Shown in pieces: positions 1 to 64,000 of a stretch of DNA of 64,000 nt (the first letter of the stretch is position 1; the number at the start of each line of letters is the position of its first letter). This stretch comes from Pricia antarctica (GTDB taxonomy: Bacteria; Bacteroidota; Bacteroidia; Flavobacteriales; Flavobacteriaceae): NCBI RefSeq assembly GCF_900101815.1, contig NZ_FNAO01000008.1, positions 212,027 to 276,026 of the forward strand. Reading direction: 5' to 3'. The notes under the pieces were generated by a model. The model was given only the letters and a program-made list of their open reading frames with translations. It was not told the DNA's origin and ran no database searches. The translations under genes and the position numbers were made by a program.

Positions 1-75
1 AATTTCCCTAAAATAGGTTGCGTTTACCCCGTCTGGATACCTCTAATTGGTAAGGCCAGAAAAAATTAAATCTAT

Positions 76-1164
76 ATGGTCGGCACAGAAGCAAAACTAA
101 AAGAGCGCATCAAAGAACTTACCTGTCTCTACGAGGTTACCTCCATCATCGTGAACTCCGACTATGATCAATTGCAAACTTCGCTCGAAGCTATTATTTA
201 TTGTCTAAAAAGAGCGTGGCAATTCGATGATGATACCGAAGTATTTTTACAAAACGGGGATTTTCATATTGAAACAAATGGATTTAATCAAGATTTATTT
301 CTTATCAAATCAAATATACGGGTCTTCAACAAATCTGACGGATGTATTCAAGTAGGCTATCCAAAGGATAAGTATCGGCCATCCGATTTTTTGGAGGAAG
401 AGAAAAAATTGCTTGAAAATGTTGCCTTGGCGGTAGGCAACTTGTTGGAAAGGAAACAAGTACATGATAGTGAAGCAGCCATTAAAAGACAAGTAGAGCG
501 CGCGGACCGTCTTCATATCTTAGGGGAAATTACGGCGGGCATCGCCCATGAACTCAACACGCCACTTGCGAATATTCTGGGCTTTACGGAACTATTGAAG
601 GAGAGGATGAGCGATCCCAACGGCATTCGTGACTTAGAGAAGATTGTGGACAATGCCATTTTCAGTCGTGAGGTGGTCAAAAAATTGATGTTCTTTGCTT
701 GTGAAATGCCGCAGCAAATGAAGTCGGTATCTTTAATTCCCGTTGCAGAAAATGTATTGAAACTGCTGGGGCCTTCCCTACAATCCAAAAATATCAAACT
801 GACCAAGGCTTTTAGCGATACAACTATAAAACTGCGCGCCGATACCGTACAGTTGACCCAAGTGCTTTTCAACCTTATCATGAATGCCATCTACTTTTCG
901 CCGGAAGCCGGAAGCATTGATATTAGTATTGATGGACTTGGCAAAATGGCACAAATCCGAATTTCGGACGAGGGAACCGGGATTGCTCCCAAAATTGGGG
1001 ATAAGGTTTTTGAACCTTTCTTTACGACCAGACCGGTCGGCGAAGGTTCCGGTTTAGGGCTTAGCGTAGTTCATGGAATCATCAGCAGTCACAAAGGCGC
1101 TATTTCACACGGACCGAACTTACCAAAAGGTACTATATTTACCGTCGACTTTCCTAAATTGTAG
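76..1164 (+). CDS. sensor histidine kinase, NtrB-like, soluble
   Basis: A 362-residue two-component sensor kinase. Residues 1-130 form a GAF-like sensory region without a membrane segment, so the protein is probably cytoplasmic. The HisKA H-box GIAHELNTPLA carries the likely phosphoacceptor His158. The ATPase domain shows an N-box around NLIMNA (266-271), the G1 box DEGTG (298-302) and the G2 box GSGLGLS (324-330). The next gene starts 2 bp after its stop and encodes a sigma-54 activator with a receiver domain, so the pair should form one phosphorelay, kinase to Asp56 of the partner. The ATG at 76 is preceded by an A-rich stretch, as usual in Bacteroidota. The signal sensed cannot be read from the sequence. 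Confidence 0.93.
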   Translation: MVGTEAKLKERIKELTCLYEVTSIIVNSDYDQLQTSLEAIIYCLKRAWQFDDDTEVFLQNGDFHIETNGFNQDLFLIKSNIRVFNKSDGCIQVGYPKDKYRPSDFLEEEKKLLENVALAVGNLLERKQVHDSEAAIKRQVERADRLHILGEITAGIAHELNTPLANILGFTELLKERMSDPNGIRDLEKIVDNAIFSREVVKKLMFFACEMPQQMKSVSLIPVAENVLKLLGPSLQSKNIKLTKAFSDTTIKLRADTVQLTQVLFNLIMNAIYFSPEAGSIDISIDGLGKMAQIRISDEGTGIAPKIGDKVFEPFFTTRPVGEGSGLGLSVVHGIISSHKGAISHGPNLPKGTIFTVDFPKL

Positions 1165-1166
1165 GC

Positions 1167-2492
1167 ATGGCATTGCGCAAAGAAAATATTCTTATCGTAG
1201 ACGATGATATCCATATTCTAGAACTGCTACAAAGGCACTTACAGTCTATGGACTATCATACTTTTAAGGCCATTTCCGTAAAGGAGGCCCTGTTCATTCT
1301 TAAGGACACCGATATCGATTTATTGATTACGGACATTCGGATGCCCGATGTGAACGGTCTACAACTCCTACAATTTGTGAGCGAGCACTATCCTGAAATA
1401 CCTAAATTGGTCGTCACCGGATATCCCTCAGTGAACGGAGCATTTGAAGTTATCAAATCAGGGGCTATAGATTATCTGAGTAAACCGTTCACAAAAACTG
1501 AACTGAAACAAATTGTAGAAAAAACGTTCGCAAATGCTGCTCAAGATCAAAAACAGAAACCTGTTTCCCAAAACATACAAACCAATGATTACGCTGACAT
1601 GGTCGGGGCGTCGGAGGCGTTCGGCTCAGTAATCAATAGTATAGACCGGGTAAAGAACAACAAGGCCACCGTCATCGTAAAAGGGGAAAGTGGTACTGGT
1701 AAAGAATTGGTAGCACGCGCCATTCATTATTCCGGTAAGTTTTCTCGTGCGCCCTTTATAGCGGTCAATTGTGGTGCAATACCCGAAAATTTACAAGAAA
1801 CCGAACTTTTTGGCTACAAAAAGGGGGCCTTTACAGGGGCCAATGAAAATCGGAGCGGTTTCTTTCAGGCCGCTGAAGGCGGTACTTTATTTTTAGATGA
1901 AATCGGCACGGCTTCCCTTACTGTCCAGACCAAGTTACTTCGCGCATTGCAAGAAAAAGAAATAACGAAGGTCGGTTCGCAAAAAGTGGAGAAGGTAGAT
2001 ATTCGCATTATAGCCGCCACCAATGCTGATTTATTGGAAAACATTAAGAACAAAACCTTCAGGGAAGATCTTTATTATCGTTTAACGGTCGTTGAAATCA
2101 ATGTGCCGCCTTTGCGGGAACGAAAATCCGATATTCCGCTATTGGTGAAAAAGTTTTTACGCAAATACGGGGAAGAATATAAAGACCGGCTCTTTCGGAT
2201 TTCCGACGAAGCCCTAGGAATCTTAAAACGCTATCAATGGCCGGGAAATATCAGGGAGCTCGAGAATATAATCCAGCGTACCGTCATCATGTCCGATGGT
2301 CTTATCGATGTGAAAGACCTTCCCGATTTTCTAAAATTTCAAATTGAGTTTCCCGAGGCAGATTTTCTACCCTTGGGGGAAATGGAAAAAGAATATGTAC
2401 GTCGCATACTAATCCACACCAAAGGCAATAAGACCAAAGCGGCCGAAATTCTTCAAATAGACCGTAAGACTTTACGCAATAAATTGAGCTGA
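1167..2492 (+). CDS. sigma-54-dependent response regulator, NtrC family
   Basis: A 441-residue transcription activator of three domains. The receiver (1-120) has the acidic cluster DDD at 12-14, phosphoacceptor Asp56 and Lys106. The AAA+ domain has Walker A GESGTGKE (173-180), the sigma-54 contact loop GAFTGA (220-225) and Walker B LFLDE (241-245). A Fis-type helix-turn-helix occupies about 408-441 and ends almost at the stop codon, slightly shorter than usual. It is the cognate partner of the kinase 2 bp upstream. Known members remodel RpoN holoenzyme at -24/-12 promoters. I could not find a convincing GG-N10-GC promoter in the following intergenic region, so its targets are unknown. Confidence 0.95.
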   Translation: MALRKENILIVDDDIHILELLQRHLQSMDYHTFKAISVKEALFILKDTDIDLLITDIRMPDVNGLQLLQFVSEHYPEIPKLVVTGYPSVNGAFEVIKSGAIDYLSKPFTKTELKQIVEKTFANAAQDQKQKPVSQNIQTNDYADMVGASEAFGSVINSIDRVKNNKATVIVKGESGTGKELVARAIHYSGKFSRAPFIAVNCGAIPENLQETELFGYKKGAFTGANENRSGFFQAAEGGTLFLDEIGTASLTVQTKLLRALQEKEITKVGSQKVEKVDIRIIAATNADLLENIKNKTFREDLYYRLTVVEINVPPLRERKSDIPLLVKKFLRKYGEEYKDRLFRISDEALGILKRYQWPGNIRELENIIQRTVIMSDGLIDVKDLPDFLKFQIEFPEADFLPLGEMEKEYVRRILIHTKGNKTKAAEILQIDRKTLRNKLS

Positions 2493-2493
2493 T

Positions 2494-2537
2494 GAATCGG
2501 GGAATCATTCCTCACTCGAGGAATAATTCCCCGATTC
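2494..2537. terminator. 20-bp inverted repeat, probable terminator hairpin
   Basis: Two 20-base arms (2494-2513 and 2518-2537) are complementary at 19 of 20 positions around a 4-base loop, beginning 2 bp after the stop of the sigma-54 regulator. No clean U-tract follows, so it may be a weak terminator, an mRNA-stabilising hairpin or a palindromic repeat element rather than a standard intrinsic terminator. Confidence 0.6.
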
Positions 2538-2923
2538 AGAAATACCACTTTTTAAAAGATAAAATTTACGTATTGATTATCAATTACTTATGTGTATATC
2601 CAATTCCATTCTTTCAAAGGCATGCTTTTTGTATCTAACGGGACGAACCAAGTCTGATCAATTTACAGATCGGAGATTTTTTTGAAATCGATACTCTGGA
2701 AAAAAAGTACAAATAGATCGATTTCGCAATACCAAGTTCATCTTCGAAGGATGTGGCATCGCCAGCTACAAAGCCGCGAAAAAGATAGAGCAGTACAAAC
2801 CCATGCAGCGCATACGTTCACCATCTGATAAGGATTACATACCATTATCAATAGACTCGGCTAAAACGACAAGTTTTAACCCTAAAATTCAAACAAAGAG
2901 AACTTCTGTTAAAATAAAAAATA
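2538..2923. other. intergenic region ahead of gdh
   Basis: About 390 bp with no convincing gene. A plus-strand frame is open from about 2684 to 2962 but has no plausible start, runs into the dehydrogenase reading frame and resembles no family I know. The 3' part is AT-rich and should hold the promoter and the A-rich ribosome-binding region of the dehydrogenase gene. No riboswitch or sigma-54 promoter was recognised. Confidence 0.4.
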
Positions 2924-4216
2924 ATGACAACAAGAGTAACAAAACAAAAAAAACAACATAAACAGGGTATGCTAGACAATGTCATGCGCCAGTTTGACAA
3001 TGCTGCGGATATTATAGGCCTTAATCCTAACATTCGAAAGATACTAGAGGTTACGAACAATGAACTTGTGGTCCACTTTCCCGTTCGGATGGACAATGGC
3101 GAGGTAGAGGTCTTTACCGGATATAGGGTGCAACATAATAATGCGTTAGGCCCGTATAAGGGAGGATTGCGGTATCACCCAACCGTAGACATTGACGCCG
3201 CTAGGGCATTGGCCATGTGGATGACCTGGAAAACATCACTAGCGGGACTTCCCTATGGTGGTGCCAAGGGGGGAATTCAACTAGATCCCACCAAATACTC
3301 AAATTCAGAGTTGGAACGGATTACCAGACGGTTCACCTATGCCTTGGGCGATAATATAGGTCCCGAACTGGACATTCCCGCACCCGATGTCAATACCAAT
3401 GCACAGACGATGGCCTGGATATTGGACACCTACATGTCAACAAAATCACCGGCCGAGCGTTCGACGAACATGCATGTGGTTACTGGAAAACCCATCGGAG
3501 CAGGAGGTTCAGAAGGCCGGGACAGGGCAACGGGCTATGGCGTTTTCCTGACCATAAAATTCTGGACGGAAAGCAAAAAAGTCGATTTGAAGGATAAGAA
3601 ATTTATTGTTCAGGGCTTTGGTAATGTGGGTTATTGGGCCGCACATTTTCTAGAAAAGGAAGGTGCCGTTTTGATAGCAGTACAAGATGCTTACGGAAGT
3701 ATTACAAACGAAAGCGGAATATCGGTAGAAAAACTTTTCGAGTTTTCCCAAGCAAATAAAGGAAGCATTCTTGGTTTTAGCGATTCCCACGCAATCGACA
3801 ATACCGATTTTTTCGGATTAGACTGCGATATCATAATTCCCGCGGCGCTGGGCAACCAGATAACGGCAGAAAATGCACAGCATATTAAAGCCTATCTGAT
3901 CGCCGAAGGCGCCAACGGGCCTACCGACGTGGAAGCCGAAGAAATCCTATTAAAAAAAGGAATTGATATCATTCCCGATATCCTTTGTAATTCTGGCGGA
4001 GTAATCGGCAGCTATTATGAATGGCTACAGAATCGCAACGGCGAAATATGGCAATTGGAAGAGGTTATGGAAAAATTGGAGAAAAAACTAAGGGAATCAT
4101 TTTCCAAAGTATCCGAAATATCCGAGGATAGGAAAGTAGATATGCGCACTGCGGCCTTTATCATAGCCATTGAACGTCTAGAGAAAACGTATGTACAACG
4201 GGGAATTTTTCCATAA
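2924..4216 (+). CDS. Glu/Leu/Phe/Val dehydrogenase (glutamate dehydrogenase)
   Basis: A 430-residue hexameric-type amino acid dehydrogenase. It interconverts glutamate with 2-oxoglutarate and ammonia using NAD(P). Evidence includes the substrate-binding stretch GPYKGGLRYHP, the catalytic-lysine motif GGAKGG near residue 110, the PAPDVNTN motif and the Rossmann motif GFGNVG in the C-terminal half. The length matches bacterial enzymes of the 410-450 residue class. The ATG at 2924 follows an A-rich tract; Met16 is a possible internal start because the first 15 residues are lysine-rich and nonconserved. Cofactor preference and exact substrate (glutamate versus branched-chain) are inferred only from family resemblance. 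It begins a row of four same-strand genes with stress-related products. Confidence 0.92.
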   Translation: MTTRVTKQKKQHKQGMLDNVMRQFDNAADIIGLNPNIRKILEVTNNELVVHFPVRMDNGEVEVFTGYRVQHNNALGPYKGGLRYHPTVDIDAARALAMWMTWKTSLAGLPYGGAKGGIQLDPTKYSNSELERITRRFTYALGDNIGPELDIPAPDVNTNAQTMAWILDTYMSTKSPAERSTNMHVVTGKPIGAGGSEGRDRATGYGVFLTIKFWTESKKVDLKDKKFIVQGFGNVGYWAAHFLEKEGAVLIAVQDAYGSITNESGISVEKLFEFSQANKGSILGFSDSHAIDNTDFFGLDCDIIIPAALGNQITAENAQHIKAYLIAEGANGPTDVEAEEILLKKGIDIIPDILCNSGGVIGSYYEWLQNRNGEIWQLEEVMEKLEKKLRESFSKVSEISEDRKVDMRTAAFIIAIERLEKTYVQRGIFP

Positions 4217-4228
4217 ATAAATAATAAA

Positions 4229-4648
4229 ATGAAATACAAAAATCTGATTATAGAAAAAAAAGAGTATGTGCTCTTAAAACGGTATATGAATCTCTCGGGA
4301 TACTACCAAGACGAAACCTTGCGTAAATCGGTAAGAAAATTATTAGGAGAACTGGACTCGGCACAGATATGCGACGAGGCCGATATGCCGAAAGATGTCA
4401 TTCGTTTCAATACCATGGTTACCATCGTTTCGAAAAAAGGATGGCACAAAACATTCACGTTGGTCTTGCCGACGGACAGCGATATGAAAAATGATAAGAT
4501 ATCCATTCTTACTCCGATGGGTGCAGCAGTGATTGGATATGCAGAGGGAGATTCGGTAACTTGGGAATTCCCTTCGGGCGAACAGCAGCTGATCATTGAA
4601 AAAGTGGAGCAAGAGAACAAGTACATCAAGGCAAATATGATAGTATGA
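4229..4648 (+). CDS. Rnk/GreA-GreB C-terminal domain protein
   Basis: A 139-residue protein whose C-terminal half (about 55-130) matches the FKBP-like C-terminal domain of GreA, GreB and Rnk, with the characteristic segment ISILTPMGAAVIGYAEGD. The N-terminal coiled coil of GreA/GreB that reaches into the RNA polymerase secondary channel is replaced by a short helical region. By analogy with Rnk it probably binds RNA polymerase and modulates transcription, perhaps in stationary phase. It starts 12 bp after the dehydrogenase and overlaps the next gene by 4 bp (ATGA), so they are very likely co-transcribed. Confidence 0.8.
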   Translation: MKYKNLIIEKKEYVLLKRYMNLSGYYQDETLRKSVRKLLGELDSAQICDEADMPKDVIRFNTMVTIVSKKGWHKTFTLVLPTDSDMKNDKISILTPMGAAVIGYAEGDSVTWEFPSGEQQLIIEKVEQENKYIKANMIV

Positions 4649-5037
4649 GCGAGAAAAAAATATTTTATAGTCATGAGCCCGACAGTAAGATTATGGTGAA
4701 AAAAGATAGGGCTGAAGTCAATAACTGGACGGATGATCTGGAATATATCATTCAGGAGCTTGAATATCTGTTGGGTATCGAAGACCGAGTGTTAAACAAT
4801 AGGCCACTGTATCTTCAGTTACATGACCTACGACGTGAAAACCAACTGAAATTAGGGATATTATATAGATATGAAGCAAGCATGCGAAACGCTATCGAAT
4901 GTGATACCACCGATTGTGATGCCTTCTATCTGCACAAACACGAACAAAACCGGAACGTCTATATCGACCATCTAAAAAAATATAGACGTATTAAATCGGA
5001 CGTTCTGTCAAAGATTCTCCAATTTGTCGAGAGGTAA
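4645..5037 (+). CDS. hypothetical protein, helical
   Basis: A 130-residue protein without signal peptide or membrane segment and rich in charged residues. The pattern suggests mostly alpha helix with coiled-coil tendency in 28-70 and 95-128. Two cysteines occur in the middle (around 84-90). I do not recognise a family. Its ATG overlaps the stop of the Rnk-like gene (ATGA), which argues for translational coupling and a related function, possibly in the stress response suggested by the universal stress protein downstream. Confidence 0.7.
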   Translation: MSEKKIFYSHEPDSKIMVKKDRAEVNNWTDDLEYIIQELEYLLGIEDRVLNNRPLYLQLHDLRRENQLKLGILYRYEASMRNAIECDTTDCDAFYLHKHEQNRNVYIDHLKKYRRIKSDVLSKILQFVER

Positions 5038-5097
5038 GAATACATGAGAAACAGCGAATAGCAGAAGAATACACTTATACATCACAAATTCACCATA

Positions 5098-5946
5098 ATG
5101 GGAAAGAAGCTATTGTTGACAACCGATTTTTCAAAAAACTCCTGGGATGCCCTAGTGTACGCCCTAAAATTACATGCCGATCAAGAATGCGATTTTTACA
5201 TTCTGAATACTTATGTTAAAGATACTTCCGGTATAGACAGTATAGCCTTTTTAGATCCCGACGAGGCGTTCAACAAACTCTACGAAAACCGTTCAAAGGA
5301 AGGGCTGGGCGATATATTGCAACGTTTGACCTTTTCCGAAGAAAATACAAACCATCGGATGCATGTGTTATCACGTTCGACGCCATTTGTTGATGCAGTC
5401 AAAGATGTGGTGGAAAAGATGCAGATCGATATGATAATCATGGGTGCCAAGGGTATGAAAAATGAACGGGCGCGTAAATATGGCAAAAATACGCTAGCCG
5501 TTATTGGGAGCGTAAGAAAGTGTCCCGTTCTAGTAGTGCCAAGAAATGTAAGTTTCAATCGACCCGAAGAAATAGTTTTGGCGACAAATTTTAAAACCGA
5601 TTTCAGAACTTCCGAAATTAAATATTTAGCTGAAATCGCCAAAAGAATGGAAGCCAGTGTGCAGATACTTAGCTTAGCGGATAAAGGCAAATTCACTCAA
5701 AAACAAGAAACTAACAAAAAGCGTTTAAAAAAATACTTTAAGGATGTAAATCATAGTTTTAACATGCTGCATAATGTGAAAATGTCCGATGCGTTGAATT
5801 GTTTCGTAGAGATACGCCACAGCAACATAATCAGCTATATAGACAAAAAACCATCGTTTTGGGAACAATTAGGTTTTAGCGAGCCTACTTTGGGTAAATT
5901 GGGGTATTATGAAAAGGTACCGGTGCTGGCATTGAACGATAAATAA
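5098..5946 (+). CDS. universal stress protein, tandem Usp domains
   Basis: A 282-residue protein with two UspA-type alpha/beta domains. The first (about 3-148) ends with the nucleotide-loop signature MGAKGMKN...GSVRKCPVLVVP; the second (about 158-282) is degenerate and lacks a recognisable glycine-rich loop. Tandem Usp proteins of this size are common in Flavobacteriaceae and bind ATP or act as stress-responsive adaptors in the cytoplasm. It lies 60 bp after the hypothetical gene and ends just before a bidirectional hairpin terminator, so it is probably the last gene of the gdh-rnk-usp transcription unit. Confidence 0.87.
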   Translation: MGKKLLLTTDFSKNSWDALVYALKLHADQECDFYILNTYVKDTSGIDSIAFLDPDEAFNKLYENRSKEGLGDILQRLTFSEENTNHRMHVLSRSTPFVDAVKDVVEKMQIDMIIMGAKGMKNERARKYGKNTLAVIGSVRKCPVLVVPRNVSFNRPEEIVLATNFKTDFRTSEIKYLAEIAKRMEASVQILSLADKGKFTQKQETNKKRLKKYFKDVNHSFNMLHNVKMSDALNCFVEIRHSNIISYIDKKPSFWEQLGFSEPTLGKLGYYEKVPVLALNDK

Positions 5947-5953
5947 ATATCAT

Positions 5954-5983
5954 AAAAAAGGCCTTGCATTTGCAAGACCTTTT
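5954..5983. terminator. bidirectional intrinsic terminator
   Basis: Hairpin with arms beginning AAAAGG and ending CCTTTT around a CTTGC-ATTT-GCAAG core (one internal mismatch). It lies between the convergent usp gene (+) and the tRNA gene (-) and offers a T-run in both directions. Confidence 0.8.
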
Positions 5984-5984
5984 G

Positions 5985-6058
5985 TGACCGCGGAGGGATT
6001 CAAACCCCCAACCCTCAGAGCCGAAATCTGATGCGCTATTCAGTTGCGCCACGCGGCC
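5985..6058 (-). tRNA. tRNA-Arg (anticodon TCG)
   Basis: On the minus strand a 74-nt cloverleaf folds fully. The acceptor stem is GGCCGCG paired with CGCGGTC (one G-T pair), the D-stem GCGC/GCGC, the anticodon stem TCAGA/TCTGA with loop TTTCGGC, and the T-stem GGGGG/CCCTC with loop TTTGAAT. Position 33 is T and the anticodon is TCG, which reads CGA and related Arg codons. CCA is not encoded. It is followed on its own strand by the terminator at 5954-5983. Confidence 0.95.
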
Positions 6059-6140
6059 GTTTATTTTGTTCGCAGTTTGTGGTCTCGGCGGTTCTCCGTT
6101 TATACGTGTCATGCACCACTGCTACTGCAAACCGATACCT

Positions 6141-6590
6141 TTATGATAATTTCTTCTTCACAATAGTCGAAATCGTCTTCCCATCGGCCTGCCCGGCCAA
6201 TTTTTTGGAGACCATCCCCATGACCTTACCCATATCTTGCATGCCCGACGCACCCGTTGATTCGATGGTCTGCACGACTACTTTTTCGATATCTTCCTTA
6301 GAAAGCTGTGCGGGCAAGAATTGTTCGATAACCGCTACTTGCGCCAATTCCGGCTCAGCAAGATCGTCCCTACCCTGCTCCTTAAAAATGGCTGCACTGT
6401 CCTTACGCTGCTTTACCAGTTTCTGAACGAGTTTCACCTCGTCTTCTTCGGTCATTTCAGCAGCGGAACCGGTCTCGGTCTGCGCCAACAGCAAAGCGGA
6501 CTTAATGGCTCGCAAGGACTCCAAGGCAACTTTGTCCTTGGCCTTCATGGCGGTCTTCATCTGTTCCATCACTTGTTGCTGTAAGCTCAT
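6141..6590 (-). CDS. YqeY/GatB-related domain protein
   Basis: A 149-residue YqeY-like protein resembling the C-terminal (tail) domain of GatB, the amidotransferase subunit that helps form Gln-tRNA; the role of stand-alone YqeY is not settled. The start was placed at the internal ATG giving MSLQQQVMEQM, which yields the usual family length of about 150; the longer frame to 6647 adds 19 nonconserved residues. It lies downstream of ftsZ on the same strand but behind a strong terminator, so it is probably transcribed separately, with a possible -7 box (TATATTCG) at 6613-6620. Confidence 0.88.
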   Translation of the reverse strand: MSLQQQVMEQMKTAMKAKDKVALESLRAIKSALLLAQTETGSAAEMTEEDEVKLVQKLVKQRKDSAAIFKEQGRDDLAEPELAQVAVIEQFLPAQLSKEDIEKVVVQTIESTGASGMQDMGKVMGMVSKKLAGQADGKTISTIVKKKLS

Positions 6591-6645
6591 TGTTTTACTA
6601 ATTTTCGGACTGCGAATATAGAAAATATCCCAAGATATAGGATGC

Positions 6646-6679
6646 AAAAAACCCGAAAAAATTAGATTTTTCCGGGTTT
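6646..6679 (-). terminator. intrinsic terminator after ftsZ
   Basis: On the minus strand a stem AAACCCG/CGGGTTT extended by AAAAA/TTTTT (one bulged base) is followed by a T-run. It lies 36 bp after the ftsZ stop and is the natural end of the dcw transcript. Confidence 0.85.
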
Positions 6680-6714
6680 GGGTTTGAGCTAGTAAAGTGT
6701 TAGGGTTAAAAACG

Positions 6715-8697
6715 TTAATCTACATTATCATGTAAAAATGAATTGTTCGAACGCAACTGTATCTCATCGTTGCTATCTTCGCCGAGCGTGGTGCGCGATA
6801 CCTTGCTGTCTTGCCTTGGGCTGTTACTCAAATCAATACCTTGTCGCTTGTAGGCAGGCTCCTTTTCGATTTCATCGATACTGCTTACGCTATTTTGGAA
6901 CTTATAATTGAAATCTTTCAATTTTCTACGTCGCTCGTCGGCCCGCTCTTTCAACAAGGCATCGATAGGGCTGTCCATCGGATCAACAGCACCAAACGAT
7001 TCCTCTTTTGGCGGGTTAGTTTCGGGCATCGGTTTCTTTTCTGGCACTTTAGCTTCGACGATCGGTTTTCTTTCGATCTGCATCTCTTCCTCGACTACTT
7101 CCGGTTTATTTTGGGAAGTTATCGATTTTGCACTGGTCAGTCTATTTTCTAAATCCATATAATCGTCTAGACTGTAACGGGTCTCGCCTTTTTTATTGTA
7201 TTCGAGCACTGTGATTACTTCTACGGGATTTTTCACTTCGATGTCCTTTACATCATCGTCCAGGCTAAAGGTAATCACGTTATCCTGTTCCTCTTTTTCC
7301 TCCTCTTCTTGGGTCTCTGCCAAGGGCATATCAAAACTCATAGCCATCTGCTCTTCTTTCAATCGCTCGTATGCCACGGTCACTGGATCGACCACTACCA
7401 TGTCGTGGAGAGCATCTTTAGAATCTATAATCACGAAATCATCATCGCTATCGCTTATGTGGGCGACTTCTTCGACAATCTCTTCGTAAAACACATTGAA
7501 GTTCTTGATGTAGTTGGAAGTGGGTATTAAATCCATACCGGGTTCTTCGACCTCATCGATTAAGGTATGTTTGATGACCTTGGGCTTTGCAGCCTCCGGT
7601 TCCGCCAAGGTATGTACGATATTCCTTCTTTCCGTAAGGTCGCGATGGGCCTTTTGCTCGTCTTCAAGGGTATGGATTATCTTTTTTGCCTCGGTATTTA
7701 CGATTTCGTTCTGTTGGTCGACGTCAAAACCCGTAGCGATAATGGTTACGGCAATAGCTTCGCCTAGATCTTCATCTTCTCCGACACCCATGATAATATT
7801 GGCGCCATGGCCTGCTTCTACCTGAATGTAGTCGTTGATCTCTCCGATCTCGTCGATAGTGATTTCCTGTCCGCCGGAAACGATCAGCAATAAAACATTC
7901 TTGGCCCCGCTTATTTTATTATCGTTCAAGAGCGGAGAATCCAAGGCTTTGGTAATCGCCTCACTGGCTCGCATGGAGCCGGTTGCCGTGGCGGAGCCCA
8001 TAATAGCGGTACCGCTATTTGACAACACCGTTTTTGCATCCCGAAGGTCAATGTTCTGCGTGTAGTGATGCGTAATTACTTCTGCAATACCTCTTGCGGC
8101 GGTCGATAAGACCTCGTCTGCCTTAGAAAAACCAGCTTTGAAACCGAGGTTTCCGTAGACTTCACGCAACTTGTTGTTATTGATAACAATCAATGAATCT
8201 ACGTTTGCACGAAGCTTTTCGATACCGATTCGGGCCTGTTCACAGCGCATCTTACCCTCGAATTCGAAGGGCATGGTAACGATGCCTACGGTAAGCACGT
8301 CAAGTTCCTTGGCTTGTTTGGCAATTACGGGAGCTGCTCCGGTACCCGTTCCGCCTCCCATTCCAGCGGTAATAAATATCATTTTGGTGGTTCGGGCGAG
8401 CATCTGTTTGATCTCTTCCATACTTTCCAAAGCGGCCTGTTCCCCTACTTCGGGATTGGCACCAGCACCCAATCCTTCGGTCAATGAAACGCCCAATTGT
8501 ATTTTGTTCGGCACGGGGCTGTTGTTCAGTGCCTGGGAGTCGGTGTTGCAGATGACAAAATCCACACCATTGATGCCCGACTGAAACATGTGGTTTATGG
8601 CATTACTGCCACCGCCGCCCACGCCGATTACTTTTATTACATTGCTTTGATTCTTGGGGAGATCAAAGGAGATTCCCTCAAATTCAGTATTGTTCAT
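6715..8697 (-). CDS. ftsZ: cell division protein FtsZ
   Basis: Tubulin-like GTPase that forms the Z-ring at midcell. It has the N-terminal GTP-binding core with GVGGGGSNA (25-33), the signature GGGTGTG (114-120) and the T7-loop NxDxxD in TQNIDLRDAKT. At 660 residues it is about 270 longer than a typical FtsZ. The extra length is an acidic, low-complexity C-terminal linker from about 330 to 640, ending in a short segment SFLHDNVD that may serve as the conserved tail. Long FtsZ linkers are normal in Flavobacteriia. It is the last gene of the dcw cluster, 34 bp after ftsA, and is followed by a terminator. Confidence 0.98.
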   Translation of the reverse strand: MNNTEFEGISFDLPKNQSNVIKVIGVGGGGSNAINHMFQSGINGVDFVICNTDSQALNNSPVPNKIQLGVSLTEGLGAGANPEVGEQAALESMEEIKQMLARTTKMIFITAGMGGGTGTGAAPVIAKQAKELDVLTVGIVTMPFEFEGKMRCEQARIGIEKLRANVDSLIVINNNKLREVYGNLGFKAGFSKADEVLSTAARGIAEVITHHYTQNIDLRDAKTVLSNSGTAIMGSATATGSMRASEAITKALDSPLLNDNKISGAKNVLLLIVSGGQEITIDEIGEINDYIQVEAGHGANIIMGVGEDEDLGEAIAVTIIATGFDVDQQNEIVNTEAKKIIHTLEDEQKAHRDLTERRNIVHTLAEPEAAKPKVIKHTLIDEVEEPGMDLIPTSNYIKNFNVFYEEIVEEVAHISDSDDDFVIIDSKDALHDMVVVDPVTVAYERLKEEQMAMSFDMPLAETQEEEEKEEQDNVITFSLDDDVKDIEVKNPVEVITVLEYNKKGETRYSLDDYMDLENRLTSAKSITSQNKPEVVEEEMQIERKPIVEAKVPEKKPMPETNPPKEESFGAVDPMDSPIDALLKERADERRRKLKDFNYKFQNSVSSIDEIEKEPAYKRQGIDLSNSPRQDSKVSRTTLGEDSNDEIQLRSNNSFLHDNVD

Positions 8698-8731
8698 AGT
8701 ATTTTTTATTACTGGTTAAATTTTATATTTT

Positions 8732-10060
8732 TTACTCCGCATTGTCCAAAAAATCCTTCAACTTTTCGGACCATTTATCAAAAACGGATTTTCGTTCTCT
8801 CGTTGGCTTATTTAGGCCTGCCAACTCTTCCTCCTCTTCATGACCGGCCAAGACCAGTTCCTCTTCTTGGTCCTTTACGGCTTTGGCTGCCTTGGCCTTA
8901 CCTCCGTTAGAAACGGCATTCATCAAAAGACCTACGGCAGTAGCGTAAAGGGGACTGGCAATTTCGGGATCGGAATCACCCGCCAAATGTTCGTTGGGGT
9001 AGCCGATTCGCGTATCCATCCCCGTGATATATTCCACCAATTGCTTTAGATGCTTCAATTGGCTTCCACCACCGGTCAGGACTATACCGGCAATCAATTT
9101 CTTTTTCTGCTCTTCGTGGCCGTAGGTCTTGATTTCGGTATATACCTGTTCGACAATTTCTACCACGCGGGCGTGGATTATTTTGGATAGATTTTTAAGC
9201 GTAATTTCCTTAGGCTCCCTACCGCGTAGACCGGGAATGGACACTATCTCATTATCTTTATTCTCCCCCGGCCATGCCGATCCGAATTTAATTTTCAGTA
9301 GTTCCGCCTGTTTTTCGATGATGGAGCATCCTTCTTTAATATCCTCGGTAATCACGCCCCCACCAAAGGGAATCACGGCCGTATGGCGAATGATACCATC
9401 CTTGAAAATGGCCAAATCCGTTGTACCCCCACCGATATCCAATAAGGCCACACCGGCCTCTTTTTCTTCCTTGCTTAAAACGGCATCGGAAGAGGCCAAA
9501 GGTTCTAAGGTAATGTTACCCAATTCGAGACCGGCACTTTTAATGCACCTTCCGACATTCTTAATGGACGATACTTGCCCTACGACCACATGAAAATTCG
9601 CTTCCAAACGGCCACCGTACATGCCGATGGGCTCTTTTATTTCCGCCTGCCCATCCACCTTGTATTCCTGCGGCAGCACGTGAATGATTTCTTCGCCCGG
9701 TAGCATCACCAATTTATACACCTGGTTACAAAGCTTGTCGAGATCTTCTTCGTTAATCACCTCTTCGGAGTCCGCCCGCGTAATGTAATCGCTATGGTGC
9801 AAGCTGCGGATATGTTGGCCGGCAATGCCTACGACAACGGTGCCGATTTTTAATCCGGCATTGGCTTCCGCCTGTTCGACGGCCTGTTGTATCGATTTGA
9901 TCGTTTGGGTGATGTTATTCACCACCCCGCGGTGCACCCCCAAACTTTTGGATTGGCCGATACCCAGCACCTCAATTTTTCCATATTCGTTTTCCCTGCC
10001 GATGATGGCGACGATCTTGGTCGTTCCTATATCTAATCCTACCGAATAATTTATTTCCAT
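8732..10060 (-). CDS. ftsA: cell division protein FtsA
   Basis: Actin-fold ATPase of 442 residues that tethers FtsZ to the membrane and recruits later divisome proteins. Visible motifs are the phosphate-1 loop GLDIGTTKIVAIIG at the N-terminus, the phosphate-2 motif LLDIGGGTTDLAIF and the adenosine motif GIVLTGGGSQL. The C-terminal end (VFDKWSEKLKDFLDNAE) is the expected amphipathic membrane-targeting helix. It starts 3 bp after the ftsQ stop codon, indicating tight coupling within the cluster. Confidence 0.98.
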   Translation of the reverse strand: MEINYSVGLDIGTTKIVAIIGRENEYGKIEVLGIGQSKSLGVHRGVVNNITQTIKSIQQAVEQAEANAGLKIGTVVVGIAGQHIRSLHHSDYITRADSEEVINEEDLDKLCNQVYKLVMLPGEEIIHVLPQEYKVDGQAEIKEPIGMYGGRLEANFHVVVGQVSSIKNVGRCIKSAGLELGNITLEPLASSDAVLSKEEKEAGVALLDIGGGTTDLAIFKDGIIRHTAVIPFGGGVITEDIKEGCSIIEKQAELLKIKFGSAWPGENKDNEIVSIPGLRGREPKEITLKNLSKIIHARVVEIVEQVYTEIKTYGHEEQKKKLIAGIVLTGGGSQLKHLKQLVEYITGMDTRIGYPNEHLAGDSDPEIASPLYATAVGLLMNAVSNGGKAKAAKAVKDQEEELVLAGHEEEEELAGLNKPTRERKSVFDKWSEKLKDFLDNAE

Positions 10061-10063
10061 AAC

Positions 10064-10789
10064 TTAAATTTTGGTGCACACTACTTGATTGTTAAACTCC
10101 AGGCTGACGATGTCATAGTTCTCCAAGGTATCGTCCTTATTCGCCTTGGCATAAAACGCTTTGAACTTATTGAACTTTTTCTCAAGATTTTCAACGCCAC
10201 CTAAGTTCACGGTGAACTGTTCGGTACGAAAACGCAGCTGATACCTTCCCGCTGCTTCGACGTGAATACCTATCACATTTTTACGAAGAAAATCATCGGC
10301 GTTGATAAAATTCAATATTTCATAGGCATCCTCAAGACTATCGCCTGTTATTTTGCCCGTAATTATGGGTACCCGAGCGGAATGGCTCGTCGACAACGGC
10401 ATGCGCTTTCCATCTTCATCGAGATAAAATTTCGCGTCTGCCTCTACACGCCCGATAGGCTTGCGTTGCACGATTTTCGACGCAAGTTTACCGCTGACGG
10501 AAAGGAAGACCTGGGCGTTTTTTACCATTTCATTGGCCTCGATGGTTTTTTCGATAGTGTTCAAAGCTAATTTTTCTTTGGGCACATTTTCAAGACTGCC
10601 AAATTTTTGTATCAACAATTTATTAACTATTCCCTGTGTGATGTATAAATTTTGGTCTCCGACGAATTCGATGTCGATTCCGTGTATTGTTTTATGTTCG
10701 CTTCTGTCATTCGAAAAGGCGTAAAGCCCAGTGATTACTGCCAACAAGGCCATAAATTTTATGTAATTCCAATTAATCTGCATTTTCAA
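10064..10789 (-). CDS. ftsQ: cell division protein FtsQ/DivIB
   Basis: A 241-residue bitopic membrane protein. One N-terminal transmembrane segment (about 8-25, FMALLAVITGLYAF) is followed by a periplasmic part with a POTRA-like region around 35-100 (IDIEFVGDQNLYITQGIVNKLL) and the FtsQ beta domain. It belongs to the divisome subcomplex with FtsL and FtsB that activates FtsW/FtsI. The first 17 bp overlap the end of murC, typical of translational coupling in this cluster. Sequence similarity in this family is low, so the call rests on topology and position between murC and ftsA. Confidence 0.92.
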   Translation of the reverse strand: MKMQINWNYIKFMALLAVITGLYAFSNDRSEHKTIHGIDIEFVGDQNLYITQGIVNKLLIQKFGSLENVPKEKLALNTIEKTIEANEMVKNAQVFLSVSGKLASKIVQRKPIGRVEADAKFYLDEDGKRMPLSTSHSARVPIITGKITGDSLEDAYEILNFINADDFLRKNVIGIHVEAAGRYQLRFRTEQFTVNLGGVENLEKKFNKFKAFYAKANKDDTLENYDIVSLEFNNQVVCTKI

Positions 10790-12125
10790 GCGCTGTTTTT
10801 AATTTTGTTATTTCGAGTCCGATATCTCCGGCACCCATGGTGACGAGTATTTCAGGGTTCTGTTTTTTAATCTCTTTTATTAGATTGGTTTTTTGTAGGA
10901 CTTTTTTCTTTGAATGGTCTATCTTTTCCAATAACCATTCAGACGTAATTCCTGCCATCGGTTTTTCCCTTGCAGGATAGATATCCAGCATTAGGATGCT
11001 ATCGAATTGGGATAGACTTTTTGCGAAATCATCGGCAAAGTCCCTCGTTCTTGAGAACAAGTGCGGCTGAAAGACAGCTAGTATTTTTTTTCCGGGATGC
11101 ATTTCGGATATCGCCTGATATACCGCATCGATTTCGGTGGGATGATGGGCATAATCATCGATAAAAATGAAATCCTTGCGTTTAATTTTGTAGGAAAATC
11201 TACGCTGCACCCCTTTGAAGGTTTCCAAGGCTTTGGCCAAATCACTGGGCGCAATACCGGTCTGTGTTGCCATGGCAAAAGCTACCAATCCGTTGAGCAG
11301 GTTATGCCTTCCAGGCTTGTTGAATTTTACTTCGGTCAGGATGGTTTCCGTGGTTATAATATCAAAGATGTAAGTACCCTTTTCAATCCGAATATTTTGA
11401 ATACAAAAATCCGAACCGTCTTCGATGCCGTAGGTGATGCCGTCTAGTGGCAATCCCTTTCGCACGAACAGTTTACCGCCAGGTTGTATCCGTTCCGTAA
11501 ATTCCTTAAAGGATTTTTTCAGCTCGTTCTCGTCTCCATAGATATCCAAATGATCGGCATCCATGGAGGTTACACAGGCCACATCGGGAAACAACCGTAA
11601 AAAGGAGCGGTCGAACTCGTCGGCCTCGACGACGGAGTAGTCCGTGCCTTCAAAGACAAAATTGCTATTGAAGTCTTCGGATATGCCCCCTAAAAAAGCG
11701 GTAAACGAGGTATTCGTTTCCTTCAGCAAATGGGCCAAAATACAGGAGGTGGTCGTTTTTCCATGGGTTCCCGCGACCGCAAAGCAAAAGCTGTCTTTGG
11801 TAATTAGGCCCAATACTTCGGAGCGCTTTTTCAATTCGAAATCACGGTTCAAAAAATACAGGTATTCGGAGTGATCTACGGGTACGGCCGGTGTATATAT
11901 GACCAAGGTGTTGGTCGTATCGTAGAATTTCTCTGGCACCGAATGTATGTCATCCTCGAAATGTACGTCGATTCCCAGACTACTTAGTTCTAGGGTCAGG
12001 GGCGTTTCGGTCTTGTCGTACCCTGCCACGTTCTTGCCAATGAACCTGAAATAACGCGCCAAGGCGGACATACCAATGCCTCCAATGCCGATGAAATAGA
12101 CGTTATTTAGGGTTTTTAGGTTCAT
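10773..12125 (-). CDS. murC: UDP-N-acetylmuramate--L-alanine ligase MurC
   Basis: Cytoplasmic ATP-dependent ligase (450 residues) that adds L-alanine to UDP-MurNAc, the first step of stem peptide assembly. It has the N-terminal Rossmann motif GIGGIGMSALA, the ATP loop AGTHGKTTTS and downstream Mur ligase motifs including DDYAHHPTEI. Length is typical. It overlaps ftsQ by 17 bp. A 119-bp spacer with repeats separates it from murG. Confidence 0.98.
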   Translation of the reverse strand: MNLKTLNNVYFIGIGGIGMSALARYFRFIGKNVAGYDKTETPLTLELSSLGIDVHFEDDIHSVPEKFYDTTNTLVIYTPAVPVDHSEYLYFLNRDFELKKRSEVLGLITKDSFCFAVAGTHGKTTTSCILAHLLKETNTSFTAFLGGISEDFNSNFVFEGTDYSVVEADEFDRSFLRLFPDVACVTSMDADHLDIYGDENELKKSFKEFTERIQPGGKLFVRKGLPLDGITYGIEDGSDFCIQNIRIEKGTYIFDIITTETILTEVKFNKPGRHNLLNGLVAFAMATQTGIAPSDLAKALETFKGVQRRFSYKIKRKDFIFIDDYAHHPTEIDAVYQAISEMHPGKKILAVFQPHLFSRTRDFADDFAKSLSQFDSILMLDIYPAREKPMAGITSEWLLEKIDHSKKKVLQKTNLIKEIKKQNPEILVTMGAGDIGLEITKLKTALENAD

Positions 12126-12148
12126 GGTTAAAGTTCAAGTGTCAAGTT

Positions 12149-12176
12149 CGACCCCTCGACTGCGCTCGGGGTGACA
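12149..12176. repeat. REP-like short palindrome
   Basis: Imperfect hairpin of the type CCCCTCGA-CTGCGC-TCGGGG followed by TGACA, in the spacer between murG and murC. A near copy is at 58451-58477. Such dispersed palindromes are frequent in intergenic regions of Flavobacteriia. Confidence 0.55.
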
Positions 12177-12202
12177 TTTAATTCAAGTTCAAAAGTTCAA
12201 AA

Positions 12203-12249
12203 GTTTATGGGTTTATGGGTTTATGGGTTTATGGGTTTATGGGTTTATG
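12203..12249. repeat. tandem octamer repeat GTTTATGG (5.9 copies)
   Basis: Five perfect copies of the 8-bp unit GTTTATGG (12203-12242) plus seven bases of a sixth. The last copy contains the stop codon of murG (TAA on the minus strand, 12245-12247). A change in copy number therefore need not alter MurG, but a shifted stop is possible. It is a likely slippage tract. Confidence 0.95.
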
Positions 12250-13333
12250 AAACTAATTTTAAAATTTCATCAACAATATCGCTTGTGGCATTCGGCAGGG
12301 CCAGTTTTTTGATGTTGGCGCCTAATTCCCTTTTTTTGTCTTCGTTTTGATGTAGCTCCGCAAACTCCGCTTCAAATTGCGTATCCAAATCCGTTTCACT
12401 GATCATTAGCGCCGCGTTTTCGGCGACTAAGGCTTGTGCGTTTTTGGTCTGATGATCCTCCGCTACATTCGGCGAAGGAACAAATAGCACCGGCTTGCCT
12501 ACAATGCACAGTTCGGAAACCGAACCTGCGCCGGCCCTTGAAATGATGATATCGGCCGCACTGTACGCGTAATCCATCCTATTTACAAAATCGAGGACTT
12601 TTACAGTATCGGAGGCGTATTTTTTATACTCCTCGATATACAATTTGCCACATTGCCAGATTAATTGGATATCCCGTTTTTTAAAAAAATCCAAATTTTC
12701 AGCGACCAATTGGTTGATACGTCTTGCGCCGAGGCTGCCCCCTAAAATCAGCAGGGTAGATCTATGGCTATCCAACCTAAAGTGATAGAGGGCCTCGGAC
12801 TTATCTTTAAAATTTTCTACCAAATCGCCACGAACGGGGTTTCCGGTCTTTACTATTTTATCTGCAGGAAAAAATTGGTCCATATTATCATAAGCCACAC
12901 AGATCTTGGCGACCCTATCCTTTAGCAGTTTATTGGTAATGCCGGCGTAGGAATTTTGTTCCTGCAAAACACACGGAATACCCCTGCCAGACGCCACTCT
13001 CAAGGTAGGCCCACTGGCAAAGCCACCGGTGCCGATAACGGCATCCGGTCGAAACTTCTTTATTATTTTACCTGCTTTCAACAAACTACTTATCAATTTA
13101 AAGGGAAACATCAAATTTTTCAGGGTGAGTTTCCGCTGTAACCCAGTAATCCATAATCCTTTTATCTCGTATCCCGCTTGGGGCACTTTTTCCATTTCCA
13201 TGCGATCTTCCGCTCCTACGAACAAAAATTCCGCATCGGGATGTCTTCTTTTCAACTCATCGGCAATGGCGATGGCCGGATAAATATGACCGCCCGTACC
13301 CCCACCGGATAATATGAACCTATAATTGCCCAC
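12245..13333 (-). CDS. murG: UDP-GlcNAc:lipid I N-acetylglucosaminyltransferase MurG
   Basis: Peripheral membrane GT28 glycosyltransferase (362 residues) that converts lipid I into lipid II. The N-terminal [11 protein letters not shown] motif binds the lipid substrate; the C-terminal domain carries the donor-binding stretch [12 protein letters not shown]. Length is typical. Its ATG overlaps the end of ftsW by 14 bp. The stop codon lies inside the octamer repeat described separately. Confidence 0.98.
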
Positions 13334-14525
13334 TCAGTACTTCTAAAGGGTTGTTTTCATCGATTTTTACCTTGGCGTTCGAAACGGCACGCTCGCTAGT
13401 CTTAACACTTACGCTGAGTATTATCCCGATGGCCAAACAGGTCATCCAGCTACTGGTTCCGCCACTACTGATCAAGGGCAGGGTCTGGCCCGTTACGGGA
13501 AACAGTTCAACCGCCACGGCCATGTTCAACAAGGCTTGAAAAACGATGGGCAATCCGACGCCCAAGGCCACCAGTTTTCCAAAAATAGAGGGGCTACTAT
13601 GGGCCACGATAACGATACGAAAAAGCAACAGCAGGTAAAAGAACATGAGGGCTATACCGCCTATGAGTCCGTATTCCTCCACAATGATCGCATAGATAAA
13701 ATCGGACGAACTCTGCGGAAGAAAATTCTTTTGTATGCTTTTTCCGGCGCCTTTGCCCATAATGCCTCCTGTGGCAATCGCGATCTTGGCCCTTTCTATC
13801 TGGTAATCGGCTTCGGTATCCTGTCCATCGGTAAAGCTTTCAATGCGGCTCGACCACGTATCCACACGGTTCGGGAATACACCGGGAAACGCCTTTGCCG
13901 TCAAGATGAAAAGGGTCAATGACAGCATTCCCGTTCCAATAATTCCCAATAAATATTTCATGGGATATCCTCCTAAAAAACAAAGCAACAGCACCATGGA
14001 AAAGATGATCCCAGCGGTCGAAAAATTGGCCGGTAGTATCAGGGCGATGACCAGAAATACAGGCATCCATAACGGGAGGATGCTTTCTTTAAAAGTGACG
14101 GTCTTATCCTTTATTTTGGTCAGGTAGCGGGCGACATAAATCATCAAAACCACCGCTGCCAAATTAGAGGTCTGGAACGAAATACCCACCAGCGGCACAC
14201 TGATCCACCGACTGGCATTCGCCCCGTCGATTGTGGTGCCCTGCGCCAAAGTGAATGCCAAAAGCACCAATACAATCGGCATGGCGATAATGGAAAGTCC
14301 TTTAAAAAAACGCGCTGGAATACTGTGAACACCATAAATGATTCCGAAGCCCAAGGCCAACAAAAGGGCATGCTTCACCAAATATCCAAACGTGGTTCCA
14401 CTGCCGACCACATACACCAGATTGCTACTTGCGCTGTACACCGGCAAGAACGAGAACAGCCCCAGTAGCGTTACAACGGCCCAAATGGTCTTATCTCCTT
14501 TTATATTTTGTAATATTCCCTTCAC
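13320..14525 (-). CDS. ftsW: peptidoglycan glycosyltransferase FtsW
   Basis: A 401-residue SEDS-family polytopic membrane protein with about ten hydrophobic segments. It polymerises septal glycan from lipid II together with FtsI. Conserved features visible are [21 protein letters not shown] (written here only as the loop around 255-275, with the usual acidic/LP signature) and the C-terminal motif PLISSGGTS. The gene lies between murD and murG and overlaps murG by 14 bp. Confidence 0.96.
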
Positions 14526-14615
14526 GAACTATTGGTTACTGGTTATTACTTAGTTTTTGCGTATCTCAAATTCTATGCTTCGCTATAGGTATGGAAACTG
14601 CCTACCTACCTTCTT

Positions 14616-15974
14616 CTACAAATTTTTAATCGCCTCCTTAAATTGATTACCCCTATCCTCATAATTTTTGAACAGGTCAAAACTGGCACATGCGGGCGAT
14701 AACAATACGGTGTCGCCGCGCTCTGCAATTTTATAGGCCACTTTTACGGCCTCGGACATGGCGTAGGTCTCGACCAATAGGTCTACTACGTTTCCAAAAA
14801 CGTCTTTGATCGTTTCATTGTCCATACCCAAGCATACGATGGCTTTTACCTTTTCGCGTACCATGCTCATCAACGGCTTGTAATCATTACCCTTATCCTC
14901 GCCGCCAACGATCCAAACAATCGGGGTCTTTATACTGTCTAATGCATAAAATACGGAATTCACATTGGTCGCTTTTGAATCGTTGATATATTGAACGTGA
15001 TGTATTTTCAATACCTTTTCCAATCTATGGGGCGCCCCCTCAAAATTGGCTATGCTCTCTAATAGGCCTTGCTTGCGTATGCCCACCAACTTTGCAGCGG
15101 TCATACCTGCCATGGTGTTCTTTAGATTGTGTTTTCCTTCTAATGTCAGTGCGTCAGTCGTCATTTTTAGTGTCTCGTTTTTGGTTTGTATTCGTATGTT
15201 ATTTTTTACTAAGTCCGCTCCTTCTTCTACTTCTCGTTCGATAGAAAAAGGAAGTAATTTTGATTTGATCGGATGTGTTTTGAGCCAGTCCCCGATGATC
15301 GGGTCATCGGCATCGTAAATGAGAAAATCATCTTCGGTCTGGTTTTCGGCGATACGGAATTTCGAGTCGATATAGTTCTCGAAATTATAATCGTACCGGT
15401 CCAAATGATCCGGGGTAATATTCGTCAGAATGGCGATATGCGGCCTGAAATTCGTAATACCGTCCAATTGAAAACTACTGATTTCCAAAACGTAGAAATC
15501 AGGGTCGTTCTCGGCCACCATCTTGGCAAAACTGTCTCCGATGTTCCCTGCCATTCCCACATTTAAACCGCCTTGCTTTAAAATATGGTGCGTGAGCATC
15601 GTAGTAGTGGTCTTGCCATTGCTTCCCGTAATACCGATAATGGTGGCATCGGTGTAACGCGATGCAAACTCGATTTCGGAGATTACTGGAATTCCCTTTT
15701 CCCGTAAGGCTTTCACTAACGGAACGGTATCCGGTATACCGGGACTCTTCATCACCAAATCGGCATTCAGGATTTTTGCCTCCGTATGCTTTTCGGCTTC
15801 CCAATCCATATCAAAATGTTCAAGAACGTCTTTGTATTTATCTTTAATTTTTCCTCTGTCGGAAACGAATACCTCGTATCCTTTCTGCTTCCCAAGGATG
15901 GCCGTGCCGATACCGCTTTCCCCGGCTCCAAGGATAACCAGTCTGCTTCCTTTTATTTTATCATCCTTCTTCAT
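14616..15974 (-). CDS. murD: UDP-MurNAc-L-Ala--D-glutamate ligase MurD
   Basis: Cytoplasmic ligase (452 residues) adding D-glutamate to UDP-MurNAc-L-Ala. N-terminal Rossmann GAGESGIGTA, ATP loop GITGSNGKTTTTM and the Mur motif around NDSKATNVNS are clear. It sits 125 bp after mraY and 90 bp before ftsW; both gaps lack genes or terminators, so read-through is expected. Confidence 0.98.
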   Translation of the reverse strand: MKKDDKIKGSRLVILGAGESGIGTAILGKQKGYEVFVSDRGKIKDKYKDVLEHFDMDWEAEKHTEAKILNADLVMKSPGIPDTVPLVKALREKGIPVISEIEFASRYTDATIIGITGSNGKTTTTMLTHHILKQGGLNVGMAGNIGDSFAKMVAENDPDFYVLEISSFQLDGITNFRPHIAILTNITPDHLDRYDYNFENYIDSKFRIAENQTEDDFLIYDADDPIIGDWLKTHPIKSKLLPFSIEREVEEGADLVKNNIRIQTKNETLKMTTDALTLEGKHNLKNTMAGMTAAKLVGIRKQGLLESIANFEGAPHRLEKVLKIHHVQYINDSKATNVNSVFYALDSIKTPIVWIVGGEDKGNDYKPLMSMVREKVKAIVCLGMDNETIKDVFGNVVDLLVETYAMSEAVKVAYKIAERGDTVLLSPACASFDLFKNYEDRGNQFKEAIKNL

Positions 15975-16099
15975 CCAAGCTTTACCAACATTGTATTTTA
16001 TCCTAACCTATCGTACCCTCTGCTTTTTAGGCCTTCATCCCGCTTCATCAACACCCGAACTTTTTAGTTCCTCTCCTTTTTGACACTTTACATTTTTTA

Positions 16100-17323
16100 T
16101 TACCGCACCTTCAACGTTACGACCGTTATAATCGCCAACAATATCCCCACGATCCAAAATCGGGTAACAATCTTACTTTCATGATAGCCCTTGACCTGAT
16201 AATGGTGGTGCAGCGGCGACATTAGAAAAATACGTTTGCCTTCGCCCAACTTTCGGCGGGTATATTTGAAATAACCCACCTGCAAAATCACGGAAAGCGA
16301 TTCGGCGAAGAAGATGCCACATAGCAGGGGAATCAACAGTTCCTTTCGGATAATGATGGCGATCACTGCAATGATCCCACCGATTGTCAAACTGCCCGTA
16401 TCACCCATAAACACTTGTGCCGGAAAGGCATTGTACCAAAGAAAACCTACAAGTGCCCCTACAAAAGCGGTTATGAACACCACTAGTTCACCGGAGTTCG
16501 GAATGTACATGACATCCAAATAGTCCGAAAAAATGACATTACCGGAAACAAAGGCGAAAATACCCAGCGTAAATACGATTATGGCCGAGGTACCGGCCGC
16601 GAGTCCGTCGATGCCGTCGGTCAGGTTCGCACCGTTGGAGACAGCGGTGACAATCAAGATGACAATGGGAATAAATATCAACCAGGCATAATTTTTTGCG
16701 TTCTCGCCGGCCCAACCGAGAAATTCGGCATAATCAAGCTCGTTGTTCTTAAGTAGCGGTACCGTCGTTCGTGTCGATTTAATTTCAAGTCCCTCGATCT
16801 TTTTTACCTCATTTTGTTCGGTAGTTACGGTCGTGCCCTCTTCTTTCATGGTCACCTCCGGATGGAAATAGAGCGTCGCCCCGACTGCAAGCCCCAATAC
16901 AATTTGACCCATTATTTTAAACCTGCCCTTGAGACCCTGTTTGTTTTTCCTGAAAACTTTGATGTAGTCATCGGCAAAACCGATCAGACCCATCCAAACA
17001 GTAGTGATTATCAACAAAATGATATATACATTATCCAACCATCGGGCGAAAAGCAATACAGGAATCAGCGTGGCCATAATAATGATCAACCCGCCCATAG
17101 TAGGGGTACCCGTCTTTTGTTTTTGGCCCTCAAGTCCTAAATCACGAATGCTTTCACCGATCTGTTTCCTTTGTAGGAATACGATGATGCGCTTACCGTA
17201 TGCCGTAGCGATCAACAATGAAAACAGAATAGCCATGGCCGCGCGGAACGTAGTGAACTGAAACAAGCTCGCCCCGGGCAACTGGTATTCCTTTTCCAAA
17301 TATTCGAAGAGATAGTACAGCAT
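16100..17323 (-). CDS. mraY: phospho-MurNAc-pentapeptide transferase MraY
   Basis: Polytopic membrane enzyme (407 residues) that transfers phospho-MurNAc-pentapeptide to undecaprenyl phosphate, giving lipid I. The catalytic aspartates are seen in FADDYIKV and in [10 protein letters not shown], and the C-terminal HHHYQ motif is present. It is about 45 residues longer than the E. coli protein because of a hydrophilic insert around 150-205 between two membrane segments, a feature of Bacteroidota MraY. It lies between murE and murD. Confidence 0.97.
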
Positions 17324-17467
17324 CGTTCGTTTTATTGTTTGGCGTAATGGGTTTGGTGTTTATTGTTTTTGAGCTTAAAAATTATGTGGTCCATTTTAGT
17401 ATATTATGATACTGGTCCTTTTAGAGTATTTTCTCATAACTCCCTTCGCCCAGTTTTTTTTCATTTC

Positions 17468-18931
17468 TCATTTGTTCAAATCTTTCAACAGTTCCTTTAC
17501 AATTTTAAAATCATCGAAATCTACTCGGGTTCCGTTGGTCTCTTGATAGGTTTCGTGGCCTTTTCCGGCTACTAATATGATGTCGTTGGCATCGGCCAAT
17601 TGGCAGGCGGTCTTTATGGCTTGTTTCCGGTTTTCGATGGATAAAATTTTCTTTACGTTCTGAGGCTCCACCCCTGCTTCCATAGCCGCTATGATTGCGG
17701 CGGCGGATTCCGTTCTCGGATTATCCGAAGTGAAAATTGCCTTGTTGCTCATCTCGGAGGCGATATGCCCCATAACGGGACGTTTCGTCGTGTCCCTATC
17801 CCCCCCACATCCTACCACGGTGATGACATTTTCATTTCCGGTCCTTAAATTAGCGATGGTTTCCAGTACGTTTTTTAGCGCATCGGGCGTATGGGCATAA
17901 TCGACAATGGCGGTGATTTTCTTTTCGGAAATAAAATATTGAAAGCGCCCATCTACCGTTTCCAGTTCACTCAAAAGGCGAAGGGTCTCTAGGTGTTCCA
18001 GGCCTAATAAATCGGCGGTCGCGTAAATCGCCAACAGATTATAGGCGTTGAAATGGCCGATCAACCTTGACCAGACCTCTTTGTCGTTAATCTTTAATAA
18101 TTGACCGCTGAACTGGGCTTCCAGCACCTGCCCGCGATAATCGGCGTAGGTTCGTAGCGCATAGGTATGTTTTTTGGCCTTGGTGTTCTGCAACATCACC
18201 GCACCGTTCTTATCATCTATATTGGTCAGGGCGAACGCCTTTTTCGGCAATTCATCGAACAGTATTTTTTTGGTATCCCGGTATTCGGCGAACGTCTTGT
18301 GATAGTCAAGATGATCGTGCGACAGATTGGTGAAAACCGCTCCGGCGAAGACCAAGCCCTTGGTCCTTTTCTGATGGATACCGTGCGAGCTGACTTCCAT
18401 AAAACAGAATTCCACGCCCGCGTTGTTCATTAACGATAAATATTCGTTGATGGTTAGGGCATCGGGCGTCGTATGGGTGGTTTTGTACTCCGTTTCGTCT
18501 ACCAAGATTTTAATGGTAGACAACAATCCCACTTTGTATCCCGCTTTTTTGAACAATTGGTACAATAGGCTGCTCACGGTCGTTTTTCCATTGGTACCCG
18601 TTACCCCGACCAGCTTCAAATTTTTGGAAGGATTGTCGTAGAAATTGGATGCCATTACGGCCAAGGCGGTATTCCCGTCCTTCACCTCAACATAGGTTAC
18701 CCCGTTCACAATTTGCTCCGGGAGGGTTTCACAGACTATGGCCTTGGCGCCCGTATCGATTGCTTTTGCGATGAACAAATGACCATCGGTCAGGGTACCC
18801 TTTATGGCAACGAACACATCGTCCATGCCCACCTTTCTGGAATCGAAACGAACGTCGTTTACCAATATATCGGTCGAACCGTTTACCGCGGAAAGGGATA
18901 CTCCATATAATATGTCCTTTAATAGTTTCAC
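17468..18931 (-). CDS. murE: UDP-MurNAc-tripeptide ligase MurE (meso-DAP type)
   Basis: A 487-residue cytoplasmic ligase adding the third stem residue. The ATP loop GVTGTNGKTTVS is present. The motif DNPR in TSDNPRTES marks meso-diaminopimelate specificity in this family, so the wall is predicted to be DAP-type. Its first 4 bp overlap ftsI (ATGA-type junction). The 144-bp spacer to mraY holds no gene. Confidence 0.98.
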   Translation of the reverse strand: MKLLKDILYGVSLSAVNGSTDILVNDVRFDSRKVGMDDVFVAIKGTLTDGHLFIAKAIDTGAKAIVCETLPEQIVNGVTYVEVKDGNTALAVMASNFYDNPSKNLKLVGVTGTNGKTTVSSLLYQLFKKAGYKVGLLSTIKILVDETEYKTTHTTPDALTINEYLSLMNNAGVEFCFMEVSSHGIHQKRTKGLVFAGAVFTNLSHDHLDYHKTFAEYRDTKKILFDELPKKAFALTNIDDKNGAVMLQNTKAKKHTYALRTYADYRGQVLEAQFSGQLLKINDKEVWSRLIGHFNAYNLLAIYATADLLGLEHLETLRLLSELETVDGRFQYFISEKKITAIVDYAHTPDALKNVLETIANLRTGNENVITVVGCGGDRDTTKRPVMGHIASEMSNKAIFTSDNPRTESAAAIIAAMEAGVEPQNVKKILSIENRKQAIKTACQLADANDIILVAGKGHETYQETNGTRVDFDDFKIVKELLKDLNK

Positions 18932-20934
18932 GATAGCTCGAGGGTTATACTGTGTACATTTTTAAGGTCCGTTCCGTGTGAAATGGACTGCTTTTTTACC
19001 TTTCCGTTGCCTTTGACTTCCACTTGAATTCCTAGGTTTTCCAAGATAGAAATGGCATCCATACCGCTCATTCCCTGTACGTTGGGCATTTTATGATAAG
19101 TCTTTTGCGCCTCGACGTAATATTTTTGATAGGATGTTTCCAAATTTTCATCCTTCATCTTGTCCATATCGACCTCATCGGTCAAGGGCGAAGTGGCATA
19201 TACTTTTTGTGCGATGGACTTAAACACCGGTCCGGACACATCGGCACCATAATAGCCAACACTTTTGTCCGGTTCATGGATGACCACGATACAGGAATAC
19301 TTGGGTTCATCTGCAGGAAAATACCCTGCAAAAGTTGAGATGTATTTCAATTTATCCGGGTCCTGCGACGCATAATTCTTCTGTGCCGTACCTGTTTTAC
19401 CGGCCATCGAGAAATTGGGCGAATACAATTTATGGCCCGTGCCGTGCTCATCCTCGACCACCTTTTTGAGTAGATCTTGGGCCATCGCCGCAGTTTCCTT
19501 GGAACAGATGGATGCACTGATCACTTCCTTATCGAATTTTTCGATGGTCTGGTCCCACTCCCTGACCTCCTTAATCAGCCGAGGCTTTACCATTTCACCG
19601 TCATTGGCAATCGCATTGTAAAAGGTCAGTGTTTGCAAGGGGGTCAAGGAAACCTCATATCCGTAGGACATCCAAGCCAGCGAAATTCCGGACCATCCTT
19701 TATCCCCGGGAGAGCGAATCACCGGTTTTCCTTCCCCTTTAATAGGTAGATCGAGTTGTCGGCCCAGGTTCATTTTCAACAAACGGTTGACGTACTTTGA
19801 AGGGTCATCCTTATAATTATTGTGTACCATCTTCGCAAAAGCGACATTCGACGATACCTCAAAGGCCCTGGCCAAGGAAATTTTTCCGTACCCGCCCCAT
19901 TTGGAATCCTTTACCGTGCGGTCATAGAGGCGCCACCGTCCCTTTTCGGTATCGATAACCGCGCTGGTATCGATTACCTTGTCCTCAAGCGCGGCCACCA
20001 AGGACATCAACTTAAAGGTCGAACCGGGCTCATGCGACTCGCCGATGGCATAATTGAGGCGCTCATAATACTTGCCGTCCTTAGTCTGTCCCAAGTTCGA
20101 GATGGCCTTTACCTCCCCGGTTTCCGTTTCCATAACGATAACACAACCGTGGTCGGCCTTATACTTTTCAAGCTGGCCCAAAAGCGCGTGGTGGGCGATA
20201 TCCTGTATATTGATATCGATGGTGGAAACCAGGTCGTAACCATCCTTTGGCTCAACAATATTATCCCATCCGATAGGCTTCCACTGATTATTTGCGATTT
20301 TTTGTTTTAGGCGCTTTCCTTCGACACCCCTTAAATAGGGACCGAAAGCCCGTTCAAGGCCGACGCCGGAGTAGTAGCCGTTGTCATCTACATGTTCGTA
20401 GCCTACGCTGCGTTCGGCGATTTTTCCCAGAGGATGTTCGCGCACCGTCTTCTGCTCGATGATCAAACCACCCTTGTAGGGTCCGCGATTGAAAAGCGGA
20501 AAATCTTTAACGGCCATATACTCCGAATAATCGAGATTTCTGGCGATCAGCGCATACCGATTTTTATGGGCCTTTGCCTTTCGCAACAGCTGTTGGTAAT
20601 GGGATGATGAACTGCCCAGCATACCCGAAAGGGCATCTGACAGGGGAACGATATACTTTTTGAAATCCGCATCACTCACGGTTACCGCATCAAAACGGAT
20701 GGTGTATCGGGATACGGAAGTAGCCAAAAGACTACCGTCATCGGAATAGAGATTACCGCGGTTCGGGTCAATTGTGAACATTTTTTCGGTACGCTTCATA
20801 GCCAAGGCCTTGTACTTATCGCCTTGTACTACTTGTATGTTCACCAATTTGAACAAAACGGCAAAGGCGAATAGGAACATGCATGTCGTGACGACATACA
20901 AACGGGTCATAATATTTTTGTCATTAGTAGGCAT
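18928..20934 (-). CDS. ftsI: septal transpeptidase FtsI/PBP3 with PASTA domain
   Basis: Class B penicillin-binding protein of 668 residues. An N-terminal membrane anchor (about 10-30) is followed by a dimerisation domain, the transpeptidase domain with SxxK (GSTFK), SxN (SSN) and KTGT motifs, and one C-terminal PASTA domain (about 613-668, beginning MPNVQGMSG). It crosslinks septal peptidoglycan in partnership with FtsW. The start ATG shares one base with the ftsL stop (TAATG), which implies translational coupling. Confidence 0.97.
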   Translation of the reverse strand: MPTNDKNIMTRLYVVTTCMFLFAFAVLFKLVNIQVVQGDKYKALAMKRTEKMFTIDPNRGNLYSDDGSLLATSVSRYTIRFDAVTVSDADFKKYIVPLSDALSGMLGSSSSHYQQLLRKAKAHKNRYALIARNLDYSEYMAVKDFPLFNRGPYKGGLIIEQKTVREHPLGKIAERSVGYEHVDDNGYYSGVGLERAFGPYLRGVEGKRLKQKIANNQWKPIGWDNIVEPKDGYDLVSTIDINIQDIAHHALLGQLEKYKADHGCVIVMETETGEVKAISNLGQTKDGKYYERLNYAIGESHEPGSTFKLMSLVAALEDKVIDTSAVIDTEKGRWRLYDRTVKDSKWGGYGKISLARAFEVSSNVAFAKMVHNNYKDDPSKYVNRLLKMNLGRQLDLPIKGEGKPVIRSPGDKGWSGISLAWMSYGYEVSLTPLQTLTFYNAIANDGEMVKPRLIKEVREWDQTIEKFDKEVISASICSKETAAMAQDLLKKVVEDEHGTGHKLYSPNFSMAGKTGTAQKNYASQDPDKLKYISTFAGYFPADEPKYSCIVVIHEPDKSVGYYGADVSGPVFKSIAQKVYATSPLTDEVDMDKMKDENLETSYQKYYVEAQKTYHKMPNVQGMSGMDAISILENLGIQVEVKGNGKVKKQSISHGTDLKNVHSITLELS

Positions 20935-21311
20935 TATTCTTTGATTTGGGGTTTTGAATTGATTTGGGGTTTTGAATTGATTTGGGGTTTTGAATTGATT
21001 TGGGATTTTACTTTTATTTGCTTCGGGGGCACCTCTGATGGGTAGAGGCCATTTCCTTCGACGATGTGCATTACCGTCGATTCCAGTTTTAACTGCTGCA
21101 TATCGCTTCGCACATCAACAAACTCGCTGCGTAGCTCTTTGACCTCTTCGTTCAAAGCGGCAATCTGGTGGACTTTCTTATCGGCACTGTGCGAACTGCC
21201 GATCATCACGGTCGCCAAAAAGGAAGTGAAAATGATAAACAACCAGTTTTTGGGCGCGTCCCCGCTGATCAGGAATGTTCCTTTTAGGATGTTTAATAGT
21301 CCGGTTTTCAC
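20934..21311 (-). CDS. ftsL: FtsL-like cell division protein with C-terminal repeats
   Basis: A small bitopic protein (125 residues) in the FtsL position between rsmH and ftsI. A hydrophobic segment at about 23-40 is followed by a coiled coil (45-80, VHQIAALNEEVKEL) as in FtsL. It is called mainly from position and architecture because the family is poorly conserved. The C-terminus is unusual: the hexapeptide INSKPQ is repeated three times, encoded by an 18-bp tandem repeat (20941-21008). The repeat is in frame, so copy changes would vary only the tail length. Confidence 0.85.
   Translation of the reverse strand: MKTGLLNILKGTFLISGDAPKNWLFIIFTSFLATVMIGSSHSADKKVHQIAALNEEVKELRSEFVDVRSDMQQLKLESTVMHIVEGNGLYPSEVPPKQIKVKSQINSKPQINSKPQINSKPQIKE
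20941..21008. repeat. in-frame 18-bp tandem repeat in ftsL 3' end
   Basis: Three identical 18-bp units (20941-20958, 20959-20976, 20977-20994) plus a partial fourth with one change. Each unit codes for INSKPQ on the minus strand. The perfect identity suggests recent expansion. Confidence 0.97.
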
Positions 21312-21427
21312 GATTGTGCTTTTAGTTGTCTTTTCTACTCTATGGCTCCGCTCAGGAAAAATTTCGGCGGGAATCTTTTTATTTGTCTATGCTTTCTTCT
21401 CTTTTTGTTTTATCCTCTCTGGTCGTT

Positions 21428-22342
21428 TTAAATCTTGACCGCAATTCGCAATTTGGCACTTCGGGCCCTATTGTTTTGCGCTATCTCTTGTTTTGAGGGA
21501 ACTATCAATCCCCCTACTTTTTTAAAGGGGACGTCGATATTCCCGTAAAAATCCTTTTCCGGCTCTCCTTCGAACTGGCCTGCGCGGATAAAGCGTTTGA
21601 CCAAGCGATCTTCTAAAGAGTGATAGCTGATAATACTGAGCCTCCCTCCTTCTTCCAACAACTCGGGCATTTGTAAAAGGAACTCTTTAATCACCGCTAT
21701 CTCTTGATTTACTTCGATACGAATGGCCTGATAGATCTGCGCCAGTACTTTATGCTCCCTCCCTTTGGGCAAAAATTGTTGCAATACCTCTTTTAGTTGC
21801 TCCGTGGTCTTTATCGGGGATTGCTCCCGTTGACTCAATACCACCTTGGCCATGGCGTTCGCATTTCGCAGATCGCCGTATTGAAAAAGTACCCTTCGCA
21901 ATTCTTCGTAATCGTATTTGTTCACCACTTCAAAGGCCGACAGTACACTGCGCTTGCTCATTCGCATATCTAGGCTGGCCTCGAAGCGGGTCGAAAATCC
22001 ACGTTCGGCGGTATCGAACTGATGCGACGAAACGCCGAAATCTGCCAAAATACCGTCTACTTTCCGTATGCCATAGAACTTTAAAAACTGGGTGACGAAC
22101 CTGAAATTCTCGTTAATCAGGGTAAAGCGTTCGTCGTCGATCCTATTTTCAAGAGCGTCCTCATCTTGATCGAAGGCGAACAACCGGCCTTTACCGCCCA
22201 GCCGTTTCATTATTTCTTGCGAGTGTCCGCCACCGCCAAAGGTGACATCCACATAGGTTCCATCCTTTTTAATATCGAGTCCGTCTACGGACTCCCGCAA
22301 CAAGACCGGATTATGATACATCGTCATCGTCTCCGTCATCAC
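21428..22342 (-). CDS. rsmH: 16S rRNA (cytosine1402-N4)-methyltransferase RsmH
   Basis: SAM-dependent methyltransferase (up to 304 residues) that modifies C1402 of 16S rRNA in the decoding centre. The start YHNPVLL, the SAM motif DVTFGGGGHSQEI and the C-terminal RSAKLR are diagnostic. Several start codons compete: ATG at 22342, 22339, 22327 and 22321; homologues usually begin a few residues before YHNPVLL, so 22327 is also plausible. The gene overlaps mraZ by 11-32 bp depending on the start. Confidence 0.96.
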   Translation of the reverse strand: MMTETMTMYHNPVLLRESVDGLDIKKDGTYVDVTFGGGGHSQEIMKRLGGKGRLFAFDQDEDALENRIDDERFTLINENFRFVTQFLKFYGIRKVDGILADFGVSSHQFDTAERGFSTRFEASLDMRMSKRSVLSAFEVVNKYDYEELRRVLFQYGDLRNANAMAKVVLSQREQSPIKTTEQLKEVLQQFLPKGREHKVLAQIYQAIRIEVNQEIAVIKEFLLQMPELLEEGGRLSIISYHSLEDRLVKRFIRAGQFEGEPEKDFYGNIDVPFKKVGGLIVPSKQEIAQNNRARSAKLRIAVKI

Positions 22343-22781
22343 CCATTACCTCTTCCGCGAGAGCTGCAAAATCCTCGGCCGTATCGGCCAACACTTTTTC
22401 GTAGCTATCCTTATCCCAAATCTCAACGATATTGATCGCGGAGGTCAAAACAACCTCTTTATTAATATTGGCGATTTCCACCAAGTTCTTCGGGATCAAC
22501 AACCTTCCCGTAGCGTCAATTTCAACCGTTTTGACCCCTGCCGAAAAACTGCGGATAAAATTGGCGTTCTTTTGCTTGAAACGGTTTTTCTTCTTCATTT
22601 TCTGCATCAACTGGTTCCATTCCTCCATCGGATAGAGCTCCAGACACGGCTGAAAAACCGATCGCTTAATGACAAAACCTTGATTCAAAATCGGGGACAT
22701 CTGATTTTTTAGGGCAACCGGCAGCATTACCCTACCTTTGGAGTCAGCCTTACAATCATATGTTCCGATGAAATTGATCAC
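22311..22781 (-). CDS. mraZ: transcriptional regulator MraZ
   Basis: AbrB-fold DNA-binding protein, first gene of the dcw cluster. Two MraZ domains are seen, each with the DxxGR signature: DSKGRVMLP and DATGRLLIP. The frame is open from a GTG at 22838 (175 residues), but homologues begin directly before FIGTYxCK, so I favour the internal GTG at 22781, which gives 156 residues, the normal flavobacterial length. Known MraZ proteins bind direct repeats upstream of their own gene and repress the cluster; matching boxes are present here at 22876-22903. Confidence 0.93.
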   Translation of the reverse strand: MINFIGTYDCKADSKGRVMLPVALKNQMSPILNQGFVIKRSVFQPCLELYPMEEWNQLMQKMKKKNRFKQKNANFIRSFSAGVKTVEIDATGRLLIPKNLVEIANINKEVVLTSAINIVEIWDKDSYEKVLADTAEDFAALAEEVMGDDGDDDDVS

Positions 22782-22858
22782 GTAGTAATTTTGATATGTG
22801 TTAACCGTTAAGGGCGACCCGAAAAGCAACCTACTCACGGTTTTACAGTACTATAACT

Positions 22859-22866
22859 CAAAAATA
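22859..22866 (-). promoter_or_regulatory. candidate -7 box of the dcw promoter
   Basis: Minus strand TATTTTTG matches the Bacteroidota -7 consensus TAnnTTTG. It lies directly downstream of the three putative MraZ boxes and would place the transcript start near 22852, giving a leader of about 70 nt to the GTG at 22781 or about 14 nt to the upstream GTG. Confidence 0.55.
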
Positions 22867-22875
22867 CAATTTTTA

Positions 22876-22903
22876 TTACCACATTTTACCACAAATTACC
22901 ACA
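22876..22903 (-). promoter_or_regulatory. putative MraZ operator: three TGTGGTAA boxes
   Basis: Three identical octamers TGTGGTAA (minus strand; plus 22876-22883, 22886-22893, 22896-22903) repeat with an exact 10-bp period just upstream of the -7 box of mraZ. E. coli MraZ binds three G-rich pentamers at the same 10-bp period at the same position, so these are very probably the autoregulatory sites. Confidence 0.8.
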
Positions 22904-23009
22904 TTGTTAATAAATAATGGCTTTGAGGTCCAGTTTTCTGTGGCGTTTACTGAAAAAACGAAGGGTTGTTTTTCTGACGAAAGAACCATTACAGCAAAAC
23001 AAACTCCAT

Positions 23010-23038
23010 TTGTATTCCTTTGAATTGTCTATATTTGG
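23010..23038 (+). promoter_or_regulatory. candidate promoter of the alpha/beta hydrolase gene
   Basis: TTTG at 23010-23013 and TATATTTG at 23031-23038, separated by 17 bp, fit the Bacteroidota -33/-7 pattern. The promoter diverges from the dcw promoter and would leave a leader of about 70 nt. Confidence 0.6.
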
Positions 23039-23115
23039 CGAACGTGCATTTACCTTTCGTTTGTAACCGAAAAAAAAGTTAGGACGCGTTCGAGTAACCA
23101 TCAGAATCATTTTGA

Positions 23116-23880
23116 ATGGAAGATAAAATTATCAAGGAAGGGAAATATAGGTATATCGAAAAAGGGGAAGGCACCCCTATCATTATACTACATGGGCTCA
23201 TGGGTGGCTTAAGCAACTTTCACGGGGTTACCGACCATTTTCCTGAAAAAGGCTATAAAATATTACTGCCGGAGCTTCCGATTTACGGCATGCCGATGTT
23301 AAAGACCAATGTAAAACAGTTCGCCAAGTTCGTAGAAGGGTTCATCGAATTTAAAGGATTAGAGGATGTCATTCTGCTGGGTAATTCATTGGGAGGACAT
23401 ATCGGGCTACTACACACCAAAATGTACCCTAATAAAGTCAAAGCCTTGGTAATTACGGGAAGTTCAGGACTCTACGAAAGTGCTATGGGCGATGGATATC
23501 CGAGACGCGGCGATTATGATTTTATCCAAAAGAAGGCAGAAAATGTATTCTACGACCCTAAAATAGCCACAAAAGCAATCGTCGACGAGGTATTCGCTAC
23601 CGTGAACGATCGGAACAAAATTTTAAAAACATTGGCTATTGCCAAAAGTGCGATTCGCCATAATATGGCCGATGATTTACCGGCAATGCCCACCCCGACC
23701 TGTATTATTTGGGGGAAAAACGATAATGTAACCCCACCTGACGTAGCCGAACTTTTCAACGAGCTTTTGCCCGACTCCGAGCTTTTCTGGATCGATAAAT
23801 GCGGGCATGCGCCCATGATGGAACATCCTAACGAGTTCAATGCTATTTTGGACGCTTGGTTGGAGAAGCGCGGGTTTTGA
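23116..23880 (+). CDS. alpha/beta hydrolase
   Basis: A 254-residue alpha/beta-hydrolase-fold enzyme. The oxyanion region ILHGLMGG (24-31), the nucleophile elbow GNSLGG with Ser91 and the catalytic His231 in CGHAPMMEHP are visible. There is no signal peptide, so it is cytoplasmic. The substrate cannot be told; esterase or C-C hydrolase activities are possible. It is divergently placed from the dcw cluster and followed 19 bp later by engB, with which it is probably co-transcribed. Confidence 0.88.
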   Translation: MEDKIIKEGKYRYIEKGEGTPIIILHGLMGGLSNFHGVTDHFPEKGYKILLPELPIYGMPMLKTNVKQFAKFVEGFIEFKGLEDVILLGNSLGGHIGLLHTKMYPNKVKALVITGSSGLYESAMGDGYPRRGDYDFIQKKAENVFYDPKIATKAIVDEVFATVNDRNKILKTLAIAKSAIRHNMADDLPAMPTPTCIIWGKNDNVTPPDVAELFNELLPDSELFWIDKCGHAPMMEHPNEFNAILDAWLEKRGF

Positions 23881-23899
23881 ACTTGAACTTTTTCAGCCC

Positions 23900-24514
23900 A
23901 TGCACATAAAATCCGCCAATTTTGTCATCAGCAACACCGATGTGGCCAAATGTCCCAACGAGCCGCTGCCCGAATATGCTTTTATCGGCCGTTCCAACGT
24001 CGGCAAATCTTCCCTGATCAATATGCTGACCGAACGAAAGAGTTTGGCCAAAACATCCGGCAGACCCGGCAAAACGCAATTGATCAACCACTTCAAAATC
24101 AACGGCAATTGGTTCTTGGTCGATTTACCCGGATATGGATATGCGAGGGTTTCCAAAAAAAGTAAGAAGACCTTCCAAAAGTACATCACAGACTACTTCG
24201 CCAAACGGGAGCAATTGGTCTGTGCCTTCGTTTTGGTCGACATTCGTCATGAGCCCCAAAAAATCGATTTGGAATTTATGGAGTGGCTGGGCGAAAATGC
24301 GATTCCGTTTTGCATCATCTTCACCAAGGCCGATAAATTAAAGCCGAAAGCCCTTGAACGGCAGGTAGAGGCCTATATCAATGAATTACTTTCCGGAGTT
24401 TGGGAAGCACCGCCACAATATTTCATTACCTCGTCTTCGAAGGGTATCGGGCGAGAGGACCTATTGACCTTTATCGATGGCGTCAATATGCAGTTTTTTG
24501 AAAACACCAAATAA
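23900..24514 (+). CDS. engB: ribosome biogenesis GTPase EngB (YsxC)
   Basis: A 204-residue TRAFAC GTPase needed for 50S subunit assembly. Motifs: G1 GRSNVGKSS, G3 DLPGYG, G4 TKADK and a G5-like SSSKG near the C-terminus. The frame is open from 23840, inside the preceding gene, but homologues begin as MHIKSANFVIS, so the ATG at 23900 was chosen. Confidence 0.95.
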   Translation: MHIKSANFVISNTDVAKCPNEPLPEYAFIGRSNVGKSSLINMLTERKSLAKTSGRPGKTQLINHFKINGNWFLVDLPGYGYARVSKKSKKTFQKYITDYFAKREQLVCAFVLVDIRHEPQKIDLEFMEWLGENAIPFCIIFTKADKLKPKALERQVEAYINELLSGVWEAPPQYFITSSSKGIGREDLLTFIDGVNMQFFENTK

Positions 24515-24782
24515 AAAACGGATACCTATTTCGTTGTTATTGGTATGTTCAGAAATATCACGTACAAGCGATGGCTAATTTGTAGTTAGCTAAATAGCTA
24601 ATACCATTTATAAATTCCTCATCCATTTAAACTTGAATTTACATTTTGACAATATCTCACCATTGAAAATGTTAAAGTATCAATAAATCACCCCTTTAGA
24701 TTCGATTTTTGTATCCTCTATCCTTTCCTTTTTAGTATCTTAATGTCCCGTTTGATTGGAATAATTTAAAACTACATATATC

Positions 24783-26306
24783 ATGGAAACAATGGAAGAA
24801 AAACGAACCACGGTCGAGAGGCCGGAGTTTAAAAAACAATATGAACACTTTATCGGTGGCGAATGGGTGAAACCCAGCAGTGGGGAATACTTTGACAATA
24901 TTAGCCCCATTGACGGTAAGCCCTTTACAAAGGCCGCCAGGGGTAACAAGAAAGATGTGGACTTGGCCTTGGATGCCGCCCATGCCGCATTTAAAACTTG
25001 GTCGGTAACCCCGGCGGCAGAACGAAGCAACGTGTTACTTAAGATTGCGGACATCATCGAAGAAAACCTTGAGTTTTTGGCAAGGGTAGAGACGGTAGAT
25101 AATGGGAAGGCTCTAAGAGAGACCCGCGCGGCCGATTTACCGCTGGCTGTAGACCATTTTCGATATTTTGCGGGTGCCATCCGCGCAGATGAAAGTTCAA
25201 TGTCCGAACACGATGCCAATACGGTCAGTATCAATCTTCAAGAGCCGCTTGGCGTAGTCGGTCAGATTATCCCCTGGAATTTTCCATTGTTGATGGCCAC
25301 TTGGAAAATCGCCCCTGCCCTAGCCGCAGGTTGTTGTACCGTCGTAAAACCAGCGGAACAAACGCCTACCAGTATTATGGTGCTTATGGATCTCATAAAG
25401 GATGTGGTGCCCAAGGGCGTGTTGAACGTCGTTACCGGATTTGGACCCGAAGCCGGAAAACCCTTGGCCTCTTCCCCGCGAATTGCCAAAGTAGCCTTTA
25501 CCGGCGAAACTACGACCGGGCGATTGATAATGCAATACGCATCCGAAAACCTGATTCCGGTTACGATGGAACTGGGCGGAAAAAGTCCCAATATTTTTAT
25601 GAAAAGCATAGCCGATGCCGATGATGCCTTTTTCGATAAGTGTATTGAAGGGGCCGTGATGTTTGCCCTAAACCAAGGCGAGGTTTGCACCTGTCCCTCG
25701 AGAATATTGGTCGACGAATCTATCTACGACAAATTTATGGATAGGGTGGTAGAGCGTACCAAAGCAATTAAAATGGGACATCCGCTTGCGGAAGATACCA
25801 TGATGGGTGCCCAGGCATCGAACGACCAATTCGAAAAAATCCTTTCGTATTTCGATATCGGAAAAAAAGAAGGCGCCGAGATTCTATGTGGCGGAAAAGC
25901 AGCGGAACTTAATTCCGGTCTCGAAAACGGATACTACATCGAACCGACGATTTTTAAGGGTAAAAACAACATGCGCGTGTTTCAGGAAGAAATTTTTGGC
26001 CCTGTCGTCTCGGTCACAACTTTTAAAGATGCCGATGAGGCCGTTAAAATCGCGAACGATACCCTATATGGATTGGGTGCGGGACTATGGACACGCGATG
26101 CCCATGAAATCTACCAGATTCCCAGAGCGATTAAAGCAGGTCGGGTATGGGTGAACTGCTATCATGCCTATCCGGCTCATGCCCCTTTCGGCGGGTACAA
26201 GAAATCCGGTTTCGGTCGTGAAAACCATAAAATGATGCTCAATCATTATAGAAACACCAAAAACATGCTTATCTCTTACGATAAGAATAAGCTAGGCTTC
26301 TTTTAG
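24783..26306 (+). CDS. NAD(P)-dependent aldehyde dehydrogenase
   Basis: A 507-residue ALDH superfamily enzyme oxidising aldehydes to acids. The catalytic general base Glu263 lies in MELGGKSPN and the nucleophile is Cys302 (GEVCTCPSR, with a second Cys at 304). The cofactor motif FTGETTTG is present. It resembles the acetaldehyde/AldB-type branch. The association with a DUF779 gene downstream, common for this branch, supports that assignment. An AraC-type regulator follows. The 268 bp upstream contain no gene and no promoter I can defend. Confidence 0.93.
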
Positions 26307-26335
26307 GAGCACGTAGGGTTATTAGTTAACTGTAT

Positions 26336-26358
26336 GGGAAGGCTTCGGCCTTCCCTTT
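26336..26358 (+). terminator. UUCG-loop hairpin after the aldehyde dehydrogenase gene
   Basis: Perfect 8-bp stem GGGAAGGC/GCCTTCCC closed by a TTCG tetraloop and followed by TTT. It lies 29 bp after the stop and 18 bp before the DUF779 start, so it is either a partial terminator that lowers expression of the next gene or an mRNA 3'-end stabiliser. Confidence 0.75.
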
Positions 26359-26375
26359 CGTTTAAATTATGCGAT

Positions 26376-26768
26376 ATGAAGAATACAAAAATAGAAAGAG
26401 TATCCGCAACCCAGGAGGCCCTCAAGGTTATAGAAACCTTGCAAAAGCGCTTTGGCCCGCTAATGTTCCACCAAAGTGGGGGCTGTTGCGACGGCTCCAC
26501 GCCCATGTGTTTCGAAAAAGGTGAATTCAAGACCGGTGACAGCGATATACTACTCGGCGAAATAGCGGATTGTGAATTTTACATGTCCCGCGATCAGTAT
26601 GAATATTGGAAGCATACCCATCTTACGGTAGATGTAACGGAAGGACGTGGCTCAAGTTTTTCTTTGGAAATACCTATGGGTGTTCGATTTATTATCCGTT
26701 CCCGGGTATTTTCGGAAGAGGAATATGAAATTTTGAAAAAGGAAGATGCCGTTGATGCCGGCTCGTAA
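26376..26768 (+). CDS. DUF779 protein, aldehyde dehydrogenase associated
   Basis: A 130-residue protein of the DUF779 family with the cysteine-rich motif SGGCCDGSTPMCF, which suggests metal or redox chemistry. The start at 26376 (MKNTKIERVSA) was preferred over the upstream in-frame start at 26334 because the latter lies in the terminator hairpin. DUF779 genes are often found beside aldehyde dehydrogenases of this type, but their role is unknown to me; a function in enzyme maturation or aldehyde sensing is inference. Confidence 0.87.
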   Translation: MKNTKIERVSATQEALKVIETLQKRFGPLMFHQSGGCCDGSTPMCFEKGEFKTGDSDILLGEIADCEFYMSRDQYEYWKHTHLTVDVTEGRGSSFSLEIPMGVRFIIRSRVFSEEEYEILKKEDAVDAGS

Positions 26769-26913
26769 TATTTAACTAAAGTTTCATTGCCTACGGGTTA
26801 CGTAACATCAGTATTGAATTTACACTTTTCGTCGACATTAATTATGAGTTAGCACTATGCTTAAATAATTTTCTTATCTTAAACCTTTCCCCTGATATAT
26901 AATTGAGATTTAG

Positions 26914-28926
26914 ATGCATAAGGGCGATACTTTTTCTTCAGGATTTCAAAAAAAATCCACAGAGGATACACTGATCGACAAGTTAACGGAAGAAATTGCG
27001 TCGAATCTTGACAATGATCAATTCGGGGTCGATAGTCTTGCCCAAGCGGTCAGCATGAGCCGATCTAACCTACATCGGAAACTCCACAAAAAACTGGGCA
27101 TCTCCACCAGCCAATTTATCAGGGAATTTCGGTTAAAAAGGGCTTCGGAAATGCTGAGGGAAGAAAATATTACGGCTTCGGAAGCGGCGTATCGGGTAGG
27201 GTTCAGTAGTGCAACTTATTTCAGTACCTGTTTCCATAAATTTTATGGATATACCCCCGGGGAAGCCAAATCAAGAAATACCGATATAACTGAAGAGGGC
27301 AATGAATCCTCCATCCCTGAAATAGAGACTGCCCAACCCGCCAATTCTGAAAATTCCAGAACCGAAAAGAGCGGCGCTAAAAAAATCTTGATTTGGGCAG
27401 CGTTGATTATAACTATAGTATCGACAGCTTCATTTTTTTATAGCACCACTTCAAAGGAAAATGTCAAAACCAAGGGAATCGCAAAGACACTAGATGAGAA
27501 ATCGATTGCGGTATTGCCTTTTAAAAATTGGACCGGAAATTCCGATCTGGAATATATTAGCGATGGCATGACTGATGCCGTTATCTCGCGACTGACGAAA
27601 ATCGGGGCCCTTGATAAGGTAGTTCCATTTACTTCTACATTGAAGTTTAAAGAAACTGATAAGACAACTAATGAAATTGGGACCGAGCTAGGGGTGGTAA
27701 ATCTTTTACAGGGCAATCTTCAGATTTCGGGCAACCAAATTAAAATTAATTTACAAATGATAGATAGTCGTTCGAACAAGCATCTTTGGTCGGATGAATA
27801 TATAAGGGAATGGAAAAGCGACGAGATTTTCAAAATGCAGTCCGAAGTGGTAGAGGACATCGCCGGTAATATGAACGCCTTTATCGCCAAAGATGAATTG
27901 GCCGTTATTAAAAAAATACCTACAAGAATCAAGCAGGCCTATTCGTATTATCTTCAAGGCGATTTTCAAAGAAATAAAGCAAACCAACTATCGTATTCCA
28001 ATGCCATTGATTTATATGGCAAAGCTATAGCAATAGATTCAAATTTTGTACAGCCCTATTTAGATATGGCGAATATTTATAACTTGGGAGGTGCCGTATG
28101 GGGGTTTTATGATGAGCATGCAGCTTGGAAAAAGGCCAAGGTACTTTTAGAAAAAGTATTGGAAATCGAACCTGAAAATCGGCAAGCTGAAGAAGAATTA
28201 CATACTGGGGAATTTTTTTATGATTGGAACTTTGAACTTGTAGAAAAATATTATCAAAAAATTTTAAATAATCTTTTCTTCGACAAATCACCGGTAATTT
28301 CACTTGATTACGCTATAAAGACAGGAAGGTCCGATGAGGCCTTGAGAGCAGTTGAACATCTTATTTTGATTGATCCATCAAATGTATTTTTTCCCTTTTT
28401 CAAGGCAGAGGCATTGATGTTTTTAGACTCCAAAAATGAGGCCATTAAATTGTTAAATTATTCAGACCCTTTATATAGCGACAACTGGTTTTATTTAAGG
28501 GAGTCCACAAAATTGTATTTCTATCTTGGAGAATCTGAAAAATCCAAGATACAGCTTGAAAAAATATTGTCCAAATTTTCCGACTACCCCCCTATTCTAA
28601 TGTGGATGAACGCCGTACATGCCCAAAGGGAAGGTGATTCTAAAAAAGCGATACAATGTTTGGCGGAGCTAAAAGACGAGTACAAAAAAGGTTCATCAGG
28701 CAGCCCCGCTTGGTTTATCGCATTATATTACTGCACCTTGAAAGATTACGAACAGACTTTTTATTGGCTACAAAATTCGTATGACAGGCATGAGGTAGAA
28801 ATGACCTGGCTTAGGGAAGAAACCCTATTAGCTCCAATAAGAAATGATCAGCGGTACAAAGAGCTGTACGACAAAGTCGGATTTTCTAGTATCGGACTAT
28901 CCAGAAAACCTTCTTCAGAAAATTAA
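26914..28926 (+). CDS. membrane-tethered AraC-type regulator with TolB-like and TPR domains
   Basis: A 670-residue one-component regulator. An AraC/XylS double helix-turn-helix occupies 20-122 (SRSNLHRKL... and ASEAAYRVGFSS). It is followed by a hydrophilic linker, one transmembrane helix (157-177), a TolB-N/FlgO-like domain beginning SIAVLPFKNWTG (197 to about 320) and TPR-like helical repeats to the C-terminus. The HTH is at the N-terminus, in the cytoplasm, with the sensory part predicted in the periplasm, a ToxR/CadC-like topology with an AraC-type reader head. Position after the aldehyde dehydrogenase and DUF779 genes suggests, but does not prove, that it controls them. Confidence 0.85.
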   Translation: MHKGDTFSSGFQKKSTEDTLIDKLTEEIASNLDNDQFGVDSLAQAVSMSRSNLHRKLHKKLGISTSQFIREFRLKRASEMLREENITASEAAYRVGFSSATYFSTCFHKFYGYTPGEAKSRNTDITEEGNESSIPEIETAQPANSENSRTEKSGAKKILIWAALIITIVSTASFFYSTTSKENVKTKGIAKTLDEKSIAVLPFKNWTGNSDLEYISDGMTDAVISRLTKIGALDKVVPFTSTLKFKETDKTTNEIGTELGVVNLLQGNLQISGNQIKINLQMIDSRSNKHLWSDEYIREWKSDEIFKMQSEVVEDIAGNMNAFIAKDELAVIKKIPTRIKQAYSYYLQGDFQRNKANQLSYSNAIDLYGKAIAIDSNFVQPYLDMANIYNLGGAVWGFYDEHAAWKKAKVLLEKVLEIEPENRQAEEELHTGEFFYDWNFELVEKYYQKILNNLFFDKSPVISLDYAIKTGRSDEALRAVEHLILIDPSNVFFPFFKAEALMFLDSKNEAIKLLNYSDPLYSDNWFYLRESTKLYFYLGESEKSKIQLEKILSKFSDYPPILMWMNAVHAQREGDSKKAIQCLAELKDEYKKGSSGSPAWFIALYYCTLKDYEQTFYWLQNSYDRHEVEMTWLREETLLAPIRNDQRYKELYDKVGFSSIGLSRKPSSEN

Positions 28927-29224
28927 TACTCCCCGTACTCATTTCAACGTCATTTAAAGGTTCTGCACCATAATTTAAACTGCTGAACAAAAATTTGACA
29001 CGCTTTCAACATGCCTGTTAGGCTTCATATTAGCATTCTTTCCATCTTTGGTTCATCAATTTATAGTTCAAATTCTAAGGTTCTTTAGTATAAAATCAAG
29101 TGTATACTTAAAATCAGGATTTTGGAATTAAACTGAGAAAAATTAAGCGGATTAATTAGAAATATTTTACCTAAATGAACTCAGTGCCGCATTAACATAT
29201 TGCACCCTATATAAACCAAACTTT
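28927..29224. other. AT-rich intergenic region without recognised features
   Basis: About 300 bp between the AraC-type regulator and the methyltransferase gene. No open frame of note, no clear hairpin terminator and no full promoter match were seen. Confidence 0.5.
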
Positions 29225-29968
29225 ATGAAAAAAGTACTTGTAATCCTTTACGGAATCATCGCTTATGTCGTCTTTCTAGCCGCCTTTCTTTACGCTGTCG
29301 GCTTTGTGGGAAATATGTTCGTTCCCAAAACGATTGACAGCGGGGAAGAAATACCGATCCTTACGGCCCTGCTCATAAACGTAGCCCTTTTAAGTCTCTT
29401 CGCACTCCAGCATAGCGTGATGGCACGCCCGGCGTTCAAGAAATGGTTTACGCAATACATTAATCCAGCTATAGAGCGTAGTACTTATGTACTGCTTACC
29501 AGTCTATTGTTGCTACTTATCTATTGGAAATGGCAGCCCATGGCCACCATTGTCTGGGAGACCGAAAATGCGGCGGCAGTGGTTTTAACGATTCTATTCT
29601 TCTCCGGTTGGGCCATCGTTTTCCTATCCACCTTTATGATCAGCCATTTCGAACTTTTCGGCCTTACGCAGATTTTTCAAAATTTCAAGGAACAAAGCCT
29701 GACCTATCCCAAATTTCAGGTCAATTGGTTCTACAAATTAGTACGGCATCCGATTATGCTGGGATTCATCATCGCATTTTGGTCCGCACCTACCATGACC
29801 ACGGGGCATTTTTTATTTGCGGGAGTTACCACGGCCTATATTTTGGTAGCGGTAAAATTTCTGGAAGAAAAAGATTTGAAAAAACTCATTGGAAAGGACT
29901 ATGAGACCTACCAAAAGAACGTACCGATGATATTGCCGCTTACGAAATTTAAGAAAGGGTGCAAGTGA
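29225..29968 (+). CDS. mddA: MddA-like methanethiol S-methyltransferase
   Basis: A 247-residue integral membrane protein with about six hydrophobic segments of the NnrU/isoprenylcysteine methyltransferase-like class. The segment LFALQHSVMARPAFKKW followed by ERSTYVLL and the C-terminal RHPIMLGFIIAFW / YETYQ elements match the MddA group, which methylates methanethiol with SAM to give dimethyl sulfide. The call is from recalled motif similarity only; an uncharacterised NnrU-like methyltransferase is the alternative. No sulfur metabolism genes are adjacent. Confidence 0.75.
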   Translation: MKKVLVILYGIIAYVVFLAAFLYAVGFVGNMFVPKTIDSGEEIPILTALLINVALLSLFALQHSVMARPAFKKWFTQYINPAIERSTYVLLTSLLLLLIYWKWQPMATIVWETENAAAVVLTILFFSGWAIVFLSTFMISHFELFGLTQIFQNFKEQSLTYPKFQVNWFYKLVRHPIMLGFIIAFWSAPTMTTGHFLFAGVTTAYILVAVKFLEEKDLKKLIGKDYETYQKNVPMILPLTKFKKGCK

Positions 29969-30049
29969 CATTGATGACCACAACTCAGACTTTACATAGC
30001 GCTTTTCAGATAATTCTATAAGATTTAATTAATCATAAAACCAATACGT

Positions 30050-30571
30050 ATGAAAATGACCCTAGCATTATCAATTGTTCTTTCTGCCTTTATGTTCCTG
30101 TTTGGCTGTAAAGAAAACCAAGAAAAAAACGTCCATGAGGAACCTAAAACGGACTTGATTAAAGATAATTTTCCCGATAAGCAAAAAGAAGTTAAAGCAG
30201 TTTTGGATAGTCTGTTTGTCAGCATTCAAAATAGGGAAATAGAGGAACTACTTTCCTATCATTTGTACTCCGATAAGTTTACCGAATTTACGGACGGACT
30301 TCCCAGAACCGGTTCAATCGAAAATAAAAAAAATGAGCGCCAATTGATCGAGAACATCGCTGCCTTTGATTATGACCTTGGCGCGCTGAAAATAGACGTT
30401 TTCGACGATGTGGCAATCGTAACGTTCAATGCCGATTTTCGGCCAAAAATAGGAGACAATGTCGTTCAACTCTGGAGGCAGGGAACTATAGTTTTTGTGA
30501 AATATAACAATGTTTGGAGGATTACCCATGAACATTTTTCGCCTATAAACGTGAAGGAGAACGAAAATTAG
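30050..30571 (+). CDS. lipoprotein with SnoaL/NTF2-like domain
   Basis: A 173-residue predicted lipoprotein: hydrophobic signal (3-19) ending in the lipobox LFGC with lipidated Cys20. The mature part (about 45-170) has the composition and helix-then-sheet pattern of a SnoaL/NTF2-like fold (VKAVLDSLFVSIQNREIEELLSYH in outline, then WRITHEHFS near the end). Such proteins bind small ligands or act as cone-fold isomerases. The function is unknown; the neighbours do not help. Confidence 0.75.
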   Translation: MKMTLALSIVLSAFMFLFGCKENQEKNVHEEPKTDLIKDNFPDKQKEVKAVLDSLFVSIQNREIEELLSYHLYSDKFTEFTDGLPRTGSIENKKNERQLIENIAAFDYDLGALKIDVFDDVAIVTFNADFRPKIGDNVVQLWRQGTIVFVKYNNVWRITHEHFSPINVKENEN

Positions 30572-30762
30572 CACTGTGCAACACCAAAATATTAGGAGTT
30601 TTGGAGCTGAATACTTCACGGGAGTTGCTGATAAATGTGCTTTTAATCCCAGCGGGATTTTATTTAGAGCATTTATCAAAAAGTCCCGAGTAAAACCTTC
30701 CCAGTTCATCTATACTTTGAAATTAAGGGTGCACTATAATAACCAACCTTACCAACAATAAA

Positions 30763-33198
30763 ATGCGACGGCCCTACTATAATTTTCTGTTATTAATCCT
30801 GCTATCTACCCTATTGCCATCGTACGGCCAAGAAGATATCATCGGGAAAGTGTATGACGAAGCAGGTTCGCCGATAGCCTTTGCGAACGTACTATTGCTA
30901 AAGGCAAATGATACCGTTTTCATCAAGGGAACGATAACCGAGGATAGCGGAGCCTTCCAGCTACCGGATATTCCACAAGGCCGATACAGGGTATCGGCAA
31001 GTATGCTGGGATTTCGTCCGAAGTCTACCGACCCGTTCGAATTTGATGGAAGTTCACGGGTAACACTGCCACCGATCACGCTTGCGGAAGGCTTGGAATT
31101 GGATGAAGTGGTCGTGACATCGAAGAAAAACCTATATGTACAAAAAATAGACCGTATGGTTATCAATGTGGCGAGCAGCATTCTTTCGGGCGGTTCTTCG
31201 GCGCTCGAAATCCTTGAACGCTCACCAGGTGTTCTCGTCGACCGGCAGAACAGTTCCATTTCGTTATTAGGCAAAAGTGGAGTTGTCGTTATGATTAACG
31301 GCAAACAAAGCTATATGCCGGCATCAAGTCTCGTATCGTTGTTGGAAGGTATGAATGCCAGTAATATAGAAACCATTGAATTGATTACTACGCCACCTGC
31401 CAATTTCGATGCCGAGGGAAATGCCGGTTTCATCAATATCGTTTTAATAGAACAGACCGATACCGGTCTCAATGGCTCGTATGCCTTGTCGTTTGGTGTG
31501 GGGAACGGCACCATCACTTCCAACAATGTCAACTTTAATTACAGAAAAAACAAGGCCAATCTATTTGGCAACTATTCCTTTTTAAGGGATTCCCAAGGTC
31601 AGTTCTTCGAAATCGACCGGAGCTTTTTGGATAACCATGAAAATATGATCGCTATCTTGACGACCTCTGACCGCGAACCCATTTTAAAAAGTCATAATAT
31701 ACGTACCGGGCTTGATTATCAACTATCGGAAAATACTGTTATGGGCTTGTTGTTATGGGCCAACAATAATAAATGGACGATGGATGCGATAAACCAAAGT
31801 AGAGAATCGGAAAACGGTATGCCATCGGCCTTTGTCAACTTGTTGCTGACCGAGCGGAACCAACTGCAAAATTTTGGGTCTAATATCAATCTGAAGCACA
31901 ATTTTAAAGAGAACGGATATTTTAGTATCGATTTGGACTTTTTGAAATATCGTCTTGAAAACCCAACGGAGTACACGAACCGATTTTTCGATGGCAATAC
32001 TAATTTTTTGAGGGAAGAACTTACCCAGAGCGATAAAACCACCCCGATCGGCATAATGGTCGGTAAGACGGACTATAGCAACCGCATAAGCGACAAGGTT
32101 AAGTTAGACCTGGGAATTAAGGGTGCTTTCAGCAATTTTGATAATGAGGTGGACGTAGGGACTTTTCAAGGTTCCGATTTTGTCGAAGATCCCGAACTTA
32201 CAGAGACCAGCTCCCTTAAAGAAAGGATACTGGCCGGTTACGGTAGCATCGATTACACCATAAGCGATAAGACCAGTTTGCAGGTCGGTCTGCGCTACGA
32301 ACATACCGATTCTGAACTTATATCCGATAAACAGGGGGAAGTGGTAGACAGGTCGTTCGGCGAACTGTTCCCAACGGCCTATCTCTCCCACAAGGTGAAC
32401 GATAGCCTCAGCTTTAATTTTTCTTATTCCAGACGTATAACCCGGCCTACTTTCAACGACATGGCGCCGTTTGTGATTTTCATTGACCCTACCACTTTTT
32501 TTGCGGGAAATCCGGCCGTTCAGCCCGCTATTTCCAATTCGGTGAAATTGGACCTCAATTACCTCTCCTTTATATTTTCGGCACAATACTCCGTTGAGGA
32601 CGGGACCATCTCAAGATTTCAGTCCCGATTTGATGAAGCCAACGAACGCTTGGTCTTTGGGGCATCGAATTTAGACCATACCAAAATTTTCACCCTAAGC
32701 TCGGGTCTGCCCACAATTTTCACGAATTGGTGGAAAATGCAGAACAACATTACTTACCTGAATACCAGAATTTCGAATAGGGTAGACGGTTCATTGTTGA
32801 ATTTTGACCAGAATACCTTTAATATTAATCATACCCAATCGTTTACTATGTCCAAAAATCTAAGTTCCGAGATCAACGTCAACTATAATAGTCCATCGAT
32901 CATGACCTTTACGGGAACCGATATTTTAGAGGCGTTCTATGCTGTGAATTTCGGAATCCAAAAGAAATTCGGCGAGCGCGGGGGTACCTTATCCTTCAAG
33001 GTCAACGATTTGTTGGATTCCATGAAATGGAAATTAACGAACGATAATCCTGAACAGAACCTGAATACCACCAACACTTTCGATATGTTCAACCGAACCT
33101 TTTTGTTTACCTATACCAACAGTTTTGGAAACAGCAAATTAAAGTCCGCAAGGCAAAGAGGTACAGGTGCCGAGGAGGAAAAGAACCGGGTACAGTGA
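30763..33198 (+). CDS. TonB-dependent-receptor-like outer membrane protein
   Basis: An 811-residue outer membrane protein. A signal peptide (1-22, ending SYGQ) precedes a carboxypeptidase-D-like regulatory domain (24-105, IIGKVYDEAGSPIAFANV), a plug-like domain (about 120-225, with DRMVINV and ILERSPGV) and a large beta-barrel of the type annotated as outer membrane beta-barrel family 2. The TonB box is not obvious. The substrate is unknown and there is no SusD partner nearby, which argues against a polysaccharide utilisation role and for peptide, metal or siderophore uptake, or signalling. Confidence 0.88.
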   Translation: MRRPYYNFLLLILLSTLLPSYGQEDIIGKVYDEAGSPIAFANVLLLKANDTVFIKGTITEDSGAFQLPDIPQGRYRVSASMLGFRPKSTDPFEFDGSSRVTLPPITLAEGLELDEVVVTSKKNLYVQKIDRMVINVASSILSGGSSALEILERSPGVLVDRQNSSISLLGKSGVVVMINGKQSYMPASSLVSLLEGMNASNIETIELITTPPANFDAEGNAGFINIVLIEQTDTGLNGSYALSFGVGNGTITSNNVNFNYRKNKANLFGNYSFLRDSQGQFFEIDRSFLDNHENMIAILTTSDREPILKSHNIRTGLDYQLSENTVMGLLLWANNNKWTMDAINQSRESENGMPSAFVNLLLTERNQLQNFGSNINLKHNFKENGYFSIDLDFLKYRLENPTEYTNRFFDGNTNFLREELTQSDKTTPIGIMVGKTDYSNRISDKVKLDLGIKGAFSNFDNEVDVGTFQGSDFVEDPELTETSSLKERILAGYGSIDYTISDKTSLQVGLRYEHTDSELISDKQGEVVDRSFGELFPTAYLSHKVNDSLSFNFSYSRRITRPTFNDMAPFVIFIDPTTFFAGNPAVQPAISNSVKLDLNYLSFIFSAQYSVEDGTISRFQSRFDEANERLVFGASNLDHTKIFTLSSGLPTIFTNWWKMQNNITYLNTRISNRVDGSLLNFDQNTFNINHTQSFTMSKNLSSEINVNYNSPSIMTFTGTDILEAFYAVNFGIQKKFGERGGTLSFKVNDLLDSMKWKLTNDNPEQNLNTTNTFDMFNRTFLFTYTNSFGNSKLKSARQRGTGAEEEKNRVQ

Positions 33199-33249
33199 CA
33201 ATTTAGGTATTTTTAGAATTAATCCACAAAATATATTATACCGAGTAAT

Positions 33250-33748
33250 GTTGAAATAGAACTAAGAGTATTACAAATTTCAAACAAAATCCACCTCGCC
33301 AACAATAACAAAATATGGGACAACTTCGGCGACCGCTTCGGCAACCCCAATACCGAAAAGAATGCAGAAGATTTCATAACTTACCAAAACAAAGCCCTAC
33401 GGAAAAGGTTTTTGCCCTAGATTACACTGGCGAACTCTGAGGCCTAGTCGGTTTTTAATCCTTTAATAAGGATATATATCGAAAATCGGCCGAAATCGCG
33501 TTTTGGATCGGCAAACCTTTTTGGGGTCAAAGGTATTGCCACAAAATCAGTCGAATTGATTACCAAATTTGCTTTTGACGTATTAAATCTGATTCGAATC
33601 TTTGCAAACATTTTTAAATATAATGCAGAGGCTATGAAAGTTTTGGAAAAAAAAATGTTCTCAGAAAGAGGGCATAGCTAAAAAGGTGGTCTTCAAGAAC
33701 AACCAAATTTGGAAGGAGCATCGATATTGCAAGCTCAATGAATTCTAA
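33250..33748 (+). pseudogene. frameshifted GNAT-family acetyltransferase
   Basis: Three reading frames together rebuild a RimJ/RimL-type acetyltransferase. Frame A from 33250 reads LANNNKIWDNFGD ... NTEKNAEDFI. Frame B then reads FALDYTGEL (stop) GLVGF (stop), and YRKSAEIAFWIGKPFWG. Frame C reads KGIATKSVELITKFAFD ... NAEAMKVLEK, and after another shift GIAKKVVFKNN to the stop at 33746-33748. The order and spacing are those of an intact GNAT protein, including the acetyl-CoA loop (GKGIAT). At least three frameshifts and two in-frame stops are present, so it is not functional. It ends 10 bp before the DHFR-like gene. Confidence 0.88.
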
Positions 33749-33758
33749 ATAGTAGTCC

Positions 33759-34292
33759 ATGCGAAAAATAATCTACTACGTAGCCATTTCAATCGACGGT
33801 TTCATCGCCGGCCCTAACGACGATGCCAGCGGATTTATGGCCGCCGGCGATGGGGTCGCAAAATACCTGGAAGACCTAAAGGATTTCAAGACCGTAATGA
33901 TGGGAAGGCGAACCTACGAGTTCGGCTATAAATATGGTTTGGAACCAGGTCAACCGGCATACCCGCACATGCAGCATTATATTTTCTCAAAAACCTTACA
34001 GTTCGAAAAGCAAAGCGAACTGCTTACACTTTGCCATATTGAGCTTGACATTATTAAAGAACTCAAAATAACATCGGAAACTGACATCTATCTCTGTGGA
34101 GGAGGCCAGTTTGCGGGGTGGCTGTTGGAAAATGAAATGGTCGACGTTCTTAAAATAAAACTCAATCCCCTAATTTTAGGAGATGGCATTCGTGTATTCG
34201 GGGTTTCCCAAAAGCAGTATCAACTTCGACTGACCCAAAATGATATTTTCAATGATGGGCTGGCCCTATTAACCTACGAAATCGACTATTGA
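33759..34292 (+). CDS. dihydrofolate reductase family (RibD C-terminal) protein
   Basis: A 177-residue protein of the RibD-C/DHFR-like reductase fold. It starts RKIIYYVAISIDGFIAGPND, as is typical, and has the nucleotide-binding GRRTYEFG region and the C-terminal CGGGQFAGWLL loop. Such stand-alone proteins probably reduce pterin or pyrimidine-like substrates with NADPH; none has a clear role in this context. It follows the GNAT pseudogene by 10 bp. Confidence 0.88.
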   Translation: MRKIIYYVAISIDGFIAGPNDDASGFMAAGDGVAKYLEDLKDFKTVMMGRRTYEFGYKYGLEPGQPAYPHMQHYIFSKTLQFEKQSELLTLCHIELDIIKELKITSETDIYLCGGGQFAGWLLENEMVDVLKIKLNPLILGDGIRVFGVSQKQYQLRLTQNDIFNDGLALLTYEIDY

Positions 34293-34455
34293 GAATGCCT
34301 ATTTCAAATCTAACTCAACCCTCTTTCCGTTAGGAATTTCAACAAAAGCTGCCCTAAACTCCCCCTAACCCGGAACTTATCTACTTTTAGCGGAACAGTT
34401 TTGCAATATTAATGTAATCGGCTTACATTCACCGGATTTAAGAGCATACATAATT

Positions 34456-36099
34456 ATGAAAAGCAACTACAGCAAATGGTACCATCCCTACAAACCGGCA
34501 AAGGAATTCAATAAAAGGGCCGCCTATTTCAGTATGGAGTTTGCCATTCATCAAGGCCTAAAGACTTACTCGGGTGGATTGGGCTTCTTGGCGGGGTCTC
34601 ACATGCGCTCGGCCTTTGATATGAAACAAAATGTTATCGGCATCGGCATGTTGTGGAAATATGGTTATTATGACCAAGGAAGGAACCACGACCAAACGCT
34701 ACAGGTCAATTCCATAGAAAAAAATTATAGTTTTTTAGAGGATTCCGGATTGGAGGTCGAGGTTCGGATCAATGGCAATGGTTCGGTTAAAGTGCGTGCC
34801 TATGTTTTGAAACCGGAAACGGCGCAATCGGCACCAATCTATTTTCTGACCACTGATGTGGAGGGCAACGATTACCTTTCCCGAACGATCACCGACCGTC
34901 TGTACGATGGCAATGATGATACCCGTATCGCGCAAAGCATTATTTTGGGCATAGGCGGGGCCAAAATCGTCGAGGCGTTGGGCGGTGCCGATGTATATCA
35001 CCTTAACGAAGGGCATGCACTACCCGCGTTCTATTATTTGCGCGACCAGGGTCTTAAAAAGTCGCAGATGGTCTTCACCACCCATACCCCCGAAAAAGCA
35101 GGAAACGAGGAACGGGGCGGTCATCAACTGAACGATTTCGGCTTTTTCGGAAAAAAATTATCGAACCAAGAACTGAAAAAAGAAACCATCGATGGAGGTC
35201 TCCTGAATTATACAGTTTCGGCATTAAGGCTTTCCAAAAAGGCTAATGCGGTCTCAAAACTACATGCCAAGGTCTCTCAAGATATGTGGAAGGATTTTAA
35301 GGACACCGCCGAAATTATACCCATCACAAACGCTCAAAACGATGGGTTTTGGCAAGATGTCGGACTCAGAAAAGCCTGGCAAAAGAAAAACGGTAAAACC
35401 TTTAAAGAGAAAAAGGTGGAACTTAAAAAAGAGTTATTCGATATCGTACTAGATCAAACTGGAAAGCTCTTTAATCCCAATGTCGCCACAATCGTTTGGG
35501 CCAGAAGGTTCGCGGCCTATAAGCGTGCAGATTTGCTGCTTCACGATTTGGAACAGTTCCGTCAACTTGTTTCAAACAACAAATTTCCGGTTCAGATTAT
35601 CTGGGCGGGCAAGCCCTACCCTACCGATCACGGTGCAATAGAAACTTTCAATCGCTTGGTACACTTTAGCAAACACACCTCTAATCTCGCCGTTCTTACA
35701 GGCTACGAAATAGAACTCTCAAAAAAGCTGAAAACGGGATCTGATGTATGGCTCAACACACCAAGGATTACCAGAGAGGCTTCTGGCACAAGTGGTATGA
35801 CCGCCGCCATGAACGGATCGGTAAATTTAAGCACCAATGATGGATGGATACCTGAATTTGCCAAAAACGGGAAAAACTGTTTCGTGCTGCCCAATATAGA
35901 CCATACACTGCCAGAATGGGAACAGGACAATCTTGATGCAATCCAACTCTACAAAATCCTGACACAAAAAGTGATGCCGACCTTCTATGATAATCCCGTT
36001 AAGTGGCAACAGATCGTATTTAAGGCCATGGAAGATGTTTCGCCTGAATTTTCCAGCCATCGGATGGCAAGGCAGTATTATGAGGAGATGTACAGTTGA
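34456..36099 (+). CDS. GT35 alpha-glucan phosphorylase-like protein lacking the PLP lysine
   Basis: A 547-residue protein of the short (archaeal-type) alpha-glucan phosphorylase family. Recognisable are the N-terminal AYFSMEFAIHQGLKTYSGGLG, HLNEGHALPAF (182-192), FTTHTPEKAGNE (207-218), WARRFAAYKRADL (348-360) and EASGTSGMTAAMNG (441-454). In phosphorylases the lysine that binds pyridoxal phosphate occupies the position of Thr449 here (consensus EASGT..MK). The active-site frame is otherwise conserved. It may therefore be a GT35-fold hydrolase, transferase or binding protein rather than a PLP phosphorylase. No glycogen genes are adjacent. Confidence 0.85.
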   Translation: MKSNYSKWYHPYKPAKEFNKRAAYFSMEFAIHQGLKTYSGGLGFLAGSHMRSAFDMKQNVIGIGMLWKYGYYDQGRNHDQTLQVNSIEKNYSFLEDSGLEVEVRINGNGSVKVRAYVLKPETAQSAPIYFLTTDVEGNDYLSRTITDRLYDGNDDTRIAQSIILGIGGAKIVEALGGADVYHLNEGHALPAFYYLRDQGLKKSQMVFTTHTPEKAGNEERGGHQLNDFGFFGKKLSNQELKKETIDGGLLNYTVSALRLSKKANAVSKLHAKVSQDMWKDFKDTAEIIPITNAQNDGFWQDVGLRKAWQKKNGKTFKEKKVELKKELFDIVLDQTGKLFNPNVATIVWARRFAAYKRADLLLHDLEQFRQLVSNNKFPVQIIWAGKPYPTDHGAIETFNRLVHFSKHTSNLAVLTGYEIELSKKLKTGSDVWLNTPRITREASGTSGMTAAMNGSVNLSTNDGWIPEFAKNGKNCFVLPNIDHTLPEWEQDNLDAIQLYKILTQKVMPTFYDNPVKWQQIVFKAMEDVSPEFSSHRMARQYYEEMYS

Positions 36100-36104
36100 A
36101 CCGG

Positions 36105-36240
36105 AGTATAGTAAGCCAAACCTATTTCAACTCCAACTTCTCCGCAAAATACGCACAGAAATCCTTCGTGGTCGGTATTTTTTTGGTCTTGCGTGGCTGT
36201 TAGAAACTAACAAGTAGCGAGGTTCAAATCAATTTTCTCA
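36105..36240 (-). pseudogene. 3' remnant of a gldC copy
   Basis: The 39 bp at 36129-36167 are identical to the 3' end of the intact gldC (39795-39833). On the minus strand they read KDFCAYFAEKLEL and end in a TAG at once. About 50 further bases upstream still align with gldC (ATQDQKNTD against ATQDEKMTA), but with substitutions and a 2-bp deletion. It is a decayed duplicate, oriented like gldC itself. Confidence 0.8.
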
Positions 36241-36383
36241 TCGTATTGACCATTTTCAACCCTTTAATATTGTCAAAAAAATTTCCATGGACGGTCACAG
36301 TCGTTTACCCATACGCCAAGGTTAAGTTAACTTAAGATAGTTAACATCGGAACAAGTATAATAAAAATTGTAAAAGTCACTTC

Positions 36384-36418
36384 AAAAAAAACCGGCCCAA
36401 ATATTCTGGGCCGGTTTT
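36384..36418. terminator. intrinsic terminator, near-perfect 11-bp stem
   Basis: Arms AAACCGGCCCA (36389-36399) and TGGGCCGGTTT (36407-36417) with a 7-base loop. On the minus strand it is followed by seven T, ending transcription of the 831-residue protein gene; it also has T on the plus side. Confidence 0.88.
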
Positions 36419-36441
36419 CTATAGTAAGGTAACCAAACATT

Positions 36442-38937
36442 TTAAGGCTCCCAGTCAAAGGTTACATAGGCATCTTTACTATGCGAGGTAGTCTTGAAGA
36501 TATAGGTCGAAAAATACCCCAGTATCGCCCGATCCGATGTTACCATGCGTATGCCATAGGCACAGGCTACGTTTGCTCCGGCGTCGATCATATCAACGCT
36601 GGTTAGTTGGGTACCGTTACCGGGATCTGTGGCGCCTATGGTGCCATGATCGTCCAACACTAAAGGTGCTTGATCGTACCGGCTGGCCGCTGGGGTGATG
36701 CTAACTCCAGATGAAGCTAAATTGCCCCCGAACAACTCCAAGGAATACGCATTAAAGTGTTGGTCATGGAAATTTCCATAGACTACAACCTTTTCGCCAC
36801 CCACATATTTACCACATTTTTTTATGGCTACCGCACCGTCCTTGACGATTACCCCTTGCTGTGGTATCGTAGAACCGATGAATGAATAGTGGTCGACATT
36901 TTGATTGTCCAGATAAACCGTTACCTGGCAAGCTGGCCCGGCGATCGGATTTTTAAAGAGGTCGGCCAGTTCCAAGCGAATAATATACTTGCCACTTCGC
37001 GTTCCGGAATGCCATTGGGCAACGGGGGTGTCGCTATAATTGCCCAGATCGAACAGATAGGTGTTTTTGCTGAACCAGCCATTCGCATCTGGTGTTCTAA
37101 AGCCCACTGTGAAATTATTGATTTTATACCTTCTCTTATCGGTGACGGTATTCCAAGTGGTTCCATTATCTTCGCTATATCTCATGCGATAATAGGCAGC
37201 TGCCGGGACATTTACATTGCCCCAGATCGCAATAATGCTTCCGAAGGGACGATTGAATAGGGTAGGTGAAAGGGTTGTATCATCTATAACCTTTCGGGCA
37301 TATCCCTGAACATTGATATCCTCTACCAATATTTTATTGACGTGTTGGATCTCACATTTCGCACCTTGTCCGGTTCTTGGTCTTATCTGTATGTTGCAAT
37401 TCAGGACATTGCCCCAGGCCGGTTTGTAGCTTGGCCCAGTGGGAGCTACCTCCCAGCTCAAAATAGCACGTACCCTGACGACATTTTCTTCCTTGCACCG
37501 CTTCAACTTTTTATCCATATCCCGGATCCGAAGGTTGACGGCGTACATCAAAGGATTTTCTTTCCGCTTTATGTCGTGGGCCTTAAAGAAGGTGGTGCCT
37601 TCGTGTTGATAGCCTGACCCATCGCCCCAATCCACATAAAAGGCGACATATTCCTCGCTGCCAACGGAACAGAGATTCCCTTTATAGCCGGTCTGCCTTG
37701 TAACGGCAACGGTGGCCTCTAGTGTATCGCGCTCAGGGTACAACCCTACACAGGTCAGTTTTTCATAGTCGGTATTGTAGATAATGGGTTTTACCGGATA
37801 GAGCCATTTGGGATCCACCAACATGGGCTTGAATTTCTCCAAAATCTCCGACGGTAGGCTATTCACGGCTATGATCGCATCCTGAATGTTGTTCTTGTCC
37901 GCCAATCCTCCGTAATAGTTGGGATTCTTCAAGATATTCTCTTTGAACAATATTCGATGCTCTTCAACATCTTCCTTATTATAATCCAAGGAAGCTTTCA
38001 ATGACTCGATGAGCTCTTTTTTTGAAGTTTGAAGATCGCTATATGATTTTATCAAGTTTAATTCCTCAAAGTCCGAGGTAACGAGCTGCCATGCTTTTTT
38101 TACCGGATCGATCTGTATCCATGCATCCTCGGAATTTCCCCATGTCGGAATATAATTGGGTCCGGCGGGGGGGACATTCCAACTCAGTATGGCCCGTAAC
38201 TTTATAATAAAAGGCTCCTGGCACTTTTTCTTTTTAAAATCGACCGATTGTTTTACGGCATAACAAAGAGGTCCTCTACGAACAGCCGCGAGGTTGTGCG
38301 TATTCATCGTTACGGCCGGTCCGACGGGTTGAAAACCAGTACCGTAGTCGATGTAGAAAGCTATGTATTCCTTGCTCCCATCGCTACAAAGATTTCCGCC
38401 AAAGCCATAGGGAAGGTTTACTTTAAAGACCGCTTCAACCTCATCCCTCTCCGGGAATAGGCCAATGCACTCCAGTTTTTCGTACCGGGTATCGCCCTGC
38501 TTGGGAAAGACAATCGGTGCAATCTCTTTAATTTCCGACTTTTCAAAAGAACCGAAATAATTGGGATTGATGTTCACCAGTGATTTGAAATGGTATCTGG
38601 TGTAGTCGAAAGCCGCAGTTTCTACCGCAGCTTCAGGTACTTTGACCTCAAGATCTTCCCAAGATCCGCTATGTCCAAAAACACTTTCTGTTTGCACTGA
38701 AATGACATCCCCTTTACGGTTCAGGATCTGAAGATAAATTTCAGACTCCGCTTGGTTAAAATCGGAAGTCTCATAAATAATGCTAAACCGTCCATCCTTA
38801 TCCGTAATATTCGATTTAACCTGTTCGTTCTTGCGCAGGTCTTTGTGCAGTACTTCGACGGTCAGTCCTTCAAGGGGTCGCCCATTCTTTTCTCCAGATA
38901 CGAGACCCTTTAGTATCTGTCTTTCTGTTTTAGCCAT
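36442..38937 (-). CDS. 831-residue protein with duplicated unknown domain
   Basis: I do not recognise the whole protein. Residues 8-100 look like a carboxypeptidase-regulatory or Cna-B-like beta sandwich (KGLVSGEKNGRPLEGLTVEV, DKDGRFSIIYE). A domain of about 130 residues then occurs twice (152-277 and 391-520). Each copy starts YEKLxCxGLxPERD, contains GNLCSxGSxEYxAFYxDxG in the middle and ends RAILSWxVxPxGPxYxPxWGN. The last 300 residues are a separate, beta-rich region. There is no signal peptide. The start was set at the ATG giving MAKTERQ. The gene lies alone in a segment flanked by gldC repeats and a transposase remnant, which suggests transfer. Confidence 0.8.
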   Translation of the reverse strand: MAKTERQILKGLVSGEKNGRPLEGLTVEVLHKDLRKNEQVKSNITDKDGRFSIIYETSDFNQAESEIYLQILNRKGDVISVQTESVFGHSGSWEDLEVKVPEAAVETAAFDYTRYHFKSLVNINPNYFGSFEKSEIKEIAPIVFPKQGDTRYEKLECIGLFPERDEVEAVFKVNLPYGFGGNLCSDGSKEYIAFYIDYGTGFQPVGPAVTMNTHNLAAVRRGPLCYAVKQSVDFKKKKCQEPFIIKLRAILSWNVPPAGPNYIPTWGNSEDAWIQIDPVKKAWQLVTSDFEELNLIKSYSDLQTSKKELIESLKASLDYNKEDVEEHRILFKENILKNPNYYGGLADKNNIQDAIIAVNSLPSEILEKFKPMLVDPKWLYPVKPIIYNTDYEKLTCVGLYPERDTLEATVAVTRQTGYKGNLCSVGSEEYVAFYVDWGDGSGYQHEGTTFFKAHDIKRKENPLMYAVNLRIRDMDKKLKRCKEENVVRVRAILSWEVAPTGPSYKPAWGNVLNCNIQIRPRTGQGAKCEIQHVNKILVEDINVQGYARKVIDDTTLSPTLFNRPFGSIIAIWGNVNVPAAAYYRMRYSEDNGTTWNTVTDKRRYKINNFTVGFRTPDANGWFSKNTYLFDLGNYSDTPVAQWHSGTRSGKYIIRLELADLFKNPIAGPACQVTVYLDNQNVDHYSFIGSTIPQQGVIVKDGAVAIKKCGKYVGGEKVVVYGNFHDQHFNAYSLELFGGNLASSGVSITPAASRYDQAPLVLDDHGTIGATDPGNGTQLTSVDMIDAGANVACAYGIRMVTSDRAILGYFSTYIFKTTSHSKDAYVTFDWEP

Positions 38938-39214
38938 GACTTTATCTTTAATTAATCTATTTGTTGATCGGCCATTGGGGAGTTTCCCCGTGGTCACTAT
39001 CTTGTATCGAAGTCTATATGGACCGAGGCAGTCGAGGCTGCCTGATACTTTTAGTTATTCCTGGGGGAATCTAATTAGACGTGCATTTGGCGCAAAGAAA
39101 GGGGGAAGGACGTATTCGAAGGAATTTTTAAAATTGAACAAAAACCGCAAGTTGGGTCTTGATCAAATCTATCCTCACAAATTATTTACATCCAAAACAC
39201 GCTTATACAATTAT
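38938..39214. other. intergenic region upstream of the 831-residue gene
   Basis: About 280 bp with no gene. A short inverted repeat GGCAG/CTGCC lies near 39025-39050. The promoter of the minus-strand gene should be here, but no full TAnnTTTG match was identified. Confidence 0.4.
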
Positions 39215-39605
39215 CGTTTGTAGTTAGGGATGTTGTCAAATCGATAATAAAAGTAATCTTTTACGTCTCTTTGTATAAGGAGTTTTGTATAGATAGTATG
39301 GGATAATGTACGTTTGGTTCCTGTTGTCGTACTACTTGATGCGCCGCAGCTTTTCGGGATATCCTTTTTTGGAAGAATGCCCTTCCAGTCTGCCAATCTG
39401 CTCGTATTTACCCTGCTTGTCCTGTACTCCACCATGCAGCACATTCTCCAGAATCGCATGTTCTCCTTGTCCTGGGTAACGAAAAAGGCTCTTTGAAGGT
39501 GAGTCTTGTATAGATGGGCAAAGGCGATTTAGGCTTTGTCCATAACATAAAAGCTTCTGATATGGGTTGTATTCTTTCGGCAATTGGGATGCCTTCCAAA
39601 CGCTA
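39215..39605 (-). pseudogene. decayed IS4-type transposase fragment
   Basis: Pieces in different minus-strand frames line up with IS4-family DDE transposases: SFYVMDKA (with the motif aspartate) then a stop, FAHLYKTHLQRAFFVTQDKENMRF, and after a frameshift GRLEGHSSKKGYPEKLRRIK, stop, YDNRNQT. Both the order and the spacing fit the central part of the transposase. Neither the N-terminal third, the C-terminal catalytic part nor terminal inverted repeats could be identified, so this is a relic. Confidence 0.75.
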
Positions 39606-39781
39606 ATATTCATGTCGGGACAAACGGAACGTCATATAAGGCCGATGAAAGAGATGATAGAACATGAAGGGTTTTCCTCGGATAGGAAATAATCCTATTC
39701 CTAAGTTTTGAGAGGCAGCACGACGTCCTCTTTGGAAGAGCTATTTAATTGAAATGTCATTTTTAAAAAACCAAGGCTTCC

Positions 39782-40120
39782 CTATGACTCCTCTAACTCC
39801 AACTTCTCCGCAAAATACGCACAGAAATCCTTCATCGTAGCGGTCATCTTTTCATCTTGGGTCGCCTTCATAAAGGTATCGGAAAGGGATACCAAAGTCT
39901 GGTGAAAGAAAATTTTCATTTCTTCTACAGGCATATCCTTCGTCCACAAATCGATTTTTAGCGATTCTTGGTTCTTGCTGTCCCAGACCGAAAGCAGCAT
40001 CGCTTTGGCCTCTTCGTTGTCGATACCGCCATCTTGGGCAGACCACTTGAGCTTTTCGGGAACCCTGTTTTCATCCAGGCCTACCGTTAAAGTTATTTCC
40101 GAGGTATGTAGTTTTGCCAT
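39782..40120 (-). CDS. gldC: gliding motility protein GldC
   Basis: A 112-residue cytoplasmic protein of the GldC family, found in gliding Bacteroidota next to gldB. It starts MAKLHTSEITLTVGLDENRVPEKLKWSA and ends in the acidic tail KLELEES. In Flavobacterium johnsoniae GldC improves gliding but is not a core Por/type IX secretion component. The gene follows gldB with a 1-bp gap. Its last 39 bp before the tail are duplicated at 36129-36167. Confidence 0.93.
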   Translation of the reverse strand: MAKLHTSEITLTVGLDENRVPEKLKWSAQDGGIDNEEAKAMLLSVWDSKNQESLKIDLWTKDMPVEEMKIFFHQTLVSLSDTFMKATQDEKMTATMKDFCAYFAEKLELEES

Positions 40121-40121
40121 T

Positions 40122-41105
40122 TTATTTTTTTGGTTTGTAGTTCGATTTTTTAAATATTTCTTCCGCAGAAACGGGTAGCATTTGCTGCAGGGTCATACCG
40201 TTCTTTTCCATAAATGCCCTAACGATCTGCCATCCTATAAAACGACCGACGCGGCCGGGGGATGCATTGTCGAGCTCGAGTCCGAATTTCGAAAACGGCG
40301 CGGGATCCAAAAAGCGTTGGGCCAATTTAGTATCGGTGCTGTACAAGTATTCGCTCTCAATAAAGTTACGCCAAATCTGCTCTTCGTTGGCCTCGGCCCA
40401 AGCCAATTGTTCTTCGGAATAGTTTATTTTTTGCGCGTCGGTTATAAAAGGGACCAGTTTATCCTTGGCAACCAATTCTTTACCGTAGTAGACCATTTGA
40501 GCTAGAAAACTACGGTCTTTAGGTTTGGGAACCACCTGTTTTGCGAAAGCATTCGCCACATCGCTTACCAAATACTGTTTGTCCAATCCCGCCGCAATAT
40601 ATTTTGGGAAGTTTTCGTAGAATTTGTGTTCCGGCCCCAAATAATTGTCAAGTCCGATCAATAGCAAACTATCGGTCATAATTATTCGACTGTTGTATCT
40701 AACATCCGAGGTTACCGTAACTACCTTGGGCAAAACGTAGTCGGGAAAATAATATTTGATGTGTTTAAAGAGGAGGATTAGATCATCCCTTTCTTCCGAG
40801 AAATCGGAGAAGGTAGCACCAACCTCGGATAAAAGCTCGACTTGAAGACTATCTTGCAACTTAGCGACCCAAACGCTGTCGGTGTATTGTGCAGGAAATA
40901 AATAGGGATATGCCTTTTTGAGCACGGGAATATCCAAAGGTTTGGCTTTTGCGAATTCACGATCAAACCTGGCGACATCTAAATCGACTTCAATCGTATC
41001 GATTTCCTTTTCGACTTTATCGCTATCGCTACAGCTTATATAACAGACAGAAATTATCAATATGATAAAAATCCTCTTAGCGTTGTAAAGTAATTCCCTA
41101 TACAT
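40122..41105 (-). CDS. gldB: gliding motility lipoprotein GldB
   Basis: A 327-residue predicted lipoprotein required for gliding in Flavobacteriia. The signal peptide (MYRELLYNAKRIF then a hydrophobic core) ends at the lipobox CYISC with Cys25 lipidated. The body has the family stretches DLDVARFDREF and LDPAPFSKFG. The ATG at 41105 was preferred; the frame extends to a TTG at 41123 which lacks support. A -7-like TAACTTTG lies at 41142-41149 (minus strand). The gldB-gldC pair next to nadE is the standard flavobacterial order. Confidence 0.94.
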   Translation of the reverse strand: MYRELLYNAKRIFIILIISVCYISCSDSDKVEKEIDTIEVDLDVARFDREFAKAKPLDIPVLKKAYPYLFPAQYTDSVWVAKLQDSLQVELLSEVGATFSDFSEERDDLILLFKHIKYYFPDYVLPKVVTVTSDVRYNSRIIMTDSLLLIGLDNYLGPEHKFYENFPKYIAAGLDKQYLVSDVANAFAKQVVPKPKDRSFLAQMVYYGKELVAKDKLVPFITDAQKINYSEEQLAWAEANEEQIWRNFIESEYLYSTDTKLAQRFLDPAPFSKFGLELDNASPGRVGRFIGWQIVRAFMEKNGMTLQQMLPVSAEEIFKKSNYKPKK

Positions 41106-41141
41106 TTTATAATTTACGGTCAAGGCGTTATTTTTAGCCTA

Positions 41142-41149
41142 CAAAGTTA
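41142..41149 (-). promoter_or_regulatory. candidate -7 box of gldB-gldC
   Basis: Minus strand TAACTTTG matches TAnnTTTG and would start a leader of about 30 nt before the gldB ATG. No clear -33 element at the right distance, so it is tentative. Confidence 0.4.
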
Positions 41150-41175
41150 ATCGATCTAGACAAAAAGAAAGGGGT

Positions 41176-41964
41176 ATGCAAACAGAAAAGGTAACGGCAC
41201 ATATTGTAGACTGGCTAAGGGATTATGCCGAAAAGGCAAAAATGAAAGGCTTCGTCATAGGGGTTTCAGGAGGTATCGATTCAGCGGTCACCTCTACCCT
41301 GTGCGCTAAAACCGGACTGGAACTGCTCGTTCTGGAAATGCCGATACACCAGGCCGAAAGTCAAGTAAGCCGCGCTTCTAAGCATATTGAATGGTTGCAG
41401 GAAAATTTTGACAGTGTAAAAAGACTGCCCATCGACCTCACCCCTGTCTTCGATAGTCTCGTCAATACGTTGCCGCCGGTAGCGAACGAAGAAGAGCGAT
41501 TTATGTCGTTGGCCAATACCCGTGCACGGCTTCGTATGACAACGCTGTATTATTTTGCTGCCTTAGATTCACTTTTGGTAGCCGGAACCGGAAATAAGGT
41601 AGAGGATTTCGGAGTGGGATTTTACACCAAATACGGCGATGGTGGGGTAGATTTGAGCCCTATTGCCGATTTGTTGAAAACCGAGGTATACGAAATTGCG
41701 AGGTTCCTGAAAATTAACGAGGAAATACTAAAGGCTGCTCCTACAGACGGACTTTGGGGCGATGACAGAACCGACGAGGACCAGATCGGCGCCTCCTATC
41801 CGGAATTGGAATGGGCCATGAAAATGGCAGATAAAGGAAAAAGCGCAAATGATTTTGCAGGAAGGGAAAAGGAAGTATTCCGTATCTTTAAGAAATTCAA
41901 TTCAGCTAACCGACATAAGATGATTCCGATACCCGTATGTGAGATTCCGAAAGTGTTAAAATAG
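41176..41964 (+). CDS. nadE: NAD+ synthetase (ammonia type)
   Basis: A 262-residue adenine nucleotide alpha hydrolase that amidates nicotinic acid adenine dinucleotide to NAD+. The ATP pyrophosphatase loop GVSGGIDSAV (29-38) is intact, and the NaAD-binding and P2 loop residues (GTGNKVEDFGVGFYTKYGDG) are present. It has no glutaminase domain, so it is expected to use ammonia or an external source. It diverges from gldB. Confidence 0.95.
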   Translation: MQTEKVTAHIVDWLRDYAEKAKMKGFVIGVSGGIDSAVTSTLCAKTGLELLVLEMPIHQAESQVSRASKHIEWLQENFDSVKRLPIDLTPVFDSLVNTLPPVANEEERFMSLANTRARLRMTTLYYFAALDSLLVAGTGNKVEDFGVGFYTKYGDGGVDLSPIADLLKTEVYEIARFLKINEEILKAAPTDGLWGDDRTDEDQIGASYPELEWAMKMADKGKSANDFAGREKEVFRIFKKFNSANRHKMIPIPVCEIPKVLK

Positions 41965-42134
41965 TAATTTGACCTAAAAGCGTGTAATCTAATCGAATAA
42001 AATTACGAATATGCTGGTTTTCAAGAAAAATAAATCACTTTTGTTAAACAACTTAGATTTTAAAGCCTTACATTGCATGTCAGTATTTTTACACGTGCTA
42101 CCAGTGTTTTTTATCTAGATAAAAACTTTCAAAA

Positions 42135-42764
42135 ATGATTAAAGTAGTAATTGCCGACAACCACCCCATCATTCGTATGGGTGTTACCAAAGTTTTGGAA
42201 GACGCCAATGGATTCGAAGTTATCGAAGCTGTAGCTACCACTTCCGAACTTTTCGAAAAATTAGAAAACGTTAGTCCCGACGTCTTAATGCTGGAAATGG
42301 ACATTCCCGAAATCAACGGTATTGCCACGTTGCGGAAAATCAAGAAGGAATATCCCGAAATCAAAGTCCTAATGTATAGTGGACAATCAGAGGATGTTTA
42401 CGCCTTGAGCACAATCAGGGCCGGTGCTTTTGGTTATCTCTCAAAAGCTTCGGACATCGATTACATCATCTCGGCCGTAAGAAAAGTTAGCGAAGGCAAC
42501 ATGTTCATTACCAATGAACTTGCGCAACGTTTGGCTTTTGACGAAGGTACGCAGAAACCACGAAGATTCTTTAGAAAGCTTTCCACCCGAGAGGTAGAAG
42601 TTTTGAAATTGTTAGCCAGTGGCAAACGCAATAAAGATGTGGCCATCGGTTTGAATCTCAACGAAAAAACCGTTAGCACTTACAAGGCACGCCTAATGAA
42701 AAAACTGAACGTTGACAATATGGTCGACCTTTTGCAGCAGGCGAAGGCATTGGAACTTTATTAA
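42135..42764 (+). CDS. LuxR-type response regulator with degenerate receiver
   Basis: A 209-residue NarL/FixJ-like regulator: receiver (1-120), linker, and a LuxR HTH (145-200, LSTREVEVLKLLASGK...NEKTVSTYKARL). In the receiver the acidic pair is AD8-N9 rather than DD, and the phosphoacceptor position, four residues before the conserved Pro58, is Glu54 instead of Asp. Asp56 lies two residues later. The conserved Lys is in YLSKASD. It may thus work without phosphorylation or mimic the active state. It is a common neighbour of nadE/gldB in Flavobacteriaceae. No kinase is nearby. Confidence 0.9.
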   Translation: MIKVVIADNHPIIRMGVTKVLEDANGFEVIEAVATTSELFEKLENVSPDVLMLEMDIPEINGIATLRKIKKEYPEIKVLMYSGQSEDVYALSTIRAGAFGYLSKASDIDYIISAVRKVSEGNMFITNELAQRLAFDEGTQKPRRFFRKLSTREVEVLKLLASGKRNKDVAIGLNLNEKTVSTYKARLMKKLNVDNMVDLLQQAKALELY

Positions 42765-42784
42765 AAATTTCTTTTTAAAAGCAC

Positions 42785-42818
42785 AAACCCCAAAGGCTAT
42801 GATACCCTTGGGGTTTTT
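42785..42818 (+). terminator. intrinsic terminator after the LuxR-type regulator
   Basis: Stem AAACCCCAA/TTGGGGTTT with extension AGG/CCC around a short loop, followed by TTTTT. It lies 20 bp after the stop. Confidence 0.88.
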
Positions 42819-42982
42819 GCTTTTTAGGGGGCAATTCGAGCATTACGCGATACGCGTTTCATCAGTCAAAACAGATAGGGCGTTTGACGTAAAGTGATAT
42901 GTGGATTGCCCGAAAAGTAAAATTGTTGATAAAACCCTTTGCGACCATTCCGTTTTTACCTATTCTATAAAGGTACATCGCT

Positions 42983-44962
42983 TCAAGACAACACCCGATT
43001 CAACTTCTTGTTCAAGAGCTTGTTGAGGTTCAGATAATTCATAATTTCCTCCAAGGTCTCGCGGTGGTCCTCGGCGCTTTCTTGCGTATCGCTTTGAAGG
43101 GCCAGCATTCTTTTCTTGATCAAAAAACAGCGTAGGGTCAAAATGGTCTCGCTGACCAATTGTGCCACACCGGCCTCCTTCTCTTTCGGATAGATGTCTT
43201 TCCGCTCCCAATTATGCAGGACATACTTTTCTTCTTCCATCAAAATGGAAGAAATTTCCGATACCATTTTCTGATCTAAATCTGACAGGAAAGTATTGAT
43301 GGAAAAATCATCGTTCTCATTGAGCGCTTCGATTAATTTGTAATAGATATCCCTAAAATGCTCATTGGCAAGCTCGATTTCATCTTCCTGAAGATCTAGG
43401 TATATTTTCTCGTAAACCTTGGCATCCAAAGACAGCGGTTCTAAAATCAAATCTCCGGCATCATTTTCTTTCAACACCAAGTCTTCGAATTTTTGTTCCT
43501 CATTGCCGTAAAGCAAAAGTATTTCTATGATTTTACGTTCGAGTTCATATTGCACATCGACTTTTTCAACAGTAGTTTCATTCTTCACCACGTCGAAGGC
43601 CTTCTGCTCTTGTTGCGCTTTTTTGGCTGTATCGGTTGCATCCTTCATATTGATCTGCGCCAATGTGCTGAACAGAACACCCTCGGAAACGTTCATAATA
43701 TGTGCACATTCTTGAATATAGATTTCCCGTTTGATAGGGTCGGGAATCTTAGCGATGCTGTTCACGATATCACGCACCGTTTCCGCGCGTTTTATAGGGT
43801 CATTGGCAGCCTCTTCGGCCAAGAGGTTGGCCTTGAACTGAATAAAATCCTTCGCATTGTCGGCGAGATATTTCTGTACTTCCTCTAGTTCGTTATTTTT
43901 TGCGAAACTATCGGGATCCTCTCCTTCTGGAAACGTACAGACCTTTACGTTCATGCCCTGTTCCAAAATCAGGTCGATACCTCGAACGGATGCGCGAAGA
44001 CCCGCGGCGTCACCATCGAACAAGACCGTAATATTTTTGGTAAGTCGATTGATCAACCGAATTTGTTCGGGGGTTAATGCCGTACCACTGGAGGATACTA
44101 CGTTTTCTATACCTCTTTGATAAAATTGAATGACATCGGTATACCCTTCCACCAAATAGCAATTGTCTTCTTTGGCAATAGCTTGTTTGGCGAAAAAGAT
44201 ACCGTACAGCACCTTGCTTTTGTGATAGATATCGCTTTCGGGGGAATTCAGGTATTTCGCCGCCTTTTTATCGATTTTGAGGATGCGCCCTCCAAAGCCC
44301 AACACCCTGCCGCTCATGGAATGTATCGGGAACATCACCCGGCCCTTGAAACGATCGAACGTTCTGGGATTGTTCGGATTTTGAGAATCTTCCTTGACAA
44401 TGGTAAGTCCCGTTTTGTCGAGATAATTAAGTTGATATCCTTTATGTAGTGCCGCTGTGGTGAAGCCGTCCCATTGATCGAGACAGTAGCCGAGTCCGAA
44501 TTTTTTGATGGTTTCGTCGGTAAAACCGCGTTCCCTGAAATAGCTCAGGCCGATGGCCTTACCTAGTTCGGTATCCCATAGCATTTCCGAAAAATGGTTG
44601 CGGGCGAATTCGGATACCAAGTACATACTCTCGCGTTCGTTGGCTTCCTGTTTTTGCTCATCGGTACGCTCCGTTTCCTCGACTTCTATATTGTATTTTT
44701 TTGCCACATATTTGATGGCCTCGGGGTAGGTAAAATGCTCGTGTTCCATTAAAAAGGCAATGACGTTTCCACCTTTGCCACTACTGAAATCTTTCCAGAT
44801 CTGCTTTACCGGTGATACCATAAAACTCGGTGAGCGCTCATCCGTAAATGGACTTAAGCCTTTAAAGTTTGCCCCTGACTTTTTCAATTGCACAAAATCC
44901 CCGATTACCTCCTCTAAACGGGCGGTTTCGTACACTTGGTCTATGGTGGTTTTTGAAATCAA
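42983..44962 (-). CDS. dnaG: DNA primase DnaG without zinc ligands
   Basis: A 659-residue primase that lays RNA primers at the replication fork. The TOPRIM core is clear (EGYTDVIQFYQRGIENVVSSSGTA region, with DGDAAG). The N-terminal CHC2 fold is recognisable (residues 34-72) but its four zinc ligands are replaced: Ser37, Thr40, Asp58 and Ser61 stand where Cys, His, Cys, Cys are usual. The C-terminal helicase-binding part is present. Lack of these ligands appears to be a lineage trait of Flavobacteriia DnaG (recalled, not checked). Confidence 0.96.
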   Translation of the reverse strand: MISKTTIDQVYETARLEEVIGDFVQLKKSGANFKGLSPFTDERSPSFMVSPVKQIWKDFSSGKGGNVIAFLMEHEHFTYPEAIKYVAKKYNIEVEETERTDEQKQEANERESMYLVSEFARNHFSEMLWDTELGKAIGLSYFRERGFTDETIKKFGLGYCLDQWDGFTTAALHKGYQLNYLDKTGLTIVKEDSQNPNNPRTFDRFKGRVMFPIHSMSGRVLGFGGRILKIDKKAAKYLNSPESDIYHKSKVLYGIFFAKQAIAKEDNCYLVEGYTDVIQFYQRGIENVVSSSGTALTPEQIRLINRLTKNITVLFDGDAAGLRASVRGIDLILEQGMNVKVCTFPEGEDPDSFAKNNELEEVQKYLADNAKDFIQFKANLLAEEAANDPIKRAETVRDIVNSIAKIPDPIKREIYIQECAHIMNVSEGVLFSTLAQINMKDATDTAKKAQQEQKAFDVVKNETTVEKVDVQYELERKIIEILLLYGNEEQKFEDLVLKENDAGDLILEPLSLDAKVYEKIYLDLQEDEIELANEHFRDIYYKLIEALNENDDFSINTFLSDLDQKMVSEISSILMEEEKYVLHNWERKDIYPKEKEAGVAQLVSETILTLRCFLIKKRMLALQSDTQESAEDHRETLEEIMNYLNLNKLLNKKLNRVLS

Positions 44963-44980
44963 AACAATTGATTTAAAATA

Positions 44981-45011
44981 AAAATAGAGCCTAAAGGTAA
45001 GGCTCTATTTT
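44981..45011 (-). terminator. intrinsic terminator of the sugar dehydrogenase gene
   Basis: Perfect 11-bp stem AAAATAGAGCC/GGCTCTATTTT, followed on the minus strand by a T-rich run. It lies 32 bp after the stop of the minus-strand gene at 45043 and upstream of dnaG. Confidence 0.85.
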
Positions 45012-45042
45012 CATTTTTATAGGAGTGATAAGATTAACTGAA

Positions 45043-46314
45043 CTATTTAACAGCCACCCTCCAAAGAATTCCATTATCATCATCATTGACCAACAATGAG
45101 CCATCGGGCGCGATTGTGACCCCAACCGGTCGACCGTAGACGTCTCCAGCCTCTTCATCGGCAATAAAACCGGTCAGAAAATCCTGGGGCTTTTCGGGTT
45201 TTCCGTTTTCGAAGGGAACAAACATTACCCTATATCCTGCGAACTCCGCCCGATTCCAAGAACCGTGCTGACCGACAAAGGCTCCGTTTTTAAACTTGGC
45301 GGGGAATTGATCGGCCGTATAGAACGCAAGTCCCAGCGATGCGGTGTGACTGCCCATCGGCACATCGGGTACGATGGCCTTATCGACCAGATCTTGGTGG
45401 GGATCTTCTTCCCAACGTGGGTCGTTGATGTTGCCATAATAGCTATAGGGCCAGCCGTACCACCCACCCTTTTTGACGCTAGTGATATAATCGGGAACCA
45501 AATTATTACCCAAGTTATCGCGTTCGTTAACGGCCGTCCAAAGGTCTCCGGTAATCGGGTTCCAGTCCATTCCAACGGGATTTCTGAGTCCGTTGGCGTA
45601 AACTATTTCGCCGCTACCATCGGGATTCACTTCCAGAATATTGGCACGGCGCTCTTCCTTTTCCATACCTTGATCGCCTACGTTGCTGGCCGATCCGACG
45701 GAGATATAGATTTTGTTACGGTCTTTGTTGGTGATGATATTCCGCGTCCAATGATTGTTGTAGCCACTCGCCGAAAGTTCAACGATTTTTTCGCCTTCCC
45801 CCTCCAGTTTGTTCTGTCCCTCTTTATAGGGATATCGGTAAAGCCCATCCGTATTGGCCACATAGAAATAGTTATCCAAAACCAACATCCCGAAATTTTG
45901 GTACAAGCCTTCGCGGAAAATATGTCGCTCGTCGACTTGCCCGTCGTTATCGGTATCCCTAAGCAAGGTAATGCGGTCCGCACTATTTCTGGTGTTCGCC
46001 TCCGCTACAAAAATATCGTTGTTGGGTGCGATATACGTCCACCTTGGGTGTTCCAGTTCATCCGCAAATCTTGTAACCGTAAAACCATCCGGAGCTACCG
46101 GAGTTTTATCATCAGGCCATCCGACAACGTCACTATTTTTAGAAACCAATTCCGAAGAAAAGGGAGCCACCAATTCTAATGGGCCGATAGCGGTTTCCAC
46201 CGTCGTTGGTCCGTTGTCCGCCAAATCTTCCTTTGTATCCTCGGAGACATTTTTTTCATTTTTACACCCGAAGACAAGACCGGTAAAAACCAATATATAA
46301 AGTACTTTTTTCAT
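45043..46314 (-). CDS. PQQ-dependent sugar dehydrogenase family lipoprotein
   Basis: A 423-residue lipoprotein: signal peptide with lipobox VFGC (Cys17), an acidic linker, and a six-bladed propeller of the soluble glucose/sorbosone dehydrogenase (GSDH) type. Family stretches include DGFTVTRFADELEHPR near the start, RNPVGMDWNP and HQDLVDKAIVPDVPMGSH in the middle and GRPVGVTIAPDGSLLVNDD at the end. It would oxidise sugars or other alcohols outside the cytoplasm if it binds PQQ; no PQQ synthesis genes are visible. The ATG at 46314 was chosen; the frame up to 46365 adds residues before the signal peptide. Confidence 0.9.
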   Translation of the reverse strand: MKKVLYILVFTGLVFGCKNEKNVSEDTKEDLADNGPTTVETAIGPLELVAPFSSELVSKNSDVVGWPDDKTPVAPDGFTVTRFADELEHPRWTYIAPNNDIFVAEANTRNSADRITLLRDTDNDGQVDERHIFREGLYQNFGMLVLDNYFYVANTDGLYRYPYKEGQNKLEGEGEKIVELSASGYNNHWTRNIITNKDRNKIYISVGSASNVGDQGMEKEERRANILEVNPDGSGEIVYANGLRNPVGMDWNPITGDLWTAVNERDNLGNNLVPDYITSVKKGGWYGWPYSYYGNINDPRWEEDPHQDLVDKAIVPDVPMGSHTASLGLAFYTADQFPAKFKNGAFVGQHGSWNRAEFAGYRVMFVPFENGKPEKPQDFLTGFIADEEAGDVYGRPVGVTIAPDGSLLVNDDDNGILWRVAVK

Positions 46315-46427
46315 GTTTTTTGTTTTAAGGGAAGATAATTCATACGCATGCATGTAAAAAGACATTCATCTTCTTTAATATTAGTTTAACAAGTATTTGT
46401 AATAGTTTTTATTTAAATTAGAACACG

Positions 46428-46673
46428 ATGATTCTCTTCTTAGGCACCCGTTCCGGCAAAACAGAAATCGAGCAGCTTTACGGTTGCTCTTGCCCCTTTT
46501 GTGAACAAGTAGGCACACTGACCGTATCAAAAACCACTATTTGGTTTCACCTATTCTGGATTAAACTATTTCGAATATCCTCGAATACCGTTTCTGAATG
46601 TTCACATTGTAAGCGGGTTTATTATCAAGAAGATTTTACCGAGCCGATGCAAAAAGCTATTGAGGCACATTAA
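46428..46673 (+). CDS. small zinc-ribbon protein
   Basis: An 81-residue protein with two CxxC pairs, CSCPFC (20-25 region) and CSHC (59-62), spaced like a zinc ribbon. Between them is an aromatic-rich, hydrophobic stretch (TTIWFHLFWIKLF) that could be a short membrane-associated helix. The C-terminal end is FTEPMQKAIEAH. The frame has good codon use, a start with an A-rich upstream region, and ends 3 bp into the convergent gene. Function unknown. Confidence 0.78.
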   Translation: MILFLGTRSGKTEIEQLYGCSCPFCEQVGTLTVSKTTIWFHLFWIKLFRISSNTVSECSHCKRVYYQEDFTEPMQKAIEAH

Positions 46674-47743
46674 TTAAGATCGAACCTTAACCCCAAGGAA
46701 ATGTTGTGTTGTTCGACCGTAGCGTCTTGAAAAATGGGGTTCAGGTCGTATTTCACATACAATAGAATACTATCGAATCCCGCATAGGCACTCAGACCAT
46801 AGACCAAATTAGTGGTATTGTAATCCCGTTTCAGTTTATCTTTAACGTTGTCGCCATCGATTTCATACTTCAACTTTTGGCGTGTGCCCAAGTTAAATCC
46901 GCCATAGGCTCCGATACCGAAACGGAACTGGTTATCGATAAAATAGCGGATAGTATCATCGTTTTGTCTTAGTTTTGAGGGGCCAAATTCAAAATGTACC
47001 GGGAAGACCAGATTATCCATGCGGAGTTTTGATTTTTTAAGGTCGAACGCAAATTCCTCGAGTTCGGGTTGGCCATCATTGACTACAAAGTATTGATTTC
47101 CTTGCGGTTTTAACCCGTTGAACTGAAATGATGCCCCATAATGCAGTCGCAAGGCATTGGAATTTTTGAATATCCTGGTATTCCAGGCCCATCCTATTTC
47201 AAAAAACCGGCTACCGCCAATTTTATAGGGCGAGTCGTTAAGGGATTGCCCTTCAATAATGGCATTGTTCAGGCCAAAGGCGATAATGGGATCCCCGTAG
47301 GTCCGTCGATCATAGATTTCCTTTTTCTGGTTTCCCAAATTGTATTTGATTCCGAAAAGTACGTCACCCTCACTGTCATCGGCACCAAAACCGATTTCAA
47401 TACTATTGATGTCGGTATTCAGGTCTACAGCTCCCTTTCGTTTTACCAATTCAATGGTATTCTCTAAAATGGCTACTTTGTTCCCGATATTTTTGGCTCG
47501 TTTTTTGGCCGCCTCCGTTTTGAGTTCCTGTGATTTTTCTTTGGATATTTCACCGTTGTCAAGACGTTTATTTATCATTTCCACCTCGTTTTTCAGGGCT
47601 TCGCGTTCGACATGGGCAACGGTCTCCTTTTTGCGCTCTAACTGCTCTACCTTGTATTTTAAGGTCTCGTCGTCTTGTGCCAGAAGTTGTTGTGAAAACA
47701 ATGAAACGAATACAAATACTAAATACGTGATACTAGTTCTCAT
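46670..47743 (-). CDS. outer membrane beta-barrel protein with coiled coil
   Basis: A 357-residue exported protein. A signal peptide (1-22, ending LLAQ) is followed by a coiled-coil segment (about 25-95, rich in Lys/Glu, LKYKVEQLERKKETV) and a beta-barrel domain from about 110 to the end, with alternating aromatic residues and a C-terminal SLGLRFDLN. The start was placed at 47743 since the longer frame to 47884 crosses an intergenic repeat. It is downstream of an ECF sigma factor and a membrane protein on the same strand and may be part of the same envelope response unit. Confidence 0.8.
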   Translation of the reverse strand: MRTSITYLVFVFVSLFSQQLLAQDDETLKYKVEQLERKKETVAHVEREALKNEVEMINKRLDNGEISKEKSQELKTEAAKKRAKNIGNKVAILENTIELVKRKGAVDLNTDINSIEIGFGADDSEGDVLFGIKYNLGNQKKEIYDRRTYGDPIIAFGLNNAIIEGQSLNDSPYKIGGSRFFEIGWAWNTRIFKNSNALRLHYGASFQFNGLKPQGNQYFVVNDGQPELEEFAFDLKKSKLRMDNLVFPVHFEFGPSKLRQNDDTIRYFIDNQFRFGIGAYGGFNLGTRQKLKYEIDGDNVKDKLKRDYNTTNLVYGLSAYAGFDSILLYVKYDLNPIFQDATVEQHNISLGLRFDLN

Positions 47744-47758
47744 GACTTTTTGATTTTG

Positions 47759-47801
47759 AAAGTCCCCCACCCAGCCTCCCTCGAATGGGGAGGAGTTCTT
47801 A
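47759..47801. repeat. GC-rich palindromic intergenic repeat
   Basis: A C-rich tract CCCCCACCCAGCC followed by a hairpin CCTCCC-TCGAATG-GGGAGG, just upstream of the beta-barrel gene start. It resembles dispersed intergenic elements of Bacteroidota genomes; only one copy is in this window. Confidence 0.5.
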
Positions 47802-47915
47802 TTGGACTTGATTAATGATTGATGATGAACGGTAATGATTGATTGATGAATAAACTCCTCCCTGCGCCCTTTCGTGGATTGCACCGGGAAAAATGGGATG
47901 ATTTCCGATTTTGGA

Positions 47916-48656
47916 TTATTGATTGCGGTCTGCGACGGCAGTTCTGATTTTTAAGAAACCGTCTTTCAAGGCGTCAAAAATCTGATCTCGGAACGAGCGG
48001 TCAATTTCGTTTTCTACATCTGCCAAAAGTGCCATGGCGTCTACCGATTTGTCACTTCTAAAAATTTTATCTTTCAATATTTGCCGTTGCGCGCCCCGTA
48101 AAAGAGAATCAATTTCTGCATCGGTTACGGTACTGTTCTCCGTTTCCAATTGCTCGACTTGTGCGACAACTTCGGCTATCTTGGTTTCTATAAGTGCTTC
48201 GGACGTGTTAAATCGAACAACTACTTTTTCCATTTTTGTTTCCTCTGCCTTTGAACTGGCCAAAGCATCCTCCATGCGTTTATTCGCATTGCCTTTGCTA
48301 GTATTTGGGATGGACTTTTCTTCCTGAACTTGGCTTTCTACGACTACCGGATTTGCCTTTGCTTTTTCCACCTCGTTCATCTCGGGGTTTGTAGTTACTG
48401 GAACAGCATCCATTTTAGAATTGGTTATTTCGGTTTCCGGAATACTAGTTGTTTCGTCCCGTGTAAAATAGAGGACAGCAACGAACAAAATCCCGATAAA
48501 TCCGGCGGCAATGCCATACCATCGAAATGGAATGGATTTCGCTTTCCCGGAATCTTCCAATTGCTGCGAAATTCTATCCCAAGCCGCCTTGGAAGGCTTT
48601 ATCTCCCGTTTCTGCAACTGCTCTTTTAACTGTTTTTCAAATTTATTCCGTCCCAT
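47916..48656 (-). CDS. single-pass membrane protein, putative anti-sigma partner
   Basis: A 246-residue protein with a cytoplasmic N-terminus (KFEKQLKEQLQKREIKPSKAAW), one transmembrane helix at about 47-65 (WYGIAAGFIGILFVAVLYF) and a Lys/Glu-rich extracytoplasmic domain. Its start overlaps the ECF sigma gene by 14 bp. That arrangement and topology are typical for membrane anti-sigma factors or their Bacteroidota equivalents, although no zinc-binding anti-sigma motif is present. Function is inferred from context only. Confidence 0.72.
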   Translation of the reverse strand: MGRNKFEKQLKEQLQKREIKPSKAAWDRISQQLEDSGKAKSIPFRWYGIAAGFIGILFVAVLYFTRDETTSIPETEITNSKMDAVPVTTNPEMNEVEKAKANPVVVESQVQEEKSIPNTSKGNANKRMEDALASSKAEETKMEKVVVRFNTSEALIETKIAEVVAQVEQLETENSTVTDAEIDSLLRGAQRQILKDKIFRSDKSVDAMALLADVENEIDRSFRDQIFDALKDGFLKIRTAVADRNQ

Positions 48657-49206
48657 ATCCTATCCTATTTTGTTGCTTTAATTTCTCCTGTAACACCCGT
48701 CGCGCCTTGAACAACTGCGATTTTGAGGTGCTTTCCGAGATATCCAGCATTTCCGCGATTTCTTGATGTTTGTACCCTTCTATGGCATGTAGCACAAAAA
48801 CGGCGCGATATCCATCCGGAAGGGAATCGATCAGGGATTGAATGTGCTCCGTGTCCCAATCGAACGAATCCATCGGGGTTTGCGGATGTGCCTGTTCCAT
48901 CACCGTTTCGTCGTACACTACGAACTGGTTTTTGCGTAAATGCGAAATACTTTCCCGAACCATGATTTGCCGTATCCATCCCTCGAAACTGCCCTCATGC
49001 CGGAAGGCTTTTAGGTTTTTAAAGACTTTTACAAAACCCGATACCATGACGTCTTCGGCAAAATGTAAATCTTTGATATACCGTCTACATACGCCCAGCA
49101 TTTTTGGTGCATACTTTTCGTATAAACGCCGCTGCGCATCCCGATTACCGGAGGCCGATTTTTTGATCAGCTGCTTTTCGGTTTTGTAGAAGGGTATGAT
49201 TTTCAA
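48643..49206 (-). CDS. ECF RNA polymerase sigma factor
   Basis: A 187-residue sigma-70 family protein of the extracytoplasmic-function type. Region 2 (about 24-95, RRLYEKYAPKMLGVCRRYI and FEGWIRQIMVRESISHLRK) and region 4 (about 125-185, LPDGYRAVFVLHAIEGYKHQEIA) are clear. It probably controls its own operon through the promoter at 49235-49260. It overlaps the membrane-protein gene by 14 bp. Adjacent products suggest an envelope-related regulon. Confidence 0.92.
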   Translation of the reverse strand: MKIIPFYKTEKQLIKKSASGNRDAQRRLYEKYAPKMLGVCRRYIKDLHFAEDVMVSGFVKVFKNLKAFRHEGSFEGWIRQIMVRESISHLRKNQFVVYDETVMEQAHPQTPMDSFDWDTEHIQSLIDSLPDGYRAVFVLHAIEGYKHQEIAEMLDISESTSKSQLFKARRVLQEKLKQQNRIGYGTE

Positions 49207-49234
49207 AGCTCTTTAGTTGTCTCCTATTTGTATA

Positions 49235-49260
49235 GACGCGGCGAGATATGAAATAGTTGC
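49235..49260 (-). promoter_or_regulatory. candidate ECF-type autoregulated promoter
   Basis: Minus strand GCAAC (49256-49260) and CGTC (49235-49238) are separated by 17 bp, the AAC-N16/17-CGTC pattern recognised by many ECF sigma factors. It lies 29 bp upstream of the ECF sigma start codon, so positive autoregulation is likely. Confidence 0.6.
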
Positions 49261-49300
49261 CTAGAAGGTTGGCTTTTTATTATTTTACAGGATATTGACC

Positions 49301-50278
49301 TTATTTCTTCCGATCAACTACATAGCTGACCATCAATTCCAAGGCGCTTTTGTATTCAGAAGGTGGATAAGCAGCCAATAACGCCAATGCTTCTTCCTTA
49401 AAGGTTAGCATTTTCTGCACCGCATAATCCAATCCACCGTGATCACGGACGAATGTGATGACTTCCTTTACCCGTTTTTTGTCCTTATTATGATTCTTTA
49501 CGGAATTGATAAGCCACTTTTTTTCGGATGCAGAGCAGTTGTTCAGCACATAAATTAACGGAAGGGTCATTTTCTGCTCTTTAATATCAATACCGGTGGG
49601 CTTTCCAATCTTTTTGGCACCATAATCGAACAGGTCGTCCTTGATTTGAAAGGCCATTCCGCAGAGTTCCCCAAATTTGCGGAAGGTTTCCACATCGGGA
49701 GATTCCGGTTTTACGGAACAGGCGCCGAGGCTACAGCAAGCAGCGATCAAGGTGGCCGTTTTTTGGCGAATAATGTCGTAATAGACTTCTTCGGTGATAT
49801 CCAAACGCCTGGCCTTTTCAATCTGTAGCAGCTCGCCCTCGCTCATTTCACGAACGGCCACTGATATAATGCGCAGTAAATCGAAATCCGCATTGTCGAT
49901 GGATAACAATAGTCCCTTCGACAGTAGATAATCCCCCACCAAGACAGCAATTTTGTTTTTCCAGAGGGCATTGATGGAGAAGAAACCACGGCGTTTATTA
50001 CTTTCGTCAACCACATCGTCATGGACCAAAGTTGCGGTGTGAATCAGTTCGATGACCGATGCCCCGCGATACGTGCGCTCGTTGACCGCCCCATCGTTCA
50101 ACAATTTAGCGGTCAAAAAAACGAACATAGGGCGCATTTGCTTGCCCTTACGGTTCACGATGTAGTAGGTAATCCGATTTAATAGTGCCACTTGAGACGA
50201 CATAGCATCCCTGAACTTCGTTTCGAAAAGTTCCATCTCCTGCTCGACAGGCTGCTTTATCTGGGATACTATTTTCAA
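49301..50278 (-). CDS. polyprenyl synthetase family protein
   Basis: A 325-residue all-trans polyprenyl diphosphate synthase that condenses isopentenyl diphosphate with allylic diphosphates. The two aspartate-rich motifs HDDVVDES (first DDxxD) and IKDDLFDYG (second) are present. The length fits long-chain (C30-C50) quinone side-chain or bacterial octaprenyl-type synthases rather than short FPP synthase, but chain length cannot be fixed from this. It lies between the sigma factor and rlmN. Confidence 0.92.
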   Translation of the reverse strand: MKIVSQIKQPVEQEMELFETKFRDAMSSQVALLNRITYYIVNRKGKQMRPMFVFLTAKLLNDGAVNERTYRGASVIELIHTATLVHDDVVDESNKRRGFFSINALWKNKIAVLVGDYLLSKGLLLSIDNADFDLLRIISVAVREMSEGELLQIEKARRLDITEEVYYDIIRQKTATLIAACCSLGACSVKPESPDVETFRKFGELCGMAFQIKDDLFDYGAKKIGKPTGIDIKEQKMTLPLIYVLNNCSASEKKWLINSVKNHNKDKKRVKEVITFVRDHGGLDYAVQKMLTFKEEALALLAAYPPSEYKSALELMVSYVVDRKK

Positions 50279-50423
50279 GTGTTAAGGTCTATCTGATTCA
50301 AATTTCTAAAAATAGGGAAAATGCAGGGATAAAAAGATACGAGGTTCGAAATACGAAAGTTGTAGTTTTAAATACAGGGTAAAAGCGATGAAGTTGAAAA
50401 TTGCATACCGCAACAACTACTGC

Positions 50424-51470
50424 CTACTTTTTATTCGCCAATTGCCCGCAAGCCGCATCGATATCCTTTCCCCTTGAACGGCGAACCGTCACGATGATAC
50501 CGTTGCGCTCTAACGTATTTACATACATATCCAAGGCCTTATTAGTTGCTTGGCGAAATTCCCCATCGTCGATGGGATTGTATTCTATCAAATTCACCTT
50601 CGAAGGCGCGAACTTGCAGAATTCGACCAAGGCATCCACATCGTTTTGCGTATCGTTGATGCCCTGCCATACCACGTACTCGTATGTAATTCGACTTTGG
50701 GTTTTAGTATACCAGTGTTCCAGGGCTTCACGCAGGTCGGCCAGCGTGAAGGTAGCGTTAAAGGGCATTATAGAGGTACGGATTTCATCGATGGCGGAAT
50801 GCAAGGAGACCGCCAGCTTGAACTTCACCTGGTCATCCGCCATTTTTTTTATCATCTTGGGCACCCCGCTCGTGGAAACCGTGATGCGCTTGGGCGACAT
50901 GCCCAATCCTTCTGGCGAGGTGATTTTATCGATGGCCTTTAATACGTTGTTGTAGTTCATCAGAGGCTCGCCCATTCCCATAAAAACAATATTGCTTAAG
51001 GGTCGGTCGAAGTATAGCCGACTTTCGTTATCGATGGCGACCACTTGATCATAAATTTCATCGGGATTTAGGTTCCGCATGCGTTTCAATCGGGAGGTGG
51101 CGCAGAAAAGGCAATCTAAACTACAGCCTACTTGGCTCGAAACACAGGCCGTTGTTCTCGTTTTCGTGGGAATAAGTACGGACTCCACAATCAGATCATC
51201 ATGTAGGCGAACTGCATTTTTTATAGTGCCGTCATTACTGCGCTGCATCTGATCGACCTTGATATGGTTGATGACAAAATTGGCATCGAGCATATCCCGT
51301 GTATCTTTCGAAAGATTGGTCATGCCTTCGAACGAGTGTGCGGATTTCTGCCAGAGCCATTCATATACCTGAGTGCCCCGAAAGGCCATATCGCCCTCTG
51401 ATACAAAGAAATCGCGAAGCTGTTCTTTGGTAAGGGCCCGGATGTCTTTTTTTTTGGTTTGGTTCACCAT
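50424..51470 (-). CDS. rlmN: 23S rRNA/tRNA adenine-C2 methyltransferase RlmN
   Basis: A 348-residue radical-SAM enzyme that methylates A2503 of 23S rRNA and A37 of some tRNAs. The [4Fe-4S] motif is CSLDCLFC within SSQVGCSLDCLFCATS. The methyl-carrying cysteine is expected near the C-terminus; RGKDIDAACGQL contains it. Length and motifs are standard. Confidence 0.97.
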   Translation of the reverse strand: MVNQTKKKDIRALTKEQLRDFFVSEGDMAFRGTQVYEWLWQKSAHSFEGMTNLSKDTRDMLDANFVINHIKVDQMQRSNDGTIKNAVRLHDDLIVESVLIPTKTRTTACVSSQVGCSLDCLFCATSRLKRMRNLNPDEIYDQVVAIDNESRLYFDRPLSNIVFMGMGEPLMNYNNVLKAIDKITSPEGLGMSPKRITVSTSGVPKMIKKMADDQVKFKLAVSLHSAIDEIRTSIMPFNATFTLADLREALEHWYTKTQSRITYEYVVWQGINDTQNDVDALVEFCKFAPSKVNLIEYNPIDDGEFRQATNKALDMYVNTLERNGIIVTVRRSRGKDIDAACGQLANKK

Positions 51471-51490
51471 ATTTTCAAAGATAGAGAATC

Positions 51491-51532
51491 AAAAAATCCC
51501 GTTTACCATTTTTATGGTTAAAACGGGATTTT
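51491..51532 (-). terminator. intrinsic terminator downstream of queA
   Basis: Stem AAATCCCGTTT/AAACGGGATTT (with an inner extension) and, on the minus strand, six T. It lies in the space between queA and rlmN. Confidence 0.8.
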
Positions 51533-51552
51533 AAAAGTATTTGCGATTTTCT

Positions 51553-51673
51553 TGCCTCGACCTCGACTACACTCAATAATCGAAAAAGAAATACCAAAGG
51601 ACTACTGGCATCGTTTCAATGAGAATTAGTAGCGGGATTGATATTCTCGCTTAAGCGGGAGTGACAAGAAAAT
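51553..51673. repeat. degenerate REP-like elements between queA and rlmN
   Basis: CCTCGACCTCGACTACACTC at about 51555-51575 resembles the CTCGACTGCGCTC element found at 12149, and TTCTCGCTTAAGCGGGAGTGAC at about 51642-51665 contains an 8-bp palindrome (one G-T pair). Both look like dispersed intergenic palindromes. Confidence 0.4.
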
Positions 51674-51676
51674 AAT

Positions 51677-52726
51677 TTAGATAATTAACATCGCATCACC
51701 GTACGAATAGAATTTATACTGCTCTAAAATAGCTTCTTTATAGGCTCTTTTCATCAGGTCGTGCCCCATGAAGGCCGATACCATCATTAAAAGTGTCGAT
51801 TTAGGCAAATGAAAGTTGGTAACCATTGCGTCGGCAATACTGAACTCGTAGGGCGGAAAGATGAATTTGTTGGTCCAACCGTCATGTGTATTCAGTAAAT
51901 GATCCGAAGAAACGGCACTTTCCAGTCCACGCATGGCGGTAGTACCTATGGCACATATTCTTTTCTTTTTAGCTTTCGCCCTGTTCACGATATCGGTCGC
52001 TTTTTCGTCGATAATGAGCTCCTCGCTATCCATTTTATGTTTTGACAAATCTTCGACCTCAACGGGGTTGAAAGTACCCAGACCTACATGCAAAGTGACC
52101 TCGGCAAAATCGATACCCTTGATTTCCAAACGTTTCAATAGGTGCTTTGAAAAATGGAGTCCGGCTGTAGGTGCTGCAACGGCCCCTTCATGCTTGGCAT
52201 AAATGGTTTGGTACCGTGTCTCATCTTCAGGCTCAACATCCCTTTTAATATATTTCGGAAGTGGTGTTTGGCCCAAGTCACGTAATTTTCTTCTAAAGTC
52301 AATATACGACCCATCGTAAAGAAAACGTAAGGTTCTCCCTCTTGAAGTGGTATTGTCGATAACCTCTGCCACCAGATCTTCATCGTCACCGAAATACAGC
52401 TTGTTTCCGATACGGATTTTCCGGGCTGGATCGACCAGAACATCCCAAAGGCGCTGCTCTTCGTTGAGTTCACGCAATAAGAATACCTCGATCCTCGCTC
52501 CGGTCTTTTCTTTATTACCATACAAACGCGCCGGGAACACTTTGGTATTGTTCAAGACCATCACGTCGTCTTCTTCAAAATAATCGATCATGTCCTTGAA
52601 CATTTTATGCTCGATTTTTCCGGTTTCCCGATGAACGACCATCAGTTTTGATTCGTCCCGGTTCTCAGCGGGATATTCGGCCAGCAAATTATCGGGCAAT
52701 TCAAAATTGAAATGCGATAATTTCAT
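51677..52726 (-). CDS. queA: S-adenosylmethionine:tRNA ribosyltransferase-isomerase QueA
   Basis: A 349-residue enzyme of queuosine synthesis that transfers and isomerises the ribose of SAM to preQ1 in tRNA, giving epoxyqueuosine. It starts [18 protein letters not shown] and has [10 protein letters not shown] and the C-terminal [14 protein letters not shown]. The start at 52726 was preferred to 52756 because homologues begin at this motif. Confidence 0.96.
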
Positions 52727-52806
52727 CTTCTGGTACTTATTCGGTTTTATAGGCATAGTTCGTATTTCTTGGATATATGATGTTTGCGTACTATTTTTTG
52801 CGGCTG

Positions 52807-52838
52807 CAAATATACGACCCGCAGATAGGGGATGTCAA
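52807..52838 (-). promoter_or_regulatory. candidate promoter of queA
   Basis: Minus strand TATATTTG (52807-52814) matches the -7 consensus, with TTG (52836-52838) 21 bp upstream as a -33 element. Expected leader about 75 nt. Confidence 0.6.
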
Positions 52839-53005
52839 GTAAAAGGATGAATATATTATGGTTCTATTGGAAATGGTCCGTTACAAGGAACTTCAAGTCC
52901 TATAATTTATCGACCCAAGGTTTATTGACAGATGATAATAAACCCAGAAATGATGTAATGGATAATGGATGCTGATAATGCTGATATTCCAAATAAAAAT
53001 CTCTT

Positions 53006-54298
53006 TTAGATTTCATTTACATCAAATAGAAGGCTTTTGAGATCTTTCCAAAAATCAGGATAAGATTTGGACACTACCTCGGCATCGTTGATGACTAAAC
53101 ATGTTTTTAGGGCCAAGGGTGCAAACGCCATTGCCATTCTGTGGTCGTTGTATGTATCTATGGCCACGTCTTTTTTTATACTGGTCGACGGGCGGAGTGT
53201 CAACGCTTTATCCGTGACCGAAATATCGGCGCCCAATTTGGTGAGTTCGGTATGAAGGGCCTCTAGCCTATCGGTTTCCTTAATTTTTAGGGTGTGAAGT
53301 CCTGTAAGGTGACAACCGATTCCCAAGCCGAAACAAGTGACCGCAATGGTTTGCGCGATATCCGGGGCATTGGCCAGGTCACAGTTTACCGTAGTCAATT
53401 CACAGTCGGCGGTTTTTTTTAATAGGATGTAATTATTTGAGAAGGAAGTCTCTACGCCAAAATCCGTGTAAATATCGGAAAGAACGCCGTCGCCTTGCAG
53501 ACTATCTTTTTTATAGGCGGAAAGTTTAATTTCACTACCCACATCGCTTAAGGCTACAATACTGTAATAATAGGATGCAGAACTCCAATCCGATTCTACG
53601 GTCAAAACGGTCGGCGCCACCTTCGCCTTCGGGGATACTGTGATGATATTGTCCTCGAAGGTACTTGCTACCCCGATCTGGGACAACAACCCTAAGGTCA
53701 TTTTTATGTAGGGTACGGAGGTTATTTTTCCGATAAGCTCGAGTTCAAGTCCGTTTTCAAGACTTGGCGCAATCAACAATAAGGATGAAATGTATTGGCT
53801 GCTGATATTGGCCGGAAGGCTGACCCGATTTTTAACTAGTTTTTTTCCCTTTATACGTATCGGGGGATAGCCTTCGTTTTTTTCGTAGGCAATATCCGCA
53901 CCTAAACTTCGTAAGGCCTCCACCAAAACTTTTACGGGACGCTCGGTCATGCGTTGCGAGCCAGTCAGCGTAACTTCTTTGCCTTCTTGGGATGCAAAAT
54001 ACCCGGTTAAAAACCGCATGGCGGTGCCGGCGTGGTGAATGTCCACTACTCCATTTTCAACCTGCAACCCCTTTTCCATAACTTGTGCATCATCGGAATT
54101 GGATAGGTTTTCTATGCTAATTTCAGGATATAGGGCACGGAGCAACAACGAGCGATTGGACTCGCTTTTAGAGCCGGTGATTTGAATGCTTGCAGTGATA
54201 TGGTTATTGGGGTGCTTGGAAAGATGTAGTTTCAAGGTCTTGATTTCTTTGATTATTGTATTCTGTAACAGTACTATTCGAGAAGTTAACAAATACAT
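53006..54298 (-). CDS. aroA: 3-phosphoshikimate 1-carboxyvinyltransferase (EPSP synthase)
   Basis: A 430-residue enzyme of the shikimate pathway that transfers enolpyruvyl from PEP to shikimate-3-phosphate. The motif GSKSESNRSLLLRAL near residue 43 and DWSSASYYYS are characteristic, as is the C-terminal DTYNDHRMAMAF. Homologues usually begin a few residues before KLxL, so a TTG at 54235 may be the true start; the ATG at 54298 adds 21 hydrophobic and uncertain residues. It supplies the aromatic pathway served by the operon at 56387-60486. Confidence 0.94.
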   Translation of the reverse strand: MYLLTSRIVLLQNTIIKEIKTLKLHLSKHPNNHITASIQITGSKSESNRSLLLRALYPEISIENLSNSDDAQVMEKGLQVENGVVDIHHAGTAMRFLTGYFASQEGKEVTLTGSQRMTERPVKVLVEALRSLGADIAYEKNEGYPPIRIKGKKLVKNRVSLPANISSQYISSLLLIAPSLENGLELELIGKITSVPYIKMTLGLLSQIGVASTFEDNIITVSPKAKVAPTVLTVESDWSSASYYYSIVALSDVGSEIKLSAYKKDSLQGDGVLSDIYTDFGVETSFSNNYILLKKTADCELTTVNCDLANAPDIAQTIAVTCFGLGIGCHLTGLHTLKIKETDRLEALHTELTKLGADISVTDKALTLRPSTSIKKDVAIDTYNDHRMAMAFAPLALKTCLVINDAEVVSKSYPDFWKDLKSLLFDVNEI

Positions 54299-54427
54299 TT
54301 TGTGAACTCTGCACTTTCTTCACGTCTTTGCGATAAATTTAAAAATCAAGTTCGCCAAGAATGCTCACGGGGCGCTAAAATTTCATTCCATAAAGTAACG
54401 TCTAAAATAGTAAGCATGCTAACAAGC

Positions 54428-54754
54428 TTATTTCAACTTTTCATTATTCTGGTGCCGGTCGTGGTCACGTTTTGCTTTTAGCTTCAATTTTTTATCGAAG
54501 GCTTCCTGCAAATCAACTCCCGTTTGATTGGCAAGGCACAGTACGACAAAGAGGACATCGGCCAGTTCTTCGCCCAAGTCTTTGTCTTTATCGGATTCCT
54601 TTTCGCTCTGTTCCCCATACCGGCGGGCAATGATGCGTGCTACCTCCCCCACCTCTTCGGTAAGCTGTGCCATATTGGTGAGTTCATTGAAATAGCGAAC
54701 GCCGTGTGCTTTGATCCAGCTATCTACCTCTTGTTGTGCCTTTGTTATGCTCAT
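54428..54754 (-). CDS. MazG-like nucleotide pyrophosphohydrolase
   Basis: A 108-residue all-alpha NTP pyrophosphatase. The metal-binding ExxE...ExxD pattern is seen as EEVGEVARII and GEELADVLFVVLCLA. Such proteins hydrolyse noncanonical or excess NTPs. Its start overlaps the dtd stop by 1 bp, so the two are co-translated. Confidence 0.9.
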   Translation of the reverse strand: MSITKAQQEVDSWIKAHGVRYFNELTNMAQLTEEVGEVARIIARRYGEQSEKESDKDKDLGEELADVLFVVLCLANQTGVDLQEAFDKKLKLKAKRDHDRHQNNEKLK

Positions 54755-55206
54755 TATTCCTTGTTCTTGGTATCGATTATAATGGTAACGGGACCGTCGT
54801 TCAACAGATCAACCTTCATATCGGCCCCGAAAATTCCGGTGCCTACTTTTTTGTTCAAATCCTTCTCTATTTTTCGGATAAAATTTTCGTAGAGGGGTAT
54901 TGCCACATCGGGTTTGGCTGCTTTGATATACGATGGCCGATTGCCCTTTTTGGTAGAGGCATGTAACGTAAACTGGCTTACTATAATGGCATTACCATCA
55001 ATTTCTAAAAGTGATTTGTTCATCACTCCGTCGGCATCGTTGAAAATTCGCAGGTTGACAATTTTTCGGGACAGCCATTCGATATCGGCATTGGCATCTG
55101 CATCCTCGATACCCAATAGAATTAAAAGCCCGGACTCTATTTTCGAAATAATTTTGCCATCCACCGTGACACTTGCCCGTGATACTCTTTGGATTACAGC
55201 TTTCAT
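54754..55206 (-). CDS. dtd: D-aminoacyl-tRNA deacylase Dtd
   Basis: A 150-residue proofreading enzyme that removes D-amino acids from tRNA. It has both signature motifs, SQFTLHA and the cross-subunit NDGPVTI near the C-terminus, and starts MKAVIQRVSRASVTVDG. Full length. Linked to rsgA upstream and the MazG-like gene downstream. Confidence 0.96.
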   Translation of the reverse strand: MKAVIQRVSRASVTVDGKIISKIESGLLILLGIEDADANADIEWLSRKIVNLRIFNDADGVMNKSLLEIDGNAIIVSQFTLHASTKKGNRPSYIKAAKPDVAIPLYENFIRKIEKDLNKKVGTGIFGADMKVDLLNDGPVTIIIDTKNKE

Positions 55207-55371
55207 CTGGTAAATTCGGTATTTGAAAATATCCCCGTCATTTATATCCTACAAATTATGATAAACACGTAACCTGCAAGCGTTACTTAGTATTAATTAT
55301 CGGGAATCGATTTCTCCATAAAACATCTTTTTAAGTCATCGGGCCTTAGTCATCGGTCATTCGACCAATAA

Positions 55372-56322
55372 TCACTTCTGCCCATGAATGTCGATCCTAT
55401 AATTCTCATCCTCCCCCGTTACCATTTGCACATAGCTGCGGTATCGGCTCCACGAGACCTTCTCATTTTCCAAGGCATCCTTGACGGCGCATTGCGGTTC
55501 GTTCAAATGCAGGCAATTGTTGAATTTACAACCGTCCTTAATGGCGAAGAACTCTGGAAAATAGTCCCCTATTTCTTCCTTTTCCATATCCACAACACCA
55601 AAACCTTTGATACCAGGGGTGTCGATGATACGACCTCCGAAACTGAGATCGTACATTTCGGCAAACGTCGTAGTATGCTGCCCTTGCAAATGTTGCTCTG
55701 AAATGGCGGCTGTTTTCAGGTCCAAACCGGATTCCAGAGCATTGACCAAGGTAGATTTTCCAGCTCCTGAATGCCCTGCGAACATGCTGGTATTTTCCTT
55801 CATCAACCCCCTGACTTTTTCAATATTTTTACCTGTCAGGGCCGATATTCCAATACACGTATGGCCAACCTCGCGATACAGGGCGGCCAAAAATTTAATC
55901 TCGCCCAGTTCTTCTTCATTGTATGTATCGATTTTGTTGAAGAGTAGAACTACAGGAATATCGTAAGCCTCGGCAGTCGCCAAAAAGCGATCGATGAAAA
56001 GTGTGTAAGTGGTCGGATTGTTAAGCGTCACCAATAGAAACACTTGATCGAGATTAGCGGCAATGATGTGGGTCTGTTTCGAAAGGTTGACCGATTTTCG
56101 AATAATATAGTTCTTTCGGTCTTCGATAGCTGAAATCGTACCTACCTCATCGTCGCCCAATTGCTCGATCTCGAACCGAACCACATCGCCAACGGCAATC
56201 GGATTGGTGCTTTTGATGCCCTGTATACGGAACTTGCCCTTGATTCGGCATTCGACAAACCTACCGTTTTCGGCCTTTACACTATACCAACTTCCAGTGG
56301 ATTTATAGACGGTTCCTTTCAT
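55372..56322 (-). CDS. rsgA: ribosome small subunit-dependent GTPase RsgA
   Basis: A 316-residue circularly permuted GTPase acting in 30S maturation. It has an OB-fold N-terminus, G4 FNKIDTY before G1 GHSGAGKSTLVN and G3 DTPGIKGFG, and a C-terminal zinc site with CLHLNEPQC. Order of G motifs confirms the permuted family. Confidence 0.96.
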   Translation of the reverse strand: MKGTVYKSTGSWYSVKAENGRFVECRIKGKFRIQGIKSTNPIAVGDVVRFEIEQLGDDEVGTISAIEDRKNYIIRKSVNLSKQTHIIAANLDQVFLLVTLNNPTTYTLFIDRFLATAEAYDIPVVLLFNKIDTYNEEELGEIKFLAALYREVGHTCIGISALTGKNIEKVRGLMKENTSMFAGHSGAGKSTLVNALESGLDLKTAAISEQHLQGQHTTTFAEMYDLSFGGRIIDTPGIKGFGVVDMEKEEIGDYFPEFFAIKDGCKFNNCLHLNEPQCAVKDALENEKVSWSRYRSYVQMVTGEDENYRIDIHGQK

Positions 56323-56386
56323 GCCAATATCCTATCAAACATAACTACGCTTTGTACGCCTAACGGCAGTAAAGCCATTTTTTCCA

Positions 56387-57469
56387 TTAGCCGTTGATCA
56401 CCTTCTCCTGATGATTGATCGATTCTTGGTGAATGGCCTTGAAGAGTTTCAAAATAAATTCTTCGCTCAACCCCTTGGTTTCGCCTTCCAAAATCATTGC
56501 GCCCAAAATCTCGTTCCAACGGGTGGATTGCAAGACGGCTACGTTTCTTTTCTTTTTCAAGGCTCCGATACCGTCGGAAATCTTCATACGTTTCCCCATG
56601 GTTTCGATGATCTGATTATCCAGTACATCTATCTGCGCCCGTAGGTTGCTTAATTTGGTATTGTATTCCGCCTCAGGCGAACTTTCTTTTCGAATTCGCA
56701 AGTCACGCATAATCTGTTGTAAACGATCGGGAGTCACTTGCTGGGCGGCATCGCTCCAGGCATTGTCGGGATCTTGGTGGGTTTCTATCATCAGACCATC
56801 GAAATTCAGGTCTAAAGCCGTTTGGGAAACATCGAAGATCATGTCTCGCTTTCCAGTGATATGCGACGGGTCGTTAATAATGGGCAAATCGGGGAAACGG
56901 GTCTGCAGATCAATGGCCAATTGCCATTCGGGAATGTTTCTGTATTTCGATTTCTCGTAGGTTGAAAACCCGCGATGGATAACCCCTAACTTTTTGATAT
57001 TCGCGGTGTGCAAACGTTCGACCGCCCCCAACCACAAGGAAAGATCAGGGTTTACGGGATTTTTGACCAATACCACCTTATCCGTGCCTTCTAAAGCGTC
57101 TGCAATTTCCTGAACGATAAACGGACTCACCGTTGACCGTGCCCCGATCCATAACAGATCGATATCGTGTTCCAGCGCCAGCTCAACATGGGCGCGATTG
57201 GCGACTTCGGTCGCCGTTTTCATTCCTGTTTCCTTTTTGACCTTTTGTAGCCATTTGAGACCCAATGCACCAACGCCCTCAAAATTTCCGGGGCGGGTAC
57301 GGGGTTTCCAAATACCGGCGCGGTAGTAGTTGACATCGGTGTCTTTGAGGCTATTGGCGATTCCCATTACCTGTTCTTCGGTCTCCGCACTGCAAGGCCC
57401 TGCGATTACCAGTGGATGATCTAGGTTCATATCGTCTAACCACGATCTCATTTCTTTTTTGTTTTCCAT
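56387..57469 (-). CDS. bifunctional DAHP synthase / chorismate mutase
   Basis: A 360-residue fusion protein. Residues 1-265 are a KDPS/DAHP synthase type I-beta domain (GPCSAETEEQV, KPRTRPGNFEGVG, DPSHITGKRD) making DAHP from PEP and erythrose-4-phosphate. Residues 270-355 are an AroQ-type chorismate mutase (LRAQIDVLDNQIIETMGKRM). This fusion is characteristic of Bacteroidota. It is the last gene of the aromatic operon and links entry into the pathway with prephenate formation. Confidence 0.95.
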   Translation of the reverse strand: MENKKEMRSWLDDMNLDHPLVIAGPCSAETEEQVMGIANSLKDTDVNYYRAGIWKPRTRPGNFEGVGALGLKWLQKVKKETGMKTATEVANRAHVELALEHDIDLLWIGARSTVSPFIVQEIADALEGTDKVVLVKNPVNPDLSLWLGAVERLHTANIKKLGVIHRGFSTYEKSKYRNIPEWQLAIDLQTRFPDLPIINDPSHITGKRDMIFDVSQTALDLNFDGLMIETHQDPDNAWSDAAQQVTPDRLQQIMRDLRIRKESSPEAEYNTKLSNLRAQIDVLDNQIIETMGKRMKISDGIGALKKKRNVAVLQSTRWNEILGAMILEGETKGLSEEFILKLFKAIHQESINHQEKVING

Positions 57470-57577
57470 TTTCTTTACTGTTTAATTTTCGTAATTTATT
57501 GTAAACTTTCGAAGTAGACCTACAAGGATCGCTCGTGCCTCGCTTATACTTTGAGAGTCACTTTTTAAATCTTAATT

Positions 57578-58435
57578 TCACTTATTCAAAGGTATCCCTT
57601 TCAAAATTTCCTTGATTCGGTTGGTGTCGTTCATTTCGTTGTAAATACCCTCATAATCATCATTTTCTAGCAATTGTTTGAATTCTTGGAGGTTTTGAAT
57701 GTATTCATTTAGCGTATCCAAAACATTATCCTTGTTGTGCTTAAAAATAGGCGTCCACATGGCGGGCGAGCTTTTGGCCAGGCGTACGGTGCTCTCAAAA
57801 CCACTGCCCGCCATGTCAAAAATATCGCGTTCGTTCTTCTCTTTTTCAATTACGGTCTTTCCCAACATAAAAGAACTGATGTGTGACAAATGCGACACAT
57901 AGGCAATATGCTTGTCATGCGCTTCTGGATTCATATAACAAATGCGCATACCCATCTCGTGAAAGAGATCCAAAGCTTTTTCCTGCAGTTTAAAGGCTGT
58001 TTTTTCTACTTCGCAGATGATATTCGTCTTTCCGGCGTATAAATTTTCGATGGCTGCGGATGGTCCGGAAAATTCCGTTCCGGCAATAGGATGTGCGGAC
58101 AAATAGTTTCTTCTTTTAGGATGATCCGCTACCGTTTTACAGACCAGACCTTTGGTAGAGCCACCATCGAAGACCACACAATCGTCGTTCACGGCATCCA
58201 ATATTTTGGGAAGCTCCACGACCATGGCATCCACGGGAACCATTACGATTACCATATCGGCGATATCGAGTTCGTCATAGCTCGATTTAACATCGATAAT
58301 GCCCAAAGTCAAAGCCTCCTCCTCATGCGCCGGATTGGCATCTATCCCATAAATCTTAGCTTCCGGACGTAAGCGTTTGATATCCTTTGCGAAAGAACCC
58401 CCGATCAAGCCGATACCGATAATGAAAATTTTCAT
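57578..58435 (-). CDS. prephenate dehydrogenase
   Basis: A 285-residue NAD(P)-dependent TyrA-type enzyme converting prephenate to 4-hydroxyphenylpyruvate. N-terminal Rossmann GIGLIGGSFAKD; the motif SAHPIAGTEFSGP contains the catalytic His; HKDNVLDTLNEYI lies in the C-terminal helical domain. No ACT domain. Third gene of the operon. Confidence 0.95.
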   Translation of the reverse strand: MKIFIIGIGLIGGSFAKDIKRLRPEAKIYGIDANPAHEEEALTLGIIDVKSSYDELDIADMVIVMVPVDAMVVELPKILDAVNDDCVVFDGGSTKGLVCKTVADHPKRRNYLSAHPIAGTEFSGPSAAIENLYAGKTNIICEVEKTAFKLQEKALDLFHEMGMRICYMNPEAHDKHIAYVSHLSHISSFMLGKTVIEKEKNERDIFDMAGSGFESTVRLAKSSPAMWTPIFKHNKDNVLDTLNEYIQNLQEFKQLLENDDYEGIYNEMNDTNRIKEILKGIPLNK

Positions 58436-58450
58436 TTTTTATAGATTTTT

Positions 58451-58477
58451 GACCCTTCGATTGCGCTCAGGGTGAAA
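58451..58477. repeat. REP-like short palindrome (copy of the 12149 element)
   Basis: GACCCTTCGATTGCGCTCAGGGTGAAAG type sequence, imperfect hairpin CCCTTCGA/TCAGGG, in the gap between the aminotransferase and prephenate dehydrogenase genes. It matches the 12149-12176 element in about 21 of 27 positions. Confidence 0.55.
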
Positions 58478-58504
58478 GGTTACCTACTTATGATTCGTTT
58501 TTGC

Positions 58505-59662
58505 TCAAAATCTCGCTATGGCCTCCCGAATCTTATCCTCGGTAACACAAAGCGAAAACCGGATATAGCCCTCGCCATTGCTTCCGAAAATCGTTCCGGG
58601 CGCAATGAAAATATGCTTTTCGTATAATACCTCATCGATGAATGCTTCTGAAGATTTACTTCCTTCGGGCAACTTGGCCCAAACGAACATTCCGACCGCT
58701 TCTTTATCGTAAGTGCATTGTAGCTTGTCGGCCAGTTCAAAAATCAAATCCCTTCTCTTTCTATAGACTGTATTCAATCCATCGAACCAAGCCTCAGCAC
58801 TATTCAAGGCGGTAATCGCCCCTTTCTGAATGCCGTAGAACATTCCTGAATCCATATTACTCTTCACTTTCAAAACGGCATCGAGGTGTTCGGCGTTGCC
58901 GAGAACCATGCCGACCCGCCATCCGGCCATGTTGAAGGTCTTGCTTAGGGAATTGAGTTCCAAGGCGACCTCCTTTGCGCCATCTACCGACAGAATACTC
59001 ATCGGCGTTTCATTCTGCACAAAACTATAGGGATTATCGTTGACCAGCAAAATGGAATTCCGCTTGGCAAAGGCCACTAAGTCTTCAAATTGTTTCGCAT
59101 CGGCCGTTGCTCCGGTCGGCATATGCGGATAGCTGACCCACATTAGCTTTACTTTGGACAAATCGTGTTGCTGTAAAATTTTCAAATCGGGAAACCATCC
59201 GTTTTCCTCGGATAAGTCATAATATTTAGGTACCGCCCCCACCAACTTCGTGACCGAGGTATACGTAGGATAGCCCGGATTCGGAATCAGTGCCTCATCC
59301 CCAGGGTTGAGAAAGGCCAAGCTAATGTGCATGATGCCTTCCTTAGAACCCATTAGCGGCAGTATTTCGTTCGTTGGATCGGCATGGACACCAAACTTAT
59401 CCCTATAGAATCCGGAAATGGCTTCCCGCAATTCGGGAAGTCCCTGATAGCTTTGATACTGGTGCGCCCCAGCATCTAATACGGCGTTCTGAATACTTTC
59501 TAAAATCGCTTTCGACGGCGCCAGATCGGGGCTTCCTATGCCCATGTTTATGATTGGCCGACCTTTGGCCATAAGGCCGCGAACTTCCCGCAACTTTTTT
59601 GAGAAGTAGTATTCCTCAACGGTCTGTAACCTATCCGCCGTTCGTATTTTAGAAGCTGTCAT
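58505..59662 (-). CDS. PLP-dependent aminotransferase class I/II
   Basis: A 385-residue fold-type I aminotransferase. The PLP lysine lies in LNSLSKTFNMAGWRVG; the substrate-binding region IINMGIGSPDLAPS is near the N-terminus. In this operon it most likely aminates phenylpyruvate and 4-hydroxyphenylpyruvate to Phe and Tyr; specificity is inferred from context. Its ATG overlaps the prephenate dehydratase stop by 4 bp. Confidence 0.92.
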   Translation of the reverse strand: MTASKIRTADRLQTVEEYYFSKKLREVRGLMAKGRPIINMGIGSPDLAPSKAILESIQNAVLDAGAHQYQSYQGLPELREAISGFYRDKFGVHADPTNEILPLMGSKEGIMHISLAFLNPGDEALIPNPGYPTYTSVTKLVGAVPKYYDLSEENGWFPDLKILQQHDLSKVKLMWVSYPHMPTGATADAKQFEDLVAFAKRNSILLVNDNPYSFVQNETPMSILSVDGAKEVALELNSLSKTFNMAGWRVGMVLGNAEHLDAVLKVKSNMDSGMFYGIQKGAITALNSAEAWFDGLNTVYRKRRDLIFELADKLQCTYDKEAVGMFVWAKLPEGSKSSEAFIDEVLYEKHIFIAPGTIFGSNGEGYIRFSLCVTEDKIREAIARF

Positions 59663-60486
59663 ATCCTTACATTTTTATATTCCCCCAAAACCTTAAAGTC
59701 TTCCGACATGATGTCCAACAAGGCTTTTGCCTTCTCAAAATGGGTATATCCCTCGAAAGTAACATCGACGAAAAAGGCATATTTCCATGGGGTCTCGATA
59801 ATCGGAAGGGACTGTATCTTGGTCAGGTTCAGATTACAATCGCTCATTACATTGAGCACGGCAGCCAAACTGCCGCGTTTATGGTCGGTCACGAAACGCA
59901 CGGAAGCCTTATTGATTTCCTTCTTGGGAATTACCTTGTTTTTTGTACTGACAATGATAAATCGGGTTGCATTGTTTTTAATCGTCTGAATCCGTTCCGC
60001 TACGATGTCCAAATCGTAAAGATCGGCCGCTACTTCGGGTGCGATTGCCGCAATATGCTTCAATTGCTGCTCTTGGATGCGCTTTGCAGTTTCAGCGGTA
60101 TCTACATCCTCGACTAATTTTATGTGAGGATAATCCCGGAAAAACTCCTTGCACTGCAATAAGGCCATAGGATGCGAACGTACCTCTTCGATATCGCCAA
60201 TCTTTCGTCCCTTCAGCACCATCAGGTTATGATTGATGTTCAAATAATGTTCTCCTATAATATGCAAATTGTTGTGGTACACCAATGCATAGTTGGGAAT
60301 AATGGAGCCAGCAATCGAGTTCTCAATGGCCATTACGCCCATATCGGCAGTTTTGTCCAACAATCGATCGACCAGGTAATCGAAAGACATGCTCTCGACC
60401 AGCTCGGTATCATCTCCAAAAAATTCTCGAACCACCTGATGATGGTTAGAACCTTTAATTCCCTGTATGGCTATTCTTCTTTTCAT
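59659..60486 (-). CDS. pheA: prephenate dehydratase with ACT domain
   Basis: A 275-residue enzyme converting prephenate to phenylpyruvate. The PDT domain (1-180) has the AIENSIAGSI motif and the NATRFIIV motif (TRF with the catalytic Thr). An ACT domain (about 195-275, GSLAAVLNVMSD) follows for allosteric control. In it the typical ESRP signature of Phe binding reads QSLP. First structural gene of the aromatic operon, behind a leader peptide/terminator. Confidence 0.95.
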   Translation of the reverse strand: MKRRIAIQGIKGSNHHQVVREFFGDDTELVESMSFDYLVDRLLDKTADMGVMAIENSIAGSIIPNYALVYHNNLHIIGEHYLNINHNLMVLKGRKIGDIEEVRSHPMALLQCKEFFRDYPHIKLVEDVDTAETAKRIQEQQLKHIAAIAPEVAADLYDLDIVAERIQTIKNNATRFIIVSTKNKVIPKKEINKASVRFVTDHKRGSLAAVLNVMSDCNLNLTKIQSLPIIETPWKYAFFVDVTFEGYTHFEKAKALLDIMSEDFKVLGEYKNVRI

Positions 60487-60584
60487 TGTTTTTTCACCGC
60501 TCCCTTCAGAAAACGGGACGTTTGTATGCTACGCTTAGCGAAAAATTAAATTTTGTTTTCGCACATGTATTTTGGATTTCGTTC

Positions 60585-60613
60585 AAAAAAAAGTCCCGCT
60601 TTCGGCGGGACTT
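60585..60613 (-). terminator. attenuator terminator in the pheA leader
   Basis: On the minus strand a 9-bp perfect stem AAGTCCCGC/GCGGGACTT with loop CGAAA is followed by eight T (60585-60592). It lies about 100 nt upstream of the pheA start and 25 nt after the leader peptide stop, so it must be crossed to express the operon. The 5' arm can instead pair with GCGGGGCU (60645-60652) in the leader peptide 3' end. Confidence 0.88.
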
Positions 60614-60637
60614 CATTTGTCTATATGTTCAAATATA

Positions 60638-60709
60638 TCACAACAGCCCCGCTTCTCTTTTAAAAAAGAAGTAAAAAAAGAAACCGTTATAGAAATATTG
60701 TTTCGACAT
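60638..60709 (-). CDS. phenylalanine/tyrosine leader peptide
   Basis: A 23-codon ORF on the minus strand, ATG at 60709 to TGA at 60638-60640. It contains seven Phe and three Tyr codons, with the core GFFFYFFFKRE. The stop is followed by the attenuator terminator. Ribosome stalling at Phe (or Tyr) codons would leave the antiterminator strand free and let transcription enter pheA; with enough charged tRNA the ribosome reaches the end and covers it, and the terminator forms. This is the design of E. coli pheL. Confidence 0.88.
   Translation of the reverse strand: MSKQYFYNGFFFYFFFKREAGLL
60645..60652 (-). promoter_or_regulatory. antiterminator strand
   Basis: GCGGGGCU in the last codons of the leader peptide can form eight base pairs (one G-U) with AGUCCCGC, the 5' arm of the terminator at 60605-60612. 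The two structures are mutually exclusive. Confidence 0.75.
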
Positions 60710-60727
60710 GGTACACTTAAACTTTGG

Positions 60728-60757
60728 CTAAAGTAATAATTTTAATTATAAATCAAA
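60728..60757 (-). promoter_or_regulatory. candidate promoter of the pheA operon
   Basis: Minus strand TACTTTAG (60728-60735; one mismatch to TAnnTTTG) with TTTG (60754-60757) 18 bp upstream. It would start transcription about 15 nt before the leader peptide ATG. Confidence 0.6.
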
Positions 60758-60814
60758 TCCTTTCGAACTATTTTTTTAATTTTTGGCGTTATTAATTGGG
60801 TAAGACAAATACCT

Positions 60815-60822
60815 TAACTTTG
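60815..60822 (+). promoter_or_regulatory. candidate -7 box for gldA
   Basis: TAACTTTG fits TAnnTTTG. It would give a leader of about 140 nt before gldA. A TTG 16 bp upstream is slightly too close to be a standard -33 element. Confidence 0.45.
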
Positions 60823-60966
60823 AACTATGGCAGCTATACTTCAACATTTTAAAATCAATCAAATCGAAAGTGCATGCACTTTTTGAACTCGAATCACTCT
60901 AGACAATTGCGAAATGAAGGTAGCGGAACTTGCCATCCAAAAAATCAAACGTCAAGTTAGATAGCT

Positions 60967-61860
60967 ATGTCCATAACCGTCAAAAACATCACCAAATCCT
61001 TCCACAATCAAAAAGTACTTGACCATATCTCCTTTGAATTAAAAAAAGGAGAGATAGTAGGTTTTTTAGGGCCGAACGGGGCGGGCAAGTCTACTATGAT
61101 GAAAATTCTGACCACCTATCACCCAGCGGATGAAGGCGAGGCCAAGGTCAATTCTTTTGACGTTGTTACCGAAAGAAAGAGCGTTCAAAAAAGTATCGGA
61201 TACCTGCCCGAACACAATCCATTGTATTTGGATATGTATGTAAAAGAATATTTGGCATTTAATGCCGAAGTGTATAAAACCGATAAAAACCGGATTGCAG
61301 AGGTCATCGAACAAACGGGACTCACCTCTGAAGACCATAAAAAAATAGGACAGCTTTCCAAAGGATATCGCCAACGCGTCGGATTGGCAGCAGCGCTGTT
61401 GCACGACCCCGAAGTCTTGATCCTCGATGAACCTACAACGGGACTCGATCCTAACCAATTGTTGGAAATCAGAAAACTAATCCGCGGAATCGGTAAAGAA
61501 AAGACCATCCTACTTTCGACTCACATCATGAAAGAAGTGGAAGCCGTTTGTGACCGGGTGCTGATTATTAACAAAGGCATTTTGGTAGCGGACAAGAAAC
61601 TTTCCGACCTGCGCAACGATGAAGAACAGATTATCGAGGTGGAATTCGATTACCGGATAGAGGAAGCTTTTTTAAACCAGCTACCCCATGTTACGCGCGT
61701 AAAAAACCTTGTTGGATTCCTTTATGAAATTACCTTTGACACTTCAAAGGATATGCGACCTGCAGTTTTCGATTTTGCCCACGACAACCAACTCAAGACC
61801 TTACAGCTCAGCCGGAAAAATAGGAATTTGGAGAGTTTGTTTACAGAGTTGACCGGGTGA
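60967..61860 (+). CDS. gldA: gliding motility ABC transporter ATPase GldA
   Basis: A 297-residue ABC ATP-binding protein. Walker A GPNGAGKST (residues about 35-43), signature LSKGYRQRVG, Walker B VLILDEP and the H-loop STHIMKEV are present. A C-terminal extension of about 70 residues fits the gliding-associated GldA group. GldA works with GldF and GldG, which are not in this window. It is needed for gliding in Flavobacterium johnsoniae, though not in all relatives. The gene diverges from the pheA operon. Confidence 0.88.
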   Translation: MSITVKNITKSFHNQKVLDHISFELKKGEIVGFLGPNGAGKSTMMKILTTYHPADEGEAKVNSFDVVTERKSVQKSIGYLPEHNPLYLDMYVKEYLAFNAEVYKTDKNRIAEVIEQTGLTSEDHKKIGQLSKGYRQRVGLAAALLHDPEVLILDEPTTGLDPNQLLEIRKLIRGIGKEKTILLSTHIMKEVEAVCDRVLIINKGILVADKKLSDLRNDEEQIIEVEFDYRIEEAFLNQLPHVTRVKNLVGFLYEITFDTSKDMRPAVFDFAHDNQLKTLQLSRKNRNLESLFTELTG

Positions 61861-62112
61861 AAAATTAGGGGAAAAGAAGTACTTTTGAAAAATACAAATA
61901 GAACTCATTTTGACTGTTTCTTTTACCTACGAATAGCAGATTTGGAGGCCCTATTTCCTCATTTTTGGAAACCGTAGCCCCGCTAACCTGCTAAAAAGTG
62001 ACTTCATCTGACCTCAAAAGCCGATATTCTCGGTTCCAGACAATGCCTCTAAATGAGTTCATACCTAAGAAACTGCTTCCCCTAAAAATTTTGTTTCCTA
62101 AAATCTACACCA

Positions 62113-62580
62113 TTAAAACTTCAACGCCAACCCTGTACCGTTTTGATTGCTAACAGGGACTAGGTGAAATGAAGTGCCATTACCAACGCTATCGTTGTAA
62201 TCTAAAATGGCCATCCGTTTCTTATCGGATGAGGCTTTAAAAAATATCATCCCTACAAGTCCGGTGCCGGCGGCGGCGATAATAGGGCCTGTCAGAGGCT
62301 TGTTCTGATCCAAATTGCTTACGAGCCAAATTGTAGAACCCAAATTGGCCAATCCGAAGCCCAGACCTCCCAATGCCAGTTTTTTCGATTTTTGCCAGTT
62401 CGCCTCGGCGACTTGGCTTTCCATCATAATCTTGTTGACTTCTTTCCAACTCAGTTTAGCCTTATCTTGATAGAACTGCTCGCCCCAAGAGCCGGGGAAG
62501 ACAGTAATTTCTTGAGCGGAAAGGTTCGTAGAGAATATGGCGATTATGCCCAGAGCCAAAATTGTTTTTAATGTTTTCAT
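62113..62580 (-). CDS. small exported membrane protein, unknown function
   Basis: A 155-residue protein: signal peptide (1-22, ending LSAQ), a periplasmic helical stretch (YQDKAKLSWKEVNKIMMESQ) and two hydrophobic, glycine-rich segments (about 68-84 and 93-112, GGLGFGLANLGSTIWLVSN) that may form a helical hairpin. The C-terminal end VSNQNGTGLALKF has the aromatic ending of outer membrane proteins. No family recognised. Confidence 0.75.
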   Translation of the reverse strand: MKTLKTILALGIIAIFSTNLSAQEITVFPGSWGEQFYQDKAKLSWKEVNKIMMESQVAEANWQKSKKLALGGLGFGLANLGSTIWLVSNLDQNKPLTGPIIAAAGTGLVGMIFFKASSDKKRMAILDYNDSVGNGTSFHLVPVSNQNGTGLALKF

Positions 62581-62827
62581 AACAATGATTTATATTTCGT
62601 TGAACGAAAGTACTAAAAACCTTAGACAACTTTGACTTTTTCGAAACGTATTTTATTTCAAATGGTTTTCGACACATCAAACCGCAGCTTTTGTAAGGAC
62701 GAACAATTTGAAGATTAATCCATCAAGTTCAACTTTAGGGTCACCGTCGCGTTTGGTCAAGTATATTTTCTGCTCTGCGGATGCAGTATGTCTCAGATTG
62801 ACCTGACCCGAGATGTCGGATTGGGAA

Positions 62828-63988
62828 TTAAGAATTTATCCTATCCGTCTGTAATTTTGTAGTGGTTAATAAAGCGTCTACCACATCATCTAATTCTCCC
62901 TGAACCTTCGGATCCGTACAATTCACCAAAATGGCAAAAACCATCCTCTCTTCAGGATATACGAAAAAGTTGGAATAGCCCCCTACACCACTTCCGACGT
63001 GTCCATAATATGGTCTTCCCTTGGTATCTGCGCTAACTTGCCAGCCCAGGCCGTAGTAAATGGGTTTACCCTTCACGGTCTGGGAGGTCAAGAACTGCGA
63101 GCGTATGTCTTCGGGTAGGATTGTCCCATCTAAATATGCCTGTCCCAATTTAGCGATGTCCGCGGATGTGGAGAGATAGCCTCCGCCCGCCAATTTGTAA
63201 AAGTTGTTTACGGGGATGGCAGTTCGGAAGCCTAGACGGTTTTTGGAGTAGAATTTTGTCTGGTCTTGCCTGTTTTGTCCGCTAAAAAATGCTGTCGACT
63301 CCTCGTCACGAGGCGCCTCCCCAAAACCTCGAGTGCTATTGGGATGACATTCTGCGAACGTATTTTCCAATTCCAACGGATGCAAAACTTTTTGCCGTAC
63401 ATATTCTTCGAACGGTATACCGCTTGCCTCTTGCATGGCCAGCGAAACCAATACCCAATCAAAGCTGTTATAGAAATAGCCCCTGCCCGGCTCAAAAATC
63501 AGGTCGTCATCCTTAAAAATAGCGATACTTTCCTTGATGGTGTAGGGACGGTTCAAGCCATATTCGACACCCTTATAACCGCGGATGCCTGCGGTATGGC
63601 TCGCCAGTTGTCGGATGGTGAAATCCCATTTTTTCTTGGGATAATAGGGTACATATTCGTAGAAGGAAATATCTAAATCAATACTACCGTCGAAGACCAT
63701 ACAGGCCAAAGCCGTAGCAGCAATGGGCTTGGATACGCTTGCGATACGGAATATTGTTTTTGCGGCATCAACGGGAATTTTCCTTTCCAAATCGGCATAG
63801 CCGTAGCCTTTTTGCAGCAGGGTTTTTCCTTCCTTTAAAACCGTAATTGAAAAACCAGGTACTCTTTTCTCGTTTATTAAATTATTTAGAACCGTGTCCG
63901 CTTTGACCAAGCCCTTCAAAGTCGGATCATTACCAATGACGCGCTGTTGGGCAAAAATGCTTTTAAGATAATTTTTAATAGGGTTCAT
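62828..63988 (-). CDS. serine hydrolase, beta-lactamase class C fold
   Basis: A 386-residue protein of the penicillin-binding/beta-lactamase-related (LACTB-like) group. SxxK is S84VSK, the second motif is FYNSFDW (Tyr-Asn-Ser) and the third is HVGSGVG (HxG). No signal peptide is apparent, so it may be cytoplasmic. Peptidase or esterase activity is possible. The start is 12 bp from the window edge, and an upstream start cannot be excluded. Confidence 0.88.
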   Translation of the reverse strand: MNPIKNYLKSIFAQQRVIGNDPTLKGLVKADTVLNNLINEKRVPGFSITVLKEGKTLLQKGYGYADLERKIPVDAAKTIFRIASVSKPIAATALACMVFDGSIDLDISFYEYVPYYPKKKWDFTIRQLASHTAGIRGYKGVEYGLNRPYTIKESIAIFKDDDLIFEPGRGYFYNSFDWVLVSLAMQEASGIPFEEYVRQKVLHPLELENTFAECHPNSTRGFGEAPRDEESTAFFSGQNRQDQTKFYSKNRLGFRTAIPVNNFYKLAGGGYLSTSADIAKLGQAYLDGTILPEDIRSQFLTSQTVKGKPIYYGLGWQVSADTKGRPYYGHVGSGVGGYSNFFVYPEERMVFAILVNCTDPKVQGELDDVVDALLTTTKLQTDRINS

Positions 63989-64000
63989 TGCATCTGAAAT

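Follow-up and report, generated by a model that had tools for sequence, protein, structure and literature searches.

In E. coli, the pheA gene is preceded by pheL, a leader made up of a Phe-rich ORF, alternative hairpins and a terminator, while tyrA and DAHP synthase are controlled elsewhere than at pheL. The ilvGMEDA and thrABC leaders of E. coli are multivalent, with one peptide carrying codons for several amino acids, as in the leader described below, the amino acids being other ones. Comparative surveys of attenuation by Vitreschak and colleagues in 2004 and by Lopatovskaya and colleagues in 2010 are said to have reached beyond proteobacteria. To our knowledge, transcription-translation coupling in Bacteroidota has been little studied.

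Leader genes have been described across many phyla, Bacteroidetes among them (PMC4833913), and sORFs reminiscent of attenuation peptides have been reported in Bacteroides thetaiotaomicron (PMC7366714). A 2021 study of Flavobacterium psychrophilum presents clues to leader-peptide attenuation before amino-acid operons, structured 5′ elements ahead of pheA and hisG that also occur in other genera and lack Rfam matches, and Bacteroidota translation start signals that differ from the Shine-Dalgarno type (PMC9723704). The pheA element of that study shares both family (Flavobacteriaceae) and gene with the leader analysed here and is likely the same element; the section devoted to it does not go into peptide sequence, strand assignment or covariation and stays within the family. 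The pheA motif of Actinobacteria, entered with a question mark as structured RNA in a table of PMC2864571, shares the name and belongs to another taxon. Searches of an open-access library turned up no title or abstract with a detailed account of this pheA leader. The kind of attenuator considered here is already known and has been foreshadowed in print; what is new is the joint presence of Phe and Tyr (in relatives also Trp) codons and their near-constant spacing.

The locus lies in a 64,000-nucleotide stretch of Pricia antarctica DNA (the window), with the leader and its operon on the minus strand. As in E. coli pheL (RF01859, Phe_leader), a Phe-rich ORF, alternative hairpins and a terminator stand before pheA. 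The RF01859 model aligns end to end with 31.4 bits, compared to a gathering score of 55, and so the leader would work like pheL without being, by threshold, a member of that family. It differs from pheL in carrying Tyr codons (and, in relatives, Trp codons) and in heading an operon that includes tyrA and DAHP synthase.

Leader ORF, putative promoter and predicted terminator of the pheA operon

The first gene of the operon, pheA (59659..60486, start at 60486), encodes a prephenate dehydratase (PF00800, E 1.1e-56) with an ACT domain, whose PF01842 match (E 1.1e-4) falls under its gathering score. It is followed by a class I/II aminotransferase (58505..59662, PF00155) with a probable aromatic role, for which the best NCBIfam models are below cut-off, by the prephenate dehydrogenase gene tyrA (57578..58435, NF006307 above cut-off) and by a DAHP synthase/chorismate mutase (56387..57469, PF00793 and PF01817). 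The operon supplies both Phe and Tyr as well as the enzyme that opens the pathway they share with Trp. For comparison, one genome per species was scanned, and from the loci carrying a close relative of PheA the 80 best were retained (genera Pricia, Zobellia, Maribacter, Muricauda/Flagellimonas and Muriicola, among others; the nearest relative is a Pricia MAG with 92% PheA identity). These 80 loci and the window make up the 81 near leaders. The order pheA-aminotransferase-tyrA-DAHP synthase was found in 76 of the 80 loci, and in the remaining four only the first two or three genes fall within the sequence examined.

The leader ORF, MSKQYFYNGFFFYFFFKREAGLL, is bounded by an ATG at 60709 and a TGA at 60638 (60638..60709) and has 23 codons, seven for Phe and three for Tyr. 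An ORF of 22-25 residues, at least seven of them aromatic, is present in all 81 near leaders, which encode 64 distinct peptides. Entropy in the aromatic block is 0.14, 0.36 and 0.53 at the first, second and third codon positions, a pattern as for a translated ORF, and in two leaders (L009 and L050) one Phe codon is absent with the reading frame intact. We infer from sequence that the ORF is translated. Dinucleotide shuffling of the 400 nt immediately preceding pheA in 89 other genomes produced an ORF with at least seven aromatic residues in 14 in 23 out of 1335 shuffles, and such an ORF with a terminator behind it in one out of 1335.

Upstream of the ORF there is a promoter-like stretch, TTTG-N18-TACTTTAG (60728..60757), in which TTTG at 60757-60754 is separated by an 18-nt spacer from a -7 box, TACTTTAG, at 60735-60728. 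Apart from a single base, the box agrees with the sigma-A -7 consensus TAnnTTTG, for which both sequence and position were taken from PMC9723704. In 73 of the 81 near leaders, a TAnnTT[A/T]G box lies within the 45 nt that precede the ATG of the ORF, mostly at a distance of 17-18 nt from it; in shuffles, the proportion is 7.9%. Transcription would start near 60723, leaving a 5′ UTR of about 14 nt.

Between the leader ORF and pheA, the sequence predicts an intrinsic terminator. Its 5′ arm (strand 3, AAGUCCCGC, 60605..60613) and its 3′ arm together with a T run (strand 4, 60585..60599) are both supported by covariation. AAGTCCCGC (60613-60605) and GCGGGACTT (60599-60591) form nine pairs, or ten when a G-T pair is counted, and of the eight T at 60592-60585, two pair in the 9-bp stem and six remain after it. 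The gene beyond the leader (60967-61860) is a divergent ABC-transporter gene, and the terminator can therefore act on the pheA transcript only. A hairpin with a T run was located 22-26 nt past the ORF stop in 81 of 81 near leaders. The sequence-only reading had proposed a promoter at 60728-60757, a 23-codon peptide with seven Phe and three Tyr codons from 60709 to 60638 and a 9-bp stem terminator with eight T at 60585-60613; all three can be read in the sequence, two of the T lying within the stem.

In the Flagellimonas/Allomuricauda group (L028, L036, L042, L049, L054 and others), the called terminator hairpin lies 8-9 nt before the pheA start. At this distance, the hairpin could also affect translation of pheA.

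Alternative pairing and ribosome position

Pairing was evaluated in an alignment of 57 of the 81 near leaders, 23 having been dropped as more than 96% alike and one, L035, with a 25-codon ORF, by choice. The terminator stem is paired in 99.2% of cells, with double changes in six of nine pairs, and four of five measures exceeded all 500 shuffles, the pair-type count being the one that did not. The leader of the window as a whole folds at -40.6 kcal/mol; none of 200 dinucleotide shuffles, with a mean of -27.3, folds as well (z -3.6).

The putative antiterminator strand (strand 2, GCGGGGCU, 60645..60652) occupies the last codons of the leader ORF and is supported by covariation and by recoding. 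In the window it reads GCGGGGCT (60652-60645), and GCGGGGCU and AGUCCCGC match at eight pairing positions, one of them G-U, which agrees with the earlier proposal of a strand within the ORF that pairs with the terminator 5′ arm over eight positions. In the alignment, strands 2 and 3 are paired in 90.6% of cells, with double changes in four of eight pairs; in leaders L012, L058, L031 and L033 both strands have changed together. The covariation score was above 500 of 500 shuffles, and the number of double-change pairs was reached by 11 of 500; the pair-type count was reached by 55 of 500 and hence does not go beyond shuffles. When the register was slid by 1-3 columns, at most 49% of cells paired. 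The +1 register has 14 double-change cells compared to 11 in the proposed one, yet only 46% of its cells are paired. Covarying stems, which had been suggested as a check on the attenuator, were thus found for both alternative structures.

The same strand was examined by synonymous recoding. In 69 of the 81 near leaders, the natural tail codons outperform 95% of synonymous recodings in pairing with the terminator arm, indicating that pairing, and not the peptide alone, keeps these codons as they are; 12 of the 81 fail this test at 5%; in the window, 3% of recodings pair as well as the natural strand 2. A possible protector (strand 1, 60680..60688), which pairs with 60650-60642 in the MFE fold and whose hairpin could bring about termination of untranslated leaders, was also considered. 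The strand 1:2 pairing is kept in 94.5% of cells of the 57-leader alignment, its covariation is not above shuffles, and support for the hairpin does not go beyond coding constraint.

The position of strand 2 relative to the aromatic codons is nearly constant. Counted from the first base of the final aromatic codon, it begins at 11-14 nt in 80 of the 81 near leaders, mostly at 12-13 nt, which equals one ribosome half-footprint; in L064 a better match to strand 3 lies elsewhere. We modelled a ribosome by hiding all sequence as far as 11 nt beyond the A site, folding the rest at equilibrium with this assumed footprint and scoring sequestration of strand 3 before the terminator 3′ arm is made. With a ribosome at codons 5-7 or 10-16, strand 3 was sequestered (p >0.5) in all 81 near leaders; at codon 17 this was so in 72 of 81, and at codon 18 in two. 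Varying the footprint edge from 8 to 14 nt shifts the switch by one codon either way. In the model, a stall on the regulatory codons would thus leave strand 2 free, and a ribosome that goes on to the stop codon would cover it. With no ribosome, strand 3 was sequestered in 59 of 81 near leaders before the terminator 3′ arm exists, so that read-through may occur where the leader is not translated.

On the strength of conservation, of covariation, of the choice of synonymous codons and of the geometry of the ribosome, we consider it very probable that the pheA operon is controlled by ribosome-mediated transcription attenuation, in which an antiterminator competes with the terminator as the sequence-only reading had it. 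The following sequence of events can be proposed. RNA polymerase would start about 14 nt upstream of the 23-codon ORF. When charged tRNA-Phe and tRNA-Tyr are plentiful, the ribosome would pass the aromatic codons, proceed to the end of the ORF and cover strand 2 (60652-60645), allowing strands 3 and 4 to pair and transcription to end at the T run (60592-60585). When either tRNA is uncharged, the ribosome would stall on one of the ten Phe/Tyr codons with its leading edge just short of strand 2, which would then pair with strand 3, block the terminator and permit transcription of all four operon genes, from pheA through that for DAHP synthase/chorismate mutase. This scheme presupposes ribosome-polymerase coupling, termination in the cell and a response to Phe and Tyr (and to Trp in relatives with Trp codons).

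Distribution of the leader among relatives

PheA is present in 258 of 296 genomes of a phylum sample. At the class level, 60 of the 68 PheA-matching genomes besides that of the window were examined, six of family f2 and two of family f10 (weak PheA match) being excluded. All 60 carry an aromatic leader at or near the head of the operon. Homologous leaders without the peptide or the hairpin would, according to the sequence-only reading, speak against an attenuator; the comparison with relatives did not refute it. In 56 of the 60, the leader is located before pheA, and a simple scan detected a terminator in 51; L135 and L138 have a bulged hairpin that the scan missed and that is visible in the fold.

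The other four genomes (L110-L113) at first appeared to have no leader. This was rejected, as their operon is rearranged, with the leader ahead of the DAHP synthase gene and pheA several genes further on (L180:141-236, L181:127-222 and L182:65-160, all three in reverse-complement positions, and L183:714-809). The order in the rearranged operons is leader, DAHP synthase, aroB-like, aroA-like, pheA, with an extra small gene before pheA in G273; the aroB-like and aroA-like names come from reading the translations, and for the aroA-like gene of G194 and G111 only the end before pheA was covered.

Diverged leaders allowed the spacing to be examined over a wider range, in 55 leaders (the 51 class-level ones with a script-found terminator and L140, L145, L146 and L152 from other classes). 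Strand 2 begins 9-15 nt from the last aromatic codon in 46 of them, compared to 14.9% for shuffled arms, this range having been set after the distribution was seen; nine of the 55 miss it. Counted by genus, all members are in range in 24 of 33. A covariance model built from the near set recovered 44 of 69 diverged sources with an E-value of 0.01 or lower, these values being rough.

Out of 29 genomes examined among 189 PheA-matching ones from other classes, six have the leader (L140, L145, L146, L151, L152 and, more weakly, L153). The L153 leader, recognised by eye and with a laxer scan, has six aromatic residues in 14 and a strong hairpin. A candidate in L162 passed the aromatic count and was scored negative, as its GTG start lies 567 nt upstream and a terminator is absent. 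In the six genomes with a leader, PheA is 41-46% identical to that of the window; in the other 23, with PheA 33-40% identical, a search of some 600 nt in front of pheA gave no leader; these negatives extend no further, and rearranged operons could hide one. Since among the genomes examined leaders in other classes occur only where PheA is 41-46% identical, the leader seems to follow a lineage of the operon. Its presence there may reflect either vertical retention or transfer of the operon together with its leader.

Other biosynthetic genes of P. antarctica were also inspected. On contig C20, outside the window, an apparent trp attenuator precedes trpE (L174:1325-1372), with an ORF, MIYNSIQTWWWNNFR, that has three Trp codons (...QTWWWNNFR) and a terminator-like hairpin, GGCCTGTCATCACGACAGGCC, with a T-rich tail. 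On contig C19, an apparent his attenuator precedes hisG (L171:1369-1422), with an ORF, MKNKHTYHHFYTCAQAR, that has three His codons (...KHTYHHFY) and a terminator-like hairpin (fold z -4.0). At ilvD, there is a short Ile-rich ORF, MIKKTIYTIGYQYLIIIK (L172:1290-1346), and a clear intrinsic terminator is absent.

The suggestion that a Phe system of this kind would be unusual in the phylum does not hold, given the leader in all 60 class-level relatives, the apparent trp and his leaders in the same genome and the elements reported in PMC9723704. A reading of the leader as a one-off is likewise rejected by the 60 of 60 class-level relatives examined that carry it.

Amino acids probably sensed and alternative explanations

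Pooled over the 81 near leaders, the codon counts are 538 for TTT and TTC, 234 for TAT and TAC and 49 for TGG. A Trp codon is found in 49 of the 81 (in 46 at codon 7) and in 24 of 56 diverged leaders; the window has none. Joint sensing of Phe and Tyr, proposed earlier as control shared by both end products, is likely and the likeliest reading of these data, and sensing of Trp in relatives is possible. One could suppose instead that attenuation is real and that Phe alone is sensed, Tyr and Trp codons serving a U-rich unstructured run or reflecting free exchange of aromatic residues. The excess of Phe over Tyr codons would fit this. Sensing of Phe alone is harder to reconcile with the co-occurrence of Phe and Tyr codons in all 56 diverged leaders called by the script, with an operon that supplies both end products together with the enzyme opening their common pathway, and with the frequency, in near and diverged leaders alike, of Trp, usually a rare residue. 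We regard Phe-only sensing as unlikely, though not to be neglected.

Going further, one may see in the element a class-wide sensor of Phe, Tyr and often Trp tRNA charging through one leader, with a 5′ UTR of about 14 nt and no evident Shine-Dalgarno site, which keeps its place in front of the aromatic operon even where genes are rearranged and whose codon-to-antiterminator distance is nearly fixed while peptide and hairpin diverge. To this full description we give about an even chance of being correct.

It is very improbable that the ORF encodes a functional hydrophobic peptide unrelated to the hairpin, which would then act as a constitutive terminator or a processing site. The peptide is indeed very hydrophobic, and its sequence is conserved in near relatives. 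Yet the alternative pairing covaries, the tail codons are chosen for pairing, and diverged leaders keep the aromatic codons and their spacing and lose the peptide sequence. Finally, T-boxes, amino-acid riboswitches and protein-bound attenuators also use terminator/antiterminator pairs, and a lysine-riboswitch match of 9.7 bits (gathering score 30) was obtained, but that the leader is one of these with an incidental ORF is hardly credible, as none of the 15 Rfam matches with an E-value of 10 or below is to a T-box family, no Rfam family matched at gathering threshold in 18 loci with pheA leaders (nor in the trpE and hisG loci), and the ORF fills almost all of the predicted pre-terminator transcript.

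Read as an attenuator, the pheA leader offers a clear case of ribosome-mediated attenuation in Bacteroidota, and one that appears to be old. Since all sampled class-level relatives have the leader and Rfam gives no match at threshold, the covariance model could be used to annotate many uncatalogued leader peptides. The joint Phe, Tyr and Trp codons would show a single operon balancing several end products.
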